From: a virus
Length of the DNA: 25,844 bases
IMG/VR virus record: IMGVR_UViG_3300048050_000112
Location: 1-25,844 of that record
Strand: one strand, 5' to 3'
Shown here: positions 1-25,844 of the stretch, piece by piece
How positions within the stretch are numbered: position 1 is the first letter of the stretch
Layout of the letters: each line of letters starts with the position of its first letter
The notes under the pieces: generated by a model
Database searches by the model: none
Seen by the model: the letters and a program-made list of their open reading frames with translations, nothing else
What the model was told of the DNA's origin: nothing
Made by a program: the position numbers and the translations under genes

Positions 1-1
1 G

Positions 2-841
2 TTATTCTATATTGATGGTGATCACTCCACGCTGATAAAACTCACCGGTGGCTAGTATCGGCACCGATGGAAAATTAAGGCTTACAACCTGTTGCAATCC
101 AGCTGCATTGTTCAAATAAGCAGTTAAAACAGTGATTCCGAATTCAGCCGTAAAACTTAGTGACAACTGACCAAAGTATCGGTTAAGCTGGTAGTCTATG
201 TTTGCTTCCAATTGGTTCGGATCAAAACCCGTGGTGGCTCGTACATTAACCGCACCGTCTATCACAACTGGTACAGCTGACGTAAATTGGAAAACATTGC
301 CAACTACGCCAAAGTCATCCGTAAGAATAGCAGCCAGGACAGTAGTTTCAAGCGCCTCATTATGCATATCACCCGAAGCAATTAAAGTTATCGGATCTGT
401 AATTTTCATGATCGGCACAATGCGAACGCGGCCAGGCAGCAACGTAGGGTCATCATTTTTTGAATAAAGCCGGACATCGGCCACCTCCGGGAGCGACAAA
501 ATACGTGACTTATAAGCCGCTTTTGTACCCAATCCCTCGCTTTTGTTGGCCGCCAAAATACGCAACCTGTATGTATCATCGCTTTCATCTGTTACCCTAA
601 CAACGCCAAACAATTGACCCCACCAATCCAGTTCTGAACCTTCGGCCAACTGTACAAAGTTTTGACGCATCAGCCATTCCATACCATTGCGTAATAGAAC
701 TTCGCGGTAAGCCATGCAATCAATCAGTATCCGCTCCGGATCAGCATCGTTTAGCACCGTTCCGGCCTTAGTTTGGAACATGGCAATGGTATCAACCAAT
801 ATCTGTTCCGGGTCTTTATCTATGAATTCAATCTCTGCCAT
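2..841 (-). CDS. J: Baseplate J-like protein (Mu gp47 / P2 gpJ type)
   Basis: A 279-residue protein that should form the wedge of the contractile-tail baseplate and control sheath triggering. The N-terminal segment (EFIDKDPEQILVDTIAMF), the SELDWWGQLFGV motif near residue 68 followed by a DDTYRLRILAA helix, and the LPEVADVRLYS segment are typical of the baseplate_J family. The length fits the P2/Mu gpJ size class. It is the last gene visible in the leftward late operon; its TAA lies at positions 2-4, so the gene is complete and downstream baseplate genes such as gpI would be outside the window. It starts 13 bases after the preceding 77-residue gene. The assignment rests on the motifs and on the V-x-J order shared with P2 and BcepMu-type tails. 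Confidence 0.9.
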   Translation of the reverse strand: MAEIEFIDKDPEQILVDTIAMFQTKAGTVLNDADPERILIDCMAYREVLLRNGMEWLMRQNFVQLAEGSELDWWGQLFGVVRVTDESDDTYRLRILAANKSEGLGTKAAYKSRILSLPEVADVRLYSKNDDPTLLPGRVRIVPIMKITDPITLIASGDMHNEALETTVLAAILTDDFGVVGNVFQFTSAVPVVIDGAVNVRATTGFDPNQLEANIDYQLNRYFGQLSLSFTAEFGITVLTAYLNNAAGLQQVVSLNFPSVPILATGEFYQRGVITINIE

Positions 842-854
842 ATTCTTTATTGTT

Positions 855-1088
855 TTAGCTTAAAGTTCCTGTTCCCGGTGCCGTTGTTGCTCCTGTTTGT
901 GCTGTAGGAGATCCTGCCGTGGCGACAGGTATTCCGGCAATAACTGTTACCGTTGCACTCTTTATATAAGTATCAATCAGTGTTGCCAGTTGATCTGCAA
1001 AATAATCGTCCGAAATTTCTTCTTTCGTTCGCATCTCAGTCAATAATGCCTGTATGCCTGATTTCAATGTTGCTTTTACAAGTGCCAT
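855..1088 (-). CDS. Small phage tail-region protein of unknown function
   Basis: A 77-residue protein between baseplate V and J. The N-terminal half is helical (MALVKATLKSGIQALLTEM) and includes DDYFADQLATLIDTYIKSA. The C-terminal half is a Gly/Ala/Thr-rich tail (AGIPVATAGSPTAQTGATT). This arrangement, one amphipathic helix followed by a low-complexity tail, is one I associate with small proteins next to baseplate genes in contractile-tailed prophages, but I cannot name a function. The operon position suggests a baseplate accessory or spike-associated role. A 33-base AT-rich gap (1089-1121) separates it from gpV and contains short TTGTAAA / TCGTTAAATTG repeats with no clear signal. Confidence 0.7.
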   Translation of the reverse strand: MALVKATLKSGIQALLTEMRTKEEISDDYFADQLATLIDTYIKSATVTVIAGIPVATAGSPTAQTGATTAPGTGTLS

Positions 1089-1121
1089 TTTAAAAATTGT
1101 AAATTGTAAATCGTTAAATTG

Positions 1122-1637
1122 TCAATCATTGAATAGTTGATCCGTTTTTTGTTCCAATTGGGTTATTTTCTGAATCGTTGGCGGCAGCGGTGTTCCACTC
1201 GGACCAACTCCGGTCGATACGGTCAGCGTTTTAATGGCCGTTAAAATGTCTTTCAATATTGTTTTAAAACCAGTTGAATCGTTTTTCAAACTGGCTTTAT
1301 TCCCTGAAAATTTGATCGATATTTTATCCTGGATAACTTCCCATGAATCATCCTTGGCCGTCACTTTTGTTTTTCCAAACTGTCTCACTTCGGTATTGGC
1401 ATCAACATCATCAGGAACCGGATCGGCTTCAGAAAATACGCAGCCCAACGCCAAATTCTTTCCCGACTCCAACCAGCAAACAACCTGCGTTCCAACTGCC
1501 GGAAGATAGAAAACGGCGTTGTCGCCGGTGGTTGGTACCAGCACCGAACAATTGGCCTCAGTTTCCATCTGGGCAAACTCAACCAGGATCATTCCTTTTT
1601 CCGGATCAACCGATTTTACTGTTCCAATCTCAATCAT
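1122..1637 (-). CDS. V: Baseplate assembly protein V-like (central spike)
   Basis: A 171-residue protein matching the phage baseplate assembly protein V / gp45-like spike family, which makes the trimeric membrane-piercing tip. The N-terminal half is an OB-fold-like beta region: IGTVKSVDPEKGMILVEF, then SVLVPTTGDNAVFYLPAVGTQV and the typical GSGKNL-like turn (here ESGKNLALGCVFSEAD). The middle (VRQFGKTKVTAKDDSWEVI) resembles the repeated beta-helix strands of spike proteins. The C-terminus is a predicted helix ending LEQKTDQLFND. Its ATG overlaps the TGA of the upstream gpD-like gene as ATGA (1634-1637), implying translational coupling. It lacks a visible HxH apex metal motif in the last strands, so metal capping cannot be claimed. 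Confidence 0.88.
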   Translation of the reverse strand: MIEIGTVKSVDPEKGMILVEFAQMETEANCSVLVPTTGDNAVFYLPAVGTQVVCWLESGKNLALGCVFSEADPVPDDVDANTEVRQFGKTKVTAKDDSWEVIQDKISIKFSGNKASLKNDSTGFKTILKDILTAIKTLTVSTGVGPSGTPLPPTIQKITQLEQKTDQLFND

Positions 1638-2593
1638 TCCTGAATATTTAGTTTGGTTGTATATCCTTGTGATTTGCTTATCGAATGTGACGCATCGTCA
1701 ACATACCAGGTTTTTGAGAACCGGCCAAATCCTTCCAACGTTACGCGCACACCAGCTCGGTACCGGACATTGCCAGGTATTGTAATTTCAATTCTCATAC
1801 CCGATTTATTCCAATCTTCCACATAGTTTTTTGCTCGTTCTTTAGCCGCTGCTGCATCATCCACATTTTCCCAGATCGTGCGCGATCCTCCACCTTTTAT
1901 ACCGGCATCGTACTCCCCGGTGATGAGCTGTTTATTCGTTTTATCCCAACACTTAACCGTGCATTTAGTAATGCGGCCAGCCGCTTTGTCTGTCACCGAA
2001 TAATCAATTACGTCCGCTTTTTTTATTGTGCCTACTATTGGTCCTGTCTTTATCACCTCACGTTTGGTAAACACCAGATCGGTGCCTTCAACCTTCATAA
2101 TACGGCCAGTTTCGCGGGCGATTTGCTGAATAAACTGCAACCCTGTTCCCTTCTGTATGCCGCTCCAAGTCCCGGTAAGATCGCCTTTGGCCGTATATCC
2201 CAGCCGTGAAGCTTCTGCGTTGACCAATGTTGATATAGGTTTTGCTTCCTGGTTCTTTCGTTGCTCATCCGAATGGATTGAGCGACCATAAGCGCTGATA
2301 GCCCTGAAGCTGCAAACGTCGCCCGATCGGCCTCCAGATAACGTCACATCATCAACGAAAAACACACCGGCGTTAATCACCTGGCTTTCCTTATAGCCAA
2401 TTTTAGCAGTGATCTTGTCATCAATTCCCGGATACCAGTCGTTCAAAAAATATTGTTCAGCATTGGTAAATACCAATTCCAGTTCAGCCGCTTTGTTCTC
2501 AAGGTACTCCTTAAAAGTGATGCTCTCCAGATAGGGCGCAAAGTCTTTACTCACGTTTCTGCCTTCGTATATTATAATGTAGGTTGGTGTCAT
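1634..2593 (-). CDS. D: Late control D / baseplate hub protein (P2 gpD, T4 gp27-like)
   Basis: A 319-residue hub protein of the Phage_GPD family, which joins the tail tube to the spike. The N-terminal region (SITFKEYLENKAAELELVF, then WYPGIDDKITAKIGY) is the characteristic beta-rich start. The central GLQFIQQIARETGRIMKVEG and the C-terminal RYRAGVRVTLEGFGRFSKTWYVD followed by a Ser/His-rich segment match the family, and the length is close to P2 gpD (387) and the Mu gp44 class. I place the start at the ATG at 2593 because it overlaps the gpX stop as ATGA (2590-2593). A GTG two codons earlier (2599) is the alternative. The U-X-D-V order is as in P2-like tails. Confidence 0.9.
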   Translation of the reverse strand: MTPTYIIIYEGRNVSKDFAPYLESITFKEYLENKAAELELVFTNAEQYFLNDWYPGIDDKITAKIGYKESQVINAGVFFVDDVTLSGGRSGDVCSFRAISAYGRSIHSDEQRKNQEAKPISTLVNAEASRLGYTAKGDLTGTWSGIQKGTGLQFIQQIARETGRIMKVEGTDLVFTKREVIKTGPIVGTIKKADVIDYSVTDKAAGRITKCTVKCWDKTNKQLITGEYDAGIKGGGSRTIWENVDDAAAAKERAKNYVEDWNKSGMRIEITIPGNVRYRAGVRVTLEGFGRFSKTWYVDDASHSISKSQGYTTKLNIQE

Positions 2594-2811
2594 TTCCACG
2601 GCGCTTTAACGGTTGTTTCTGCTGGTTGTGTTAGTTCCGCCGGAAGATCCGGAACTACGATTTTTGCGCCCACCGGAAGATAGATCTGGCTGGGTAATAT
2701 GGCAGGGTTCGCGGCCATCAATGGCGCCACCAGCGACGCATCGCCGTAAAAGTCATAAGCCAGGTTGTCCCACCTGTCCATATCCGTAGCTATGTAATAT
2801 TTGTCTGCCAT
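2590..2811 (-). CDS. X: Tail protein X (LysM-like)
   Basis: A 73-residue protein of the P2 gpX tail family, which has a LysM-like fold and is thought to act near the tail tip or hub. It contains the expected YYIATDMDRWDNLAYDFYGD start, the central LVAPLMAANP helix and the IYLPVGAKIVVPDLP strand-turn. Its ATG shares one base with the stop of the gpU-like gene (TAATG, 2809-2813) and its TGA overlaps the next ATG. It is therefore tightly coupled in the U-X-D series. Confidence 0.92.
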   Translation of the reverse strand: MADKYYIATDMDRWDNLAYDFYGDASLVAPLMAANPAILPSQIYLPVGAKIVVPDLPAELTQPAETTVKAPWK

Positions 2812-3275
2812 TACTGTCTCAGTGTGCGTTTCGGTTTTTCATTGGCCGGACGCGATTCCGTTTTTTTCCTGTTTTGGGTTTCCCGATCGGCAAATTCCAA
2901 CAGGTTCAATGTAAGATCAGCCGACTGGATCACACCTGAAGCGTTTGTCCGCAATATCTTTGATGAAATATTTTTGATTACATAATTGCCCTGGTAAACT
3001 CCTGAGCCAAACACCAACATCTGAGCTTCACCCGATGCCCTTAATTTATCCAGGGTTTCAATGGTTCCCGGAACATCGTGGCCAATGAAACTCCGGAGCA
3101 TGATATCGATCGATACTTGAGCCAAAGTTTCTCCCATTGGCTGAAGCGTTGGTTTCCCGGTGGCCAGATCGTGCTGTGCATAGTCAAAACCACTTTCTGA
3201 AGAAAATCCCGTGATCCCGTCATTAATGCCAAAACTGGCATCTCCCAACCTGCAAAAATCATTGTTATCCGGCAT
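2811..3275 (-). CDS. U: Tail terminator/assembly protein U (P2 gpU-like)
   Basis: A 154-residue protein resembling the P2 gpU family. Supporting features are the N-terminal FSSESGFDYAQHDLATGKP, the LQPMGETLAQVSIDIML strand pair, the IETLDKLRASGEAQMLVFGSG helix-strand and the YQGNYVIKNISSKI segment. The last 20 residues are charged and disordered (NRKKTESRPANEKPKRT), an extension that need not be conserved. P2 gpU helps complete or terminate the tail. The ATG lies within the end of the tape-measure gene, with an 11-base overlap. A GGGAGG stretch about 6 bases upstream of the ATG is one of the few good ribosome-binding sequences in this operon. Confidence 0.85.
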   Translation of the reverse strand: MPDNNDFCRLGDASFGINDGITGFSSESGFDYAQHDLATGKPTLQPMGETLAQVSIDIMLRSFIGHDVPGTIETLDKLRASGEAQMLVFGSGVYQGNYVIKNISSKILRTNASGVIQSADLTLNLLEFADRETQNRKKTESRPANEKPKRTLRQ

Positions 3276-6123
3276 ATTTTAACCTCCCGTCTTTTCGTAA
3301 TTCCTCATTGATAAGCTTCATCAGTGCGTCTTTATCTTCGCGCAACAACTTCATTAAGTTATCCTGGTTCTCCTTGGTCATTGCAGCCGATACATGTATC
3401 TGAGGCTGGTAATTGATTTCAATTTTACTGGCCTGGCTGTTCGACGTATTTTGGTTGGTAGTTTGGTAAGTTGCAATATTCTGGGTAATGTTTTTTGTGA
3501 GTTGCTCGAGGTTCGATATGGGCGATTGATAAGCCGGAGCATTGGCCATTGGCGCTCCGGTGGTTTTAGGCTTGGCCATGTCCATTATTCCGGGAACTTT
3601 AACCGTTCCCATGTTAGGCATCATTAGGTTCACAACTTTACCAGTCAAGGTTATTGCATCCATCACCGGTGGCTGCATGTTCATTGTTCCCGGAACTTGC
3701 ACCGTACCCGGGTTAGGCGTGGCCATGTTCACAATTTTACCCTGAAGGTTGGCTTGTTTCATGGCCGGTGTTTGCATATCCATCATTCCCGGAACCTTCA
3801 TCATGCTAATTTCAGGATTGGCCATATCCATCATTCCAGGTACTTTCATGGTACCCGGGTTAGGCGTGGCCATGTTCACAATTTTACCCTGAAGGTTGGC
3901 TTGTTTCATGGCCGGTGTTTGCATATCCATCATTCCCGGAACCTTCATCATGTTGAATTCAGGATTGGCCATATCCATTTGTCCAGGTACTTTCATCGTA
4001 CCCATATTAGGCGTGGCCATGTTCACAATTTTACCCTGAAGGTTGGCTTGTTTCATGGCCGGTGTTTGCATGTCCATCATTCCCGGAACTTTAACTACTC
4101 CCGGTTTTGAGGTATTCATGTTTACAATCTTTCCGGCAAGATTTGCCTGTTGAATCGCTGGATTAGTCTTTTTGTTGAAAGATAAAAAGTTACTGGTATC
4201 AATGGCTTTACCTTTCTTGTACCCGGAACTGACGGCGTTGCCGATTTCGTCTTTACGTTTGATGGTTTCAACTGCCACTCCAATTGGACTCATCTTAAAC
4301 GATCCTTTGGCGATGTCGCCAAAACTTGCCATCGCCGTTTTTCCGGCCTCTTTAAACTGGCCTGTAAACAACAGCGCAATAGCCTGACCAATCTTGCCAA
4401 TTCCGCCAAGCAATTGTTTTAAACCGCCCAGTACCGTGCCAAAAATCACATTACCCAACGCTTTCATTCCTTCCCAGGCACCAACCAATACACCCCGGAA
4501 CCCGGCAAAATGTTTCCAGGCTAAAGCGATAACAGCAACCAGCGCAATTACCCCGGCCACTATCCAGGTGATTGGGTTAGCCCAGAGCGCTGCCGTCCAT
4601 GCCCAGGTCTGTGCAATTACACCGGTGAACGAAGCCCACAATCCTTTTAATGCCACTCCTGTAACAGCCATTAACCCGTTCCATCCGGTTTGTATGGCCG
4701 ATGTCAATATCATGCGTTTGCCCCACAGCGAAGTAATACCGGCAGCCACCATTTGCGATTTGCTCACAATCCATGTCCAGGCAGCCTGTGCTTTGCTAAC
4801 GATGGTTTGTTGCATTTGCAAAAACATCCCTTTCCGGGTTTCGGCGTTAAACAGTTTGCCTATAAAAGTTCCAAATGTAACCGCGCCATTTTTCAACCAG
4901 ATACCACCGGCTGCAATACGCCCGGCCATTCCGTAGCGTTCGATCAACGCGCTGTAAGTCGATAGTTTACCACCAGCAAGCGCAGCATTCATCAGGCGGC
5001 TGGCTTTAACCAGGCTAATAACTCCAGTAACGCTTCCGGTGATACCTTTGCCTAAAACGCCTATAATCGGCGACAAAGCCGTAAATGTCATTGCTGCTTG
5101 TCCACCAATCTGTACCCAGCCTAATAACCCGGAGTTTGCCTGAAAAAATGTGATGGACAAATCGTTCATTTTTGCTTTTTGAACGTCCATCCAATGCACC
5201 CAGGTTTTATTCATAATTGCTGCCTGTTCAGTTGCAACACTTGTGCCTGTAACCTTTTGGGTGTATTCTTTTAGAAGGTCAGTATTCTGTATAAGGAATT
5301 GAGCTGCAGATATGTTTTCCTCTCCAAATACTTTAGTCATATAGGTTGCATCGCCTACTTTATCTTTCAGACTAGCCAATGCATCGACAACATTGGTCGT
5401 TTTAAAATTAATGCCAAGTTTGGTTGACATTTTCAGCAAAATATTGCGCAAAGCAGTACCGGCTTCTGAACCTTTGATGGCATCTTTCGACAAAACCTCG
5501 ATTGCGGCAGCTGTTTGCTCAACATTTAGCCCGGATGTTGCTGCAGTAGCTCCAACAACTTTAAACGATTGAGCCAGATCGGATACTTCGGCAGCGCCAT
5601 ATTTCGAACCGGCTGCTAACACATTCATAATCCGGCCTGCCTGGTCTGCTTTAAGCCCAAATTGATTAATAGTTGCTGCCAGGGCATTGGCGGCACCAGC
5701 CATTCCCAATTCTTTCGATGTTTGCGATAAGGTAATGGTACGAGTCATCAATTCGTTCAGCCCACTCATCCCGATTTTATCGTAATCAATCTGCGAGGCC
5801 AGCAACTTATAAGCTTCCAACGTGCCAGTAGCTCCTAACCCGCTTTCTTTTCCAACTTTTCGGGCCATTTTACCCAGATCGGTCAGTTCGCTTCCGGCAA
5901 TTCCGGTTATTGCGCTAACTTCAGCCAATCCAAAATCATACTCCTTTCCCGGAGTGCCAATACGATTGAGAGCATCCGAAGTACGACTAAGTAAATCGGC
6001 GGTTTGGTTAACCTTCCACAGGTTGTTCATCATGCCGTTCAAGCCTTTGTTCACCTGACCGAACACATTGCCGGTTTTGTTAATCGCGCCAAAAATTACA
6101 TCGATGGAGATTGAATTTGCCAT
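3265..6123 (-). CDS. Tail tape measure protein (TP901 core) with long tandem repeats
   Basis: A 952-residue tape measure protein that sets tail length and is probably ejected at infection. The N-terminal 50-330 region has the TP901 / PhageMin_Tail core (AEVSAITGIAGSELTDLGKM, GLNVEQTAAAIEVLSKDA, SEAGTALRNILLKM). The middle contains hydrophobic, probably membrane-inserting stretches around residues 480-570 (NPITWIVAGVIALVAVIAL). Residues about 650-850 are a Met/Pro/Gly-rich tandem repeat built on LQGKIVNM and MKVPGMMDM. The C-terminus is helical and charged. I start at the ATG at 6123 (MANSISIDVIFG). A TTG six codons upstream could extend the frame but lies inside a hairpin. Order chaperone, tape measure, U is standard. 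Start certainty is moderate; identity is firm. Confidence 0.95.
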   Translation of the reverse strand: MANSISIDVIFGAINKTGNVFGQVNKGLNGMMNNLWKVNQTADLLSRTSDALNRIGTPGKEYDFGLAEVSAITGIAGSELTDLGKMARKVGKESGLGATGTLEAYKLLASQIDYDKIGMSGLNELMTRTITLSQTSKELGMAGAANALAATINQFGLKADQAGRIMNVLAAGSKYGAAEVSDLAQSFKVVGATAATSGLNVEQTAAAIEVLSKDAIKGSEAGTALRNILLKMSTKLGINFKTTNVVDALASLKDKVGDATYMTKVFGEENISAAQFLIQNTDLLKEYTQKVTGTSVATEQAAIMNKTWVHWMDVQKAKMNDLSITFFQANSGLLGWVQIGGQAAMTFTALSPIIGVLGKGITGSVTGVISLVKASRLMNAALAGGKLSTYSALIERYGMAGRIAAGGIWLKNGAVTFGTFIGKLFNAETRKGMFLQMQQTIVSKAQAAWTWIVSKSQMVAAGITSLWGKRMILTSAIQTGWNGLMAVTGVALKGLWASFTGVIAQTWAWTAALWANPITWIVAGVIALVAVIALAWKHFAGFRGVLVGAWEGMKALGNVIFGTVLGGLKQLLGGIGKIGQAIALLFTGQFKEAGKTAMASFGDIAKGSFKMSPIGVAVETIKRKDEIGNAVSSGYKKGKAIDTSNFLSFNKKTNPAIQQANLAGKIVNMNTSKPGVVKVPGMMDMQTPAMKQANLQGKIVNMATPNMGTMKVPGQMDMANPEFNMMKVPGMMDMQTPAMKQANLQGKIVNMATPNPGTMKVPGMMDMANPEISMMKVPGMMDMQTPAMKQANLQGKIVNMATPNPGTVQVPGTMNMQPPVMDAITLTGKVVNLMMPNMGTVKVPGIMDMAKPKTTGAPMANAPAYQSPISNLEQLTKNITQNIATYQTTNQNTSNSQASKIEINYQPQIHVSAAMTKENQDNLMKLLREDKDALMKLINEELRKDGRLKYAG
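3565..4165 (-). repeat. Tandem repeats of 147 and 99 bases within the tape measure gene
   Basis: Five copies of a segment beginning with QANLxGKIVNM-like residues occur in order. Starts of the GGCTTGTTTC motif on the plus strand at 3751, 3898 and 4045 are exactly 147 bases (49 codons) apart. The flanking, more diverged copies are spaced 99 bases (33 codons) from these. The long unit differs from the short one by a 16-residue insert (ANPExxMMKVPGMMDM) that itself duplicates the VPGxMDM motif. All spacings are multiples of three, so copy number can vary without breaking the frame. Confidence 0.95.
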
Positions 6124-6139
6124 TGCTTGTTTTAAAATC

Positions 6140-6198
6140 AAAGTGCCTAAAGTGCCTTGCGCCGGTCAACTTTAGGCACTCCGAATTTTAGGCACTTT
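6140..6198. repeat. Inverted repeat / hairpin between tail chaperone and tape measure
   Basis: A perfect 12-base inverted repeat, AAAGTGCCTAAA (6140-6151) and TTTAGGCACTTT (6187-6198), with a second copy of the AGTGCC core inside each arm (6151-6156 and TTTAGGCACT at 6171-6180). The arms are built from a 9-base period, AAAGTGCCT repeated. It fills the 82-base gap upstream of the tape-measure ATG. It could be a transcript hairpin limiting read-through or ribosome access, or a captured mobile palindromic repeat. No U-tract follows on the minus strand, so a classical intrinsic terminator is unlikely. Confidence 0.75.
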
Positions 6199-6205
6199 AG
6201 TTCAC

Positions 6206-6301
6206 TTATTTATTTACCTCTTCAAAATATTGATTGAGTTCTTCCAACCAGGAGTTGAGCTCCGTGATGGTCATTTTCATTACGGTTTCGTAGCTGAACC
6301 C
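6206..6301 (-). CDS. Tail assembly chaperone, C-terminal frameshift extension
   Basis: A 31-codon open stretch in the -1 frame relative to the upstream chaperone gene. It encodes GFSYETVMKMTITELNSWL and continues to a TAA at 6206-6208. Its length and helical, acidic character (EELNQYFEEVNK end) fit the T-domain of gpG/gpGT-type or Mu gp41/gp42-type tail chaperones, which bind the tape measure protein. It sits exactly between the chaperone and the tape measure gene, where such extensions occur. It is probably made only as a fusion by -1 slippage at AAAGGGT (6298-6304), giving about 129 residues. Internal ATGs exist, so separate translation of a short peptide is possible but less likely. Confidence 0.65.
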   Translation of the reverse strand, partial: GFSYETVMKMTITELNSWLEELNQYFEEVNK

Positions 6302-6594
6302 TTTAGCATTTCTTGTAAGGATGATAACAGCTCTTTTGATCCAAGCGCTCCCCCGATAGTTAATTCGAGGTACAGTGACAAAAAATCAGTAGCCCTCATT
6401 TTTGCCAAATCTTCGAATGTTAGTTTTTTGCCGTCAAACGTGCAAATCTCAGCCGTTAGCGCTGCATTAAATGCAGGCCCTTCAGCTTCTCCTGAAGCGC
6501 GTTGCGCATTCATCATGTCCTGTACTGTAGCCTCGCGGGCTGCAACGTTTTCAAACGTTAATGGATTTTCTGTTTTCGTAATTGTTACTTTCAT
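6280..6594 (-). CDS. Tail assembly chaperone (Mu gp41-like)
   Basis: A 104-residue protein just upstream of the tape measure gene, the standard site of the first tail chaperone. It starts MKVTITKTENPLTFEN, has a central helix (ATVQDMMNAQRASGEA), and ends with DGKKLTFEDLAKMRATDF and a helical ELTIGGALGSKELLSSL. The pattern 'core strand, FxxLxxMxxxDFxxLxxEL' is common in P2 gpE- and Mu gp41-type tail chaperones. The product should coat the tape measure protein during tail assembly and not be found in the virion. A minor longer product is expected from a -1 frameshift near its 3' end. Confidence 0.75.
   Translation of the reverse strand: MKVTITKTENPLTFENVAAREATVQDMMNAQRASGEAEGPAFNAALTAEICTFDGKKLTFEDLAKMRATDFLSLYLELTIGGALGSKELLSSLQEMLKGSATKP
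6298..6304 (-). other. Candidate -1 ribosomal frameshift site AAAGGGT
   Basis: In the zero frame the minus strand reads CTA AAG GGT. The heptamer A AAG GGT allows the Lys tRNA to re-pair on AAA and the Gly tRNA on GGG after a one-base backward slip, each keeping its first two pairs. Slippage enters the open -1 frame that runs to 6206 and bypasses the zero-frame TAA at 6280-6282. It resembles the lambda GGGAAAG tail-chaperone site with the order of codons reversed. No stimulatory structure was identified. Confidence 0.5.
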
Positions 6595-6600
6595 AATGTG

Positions 6601-7068
6601 TTAATTATTAGTTTCTAATAAAATTATCTGGTAGGTTAAAACATTTTCAACTTCAGTCAAACTGTTAATTTCGGCCTCAATTTCTTCGCACCTGGTAACA
6701 ATTGCAGTTCGCTGCGTAATGATTTCTTCAGGAATTAATATGCCACGTTCGGCCTGCCGTATCACGTACCAATCGGTTTTTCTCAATAGATCGTTAGCTT
6801 GAACTTTAGCCTGGTTAATCTTCCTTTGTTTTTCAGTTTCGATATTAAAAACCTGATCAATAACCGGGTAAGTAAAAGCATCGCCCGAAAAATAAATTTC
6901 GCCGAGACGTTGCAAAACAGGATTGTATGAAGGTACAATAACATCAAACCAACCATCAGCCCGGTGAACCGATTCCGATAGTTTGTTGTAACCTCCGATC
7001 GTGTTCCGGAACTTGTTTGGCAGTTCCGAAACGATTAGTATTTGCCCGTTTTCAATCCTTGCTTTCAT
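6601..7068 (-). CDS. Possible tail fibre assembly protein
   Basis: A 155-residue protein directly downstream of the fibre and propeller genes. It begins MKARIENGQILIVSELP, has a beta-rich N-terminal half with GWFDVIVPSYNPVLQRLGE and FTYPVIDQVF, and ends in a long helical hairpin (EKQRKINQAKVQANDLL; IVTRCEEIEAEINSLTEVE). This plan, a short N-terminal strand domain that echoes a Gly-Gln start followed by a C-terminal helical domain, resembles tail fibre assembly chaperones (DUF4376/Caudo_TAP-like), which sit next to their fibre genes. I see no diagnostic motif; the call is mainly positional. It could alternatively be a small tail-tip structural protein. Confidence 0.4.
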   Translation of the reverse strand: MKARIENGQILIVSELPNKFRNTIGGYNKLSESVHRADGWFDVIVPSYNPVLQRLGEIYFSGDAFTYPVIDQVFNIETEKQRKINQAKVQANDLLRKTDWYVIRQAERGILIPEEIITQRTAIVTRCEEIEAEINSLTEVENVLTYQIILLETNN

Positions 7069-7073
7069 GCTGT

Positions 7074-7877
7074 TTATGTTAGTTTTGCGCGGCGGATACC
7101 TGAAAAGGCATCTGCTGTATAAAGAAATTTCCCGTCACCCGAGAAACAAAATGCCAATACACTATCCGTAATGTTAGTCCCGGTGTCTGTCAAAACAAGC
7201 GCAGTCAAATCGTTGGCAGTTATCATGCTGTACTCTTTTATTAGTCCAGACATTGGCGTGGCTAAATAAAGTTTTTTGCCATCCTTGCTGATTTGGATAA
7301 CCGGATATGATTCTGAAATTGCGAAATTGCTATGAAGAACTTTACTCCAAATATTGAAAGGAGAGGCCAATTTATACAACCTAACTTCGTTAGTTAATGA
7401 CACGTACAGGTTCAGTCCGTCATCTGTCAGTTTAAAACTGCGTATTAATTCGCCTTCTGCTGCAACTTGTACAAAGTCATAACCTCCACGAACAAGAACC
7501 CACGGGGTCGGCAAAGTGACTACTGCAAGATCGCAGCTTCTTATTCCATTGTATGAACCATAAGCGCCAACAATCAATTTAGTACCTGATTGATTGAAAA
7601 AGATGTCACCTGAAAAACTCGCTGTAAATTCGATTAAACTCATTGATTGAGTTTTAACAGCCGTCTGAATATCCCAGGCTGTTGTTACCGTATATTCAAA
7701 AAGCCAATCATTCTGATTATCTACAACATAAAATTTCAGACCACCGGGATGCCAAAAAATCGAATTAATATATAGGTTCCAATTGTAGTTATATAACTCC
7801 TTCGATTCCCAGCTATTGGCATCGTGTAGTTTAGGCGTTCCCGATGTGCCTCCCAGCAAAAAATTATTATTAAACAT
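7074..7877 (-). CDS. Beta-propeller tail protein, probable receptor-binding or fibre component
   Basis: A 267-residue protein starting at the ATG at 7877 (MFNNNFLLGGTSG), two bases after the preceding stop; an upstream in-frame ATG at 7937 would overlap the fibre gene by 58 bases and is less likely. At least five blade-like repeats are visible: HPGGLKFYVVDNQND, NQSGTKLIVGAYG, LTDDGLNLYVSLTNEVRLYKL, SKDGKKLYLATPMSGLIKEYS and SGDGKFLYTADAFSGIRRA. Each has a DG-x-x-LY turn followed by a hydrophobic strand, as in lactonase/NHL/WD-type propellers. Its place between a fibre and a possible fibre chaperone suggests an adhesin at the tail tip. No catalytic residues are evident. Confidence 0.6.
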   Translation of the reverse strand: MFNNNFLLGGTSGTPKLHDANSWESKELYNYNWNLYINSIFWHPGGLKFYVVDNQNDWLFEYTVTTAWDIQTAVKTQSMSLIEFTASFSGDIFFNQSGTKLIVGAYGSYNGIRSCDLAVVTLPTPWVLVRGGYDFVQVAAEGELIRSFKLTDDGLNLYVSLTNEVRLYKLASPFNIWSKVLHSNFAISESYPVIQISKDGKKLYLATPMSGLIKEYSMITANDLTALVLTDTGTNITDSVLAFCFSGDGKFLYTADAFSGIRRAKLT

Positions 7878-7879
7878 GT

Positions 7880-8542
7880 TTATAGTAGTTTTTGTGAGAT
7901 TACACACCAGACTTCCGGAGTCGTTGAATTGACGCACAAAAGCTGAATCAGATTAACTTGTTCACCTTTATATTCACCTGAAATCTGGCATACTGATGCC
8001 GGTAATTCCAGTGAATACGCTCCCGTCACAACCAGCGTAATGGTTTTGTTAACAATTAAATTTGAGAATGTCAATGTGGTAGCCGCTGTTAAAGTTTTTG
8101 TCCGAACAGGTCTGGAAGACCAGTCAATCAGATTATCATCTAAAACAGCCGCCCCTGTAAACTGGTTATCTATCCAGCTTTTCAGCTTATTCAACGTGTC
8201 AAAGTCTGTGGCAACGCCGCCACGGATTGTGGTTAAAACATTGGCCGTTAAAGCGCTTGTATCAAGTCCGGCCAATTGCTGTTCTACCCATTCTTTAATT
8301 TTCAGAAGCGTGTCCAGATCGGCAGAAACGCCGCCCCGAATGGTCCCAATAATCGTTTCCGGATCAATTTCCTCAACAAGTAATAACCTGATATGCAAGT
8401 TTCGGGTTCTGATTGCCAGTTCGGTAGCCTGTCGGTTTGATTTTCCACCAGGTCCTACATTTACCCAATCGAGTACATCTAACTGATATATGCCATCTTC
8501 AGTCCAATTATAATCTTCAAATCCAGTTTCTGGTAGATTCAT
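7880..8542 (-). CDS. Tail fibre-like protein with duplicated module
   Basis: A 220-residue protein. Residues about 61-113 contain two tandem copies of a 26-residue module, TIRGGVSADLDTLLKIKEW and TIRGGVATDFDTLNKLKSW, each followed by a short helix and Leu/Gly turn. This GGV-x-x-DxDTLxKLxxW pattern is common in phage fibre shafts. The C-terminal 80 residues are beta-rich (TLTAATTLTFSNLIVNKTI, then SLELPASVCQIS). The N-terminal 40 residues (DGIYQLDVLDWVNVGPGG) would attach to the baseplate or shaft. It is short for a whole fibre, so the adhesive tip is probably the next gene. A palindromic repeat lies just upstream. Confidence 0.65.
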   Translation of the reverse strand: MNLPETGFEDYNWTEDGIYQLDVLDWVNVGPGGKSNRQATELAIRTRNLHIRLLLVEEIDPETIIGTIRGGVSADLDTLLKIKEWVEQQLAGLDTSALTANVLTTIRGGVATDFDTLNKLKSWIDNQFTGAAVLDDNLIDWSSRPVRTKTLTAATTLTFSNLIVNKTITLVVTGAYSLELPASVCQISGEYKGEQVNLIQLLCVNSTTPEVWCVISQKLL

Positions 8543-8555
8543 TCCGAAGGTTTTT

Positions 8556-8600
8556 AAGCCCTTCCCGGTTTTCCCGGGAGAGGGTTTGGGTGGGGCTTTA
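8556..8600. repeat. GC-rich palindromic repeat (copy 1)
   Basis: Between the tube and fibre genes lies AAGCCC, a CCCGG..CCGGG stem and GGTTTGGGTGGGGCTTTA. The right half is nearly identical to that at 12839-12858 and 15029-15043, in the same orientation. The arms AAGCCC and GGGGCTT can pair, giving a compound hairpin. It resembles a REP-like family I recall as abundant in Bacteroidota chromosomes. It fills most of the 55-base gap. Confidence 0.75.
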
Positions 8601-9101
8601 TTGGTTTAACCTAAATTCGTTCAGGATATCTTCAGAACCGAATTTGATGATGTTGTTGAAAACGTCAACCTCATAAATCTGCTTGCCGTCTTCTTCCAAC
8701 TTCACGTAATAAACGGTCATTACATGCTGTAACCCGTCTATTTTTTCCTGTCCTTTCAGCGTTCCAAGCGGAATTTCTTTGAAGACTCCGGAAATGGTCA
8801 CTGTTACCGGAATGTTCTTTAAAACACCGGCAGCGCCCTGGCTTTTCATGTTCGATTTAATGGTGAGTGAAACCGATTTTAAAGGACTTTCGGCTTTAAA
8901 ATTATCGCCATAAACAGCGTTCCACTTCAGTTTTGCCTCCATTTTATCCAAGCCCGAAGTCATTTCAATGGTTGCAAATAGTCCGAGGTTTTTAACATCA
9001 TCGGTCGTAAATTTGATGCTTGGGAGTTCGATTTCTTCCAGCCTACCAATCAAGGTTGTACCATCCAGGTAAGCATTCGCGTTTGTAATTCTGTTAATCA
9101 T
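8598..9101 (-). CDS. FII: Major tail tube protein (P2 FII-like)
   Basis: A 167-residue protein that should polymerise as the inner tube through which DNA passes. It matches the P2 FII tube family: N-terminal NRITNANAYLDGTTLIGRL, a beta-strand pair around VTVTISGVFKEIPLGTLKGQ, then the highly typical HVMTVYYVKLEEDGKQIYE and VFNNIIKFGSEDILNEFR end, equivalent to the P2 FII C-terminus (YFRLTMDGKELVEIDTIN). Length equals P2 FII (about 172). It follows the sheath gene by 10 bases, the P2 order FI-FII. The last codons overlap three bases with the end of the palindromic repeat. Confidence 0.93.
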   Translation of the reverse strand: MINRITNANAYLDGTTLIGRLEEIELPSIKFTTDDVKNLGLFATIEMTSGLDKMEAKLKWNAVYGDNFKAESPLKSVSLTIKSNMKSQGAAGVLKNIPVTVTISGVFKEIPLGTLKGQEKIDGLQHVMTVYYVKLEEDGKQIYEVDVFNNIIKFGSEDILNEFRLNQ

Positions 9102-9111
9102 AGCTTACTGA

Positions 9112-10338
9112 TTAAAGGTTAAAATTGGTTTCAACAACTTCCTCAAAAGTCAACTCATCGAGGCTAGGGCCATAAGTTACCGAGATGGTAAAAAGCAGTT
9201 TTCCCTGGTTAATATCGGCTACCGGGTTCTTTTCCGAATCCCAGGTACAAGCTCCTGAATTAAGGGCTCCTTTACCAATTAGGCCGCGTAAAAAGGCGTT
9301 CACATCGTTTTGAACCAACTCAATGGTCATTTTATTGATGTTGTTTTTGTCCAGGTAATTGATGGCGGCATCAATCAGTACTTCACGGGTCATCATCCTC
9401 ACTGCGCGTGGGGCGATCATTACTTCAGCTCCTTTTTCGGTTGGAAAAGCAGCCGTCCAGTTTCCCCATACGCGGTACCCCGATCCGGCACGGCGCAGGA
9501 CTGTTACAATACCGGCACCATTCAATAAATTGGTATCGGCTGCCGGGTCGGTCAGGCTACTCTTAATAGCGATAACAGTTCCCAGGATACTTGCAAGCTC
9601 AGTATTCGACGGGCTGATCCAGTAGCCAAGGCTTGAGTCGGTAATTGCTTTGGCAATGGCCACGCAAACCGATAATCCAATCGCCTGATTTTCCTTTTCA
9701 TTAGCATTGTACCTGCGAATGTTTGGAAACGACAGGATCAATGCCGGACTGGCGCTTGCAAACGTTCCGCTGGTTCGTGCGGTAACAGCAGCGGCTACAC
9801 TGGCGGCCACTACATCAACCAGGGCAAAGCCGTTCAATTTAACGGCTACGGTAATCATTTTTGCCATTACAGCAGCAATCTGCGAATAACCTGGAGCAAT
9901 AATCAGGTTTGGCTTAATGCCTATAATATCCTCAATTCCGGTCAATAATTCGAGGCCGGCAATAATGTCGGCAGCAAAATCAACTGCAGTTGGCAAAGTA
10001 GCTTCACCAATATTGGTTGCAAAAATCCCTGCTTCAGTACGGGTCATTTTCCCGTCTTCATCGAGCAACGCAGCAACGTCAGCATTGTCAAGCACGTTTA
10101 TAACCAGCACTTTTGCCGATATGTGCGTAAAAATAAGATCAAGCGCTGCGGGTATGGTAAACCCGCCAATATCGGCTCCAAATTCGGTAACTCCGGCAGC
10201 CCTCGAGGTAATAAGTATCGCTTCCCCAACAGCTCCCTTCGGGGCTGTGCCAACCAGGGCAATTACCGAACTGTCGCCAGCAGAAAGAACAGCCTGTTTG
10301 GCAGTTTCTACAACTTCAACTCCATGTAAATAACTCAT
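9112..10338 (-). CDS. Tail sheath protein (P2 FI / Mu L-like)
   Basis: A 408-residue contractile sheath subunit. The start HGVEVVETAKQAVLSAGDSSV with the following VIALVGTAPKG is the hallmark sheath N-terminus. Other family features are the PNLIIAPGYSQIAAVMAKM segment near residue 148, the ISPSNTELASILG stretch, the SGYRVWGNWTAAFP motif near 290 and the C-terminal GPSLDELTFEEVVETNFNL. Length agrees with P2 FI (396). The ATG overlaps the TGA of the gp25-like gene as ATGA (10335-10338). Presence of a sheath shows the virion is a myovirus-type particle. Confidence 0.96.
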   Translation of the reverse strand: MSYLHGVEVVETAKQAVLSAGDSSVIALVGTAPKGAVGEAILITSRAAGVTEFGADIGGFTIPAALDLIFTHISAKVLVINVLDNADVAALLDEDGKMTRTEAGIFATNIGEATLPTAVDFAADIIAGLELLTGIEDIIGIKPNLIIAPGYSQIAAVMAKMITVAVKLNGFALVDVVAASVAAAVTARTSGTFASASPALILSFPNIRRYNANEKENQAIGLSVCVAIAKAITDSSLGYWISPSNTELASILGTVIAIKSSLTDPAADTNLLNGAGIVTVLRRAGSGYRVWGNWTAAFPTEKGAEVMIAPRAVRMMTREVLIDAAINYLDKNNINKMTIELVQNDVNAFLRGLIGKGALNSGACTWDSEKNPVADINQGKLLFTISVTYGPSLDELTFEEVVETNFNL

Positions 10339-10646
10339 AATTGAATATTTAATAAATCTGATTTGTTTTGTGCTAAAATAGTGTAATGGATGGTGGCGCT
10401 CTTTTGTCTATCGTCAATAGCCTTAATGTCCACCTTCTTAACTTTGATGCGTTTTTCGTAACGCTCCAGTTGTTCAATGACGGCATAAGCAATGTCAACA
10501 TCCTTTTTCCGTCCATCAAGTAAGTCTTCGGGCGAAAGTCCAAAACGCGGACGAAACGGTACTTCACCCTTCGAGGTTGTCAGGATCACCCGGATACATT
10601 GCCGGATTGATTCAACCGTATCAGTTATCCCCAAGCTCACTAACAT
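10335..10646 (-). CDS. W: Baseplate wedge protein, gp25/gpW-like
   Basis: A 103-residue protein with the canonical GPW_gp25 signature: TVESIRQCIRVILTTSKGE, then VPFRPRFGLSPEDLLDG and IAYAVIEQLERYEKRIKV. This family (T4 gp25, P2 W, Mu gp46) nucleates sheath assembly at the baseplate. It overlaps the upstream gp37-like gene by 26 bases and the sheath start by 4. In P2 the W gene sits with V and J; here it is separated from V and J by about 9 kb and lies before the sheath, a rearranged order. Confidence 0.92.
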   Translation of the reverse strand: MLVSLGITDTVESIRQCIRVILTTSKGEVPFRPRFGLSPEDLLDGRKKDVDIAYAVIEQLERYEKRIKVKKVDIKAIDDRQKSATIHYTILAQNKSDLLNIQL

Positions 10647-11058
10647 AGTCGTCTGTTATTTCAATGAATTCATTGGTTCCCATGCTCCACTTTTGGCCGT
10701 ATTGCCAAATCCCGTCGGTTTCATCCATCAGCGCTTCAGCTTGCAGGTTAAGCGGATCAGCGGCTCCCTCAAGCGTAAAACCTTCCAAAGCCGTGAAAAT
10801 TTGCTGGAGCCAACTGTATGCACCGTCTTCGCCGCGTAATTTCCTGTTGCATACCACCACCTCCGCAAACATCCTTAATTCAACGGTTTGCCCGGCCACA
10901 TCGCGCTTTTTCGGTTTGCGGCCTTCGTACCTTACCAAAACCTCTCCCGGTTCGTTTTCAGGATAATAGTTTTTGGGGTTCTCCGGATATGGCAAGGCAA
11001 TCAATCCAAGTAGGTTGATCTTTTCTATGATGGCAGTTTCGAAGGCTTCAGGACTCAT
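10621..11058 (-). CDS. Mu gp37-like (DUF1834) protein
   Basis: A 145-residue protein resembling the Mu gp37 family found between head and sheath genes; some members act at the tail completion or neck stage. Features are the FETAIIEKINLLG helix, ALPYPENPKNYY, the GEVLVRYEGRKPKK strand, the FAEVVVCNRKLRG strand, and SWLQQIFTALEGF helix. The C-terminal FIEITDDYVSELGDN matches the usual end of this family. Its start overlaps the u-spanin-like gene (ATGA, 11055-11058). In Mu, gp36 and gp37 are adjacent; here a lysis cassette is inserted between them. Confidence 0.75.
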   Translation of the reverse strand: MSPEAFETAIIEKINLLGLIALPYPENPKNYYPENEPGEVLVRYEGRKPKKRDVAGQTVELRMFAEVVVCNRKLRGEDGAYSWLQQIFTALEGFTLEGAADPLNLQAEALMDETDGIWQYGQKWSMGTNEFIEITDDYVSELGDN

Positions 11059-11543
11059 TTTTTGAATATCTTTATGAAAGTCAGGATTAAAAATACAACG
11101 ACAGCGATAATGGCACCAGTCAGAATTTTTTGGTACCAGGGAGAACCGGGAGGCTTTTCTTTTACAACCGTAACCTTCGAAACTTTTGTACTATCTGTTA
11201 CCGTGATGTGCCGTTCTTTCCAGGAGAAATACACAGCCTCAGAATCTACTTTTGCAGTAACTTCAAGTACTCCTCCGGGTAACCATTTTACAACTGGATC
11301 AATTTTCCGGCCTTTTTCAATGGCCAGTTCCCGAAGAAACACCTGGTTAAGCGAGTCGCAACCAAACATGGCTTTTATCGAGGCTGAGTCTGGATAAGTT
11401 ATCAAAACGGTGTCGCGAGGTACATCGGTTATAGTTGTTGTCGAACTGGTAGTTTCGCTAACAACCGGCTGCAATTGCTTGCAACCGGTTGAACCTAAAC
11501 TAATAATACACAACAGGAGGAGTAACGTTCTTAACCTTTCCAT
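11055..11543 (-). CDS. Unimolecular spanin-like lipoprotein
   Basis: A 162-residue protein with a lipoprotein signal (MERLRTLLLLLCIISLGSTGC, lipidated Cys at 21), a Thr/Ser-rich then beta-rich periplasmic region of about 115 residues (VLITYPDSASIKAMF; LPGGVLEVTAKVDSEAVYF), and a C-terminal membrane segment at about 140-158 (GAIIAVVVFLILTFI) followed by KIFKK. This two-anchor topology, lipid in the outer membrane and helix in the inner membrane, is that of u-spanins such as T1 gp11, which fuse the two membranes at the last step of lysis. It follows the endolysin and holin-like genes, overlapping the latter by 13 bases. Family membership is inferred from topology, not from similarity. Confidence 0.6.
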   Translation of the reverse strand: MERLRTLLLLLCIISLGSTGCKQLQPVVSETTSSTTTITDVPRDTVLITYPDSASIKAMFGCDSLNQVFLRELAIEKGRKIDPVVKWLPGGVLEVTAKVDSEAVYFSWKERHITVTDSTKVSKVTVVKEKPPGSPWYQKILTGAIIAVVVFLILTFIKIFKK

Positions 11544-11908
11544 GCCGAGACAATCTTTGTTAACTCTGCCTTATCTATTTTCCCATCGTTCGACAGTGCT
11601 TCATCAATAGCAGTAATTGCATTCCTGGCGCGCTTCCATAAGGTCGCAAAAATGGTCGATAGGATTCCAAGCACGACCACCAGTATATTCTGCCAGGAGA
11701 ACACATCGGTCGAACTGAAAATCTGAGTTAATACATTCCCGGAATCAGGGGCAACAGCCGTACTCCCTGAATCATTGGCAACAGCCGTACTGTCAGTCTG
11801 AACTGTTGTTGCGCCGGTTTGCGCTACTGCTTTTGTACACGATGTAATAACTGCCGGAACTACCAGTATCATAACCAGCACCAGCATCAATGATAAAATT
11901 GGTTTCAT
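11531..11908 (-). CDS. Holin-like or lysis-accessory lipoprotein
   Basis: A 125-residue protein between the endolysin and u-spanin-like genes. The N-terminus is hydrophobic and ends in a lipobox-like VITSC (Cys 24). A Ser/Thr/Ala/Asp linker (residues 25-60) contains a duplicated STAVAxDSG motif, visible as a 15-base direct repeat 27 bases apart (11750-11764 and 11777-11791). One membrane helix lies at 73-91 (QNILVVVLGILSTIFATLW) and is followed by a basic WKRAR and a charged helix with an SNDGKIDKAE segment. Small size, membrane helix and basic tail fit a holin, but the lipobox is not usual for one. If the N-terminal helix is not cleaved it would be a two-helix holin. Confidence 0.45.
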   Translation of the reverse strand: MKPILSLMLVLVMILVVPAVITSCTKAVAQTGATTVQTDSTAVANDSGSTAVAPDSGNVLTQIFSSTDVFSWQNILVVVLGILSTIFATLWKRARNAITAIDEALSNDGKIDKAELTKIVSAWKG

Positions 11909-11924
11909 AAATTAAAAATTAAGA

Positions 11925-12368
11925 TTATTGTTCAACGTATTTTTTGTAATTACTCATAAATTCAATGTCGGTACCTTTACCTTTTACAGTGTTATAGTGC
12001 TTTTTCCAGTAGGTCGCCCATCCTTGCAGGTCGATTGGGATTGGTTCTTTAACCCTGAAGTAATGCACACGACACATGCAGGTTGCAAGTACGTCGTTGG
12101 TCTCGAGATCGGCAGGATCTAACTTGTCAACATTCGCGAGCTTCATGATCCGTGCTTTCAGATCTGGTTTATAGGCCAAAAAATTGATTACAATGTCCAA
12201 AAACGTCCGGGGTTCCATCTGGAAGATTCCGCGTGCCGGACCATTGCCAAGCTGCCTCCGGTATTTACCGTAAGCGCTCTCTTGAGCTGCTGTTCCAAGC
12301 ATTAACTCAACTGCTTCATCCGAATATAAATTGAGCGATTTTAATGTGTCAGTTACTAACTGTCTCAT
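11925..12368 (-). CDS. Lysozyme-like endolysin / lytic transglycosylase
   Basis: A 147-residue protein with the motif ELMLGTAAQESAYGKYRRQL and then GPARGIFQMEPRT. This pattern, helix with catalytic Glu (E30) followed by GxxGIxQ, is that of lysozyme-superfamily transglycosylases and I associate it with phage lysis genes. The rest is helical with a Trp/Tyr-rich WATYWKKHYNT near residue 115, also common in this group. It has no signal peptide, so it would need the holin to reach the cell wall. Its ATG overlaps the stop of the gp36-like gene by 4 bases, and the two other lysis genes follow. Substrate and bond specificity are inferred. Confidence 0.7.
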   Translation of the reverse strand: MRQLVTDTLKSLNLYSDEAVELMLGTAAQESAYGKYRRQLGNGPARGIFQMEPRTFLDIVINFLAYKPDLKARIMKLANVDKLDPADLETNDVLATCMCRVHYFRVKEPIPIDLQGWATYWKKHYNTVKGKGTDIEFMSNYKKYVEQ

Positions 12369-12805
12369 AGATTATCAAATCCTGTAAAGTGTGATCCAAA
12401 TTTTTGTGTAGGTGTTTTGAACTGAATGGTACCCATTTCAGTAGAACTGCTCCCTGAGTCGGTTGAAGGAACATCAAGCGTAATTGTCCGCTTCTGTATC
12501 TTTTCCAGCTTCGACACGGCCAGCTTATACATCGTAATCACGTTTTCGGGCATCGCCTTTTCGTCGCGGCGTTTGTAAAGCCTGAATTTCATAATGTCGC
12601 CACATATAGTCGAGAGCTGCTGATCAACCGGATCGGCTAACGGCAGCGGGTAAATTCCACGCAGGTAGCCATCAATTTCTCCAACAGCATCAGCATTGGC
12701 TTTCTCAAGCAACTCTTCGTCGGTAACGCCATTCTTTCCGGCCAGTGCTTTGAGCGAAGCATCGCTCATTATAGAGTCCAATCCGTCTTGTGTGATGTAC
12801 TTCAT
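12365..12805 (-). CDS. Mu gp36-like (DUF1320) head-tail connector protein
   Basis: A 146-residue protein of the DUF1320 / Mu gp36 family, which lies after the major capsid protein and is probably part of the neck. It has the expected MKYITQDGLDSIMSDASL start, DAVGEIDGYLRGIYPLPLAD in the middle and ICGDIMKFRLYKRRDEKAMP. The C-terminal 30 residues are Ser/Thr-rich and end FKTPTQKFGSHFTGFDNL, a tail also common in the family. The start is the ATG at 12805, preceded by a palindromic repeat. Confidence 0.9.
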   Translation of the reverse strand: MKYITQDGLDSIMSDASLKALAGKNGVTDEELLEKANADAVGEIDGYLRGIYPLPLADPVDQQLSTICGDIMKFRLYKRRDEKAMPENVITMYKLAVSKLEKIQKRTITLDVPSTDSGSSSTEMGTIQFKTPTQKFGSHFTGFDNL

Positions 12806-12820
12806 TCCTTGCTTTTTTAA

Positions 12821-12853
12821 TCCCTCCCTTTCGGGGATGGTTTGGGTGGGGCT
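12821..12853. repeat. GC-rich palindromic repeat (copy 2)
   Basis: Between the gp36-like gene and the 78-residue gene lies TCCCTCCC, TTTCGGGGATGG, then GGTTTGGGTGGGGCTTT. The left part folds as CCCTCCC..GGGGATGG with a short loop. The right part matches the repeats at 8583-8603 and 15029-15043. It lies in an 88-base gap (12806-12893), the rest of which holds only short AAAGCxTTT-type repeats. Confidence 0.75.
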
Positions 12854-12893
12854 TTATTGCTTTCAAAAGCCTTTAAAGCTCTTTCAATAGCTT

Positions 12894-13130
12894 TCAAATT
12901 CCTTCAGAGGTAGTATCGCCGCTTTTTTCGACTGAGGCCTCCAAATCGCCCGATTTTGCCCCTTTTAGCTTTTTAGGCAGTGGTGCCAATTCGTCGAGTT
13001 CTTCAGGGGTTAATACCAGCTTTGCCTCGGCGGCTACGGCAGTAATATGCTGCCGTAGTTCATCCGCCTTTTTTGGCAATTCGGAGCTATTACGCTCCAT
13101 GTATCTTACTATAATGGTTTTTGCACTCAT
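12894..13130 (-). CDS. Small protein downstream of major capsid, unknown
   Basis: A 78-residue protein whose ATG shares one base with the capsid stop (TAATG, 13128-13132). The N-terminus reads MSAKTIIVRYMERNSSELP, then a helix (KADELRQHITAVAAEAKLVL), then a TPEELDELAPLPKKL segment and a disordered acidic/Ser-rich end. In Mu, gene 35 follows the capsid gene T; this may be a positional counterpart, perhaps a decoration or connector protein. I do not recognise the family. Confidence 0.7.
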   Translation of the reverse strand: MSAKTIIVRYMERNSSELPKKADELRQHITAVAAEAKLVLTPEELDELAPLPKKLKGAKSGDLEASVEKSGDTTSEGI

Positions 13131-14083
13131 TACTCTGTGAAATACAAGCCTTCCAGCTTCGAAACTGCATTCTCACGAACTAGCAAACTATCAACAATCA
13201 ATTCATATTGAGCTTTGATCCAGTTCTTTTCCTTTCGCATATCGTACACTTCAAACCCACCCTGAGTGGTCATATAGCTCATGCCGTCTTCTTCGGCAAA
13301 ATTGACGCAATAGATCGATGCGCATTTATTTTCAGCAGTGCCAACTGTTTCGTTAAAGCCAATCACAGGCGAATAAACCTTTGGAGCAGTCTGTACATCG
13401 CCAAGGTTAATCATTGGCACCTGATTGAACATCGATATTGGCACACCAAATTCATTTTTGGTTTGCTGGATGTATTCCCTTGCAATCCCATTAATGTAAG
13501 CCAAAATACGGCTGTTCATCACCAAAACCTTTGATGTACCTTGGCAGTACTCTATCAACAAGTTGAGTCTTTCAAGAAAGGTTTGCTGTGTTTTCTTTGC
13601 GGTGTTGTCGCTACCGTAGACCAGTTCTAACCCATTTACTCCAGCCTTTATTTTGCGAGATTCAACAGTCAAGGTTTTTAAGCCGGTCATTTGCTTTGCA
13701 TCCGTAGTTGGATTACCGTGGATCATCATATAATGGAAGATGCCAGGAAAATCCATCATGTGCCGCTTTAATTGGGTTTGGAATTCTGAGCCAATATCAT
13801 AACCCATTTTTTCATAGGCCATATCAATCTGAATTTCAGAACCAATAAACCTACGACCTGCGGTGGTTGTTTGAGGCTCAACGGTAGTGGTTTCGTAAGA
13901 TTCTCCCAGCGCACGGGTGTGACCCGCAATATCATCACTTGTACCTTCCTTACGAATGGTAGCTGCCGTACCAGGCTTGGTGAAAAACTCAACATAATTG
14001 TTCAGTAATACGCTGTTGCCGGTAATAATTGGAACTGCTATGCGGGTTAAGTCGCTACTTGCTGCAATTTGTGAAAACTTCAT
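13130..14083 (-). CDS. Major capsid protein (HK97-fold, Mu T position)
   Basis: A 317-residue protein expected to form the icosahedral shell. It follows the protease/scaffold gene by 2 bases as in Mu (I-T). Features consistent with the HK97 fold are an N-terminal arm (residues 1-40), a long central segment with FQTQLKRHMMDFPGIFHYMM (spine helix), a loop with GNPTTDAKQMTGLKTL, an A-domain helix LERLNLLIEYCQG, VLVMNSRILAYINGIAREYI, and the C-terminal ENAVSKLEGLYFTE strand typical of capsid proteins. Length fits the Mu T class (about 305). The family was called from fold pattern and gene order rather than a single diagnostic motif. Confidence 0.85.
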   Translation of the reverse strand: MKFSQIAASSDLTRIAVPIITGNSVLLNNYVEFFTKPGTAATIRKEGTSDDIAGHTRALGESYETTTVEPQTTTAGRRFIGSEIQIDMAYEKMGYDIGSEFQTQLKRHMMDFPGIFHYMMIHGNPTTDAKQMTGLKTLTVESRKIKAGVNGLELVYGSDNTAKKTQQTFLERLNLLIEYCQGTSKVLVMNSRILAYINGIAREYIQQTKNEFGVPISMFNQVPMINLGDVQTAPKVYSPVIGFNETVGTAENKCASIYCVNFAEEDGMSYMTTQGGFEVYDMRKEKNWIKAQYELIVDSLLVRENAVSKLEGLYFTE

Positions 14084-14085
14084 AA

Positions 14086-14457
14086 TTATAAGTTGTTAAG
14101 TTGTTCACGAATAATCTCGTCAGCAGTCCTTTTTTCATCCACCGGAGCGCCTAAATCCTTCACTACACTGCCTTGTTTAACCACAACCTGTGGTTTGGCC
14201 AGTTCTTTCAGTAAGCCTTTCAGAGCGGTGGCTTTTTCGTCGCCCAGGTCGGCCATGATCGTTGCAGCAGTATCTTTTTGCGCTGCACTCAGGTTCTTGT
14301 ACTCTTCTGCCGAAAAATCGGCGATGGCTTTGCTTTTGCCAACAAAGCCGGTAACGGTTTGCTGTAATGCAGCCAAATTGGTTGCCAGCATCTTGTTCTG
14401 TTCAATCAATGCGGTTAAATCAGCATTCTGAACAGTTTCTTTCTTTTGTTCTTCCAT
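14086..14457 (-). CDS. Possible nested scaffold protein (Mu Z analogue) within the protease gene
   Basis: An in-frame ATG at 14457 (residue 170 of the longer protein) begins MEEQKKETVQNADLTALIE and would produce a 123-residue protein identical to the scaffold half. Mu gene Z is an internal in-frame product of I, so a nested start here is reasonable. The upstream bases (AACCCAATTCAAAT) lack a Shine-Dalgarno sequence, but many genes in this window also do. Confidence 0.4.
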   Translation of the reverse strand: MEEQKKETVQNADLTALIEQNKMLATNLAALQQTVTGFVGKSKAIADFSAEEYKNLSAAQKDTAATIMADLGDEKATALKGLLKELAKPQVVVKQGSVVKDLGAPVDEKRTADEIIREQLNNL

Positions 14458-14964
14458 ATTTGAATTGGGTTTATAAATTGATTTTAAATCGATTGATTTG
14501 AACCAGTCCTGCATTCTTTGAAAATCGCTTTTGACTTCAAGTATGTCCTCGCTGGTTTGGAATATGCCTGTTAATTCGGCTTGTGAGAAGTTTTGCGCGT
14601 TGTTTTCTTCAACAGCTGCTTTGGTTACCAGTCCAATGTGACGGATTAGGCCGTTTTCAATCCGAACGCTGATTTTGTTCGATCCCAGGTCGCGGATAAT
14701 CTTCAAACTTTCGTCCGATAGTTCGGCGTCGCTCCGGTCAAATCCTAGGCTTACTTTGTCGCCTTCGGTGTAAATTCCAATTTTTGCTTTTGGCAACCAG
14801 CCAACAATTGGCAGGTTGTTTTTAGGGTGTCCCAAAACGAAAGGTATTTGCTCTAGTCCAGCCCCTTGTGTTTTTGTGTGAATTTGATTCACATCGTCGT
14901 TGCTGAAATTGAGCGTACCGTTCACACTTTTGTGGCTCCCTGAAGTGAAAAGTCGTATAGGCAT
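14086..14964 (-). CDS. Head maturation protease and scaffold (Mu gpI-like)
   Basis: A 292-residue protein in the Mu I position, just before the capsid gene. The N-terminal about 160 residues carry the protease-like half, with PFVLGHPKNNLPIVGWLP near 41-58 (a His-Pro and Gly-Trp pattern seen in Mu I-like proteins) and the DESLKIIRDLGSNKISV segment. The C-terminal 125 residues are helical, Lys/Gln/Ala-rich scaffold (LIEQNKMLATNLAALQQTV) ending DEIIREQLNNL. This matches the I protein of Mu, where the 3' portion of I also encodes the scaffold Z. It is the first gene of the leftward late operon. Catalytic residues were not identified with certainty. Confidence 0.82.
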   Translation of the reverse strand: MPIRLFTSGSHKSVNGTLNFSNDDVNQIHTKTQGAGLEQIPFVLGHPKNNLPIVGWLPKAKIGIYTEGDKVSLGFDRSDAELSDESLKIIRDLGSNKISVRIENGLIRHIGLVTKAAVEENNAQNFSQAELTGIFQTSEDILEVKSDFQRMQDWFKSIDLKSIYKPNSNMEEQKKETVQNADLTALIEQNKMLATNLAALQQTVTGFVGKSKAIADFSAEEYKNLSAAQKDTAATIMADLGDEKATALKGLLKELAKPQVVVKQGSVVKDLGAPVDEKRTADEIIREQLNNL

Positions 14965-15008
14965 AGGCGCTTATAATTAAATTGTTAAATTGTTATCGCC
15001 CCTTTTTT

Positions 15009-15043
15009 AAGCCCTCTCTTTCGGGGAGGGTTTGGGTGGGGCT
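15009..15043. repeat. GC-rich palindromic repeat (copy 3) in the divergent leader
   Basis: AGCCCTCTCTTTCGGGGAGGG followed by TTTGGGTGGGGCT. CCCTC pairs with GAGGG across a TCTTTCGG loop, and the outer AGCCC pairs with GGGCT. It lies between the proposed leftward promoter (15056-15063) and the protease start (14964), so it would be in the 5' leader of the late capsid-tail transcript and could form a hairpin there. Confidence 0.75.
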
Positions 15044-15055
15044 CTTTCGTTGACA

Positions 15056-15063
15056 CAAACCTA
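15056..15063 (-). promoter_or_regulatory. Candidate -7 element (TAGGTTTG) of the leftward late operon
   Basis: On the minus strand the bases read TAGGTTTG, an exact match to the Bacteroidota -7 consensus TAnnTTTG. It lies about 90 bases upstream of the first capsid-tail gene. No TTTG-type -33 box is present about 20 bases upstream, as would fit an activator-dependent promoter. A direct repeat TGTCA-N2-TGTCA (15088-15092 and 15095-15099) just upstream is a possible activator site. Confidence 0.45.
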
Positions 15064-15123
15064 GCCCCTATACCTTATTTATTTTAATGTCAGGTGTCAC
15101 AGCACTTTATGGGTCGCACGTAG

Positions 15124-15131
15124 TTTCTTTG
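15124..15131 (+). promoter_or_regulatory. Weak candidate -7 element (TTTCTTTG) of the rightward packaging operon
   Basis: TTTCTTTG matches TAnnTTTG in all fixed positions except one and lies 27 bases before the first ATG of the rightward operon (15158). No clear -33 box is seen. It is supported chiefly by the fact that a promoter must lie in this 193-base divergent gap (14965-15157). Confidence 0.25.
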
Positions 15132-15157
15132 CACTATAACAAAAAAATCAACTCAAT

Positions 15158-15433
15158 ATGGACCAAGCCTTGTTGAACCTCGTGAACGGCATCCCCATAG
15201 CTGCTGCCGTACTCTACATCTGGCGCATATCAGATGCCAACCACACCGATGAAATTTCGAAGTGGCGTGCTAGCTATGAAAAAAAGGATCTTGAGCTCAA
15301 GAAAATGCAGGAAGCTATTTCCGATTTGACTACAGAAATCAAAAAACTACTATTTATTACTGAAAACCATGTCATTAGAAACAGAAAAACTACTGCTGGA
15401 AGGCAAAATCAACGGACTCCGGAGAGACCTTGA
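15158..15433 (+). CDS. Mu gp25-like small membrane-anchored coiled-coil protein (DUF2730-like)
   Basis: A 91-residue protein with a short N-terminal membrane segment (ALLNLVNGIPIAAAVLYIW), then a coiled coil (WRASYEKKDLELKKMQEAIS, DLTTEIKKLLF). The last 25 residues overlap the next gene and are basic and low in complexity. In Mu, genes 25 and 26 lie before the terminase genes and encode small proteins of this type with unknown function. It is the first gene of the rightward operon; the ATG is preceded by an A-rich leader. Confidence 0.65.
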   Translation: MDQALLNLVNGIPIAAAVLYIWRISDANHTDEISKWRASYEKKDLELKKMQEAISDLTTEIKKLLFITENHVIRNRKTTAGRQNQRTPERP

Positions 15434-15617
15434 ATCGAAAAAGATGGAGGGTGAAATGTTCGTTAACCAGGTTCGCGAGGAATTGTCGCCCTACTACGAG
15501 TTTGACGAAATGAACACCGAAAAGGCACAATTGGCCATGAACAACATCGTTAGGCTAAAATCTGACATTGATGTGATTAAAAAAGACATTACCGCCCTGG
15601 AACGTAAACTTCGATAA
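15369..15617 (+). CDS. Mu gp26-like small coiled-coil protein
   Basis: An 82-residue, almost wholly helical, charged protein: SLETEKLLLEGKINGLRRDL, then EELSPYYEFDEMNTEKAQLA and a C-terminal coiled coil (RLKSDIDVIKKDITALERKL). It overlaps the preceding gene by 65 bases in another frame and is followed 2 bases later by the small terminase gene. Size, helicity and order match Mu gp26, whose role is unknown. Confidence 0.65.
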   Translation: MSLETEKLLLEGKINGLRRDLESKKMEGEMFVNQVREELSPYYEFDEMNTEKAQLAMNNIVRLKSDIDVIKKDITALERKLR

Positions 15618-15619
15618 TC

Positions 15620-16051
15620 ATGAAACAAGTCTTACTCAACGATACGGCGCAAAAAAAGTACGTGGAGGATTTGATGACTTTCGAGGCCATTGCCAAAGAA
15701 CTCGATTGTAGCGAACGAACATTACGCAATTGGGCAACTACTGGCTTCTGGGAAGAGAAACGCAAAAAGTTCAGGGCGTTCCAGGAATCGTTACACGAAG
15801 ACTCGCGCGAGATTGCTACCCTGCTGGCTCAAAAGATCAAAGATCAACTTAACAACGATCAGCTTCCATCGCGTGACTTACTAAATGCTTTTGCTAAAAT
15901 TTCGGCTTCAATGGTCAGAATGCGCGACTACGAAAAGGCAATTAAAGCCGATGCCGGTGATGCGGACGCTAATGCTGAAGCTGCTGCCAAATCGCAAAAG
16001 AATGCAGCCGAAATATTCAAACAAACCTTTGGCGTTGACTTAACAACCTAA
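15620..16051 (+). CDS. Terminase small subunit (Mu gp27-like, DUF1804)
   Basis: A 143-residue protein with an N-terminal DNA-binding helix-turn-helix (MTFEAIAKELDCSERTLRNW, residues about 19-38, then WATTGFWEEKRKKF) and a long helical oligomerisation region (LLAQKIKDQLNNDQLPSRDL; FAKISASMVRMRDYEKAI). The end (AAEIFKQTFGVDLTT) could contact the large subunit. DUF1804 proteins are the small terminase of Mu-type phages and recognise the packaging start. It is 1 base before the large terminase gene. Confidence 0.85.
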   Translation: MKQVLLNDTAQKKYVEDLMTFEAIAKELDCSERTLRNWATTGFWEEKRKKFRAFQESLHEDSREIATLLAQKIKDQLNNDQLPSRDLLNAFAKISASMVRMRDYEKAIKADAGDADANAEAAAKSQKNAAEIFKQTFGVDLTT

Positions 16052-16052
16052 C

Positions 16053-17441
16053 ATGCAAAAGATCGACTTCGCTCAGTTTGGTTTTATGCCGTACCAGGTC
16101 GCCTGGCTCGAAGACGAATCGCAGATTAAGCTCTACGAAAAAAGCCGGCGTATAGGTTTAACCTTTGTCCAGGCTTTCGAGGACGTTCGCGATGCTGGTA
16201 TTTATGGGCTGTACAACGTTTGGTTCAGCTCGAACAACGAAACCAACGCCCGGGAGTATATTGACTACTGCAAGAAATACGCGAAAGCGCTCAACGCTGT
16301 ATTCGAGTTGAACGAAACAAACCTGATCGACGACGGCGACGCGCTCACCTTTGTTCTCAACTTCAAGAACGGCAAAAAAATAACCGGTCTTTCAAGCTCA
16401 CCAAACCAGTTACACGGAAAGGGAGGTAAAATAGTACTCGACGAGTTCGCCCGCCGCGATAACGAAATGGAAGTTTGGGAGGCCGCTTCGCCAGCTGCTT
16501 TGGTTTGGGGTTTTCCGATCCGGATCATCTCCACACACCGGGGCAAAGGCTCGGTGTTCTATTCATTCATCAAACGCCTCGAACGCGGCGAATTACAATG
16601 GCAACATTATAAAACCACGTTTGTCGAAGCTGTGCGCCAGGGATTGGCCGAAAAATCGCTCCGGAAGAAATGCACCCGTGACGAAGAAGACGCTTACATC
16701 GAGAAAATTCGTGCATCGGTTGGCGACGATTCCATTTGGGCGCAGCAATTTATGTGTCAGCCACAGGACGAAAACGAAACCTTTGTGAACTACACCCTTC
16801 TGGAAAAAGCCGGATCAGCCGAACTAATGCCGTTTACTCAATTGTGGGAATGCAAGGCGCTTTACGGAGGTTTAGATATTGGCCGGTTTAAAGACCTTTC
16901 AGTTTTATGGATCGTGGAGGAGGTCAACAAAGGCTTGTTTATTACCCGCCACATTTACACCATTCAGGGAACCGATTTTCCAAAACAGGAAGCACTGATC
17001 GGTGAATTCCTGAAGGAACTGCCAAACCTTCGCCGTTTATGTATCGACCGCACCGGTATGGGTATTGGTATTACCGATCACTTACAGGAAACGTTTGGCA
17101 AGAGCCGGGTTGAAGGTGTAAACTTTACCGGCGTGGTTAAAGAGTCGATGGCCTTCAGGATGAAAAAATGCCTGGAAGATTTATCGTTCCTGATCCCGCC
17201 CGACCGGTCTATTATGGACGACTTTCAGCTCATCAAACAATCTGTCACCGTATCCGGGAACATTCGTCTTCAGGCCGACCGCCAAAACGGTAGCCATGCC
17301 GATTATTTTTGGGGCGCAGCGCTCTCACTCGAGGCCGGTTCAACCCAAGCCTATATTCCACCGGCTGTGCATGTGGCCAACCTTACCAACCAACGCACAA
17401 GCCGTATTGATAACATGTTACAAGGATTTACGAGGGAATAA
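16053..17441 (+). CDS. Terminase large subunit (Mu gp28-like)
   Basis: A 462-residue DNA-packaging motor and nuclease. The N-terminal ATPase has FMPYQVAWLEDE (adenine-binding Q-like motif), a Walker A-like EKSRRIGLT at 29-37, a Walker B KIVLDE at 126-131 with the catalytic Glu, and STHRG at 160-164 (motif III). The C-terminal RNase H-like nuclease starts at GGLDIGRFKDLSVLWIVEE near residue 272, with the first acidic residue at D274; the segment RLCIDRTGMGIGITD supplies another. Length equals the Mu gp28 class. It should package by headful from the integrated transposon end and so carry host DNA, as known for Mu; that is inference here. Confidence 0.96.
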   Translation: MQKIDFAQFGFMPYQVAWLEDESQIKLYEKSRRIGLTFVQAFEDVRDAGIYGLYNVWFSSNNETNAREYIDYCKKYAKALNAVFELNETNLIDDGDALTFVLNFKNGKKITGLSSSPNQLHGKGGKIVLDEFARRDNEMEVWEAASPAALVWGFPIRIISTHRGKGSVFYSFIKRLERGELQWQHYKTTFVEAVRQGLAEKSLRKKCTRDEEDAYIEKIRASVGDDSIWAQQFMCQPQDENETFVNYTLLEKAGSAELMPFTQLWECKALYGGLDIGRFKDLSVLWIVEEVNKGLFITRHIYTIQGTDFPKQEALIGEFLKELPNLRRLCIDRTGMGIGITDHLQETFGKSRVEGVNFTGVVKESMAFRMKKCLEDLSFLIPPDRSIMDDFQLIKQSVTVSGNIRLQADRQNGSHADYFWGAALSLEAGSTQAYIPPAVHVANLTNQRTSRIDNMLQGFTRE

Positions 17442-17443
17442 TT

Positions 17444-17632
17444 ATGGAAGTTGATTTTTTAGAAAAAAACGTACTGCAAGCCATTGCATTAAGTTCAGCA
17501 TTCACAATTAGAGAAATAAAATTGATTTTCGAAGAATGCAGATCGTTTGACCAAACCATCAGGGTTTTAAAATATTGTGCCGAACGTGGAGTAAGTGTGA
17601 ATAAAGCTATTGAGAATATTAAATCAATTTGA
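17444..17632 (+). CDS. Small unknown protein in packaging operon
   Basis: A 62-residue protein, mostly helical: MEVDFLEKNVLQAIALSSAF, TIREIKLIFEECRSFDQTIR, and KYCAERGVSVNKAIENIKSI. The plan is reminiscent of a small three-helix protein, but no family is recognised. It lies 2 bases after the terminase and 1 base before the DUF550-like gene, so it is co-expressed. The 62-residue protein at 21480-21668 also has a short helix plan with a similar final segment (INDLDVVIKLVKLGYF), but this is too weak to claim homology. Confidence 0.65.
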   Translation: MEVDFLEKNVLQAIALSSAFTIREIKLIFEECRSFDQTIRVLKYCAERGVSVNKAIENIKSI

Positions 17633-17633
17633 G

Positions 17634-17939
17634 ATGACAAAACTCGAAGACATTAAAAACCTGATCGCCAAATTCAGCGACGAAACTTTTGGAGAAGACC
17701 GGCCATTTACCGCCCCGTTGTACCACCTCAAAAAAGAGGTTGAAGAAGCAATTGAAAGCGGCGATTTGGAAGAGTTTGTTGATATGCAATGTCTTTTGCT
17801 CGATGCTTTCCGCAAACGTTTCCCTGAAATGACTACGCAAGATTTTCTTGAATTCTGTAAAGAAAAAATTACGATCATTCTCCCGGCTCGCACCTGGGGA
17901 AAACCCGACAAAAACGGCGTTATTGAACACATCCGATAA
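17634..17939 (+). CDS. MazG/DUF550-like nucleotide pyrophosphohydrolase
   Basis: A 101-residue protein starting at the ATG at 17634, 1 base after the preceding stop; an upstream start at 17610 overlaps and is less likely. It shows the all-alpha NTP pyrophosphohydrolase motif ExxE...ExxD: E35 and E38 in HLKKEVEEAIES, and E47 and D50 in EEFVDMQCLLLDAFRKR. The C-terminus ARTWGKPDKNGVIEHIR closely resembles the DUF550 signature (K/R-x-W-x-x-P...EH). Relatives (DUF550, phage MazZ) hydrolyse dATP/dGTP or regulatory nucleotides. It sits in a packaging operon, expressed late, not in the early genes. No PurZ-like gene is visible here. Confidence 0.7.
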   Translation: MTKLEDIKNLIAKFSDETFGEDRPFTAPLYHLKKEVEEAIESGDLEEFVDMQCLLLDAFRKRFPEMTTQDFLEFCKEKITIILPARTWGKPDKNGVIEHIR

Positions 17940-17949
17940 ATTACAATGT

Positions 17950-18297
17950 ATGAGCTATTCAGAAATTAGAAAAGAGATTGAAAACGAAGGATACAAGGCC
18001 GTATTCGAAACCTTATTTTATGAACGAGCTACTGTATTATCAAAGCTAGAAATAGCCCAACAACAACTGAAAATTGCTGAATCGCAAGTTGAAAGTTCAA
18101 CCTCTAACTTTTCTCATTTTATGGAAATATTGTATAAAGATGGAATTATTCATGAAAGTGATAATTGTCTATCAGTTATACATATTAAGGAAAATATTGT
18201 ATGGGAAGCTTATTTAAAAATCAAGTATGGAGAAATCATTTGTAAAACAAAAGAAATAACCTCTTTCGACAATGCTCCAGATCAAACTCGACTTTAA
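17950..18297 (+). CDS. Unknown coiled-coil protein in packaging operon
   Basis: A 115-residue protein, starting at the ATG at 17950 (MSYSEIRKEIENEGYKAVF). An upstream ATG in the same frame at 17848 would overlap the DUF550 gene by 92 bases and is rejected. An amphipathic coiled coil runs over residues 27-52 (VLSKLEIAQQQLKIAESQVE) and is followed by a beta-rich half with IHESDNCLSVIHIKENI and IKYGEIICKTKEI. The base composition is more AT-rich than its neighbours and it overlaps gpG by 26 bases, suggesting a recent gain. Family not recognised. Confidence 0.6.
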   Translation: MSYSEIRKEIENEGYKAVFETLFYERATVLSKLEIAQQQLKIAESQVESSTSNFSHFMEILYKDGIIHESDNCLSVIHIKENIVWEAYLKIKYGEIICKTKEITSFDNAPDQTRL

Positions 18298-18712
18298 AAA
18301 CATTACTCCGCTGGCCGCCAAATTGGGCGGTTTACAAAAGGAAATTGAAACGGTGACCCGGCAACCCGACTTTCTAAAATCGGTTGGTCAGTTGCTTGCT
18401 TCCCGGGGAAAGCAAAACCTTGAAGATGGCGGTGCCGGTGGACAATCGTACGTCCTTTTGAAACCTGCAACCCAAAAGCAAAAAGCAAAACAAGGCTTTT
18501 CCCTGAAACCTTTACAGCGAAGCGGTTTAATGAAACAAAGCATTGAATACGAGGTTTCCGGAGCTTTGTCAATGACCGGACTCGAATACATCAAATATCA
18601 CCAGTACGGTACAAAAAACATGGATCAGCGCGAGGTCTTCACCGTTGAACCGGATGACCTCTTAGATATACAGGACTTCCTGATCAGGAGGTTCGAAAAG
18701 AAAATAAGTTAA
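18272..18712 (+). CDS. G: Virion morphogenesis protein (Mu gpG-like)
   Basis: A 146-residue protein resembling the phage virion morphogenesis family (Mu gpG, P2 gpS), which acts in tail completion and head-tail joining. Signature parts are the N-terminal PLAAKLGGLQKEIETVT, the LASRGKQNLEDGGAGGQSY motif followed by PATQKQKAKQGFSLKPLQRSG, LMKQSIEYEVSGA and EYIKYHQYGTKNM, and a C-terminal DIQDFLIRRFEKKIS. Here it precedes the portal, whereas in Mu G follows F; order changed. A hairpin-forming repeat follows its stop. Confidence 0.85.
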   Translation: MLQIKLDFKNITPLAAKLGGLQKEIETVTRQPDFLKSVGQLLASRGKQNLEDGGAGGQSYVLLKPATQKQKAKQGFSLKPLQRSGLMKQSIEYEVSGALSMTGLEYIKYHQYGTKNMDQREVFTVEPDDLLDIQDFLIRRFEKKIS

Positions 18713-18752
18713 AAGCCCCCTCTAAATCTCCCCCCAAAGGGGAGACTTAAAA
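18712..18752. repeat. GC-rich palindromic repeat (CCCCTCTAAATCTCCCC type)
   Basis: AAAGCCCCCTCTAAATC, a TCTCCCC / GGGGAGA stem (18727-18733 and 18739-18745) with a CCAAA loop, then CTTAAAAAA. It lies between the gpG-like stop and the portal start. It could act as an RNA hairpin with a weak A-rich flank on this strand. Sequences of this type are, from memory, frequent in Bacteroidota genomes; counting copies in a host genome would test this. Confidence 0.7.
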
Positions 18753-18784
18753 AACAGTAATGCAAACATTTAACGTCCTAAATT

Positions 18785-20116
18785 ATGACGACAACTAACA
18801 ATAGCGCTTCTTTCGCCTCCCCTTCGGGGAGGTCGGGTGGGGCTTCCGGTTCCGAGATTTTAAAAGCAAAACTCGAACTATCAATCAAACAGTTACCCAA
18901 CCCGTCGCTGGTGCTTAAGAAAAAATCGGCCCTGATCGACCTGTTCGATAAAATAGCCATTCACCAGGATATTTTTCCACAGCTGATCAGCTACCGTGAT
19001 GCCTTGTCAGGACTGGAAATCAATTTTCAACAAGCTCGCAAAACAAATACCAAGGCGGCAACCAATCAGGCTATCATCGACTGGTTTGAATCGTTTTTCG
19101 ACCAGTTCAATTCCTGGTCATTCATGCGCAACGCTGTTGTCAGTCGCGACTATGGTTTTATTGTGATGGAAATCACTGAATACGGCGAATTTGATGGAAA
19201 AATTGTCCCTGTTAAAGTAGAACCAGCGCCGCAGAAATTTTTCTTTTTCGATCGCGACCGGGTACTCCGGATGTACTCCAATCAAGTGCGCGATGGCATT
19301 GACGTGATGGCCACCTGGCCAAACAAATTTATCCTCGTGCAGCACGAACCCACCTTGTTGAATCCTTACGGAATCGGCTTGCTCGATATTGCCTACTGGA
19401 TGGCAGTTGGACTGAACGGTAACTTCGAGTTCATGCTTCAGTTTGCCGAAGAAGATGGCCGCGACAAATGGCTGGGGAAATATCCACCCGGTGCAAAAAC
19501 TGAGGAAATATCCGACCTGCTGAACATGTTGGTACAGTTGCGTAACAACGGTGTGGCTGCCATTCCTGACGGCACGCTAATCGAATCGATGAAAAACACC
19601 GGCAGGACATCAACCACCAATTTGTACAAAGATATTGACGAGATCCTGCGCCGAAAGGTGGAGAAACTTTGGACAGGTACCGACCTTACCATGCAGGTGC
19701 AAGGCAAAGGCGGTTATTCATCCAGCCAATCAGGATTAGACATCCGCGAAGATGCCGTTGAATCAGGCAAACAGCTTTGTTTGTCAGCCGTCAACCAACT
19801 GGTAACAATCATTCAAAACCTGAACGGCATGACCGTTGAGCGCCTGCCGATCCGCCTCCAGTCGCCCCGCAAAATCAGCAAAGATGCTGCCGAAATCGAC
19901 AATATTTATTTTGGCGCTGGCATGAAACCCACCAAGCAACTACTCATGAAACGCGGCTACGATGAAGATGATTTTATCCTGGCTTCGACAAGCTCAGCCA
20001 ACGGAGCGCCGGTCGCTGAGCCAAGTCGAAGCGATTTTGCCGCCGATCCTGAAGAATACGATGGCCTTATTTCAGCCTTCGAAACCTACCAGGAACTCCT
20101 AAAAAAAAAGAGGTAA
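18785..20116 (+). CDS. Portal protein (Mu gp29-like, DUF935)
   Basis: A 443-residue portal subunit forming the dodecameric DNA gateway. DUF935 features: PLISYRDALSGLEINFQQAR-like clip entry, IIDWFESFFDQFNSWSFMRN, SRDYGFIVMEITEYGEFDGK, HEPTLLNPYGIGLLDIAYWM, GKYPPGAKTEEISDLLNMLV, and GGYSSSQSGLDIREDAVESG. Residues 11-21 and about 400-416 are encoded by palindromic repeats, giving low-complexity SPSGRSGGAS and an STSSANGAPVAEPSRSD insertion. The reading frame ends KKKR at an A9 tract where a -1 slip would fuse the portal to F. The start ATG at 18785 is the only one upstream of the conserved part, so the repeat is within the gene. Confidence 0.94.
   Translation: MTTTNNSASFASPSGRSGGASGSEILKAKLELSIKQLPNPSLVLKKKSALIDLFDKIAIHQDIFPQLISYRDALSGLEINFQQARKTNTKAATNQAIIDWFESFFDQFNSWSFMRNAVVSRDYGFIVMEITEYGEFDGKIVPVKVEPAPQKFFFFDRDRVLRMYSNQVRDGIDVMATWPNKFILVQHEPTLLNPYGIGLLDIAYWMAVGLNGNFEFMLQFAEEDGRDKWLGKYPPGAKTEEISDLLNMLVQLRNNGVAAIPDGTLIESMKNTGRTSTTNLYKDIDEILRRKVEKLWTGTDLTMQVQGKGGYSSSQSGLDIREDAVESGKQLCLSAVNQLVTIIQNLNGMTVERLPIRLQSPRKISKDAAEIDNIYFGAGMKPTKQLLMKRGYDEDDFILASTSSANGAPVAEPSRSDFAADPEEYDGLISAFETYQELLKKKR
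18815..18845. repeat. GC-rich palindromic repeat inside the portal 5' coding region
   Basis: A perfect 7-base stem CCTCCCC / GGGGAGG (18816-18822, 18826-18832) with a TTC loop, then TCGGGTGGGGCTT, like copies at 8556-8600, 12821-12853 and 15009-15043. It encodes portal residues 11-21. As it lies about 30 bases into the coding sequence, it could also reduce translation initiation by structure. Confidence 0.75.
19982..20032. repeat. Imperfect palindrome (GCTTCGAC..GTCGAAGC) inside the portal 3' coding region
   Basis: Left arm GCTTCGACAAGCTCAGC and right arm GCTGAGCCAAGTCGAAGC pair except for two central bases, with an ACGGAGCGCCGGTC-type loop. This resembles the GCTTCGACAAGCTCAGC repeat family I recall from many bacterial chromosomes. 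It encodes about residues 400-416 of the portal, an Ala/Ser/Pro-rich linker before the C-terminal acidic segment. Confidence 0.75.
20091..20110 (+). other. Candidate -1 slippery site joining portal and F
   Basis: The zero frame reads CTA AAA AAA AAG AGG TAA over an A9 run (20101-20109). The last part, A AAA AAG (20104-20110), is the dnaX-type slippery heptamer in the correct phase. An AGGA at 20091-20094 lies 9 bases upstream, like the stimulatory internal Shine-Dalgarno of dnaX. A one-base backward slip enters a frame open through GTAACCGGTGAT to the F start at 20179 and on through F. Polymerase slippage adding one A would do the same. Confidence 0.55.
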
Positions 20117-20178
20117 CCGGTGATTTAAAATCCAATTCAAAATTCATTGAAACGCTTTCCAATGAGCTTTATAAGCAA

Positions 20179-21483
20179 ATGGAAAGCGCATTCAATCGTG
20201 GCGAAAAATCCATCCTTGATTGGATCAAGCTACACCATTCCGATTACGCGGCCAACGATTTGTCTGTTGGTTTAAAAGAAGGCAACCCATCCGCCGCTTC
20301 GTTCATGAAGTTCCAGGCGTTTACCACGGCAGCCGTGCAGGATCAGCGCATACGCACGCGCATACAGGCCGCGCTGGCCGGTAACCTGAAGCGTGGTGAA
20401 GGCGCAGCGCCTTTCAAAAAGGTGATTGATTCAGAGTTCGACAAAGCCGGTTTATCCAGGCTCAACCCGTCGCAAATACAAAACATTTACCAAACCAATA
20501 CCTCGCTGGCCTATGGATCGGGGCAAATGGGCAAAATGGTAGAGGTTTCGGGCGACTTCCCATACTGGAAGTACTCGGCCACAATGGACTCGAAAACACG
20601 TCCGGAACATGCCGCGTTACATGGCAAAATCTTCCGGACTGGTGACTTTACCTTCTGGCCGCCAATCGGGTTCAGGTGCCGGTGTACGGCCATCCCGCTA
20701 ACCGCACGTCAGGCCGGGCAATACCTGAAGATGGCCATGCCAACCGACGAGGAACGGCACCAGCTCATTAACAACACCGGTAACGCCGAATTTCTGGGCA
20801 ACAAACAACAAAAGTACATGGAGTGGGTTGGTAAGGAGTATGCCAAAGCCGACGAGCAAACCAAAGCCTATATTGACAAGGCTTTCGAGACAATGCGTGG
20901 TGAAATTAACGCGCTCCAGGGCGAATCGCTGAAGCAGTTCTTCAGCAACGATTTTGTAAAAACAACCTGGGATAAATTCCGCCTCGATCAGGGTTTCACC
21001 GTAGCGGCACAGGCCAGCAAACTAAGCACCAAACAGGCTTATTACATCCACGCCTATACCAAGGATGCTCCATTGTACCGGGAGCTAAACGCATACATGT
21101 TTACCGGCAAAACCCCCGAAAATTTCAGCCTGAACAACCTTTTGACCATGAAGCGAATGTTAACCACATCGCTCAAAAAGATGCCTAAATACGAGGGTAC
21201 GGCATACCGGTATGTTCCCGATCTTCCGGCAGGAGTCCTGAAGCAATACAAGCCCGGCAGTACCATTGCGTGGGATGGATTTAGTTCGGCCACAACCAAG
21301 CCGAATTTGTTCAACGACCGGAACATTGAATTCCTGATCCGGTCAAAAACCTCGCGGCCAATCAGCCAGCTTTCCGAATTCGAAGGGCAAAAAGAAACCC
21401 TGTTCATGCCGGGGTCAAAGTTTAAAGTGACTAACCGGACTGAACAGGGTTCGAAAATCCTGATTGAACTGGAAGAAATCTAA
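20179..21483 (+). CDS. F: Minor head protein (Mu F / SPP1 gp7-like) with C-terminal ADP-ribosyltransferase domain
   Basis: A 434-residue protein with two parts. Residues 1-180 are the Mu F-like head morphogenesis domain, whose core is YWKYSATMDSKTRPEHAALHG and FWPPIGFRCRCTAIPLTARQ (129-178), including C167 and C169. Residues about 265-434 match an R-S-E ADP-ribosyltransferase: AYYIHAYTKDAPLYRELNAYM, the catalytic Arg region YRYV (R344), a strand with WDGFSSATT (S369/S370 as the STS-like element), and FEGQKETLFMPGSKF with E406 and Q404, a QxE type. The ART domain probably transfers ADP-ribose to a host protein; the target is unknown. The start is uncertain: the frame is open upstream to the portal A-tract. 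The gene ends with a 4-base convergent overlap with the early operon. Confidence 0.9.
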   Translation: MESAFNRGEKSILDWIKLHHSDYAANDLSVGLKEGNPSAASFMKFQAFTTAAVQDQRIRTRIQAALAGNLKRGEGAAPFKKVIDSEFDKAGLSRLNPSQIQNIYQTNTSLAYGSGQMGKMVEVSGDFPYWKYSATMDSKTRPEHAALHGKIFRTGDFTFWPPIGFRCRCTAIPLTARQAGQYLKMAMPTDEERHQLINNTGNAEFLGNKQQKYMEWVGKEYAKADEQTKAYIDKAFETMRGEINALQGESLKQFFSNDFVKTTWDKFRLDQGFTVAAQASKLSTKQAYYIHAYTKDAPLYRELNAYMFTGKTPENFSLNNLLTMKRMLTTSLKKMPKYEGTAYRYVPDLPAGVLKQYKPGSTIAWDGFSSATTKPNLFNDRNIEFLIRSKTSRPISQLSEFEGQKETLFMPGSKFKVTNRTEQGSKILIELEEI

Positions 21484-21668
21484 TGTGTAAAAAAGTATCC
21501 GAGTTTAACTAATTTAATTACAACATCTAAGTCGTTAATTCCGGCATTAGTAAAAAGTATCAAAATGTCTTTCGCTTCATCAGGAGTATAACCCGTTAAA
21601 AACAAAAAAGATTCTATTTCCTCTTCAGTATAAGGAGTCTTGACTGAAATTTCAAATATTGCGCCCAT
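21480..21668 (-). CDS. Small unknown early protein
   Basis: A 62-residue acidic helical protein: GAIFEISVKTPYTEEEIESF, FLTGYTPDEAKDILILFTN, AGINDLDVVIKLVKLGYF. It contains a TPDEAKDIL turn but no known family motif. It is the last gene of the leftward early operon and its TAG overlaps the end of F tail to tail. It begins 1 base after the 55-residue gene. Confidence 0.6.
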   Translation of the reverse strand: MGAIFEISVKTPYTEEEIESFLFLTGYTPDEAKDILILFTNAGINDLDVVIKLVKLGYFFTH

Positions 21669-21669
21669 A

Positions 21670-21837
21670 TTAATAGTAATTAGTTATGTCCATACGTTTC
21701 TGAAGGTTGTCTTCAGCGGCGCGGTACTTCTTTTTTTCTTCCGGAGAAAGCTTGTTGTATTCATCGCTGGCAACCTTAATAGCAGCTTCGCGTTCATCTG
21801 CCAATACTGGCTTTTTATCGTTGGTTTCGTTTGCCAT
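21670..21837 (-). CDS. Small highly charged early protein
   Basis: A 55-residue open frame reading MANETNDKKPVLADEREAAI, then KVASDEYNKLSPEEKKKYRA and AEDNLQKRMDITNYY. It starts 2 bases after the FxLYD-like gene stop and ends 1 base before the next start, so it fits an operon with no spare DNA. It is a Lys/Glu-rich, mostly helical peptide with no Cys. Function unknown; a small DNA- or protein-binding accessory is possible. Confidence 0.65.
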   Translation of the reverse strand: MANETNDKKPVLADEREAAIKVASDEYNKLSPEEKKKYRAAEDNLQKRMDITNYY

Positions 21838-21839
21838 TG

Positions 21840-22244
21840 TTATTCGTACATTACATTGCCAATTTCAACTTTAAAACGCTTTCCGGCTGATATATTGTCC
21901 ATCGTTAAAATATCGATTGTTTTAGTCTGCCCTGCCGGGATATCGGTTGCATTTCCAAAACCAGTACCAATAATTGTATTATTAGCATCATAGAACACCG
22001 ACTTCAGGTCAATATACGTTACTGCTTTATTTGTGTTGTTTTTTATTTCAGTAACGACTTTTGGTCCAATTTCACTATTGATGAAATTCTGGCTAATAAT
22101 TTCAATTGCGGGCTTTGCTGGCGTTGAAATTTCCGTTTTAGTAGAAGTATCCGTGCTGGTTTTTGCATCGTCCTTGGAGCTAAAATAACCAATTAACAAA
22201 AGAACAACAAACACAATTCCGGCGATTTGAAGAAATTTTTTCAT
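21840..22244 (-). CDS. Membrane-anchored FxLYD-like protein
   Basis: A 134-residue protein with one N-terminal membrane segment (FLQIAGIVFVVLLLIGYF), a Ser/Thr/Lys/Asp-rich linker (residues 24-45) and a beta-sandwich-like domain resembling FxLYD: VVTEIKNNTNKAVTYIDLKS, VFYDANNTIIGTGFGNATDI and PAGQTKTIDI. Such domains are common in Gram-positive and Bacteroidota surface or periplasmic proteins. The signal has no lipobox Cys. In an early phage operon an exported anchored protein might block superinfection or alter the envelope; that is inference. A TACATTTA element (like TAnnTTTG) lies upstream in the 71-base gap 22245-22315. Confidence 0.65.
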   Translation of the reverse strand: MKKFLQIAGIVFVVLLLIGYFSSKDDAKTSTDTSTKTEISTPAKPAIEIISQNFINSEIGPKVVTEIKNNTNKAVTYIDLKSVFYDANNTIIGTGFGNATDIPAGQTKTIDILTMDNISAGKRFKVEIGNVMYE

Positions 22245-22315
22245 GCTGTTAAAAGTTAGAAGTTTAAAATTTTTGTTAAATGTAAAAAATAGTTTTCAAT
22301 CTACCACAAGTTTTA

Positions 22316-22702
22316 TTACAGTTTTCCGGTGTTGGTCAAAATGGCATAAATGGCTGATCCGTCCTCAATAGGAGCCGGTGCAATTCGCATCGATGTAGCT
22401 TTGTCGATCCGGAGCGAACTCATCATTTGTTTGGTGATGGCAACTGAGTTACAAACCAAACCGCCGCCCGAACATTTACGCATGATAAGGCCATCGGCAT
22501 CGGTTGTTTTCTCAACAAACCAATCAATAAGGCGTTCTTCATCCTGCAAAATGTTAATCCTGTCTTTATCAGCTACACTCAACAATTCACCGGCTTTTGT
22601 ATTGATCCGGATAATACCGGATTTGCTGATCCCTAAAACGGGTAGTCCACTTCCTTGTCTTCCTGTTAAGGTTGAACTTCTGTTAAACTTCTTTAATTTC
22701 AT
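22316..22702 (-). CDS. Unknown early protein
   Basis: A 128-residue protein: GLPVLGISKSGIIRINTKAG, then ELLSVADKDRINILQDEERL, IDWFVEKTTDADGLIMRKC, GGGLVCNSVAITKQMMSSL and TSMRIAPAPIEDGSAIYAIL. Alternating strands suggest a small beta-rich fold; two Cys (in RKCSGGGLVC) could pair or bind metal. It follows the DUF3164-like gene by 11 bases. I do not recognise the family, but conserved pairing with DUF3164 would be worth testing. Confidence 0.65.
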   Translation of the reverse strand: MKLKKFNRSSTLTGRQGSGLPVLGISKSGIIRINTKAGELLSVADKDRINILQDEERLIDWFVEKTTDADGLIMRKCSGGGLVCNSVAITKQMMSSLRIDKATSMRIAPAPIEDGSAIYAILTNTGKL

Positions 22703-22713
22703 AATGTTAATGG

Positions 22714-23406
22714 TTAAATATTTATATCAATACTGCTAATGCTAAGCGGAACATTGTGTTCACGGCCATTTTCGTCGCGCCACGAGGCTTCAATAAAGTC
22801 AACCGATTTCATTGGCCGGTAAGCAGCCTGAAGTATTTCAATTCCTTCATAAAATAGTGCGTGGTCAACATCCGGGGCGATGCTCGAAATTTCAGCAGCT
22901 ATATTTGACAGTTCCAACACACGACTGGCCTTCAGTATCCCTTTTTTATCGGGGCGAAGTAACCGCTGTACAATCTTTATCGAAATTTTCACCTTAGCAT
23001 TCGAATCGGTGTCGAGTGTTCCCAGGTATTCTTTAACCTTTGCCACGCCAGCGCCAAAAGTGTCGTCCCATCCATCTGTTATTCTGAAGCCGCGCGTAAT
23101 AGAAAAACCGCCGTCGCTGGTAGTCAGCGTGTGGCTCTGCTGGTCATCTTTAATGCCATAAATGCTGGTTTTTAGATCAACCAAATCGTTGGTACCTTCA
23201 AAAATTTTCTTTTTAACAATGCCTAATACATCGCTGGCAAGTGCCAGATATTTAAACAATTCCGGTATAGTTTCATCAACCAACTTCCGGTAAGTCTGCC
23301 GATCTTCCAACTTACGTTGCTTTTCGGCCTTTTGATCGGCCACCAGTTCTGCCATCAATGCCTTGCGGTCGGCAGCGCTCAATTTATCAAGTTCAATTTT
23401 TTCCAT
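22714..23406 (-). CDS. DUF3164-like protein
   Basis: A 230-residue protein that I assign to DUF3164, a family of Mu-like phage early proteins of unknown function. Features: a charged N-terminal helix (ADRKALMAELVADQKAEKQ), central SLTTSDGGF-like beta turn (TLTTSDGGFSITRGFRITDG), helix VAKVKEYLGTLDTDSNAKV, then IVQRLLRPDKKGILKASRVL, and an end resembling a basic strand pair with DENGREHNVPLSISSID. I prefer the ATG at 23406 (1 base after the Cys-rich gene stop) over the ATG at 23421, which overlaps it. Early operon position fits. Confidence 0.75.
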   Translation of the reverse strand: MEKIELDKLSAADRKALMAELVADQKAEKQRKLEDRQTYRKLVDETIPELFKYLALASDVLGIVKKKIFEGTNDLVDLKTSIYGIKDDQQSHTLTTSDGGFSITRGFRITDGWDDTFGAGVAKVKEYLGTLDTDSNAKVKISIKIVQRLLRPDKKGILKASRVLELSNIAAEISSIAPDVDHALFYEGIEILQAAYRPMKSVDFIEASWRDENGREHNVPLSISSIDINI

Positions 23407-23407
23407 A

Positions 23408-23611
23408 TTATTGTTTTTCAATTAGTTTATAATGATGTCCTTCCTCACATTCTCCAAACTTTTCCTCAAGTTCTTGTCCAACCGGTGAAGTAACTACGGC
23501 ACATCTTTTATTGTCCATAAAACCAACCTGGTAAAACCAGCATACATCGCAGCCATTTACAGGTTCCAACTCCTGTACTGCTTCAAAATCGTCAACTTTA
23601 TATTTGTCCAT
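23408..23611 (-). CDS. Cys-rich miniprotein, copy 2
   Basis: A 67-residue protein: MDKYKVDDFEAVQELEPVNG, CDVCWFYQVGFMDNKRCAV, then ELEEKFGECEEGHHYKLIEKQ. It has a CxxC and a later CxxxxHH site that could bind zinc. It is a paralogue of the gene upstream (same MxxYKVxDFExV start and GCDxCxF motif). The longer in-frame start at 23761 would run through the paralogue, so I use 23611, which overlaps the upstream stop by 14 bases. Function unknown. Confidence 0.7.
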   Translation of the reverse strand: MDKYKVDDFEAVQELEPVNGCDVCWFYQVGFMDNKRCAVVTSPVGQELEEKFGECEEGHHYKLIEKQ

Positions 23612-23786
23612 CTTTATTGTTTTTTTTAAGTTCAAAATGATACCCTGGATAACAACTTCCAAGTTGTTCAGAAACTTTCTGACTAAAATCAGAAAGTAAA
23701 TTTTCCTTGAAGAAACAGCCGTCGCATCCGTAATTGTTATCATCGTCAAGCACTCTTTCAAAATCTTCCACTTTATATTCTGCCAT
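23598..23786 (-). CDS. Cys-rich miniprotein, copy 1
   Basis: A 62-residue protein: MAEYKVEDFERVLDDDNNYG, CDGCFFKENLLSDFSQKV, LGSCYPGYHFELKKNNKDG. It shows CxxC and CYPGYH that line up with the CDVC and CEEGHH of the next gene. It is therefore a tandem duplicate with clear divergence, and a small zinc-binding fold is plausible. It lies 5 bases after the 93-residue gene. Function unknown. Confidence 0.7.
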   Translation of the reverse strand: MAEYKVEDFERVLDDDNNYGCDGCFFKENLLSDFSQKVSEQLGSCYPGYHFELKKNNKDGQI

Positions 23787-23791
23787 AATCG

Positions 23792-24073
23792 TTAATTCAT
23801 TTTTAGCGCTTCAAGCACCGTTAGTTTATTGATGTTGTCGAGTAACAAGGCGTTCTTAACCTTAAAAATCACCTTCTCGAAAGCTACCGAAACCGGCATT
23901 GTTTTCTGGTCGTGTGGATTAACAATACATTTGGTTGGCACGTCAAATTCATCAACCTTGTTGTGATAAACCTTCACGTACTGCTTAAAATTCAGTTCCA
24001 CAATTCCAATCCCCTGACTCTTAAAAAAGTCAACCATCTCTTGTTCGCTAAACTGCAACCGATACGATATCAT
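23792..24073 (-). CDS. Unknown early protein downstream of Mor
   Basis: A 93-residue protein: MISYRLQFSEQEMVDFFKSQ, GIGIVELNFKQYVKVYHNKV, DEFDVPTKCIVNPHDQKTMP, and VAFEKVIFKVKNALLLDNIN. It has a helix then a strand with a central Pro-His-Asp segment. No known family. It overlaps the Mor-like gene by 26 bases and so is tightly linked to it. Confidence 0.6.
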   Translation of the reverse strand: MISYRLQFSEQEMVDFFKSQGIGIVELNFKQYVKVYHNKVDEFDVPTKCIVNPHDQKTMPVSVAFEKVIFKVKNALLLDNINKLTVLEALKMN

Positions 24074-24359
24074 GTTGTTCTACTTTTAAAAGTTCGTCAA
24101 AAATTGAAAGCTGCAATTCGTCTGTTTTATCCTTCTCAATAGCTCGGTAAACAGTACGTTCGCTAACGCCCAGGTTCTGGGCTGTTTTCTTCGGGTCGCC
24201 TCCCAATTTGAAGTGATAATAGCGTATCACAGCATGATCGGGACGTGGAATATAAACCGAAACTCCGCCAAGGTTGGCAATCAGTTTCATGGTGAGCTCA
24301 CTCCCGATTATTTCTGAAATGAGTTGCATGTCGTTGGTAAATTTTACAGAAGTCTCCAT
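24048..24359 (-). CDS. mor: Mor-like transcription activator
   Basis: A 103-residue protein of the Mu Mor family, the middle-gene activator. An N-terminal dimerisation helix (LISEIIGSELTMKLIANLG) is followed by the family motif GGVSVYIPRP (31-40), then a HTH (KTAQNLGVSERTVYRAIEK, residues about 59-76). The end LSIFDELLKVEQHDIVSV is acidic. In Mu, Mor binds a site with weak -35 and recruits polymerase; the leftward late promoter here with no -33 box fits such an activator, though a C-like protein may serve instead. It lies 6 bases after GemA. Confidence 0.85.
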   Translation of the reverse strand: METSVKFTNDMQLISEIIGSELTMKLIANLGGVSVYIPRPDHAVIRYYHFKLGGDPKKTAQNLGVSERTVYRAIEKDKTDELQLSIFDELLKVEQHDIVSVAV

Positions 24360-24365
24360 AGTCGT

Positions 24366-24914
24366 TTATTTACATTTATGAAAATCAGTTGCTTTGCCAT
24401 CTTGGTCACAGTTAAAAGCTTCGCGCCGTCTGTCACTAAGCTCTACCCACATAATCAATTCACCACAAAAAGTGCAATGGGTGCGTTTTTTTAGTACCGT
24501 TGTTTTGCCTTTTCGAGCTTCGGCCTGTTTGGTCATTTGGCCAATCTGTTTAATCAGCTTAATGCCTTCCTGTTTGGTCAGCGCTGGCAAGGTGGATTTA
24601 TGATAATATTTCTTCAGAAAAACATTCAGGTGTACGTCGCCTTCTTTCCCATCAGAATAATCTATAACCTTCCATAGTTGGCGGATCAGGTAAACTTGCT
24701 TATCCGAAACCCGGTCATCCAGTTGCTTAACTATTTTCTGAAGGTTTATAATGAAGTTAAAAGCCTGTCCTTTGGTCAAATCAGAAGTAGATTTTACACC
24801 GTAATTGTGGTGTAACATGCTCCGGTACATTTCCTCGTCCCAGTTCAACTGGCGGTATAACCCATGCAGGTACTTTACCTGTGGCAGGGTTGCTTTTTCA
24901 ACGTTCGTTTCCAT
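24366..24914 (-). CDS. gemA: GemA / gp16-like protein (DUF1018) with C-terminal zinc-like motif
   Basis: A 182-residue protein. The N-terminal domain has ATLPQVKYLHGLYRQLNWDE, YRSMLHHNYGVKSTSDLTKG, and AFNFIINLQKIVKQLDDRV, as in the Mu GemA/gp16 family, which in Mu alters host gene expression and DNA relaxation. The last 39 residues (144-182) have CTFCGEL (C147, C150), NCDQDG (C169) and DFHKCK (H179, C181), a four- or five-ligand zinc-ribbon-like set not usual for the core domain. It is 3 bases after the MuB-like gene. Confidence 0.82.
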   Translation of the reverse strand: METNVEKATLPQVKYLHGLYRQLNWDEEMYRSMLHHNYGVKSTSDLTKGQAFNFIINLQKIVKQLDDRVSDKQVYLIRQLWKVIDYSDGKEGDVHLNVFLKKYYHKSTLPALTKQEGIKLIKQIGQMTKQAEARKGKTTVLKKRTHCTFCGELIMWVELSDRRREAFNCDQDGKATDFHKCK

Positions 24915-24917
24915 TGT

Positions 24918-25844
24918 TTAAGCAACTTTACGTCCAAGGTTGGTCTTAACGCGATCGATTACCGCTGCAAAAGCGGCCACATCAGAGGTTTCTATACCGT
25001 TTTCGGAGGCAACGCGCAGCGCTTCAAGGAGTATGATCCGAAGGTCGCGTGCAACGCCATTACAGGCATTTAGATATACTTTGTCCGGGAGGTCGGCGCT
25101 AATCATAGTTGCGGCCATTGCGGCCAGATCTTTGCCCTTGTTTTTGGTCAGTTTCATGGGCATGGCCGTGCGGTTATACACGTATGCATAATCTCCCTGG
25201 CGGTGGCTCAACTCGTTGTAAAACTTCGGGAGGCCAACAAAAACGACGCCGCACCCGGTAAAATCGTTGATCCTTCGAGTAATATCAATACACTCAATGG
25301 TAAGGTGTTCAGCCTCGTCAATCACCACAGTACGTCCAGTTCCATCCAGACGTGTGCACAAGTCCTCAAACATGTCGTCAAAAGTGCCAACGCCGTCAAT
25401 ACCGGCGTTTTGGCAAAGCTTTTTCATGTAGCGGTTCTTCCTGATTCCCGGGTAACATTTAACCAGAATCATCGAGTTTTCGCGTTCCTCTTTAATGTGG
25501 TCGAGAGCCACCGATTTGCCAATCCCGGAAATACCAGTGATCACGCGGATCTCTCCACGGTATTCGGCCAAGTTAACCGATCGGCGCACGTCTGAGTAAA
25601 CTTCAGTCTCCACAAAATCAAAGTCTTTTTTAAACTTTCCGGTTTCGGCACCGGCTTCTTTCTGTGCTTCCAGAAAATACGATACCGCTTTTTCAACCCG
25701 GGCATTGTCGCCCTTGTAGGTACCTTTCATCCAGGCGTTCAGAGCGCTCACGCTCATGTTAATCGACGCGGCCACCAGTGTTTGTGTAAATTCCTGGTTC
25801 CGTTCAAGAAACGATTTAAGGTTTTCTGCTACTTTTGTACTCAT
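24918..25844 (-). CDS. B: MuB-like transposition ATPase
   Basis: A 308-residue AAA+ protein. An N-terminal helix-turn-helix (FLERNQEFTQTLVAASINM; SVSALNAWMKG, residues 12-41) is the MuB type. The ATPase has Walker A GISGIGKS at 104-111, Walker B VVIDEAEH at 173-180, and a sensor-like FVGLPKFYNEL near 202-212. The C-terminal 80 residues (GVARDLRIILLEALRVASEN) fit the DNA- and MuA-contacting helical end. MuB binds target DNA and drives transposition immunity and target choice. The ATG is at 25844, the last base of the window, so MuA should lie just beyond. Confidence 0.93.
   Translation of the reverse strand: MSTKVAENLKSFLERNQEFTQTLVAASINMSVSALNAWMKGTYKGDNARVEKAVSYFLEAQKEAGAETGKFKKDFDFVETEVYSDVRRSVNLAEYRGEIRVITGISGIGKSVALDHIKEERENSMILVKCYPGIRKNRYMKKLCQNAGIDGVGTFDDMFEDLCTRLDGTGRTVVIDEAEHLTIECIDITRRINDFTGCGVVFVGLPKFYNELSHRQGDYAYVYNRTAMPMKLTKNKGKDLAAMAATMISADLPDKVYLNACNGVARDLRIILLEALRVASENGIETSDVAAFAAVIDRVKTNLGRKVA

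What the first reader, a model, noticed from the sequence alone, without database searches (positions are those of the whole stretch)
20091..20178. Portal and minor head protein joined in the -1 frame at a dnaX-type slippery A-tract
The portal ends CTA AAA AAA AAG AGG TAA. Within this, A AAA AAG is in the exact phase used by dnaX, and AGGA lies 9 bases upstream. After a -1 slip the frame is open for 23 codons (GEVTGDLKSNSKFIETLSNEL-like, helical) before the F ATG and continues through F. In a genome where genes nearly always overlap or abut, a 62-base gap with an open, protein-like frame is unusual. A portal-F fusion made in a few copies would give minor subunits carrying the ADP-ribosyltransferase. 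Alternatives: a broken natural fusion, polymerase slippage, or a sequencing error in an A10 run (one extra A would fuse the genes).
Basis: partly seen in the sequence, partly recalled or inferred. Interest (0 to 1): 0.8.

Follow-up and report, generated by a model that had tools for sequence, protein, structure and literature searches.

The report
Slippage-made portal–minor head protein fusion
In a family of Mu-like phages of Bacteroidota, a run of nine A's at the very end of the portal gene has been kept for a long evolutionary time, apparently so that a fraction of portal subunits is made with the minor head protein (and the enzyme it carries) joined on, a dosing trick not found described for this pair of proteins in the papers searched.

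Summary
The portal (18785-20116) ends CTA AAA AAA AAG AGG TAA, and the minor head protein F (Phage_Mu_F plus ADP-ribosyltransferase) is open in the -1 frame from 20110 through 21480. With 26 further junctions of the same clade (a few near-duplicates), all 27 have at least nine A's followed by G at the portal 3' end, with F in the -1 frame. In 10 of 20 sequences F has no start codon before its conserved core, and the window's ATG 20179 is not conserved. Twenty of 22 A/T runs of 9 or more in 160 kb of clade DNA are this site. The trait marks one clade (100/100 support); 23 related portals outside lack it. So F is made, probably mainly, as a portal-F fusion by programmed slippage. Run length, rather than codon phase, an SD or a 3' structure, is what is conserved, and hosts also encode tRNA-Lys(CTT). 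Both favour RNA-polymerase slippage (as in Thermus dnaX) over E. coli dnaX-type ribosomal slippage, but do not prove it. Separate genes and fixed portal-MuF fusions are known; a slippage-made portal-MuF was not found in the papers searched.

The parts
18785..20116 (+). Portal gene (Mu portal / DUF935 family), frame 0, ends ...LLKKKR*
   Evidence: Pfam Portal_Mu E=1.6e-44; PHROG 113 portal E=5.9e-44
20101..20109 (+). A9 slippage tract, followed by G20110; conserved as at least 9 A's plus G in 27/27 clade junctions
20104..20110 (+). A AAA AAG heptamer in portal frame (possible ribosomal -1 site)
   Evidence: sequence; phase not conserved in L017/L018/L065 and L021
20091..20094 (+). AGGA (SD-like); probably incidental, not conserved
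   Evidence: SD-like tetramer in 5/24 junctions vs 18% of background 25-nt windows
20114..20116 (+). Portal stop codon (TAA) ending the unslipped product
20110..20178 (+). -1-frame segment joining portal to F (23 codons), with the P(D/N)xxFI helix motif conserved across the clade
   Evidence: PHROG 2662 match begins at residue 4
20110..21483 (+). Trans-frame part of the portal-F fusion (F, minor head protein with C-terminal ADP-ribosyltransferase domain)
   Evidence: Pfam Phage_Mu_F E=2.2e-16, ART E=1e-13
20179..20181 (+). Apparent F start ATG; not conserved, falls inside the first predicted helix
20359..20694 (+). Phage_Mu_F domain
20944..21477 (+). NAD:arginine ADP-ribosyltransferase-like domain (cargo; replaced by another domain in L007)

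Best explanation
The A9 tract at the portal 3' end is a programmed slippage site. Most transcripts or ribosomes give plain portal, which stops at 20114-20116. A fraction gain one A in the mRNA (RNA polymerase slippage; A10 reads straight through), or slip -1 on the ribosome, and give a portal-F fusion of about 900 residues. Because portal subunits co-assemble into one ring, a minority of ring subunits would carry F and its C-terminal enzyme covalently. This sets the copy number of the minor head protein and places it at the portal, by inference inside the head. Shown: conserved site and geometry, conserved coding in the -1 frame, no usable F start in half of the relatives, selection on run length. 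Inferred: that slippage really occurs, its efficiency, that RNA polymerase is the main slipping machine (about 60%), ring incorporation, and placement of the cargo. The 0.9 given here is for programmed slippage making the fusion, whichever machine slips.
For: All 27 clade junctions have at least A9 then G and F in -1. 20/22 A/T runs of 9 or more in 160 kb are this site. The trait is one clade with 100/100 support, present in 23/23 rows there (the 24th row is truncated, but its contig has the site) and in 0/23 rows outside. 10/20 have no ATG/GTG/TTG before the F core (first at codon 104-227), and the window's ATG is CTT/TTA/CTC/CTG/AAC in 13 of 20. The pre-ATG P(D/N)xxFI motif is conserved. A natural fused family (PHROG 2662) matches F from residue 4, and fixed in-frame Portal_Mu-Mu_F proteins exist in other Bacteroidota. 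For polymerase slippage: run length is kept in different codon phases; the Leu before the lysines is always TTA/CTA although these are 9.6% of Leu codons; no SD or 3' structure signal; tRNA-Lys(CTT) in 7 host genomes, the condition that PMC5009743 links with Thermus dnaX using transcriptional slippage at a 9-base run.
Against: No transcript, reporter or protein data. A AAA AAG or A AAA AAA is also present at every site, so ribosomal slippage is not excluded. In the window and its closest relatives (and in L024, L059, L060, L061) an ATG at the M24 position could still give some free F. The AF2 model of the F N-terminus is poor (mean pLDDT 59.7).
Confidence: 0.9

Rival explanations
1. E. coli dnaX-type programmed ribosomal -1 frameshifting at A AAA AAG (or A AAA AAA) is the main route to the same fusion (a rival for the slipping machine, not for the fusion).
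For: The heptamer is in exact phase in the window and in most relatives; a G follows the run in all junctions; AGGA lies 9 nt upstream in the window.
Against: AGGA not conserved (5/24 with any SD-like tetramer, background 18%). No consistent 3' structure. Two lineages change phase yet keep at least 9 A's. Selection on the third base of the codon before the lysines lies outside the minimal heptamer, although a second overlapping slip site could explain it. Seven hosts have tRNA-Lys(CTT).
Confidence: 0.35
2. F is an ordinary separate gene started at ATG 20179; the A-tract and open upstream frame are incidental.
For: ATG 20179 is present in the window, L002 and L003.
Against: The ATG position is CTT, TTA, CTC, CTG or AAC in 13 of 20; in 10 of 20 no start precedes the F core. 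The upstream -1 frame is conserved and matches a natural fusion family. Run conservation in 27/27.
Confidence: 0.05
3. Sequencing or assembly error in the homopolymer, or a recently broken fixed fusion.
For: Homopolymers are error-prone; fixed portal-MuF fusions exist (PMC7302621).
Against: The same A9 and the same frame relation are found in many independent assemblies across a deep clade; no in-frame version was seen in the clade.
Confidence: 0.02

Closest known systems
Thermus thermophilus dnaX (transcriptional slippage at a run of 9; PMC5009743)
   Same: Run of nine A's in the mRNA; mRNA heterogeneity would set the ratio of two products; no stimulatory structure needed; hosts with both tRNA-Lys isoacceptors
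   Different: There the full-length product is encoded in frame and slippage truncates it; here slippage makes the extended fusion; different genes, and a phage
E. coli dnaX -1 ribosomal frameshift (A AAA AAG)
   Same: Same heptamer, same phase in the window
   Different: No conserved upstream SD or 3' stem-loop; run of at least 9 A's conserved; opposite direction (frame 0 is the short product here)
Phage lambda gpG/gpGT and HK97-like tail chaperones; SPP1 gp17.1/gp17.1* (PMC6316719)
   Same: Phage structural or assembly genes with a frameshift-made C-terminal extension at a fixed ratio
   Different: Portal and minor head protein rather than tail chaperone or tail tube; a long (about 260 to over 500 residue) extension with its own domain and cargo
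SPP1 gp7 and MuF polymorphic toxins (PMC5576092, PMC6316719); Bxa MuF-ART (PMC11699363)
   Same: MuF protein encoded just after portal, with variable C-terminal enzyme including ADP-ribosyltransferase; gp7 is bound to portal in 1-2 copies per capsid
   Different: There MuF is a separate gene product bound non-covalently; here it appears to be made mainly as a portal fusion
Fixed portal-MuF fusions (Microbacterium phages EA3/EA5/EA8/EB, PMC7302621; PHROG 2662; Bacteroidota L129, L131, L133, L134)
   Same: Covalent portal-MuF protein, sometimes with a toxin-like third domain
   Different: Every portal subunit carries MuF; no slippage site

Membership tests
Programmed frame-change (recoded) gene | Conserved slip-prone site at the junction of two overlapping or adjacent frames | tested here: met
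   27/27 junctions, single clade
Programmed frame-change (recoded) gene | Trans-frame region under coding selection and lacking its own start | tested here: met
   10/20 have no start before the core; motif conserved upstream of the ATG position. Third-position excess in the upstream stretch is weak on its own
Programmed frame-change (recoded) gene | Fusion product demonstrated | not testable with these tools
   needs mass spectrometry or a reporter
E. coli dnaX-type ribosomal -1 frameshift | X XXY YYZ heptamer in phase | tested here: met
   A AAA AAG at 20104-20110; A AAA AAA in L017 and L021 types
E. coli dnaX-type ribosomal -1 frameshift | Upstream SD-like stimulator conserved | tested here: not met
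   5/24 against background 18%
E. coli dnaX-type ribosomal -1 frameshift | Downstream stem-loop conserved | tested here: not met
   z near 0 in most, no shared structure; L021 alone -3.6; pseudoknots not assessed
Thermus dnaX-type transcriptional slippage | Homopolymer of at least 9 A/T conserved irrespective of codon phase | tested here: met
   A9 in two phases, A10 once
Thermus dnaX-type transcriptional slippage | mRNA population with extra or missing A's | not testable with these tools
   needs cDNA sequencing
MuF toxin family | MuF domain directly after portal plus C-terminal toxin-like domain | tested here: met
MuF toxin family | Adjacent immunity gene | not tested
   small genes downstream were not examined

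The most novel reading that the evidence does not exclude
A lineage of Mu-like Bacteroidota phages uses RNA-polymerase slippage at an A9 tract to make a set fraction of portal subunits carrying a covalently fused MuF protein with exchangeable enzymatic cargo, so that transcript heterogeneity doses an injected effector per virion and breaks the symmetry of the portal ring.
Probability: 0.45. Interest if true: 0.82.

Novelty: new variant of a known kind. Interest (0 to 1): 0.72.

Why it matters
How phages put one or two copies of a minor head protein on a twelve-fold portal ring is poorly explained. A conserved slippage site that fuses it to a minority of portal subunits gives a simple, testable answer. 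It also means that gene callers mis-annotate F in this clade (no F gene, or a truncated one starting at an internal codon), and that MuF-linked enzymes there would ride covalently on the portal. If polymerase slippage is confirmed it would be a conserved use of transcriptional slippage in a phage structural gene, and a natural ratio-setting device.

Tried and rejected
SD-like stimulator: not conserved. 3' stem-loop: no consistent signal. Synonymous/nonsynonymous counts in the short pre-ATG stretch: weak on their own. AF2 of the F N-terminal region: too low in confidence to use beyond noting that a helix at residues 10-29 spans M24, so no fold search was made. Close relatives in the phage collection: only distant portals and MuF with separate genes. 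Plasmid collection: only distant DUF935 proteins. L109 and L110 looked like possible further members but have no adjacent clade portal. Hankyphage paper: does not mention portal, frameshift or slippage. Paper searches for a frameshift- or slippage-made portal-MuF found none; the library lacks most subscription papers, so absence is not proof.

Full report
Observation. The window is a Mu-like phage record of 25,844 bases. The portal runs 18785-20116 (Portal_Mu E=1.6e-44) and F runs in the -1 frame to 21483 with Phage_Mu_F and ART domains. The portal ends CTA AAA AAA AAG AGG TAA, and the -1 frame is open from 20110 through F; the first ATG is at 20179.

Close relatives. Viral-contig relatives L002 (84%) and L003 (67%) keep A9, the -1 relation and a conserved GDLK-NS-FI segment before the ATG. 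L007, a Rikenella metagenome-assembled genome (68%), keeps A9G but has CTT at the ATG position and a different C-terminal domain; its first possible start, a TTG at 5145, lies at the edge of the conserved core. L013 and L015 repeat the pattern. In L013 the linker has been replaced by an inserted repeat, yet the -1 frame is still open.

Wider clade. Searching Bacteroidota genomes and viral contigs with portal and F alignments gave 24 junctions, then L099, L100 and L130. All 27 carry at least A9 followed by G at the portal 3' end, F in the -1 frame, and a frame-0 stop within about eight codons. The sets L017/L018/L065 and L023/L058 are near-duplicates. The window has no other A/T run of 9 or more; 20 of 22 such runs in 160 kb of clade contigs are this site.

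One origin, long retention. A tree of 47 portals puts all slip-site rows on one side of a branch with 100/100 support; 23 related portals outside have no A-run above 5 in their last 45 bases, and those with an adjacent MuF have it as a separate gene with its own start. Phages from Pasteurella, E. coli, Pseudomonas and Faecalibacterium likewise have separate genes. L056 was truncated at the junction, but its contig carries the site (L100).

F cannot usually start alone. In 10 of 20 aligned F sequences there is no ATG, GTG or TTG before the conserved core; the first is at codon 104-227. The residue at the window's M24 is L or N, with codons CTT, TTA, CTC, CTG or AAC, in 13 of 20. The segment before it carries a P(D/N)xxFI motif conserved across the clade. 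PHROG 2662, a 717-position 'portal protein', matches F from residue 4, that is before the ATG. In-frame Portal_Mu-Mu_F-PBECR2 proteins occur in other Bacteroidota (L129, L131, L133, L134). A covalent portal-MuF is therefore an established architecture; what differs here is that only a fraction of subunits would carry it.

Which machine slips. The minimal ribosomal heptamer A AAA AAG needs six A's. Every member has at least nine. The Leu codon before the lysines is always TTA or CTA, which are 9.6% of Leu codons in these portals; other lineages use ATA, GTA or ACA. When that codon is ATT (L017 type) the run extends on the other side (AAA AAA AAA G), so nine is kept while the phase changes. SD-like tetramers occur in 5/24, as in background (18% of 25-nt windows), and 3' folding is unremarkable in most. 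Seven host genomes encode tRNA-Lys(CTT); PMC5009743 suggests that having both lysine tRNAs may be why Thermus dnaX uses polymerase slippage at its run of nine. I put RNA-polymerase slippage at about 60% and ribosomal slippage, alone or in addition, at about 35-40%.

Function. In SPP1 the MuF protein gp7 sits with the portal in one or two copies per capsid, and MuF proteins of temperate phages often carry toxin-like C-terminal domains (PMC5576092; PMC6316719). Bxa, a MuF-ART of a Bacteroides prophage, is an active ADP-ribosyltransferase (PMC11699363). Here cargo differs between close relatives: ART in the window and L002/L003, another domain in L007 with a weak, sub-threshold metallopeptidase match, and none recognised in several others. 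The inference is that slippage rate sets how many of the portal subunits carry F and its cargo. No expression data are available, so ratio and location are inferred.

Novelty. Fixed portal-MuF fusions (PMC7302621), MuF toxins and frameshift-made phage tail proteins are known. A slippage-made portal-MuF was not found in the held papers, and the large GeneTack survey of frame transitions does not mention portal in its main text. I rate it a new variant of a known kind.

Noticed in passing
L129, L131-L135, L137: Bacteroidota genomes with MuF inside very long open frames (about 830-940 codons); the four scanned (L129, L131, L133, L134) are Portal_Mu + Phage_Mu_F + PBECR2 nuclease-like domains in one frame.
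   Followed up: partly
L007:4989-6539: F of the Rikenella prophage has the same portal/MuF part but an unrelated C-terminal domain with an HExxH-like motif instead of ART, so cargo is exchanged downstream of MuF.
   Followed up: partly
L013 around 5150-5290: A palindromic GC-rich repeat (CCCCTCTnACTCCCCCGAnGGGGGAG) occurs both in the portal C-terminal linker and in the -1-frame linker, tolerated in both frames.
   Followed up: no
window 6204-6282 (- strand): A short ORF (starting MKMTITELNSWLEEL) overlaps the stop of ORF 6280-6594, upstream of the tape measure gene; it may be the second half of a tail chaperone pair.
   Followed up: no
window about 3560-4110 (- strand): The tape-measure-like protein 3265-6141 contains several near-identical repeats of about 35-40 residues (KVPGMMDMQTPAMKQANLQGKIVNMATPN).
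   Followed up: no
L057:8537 and L060:8690: The only other A/T runs of 9 in the sampled clade contigs; their genes were not examined.
   Followed up: no
L109: Genome fragment encoding a MuF domain fairly close to this clade with no adjacent portal; looks like a decayed prophage.
   Followed up: no
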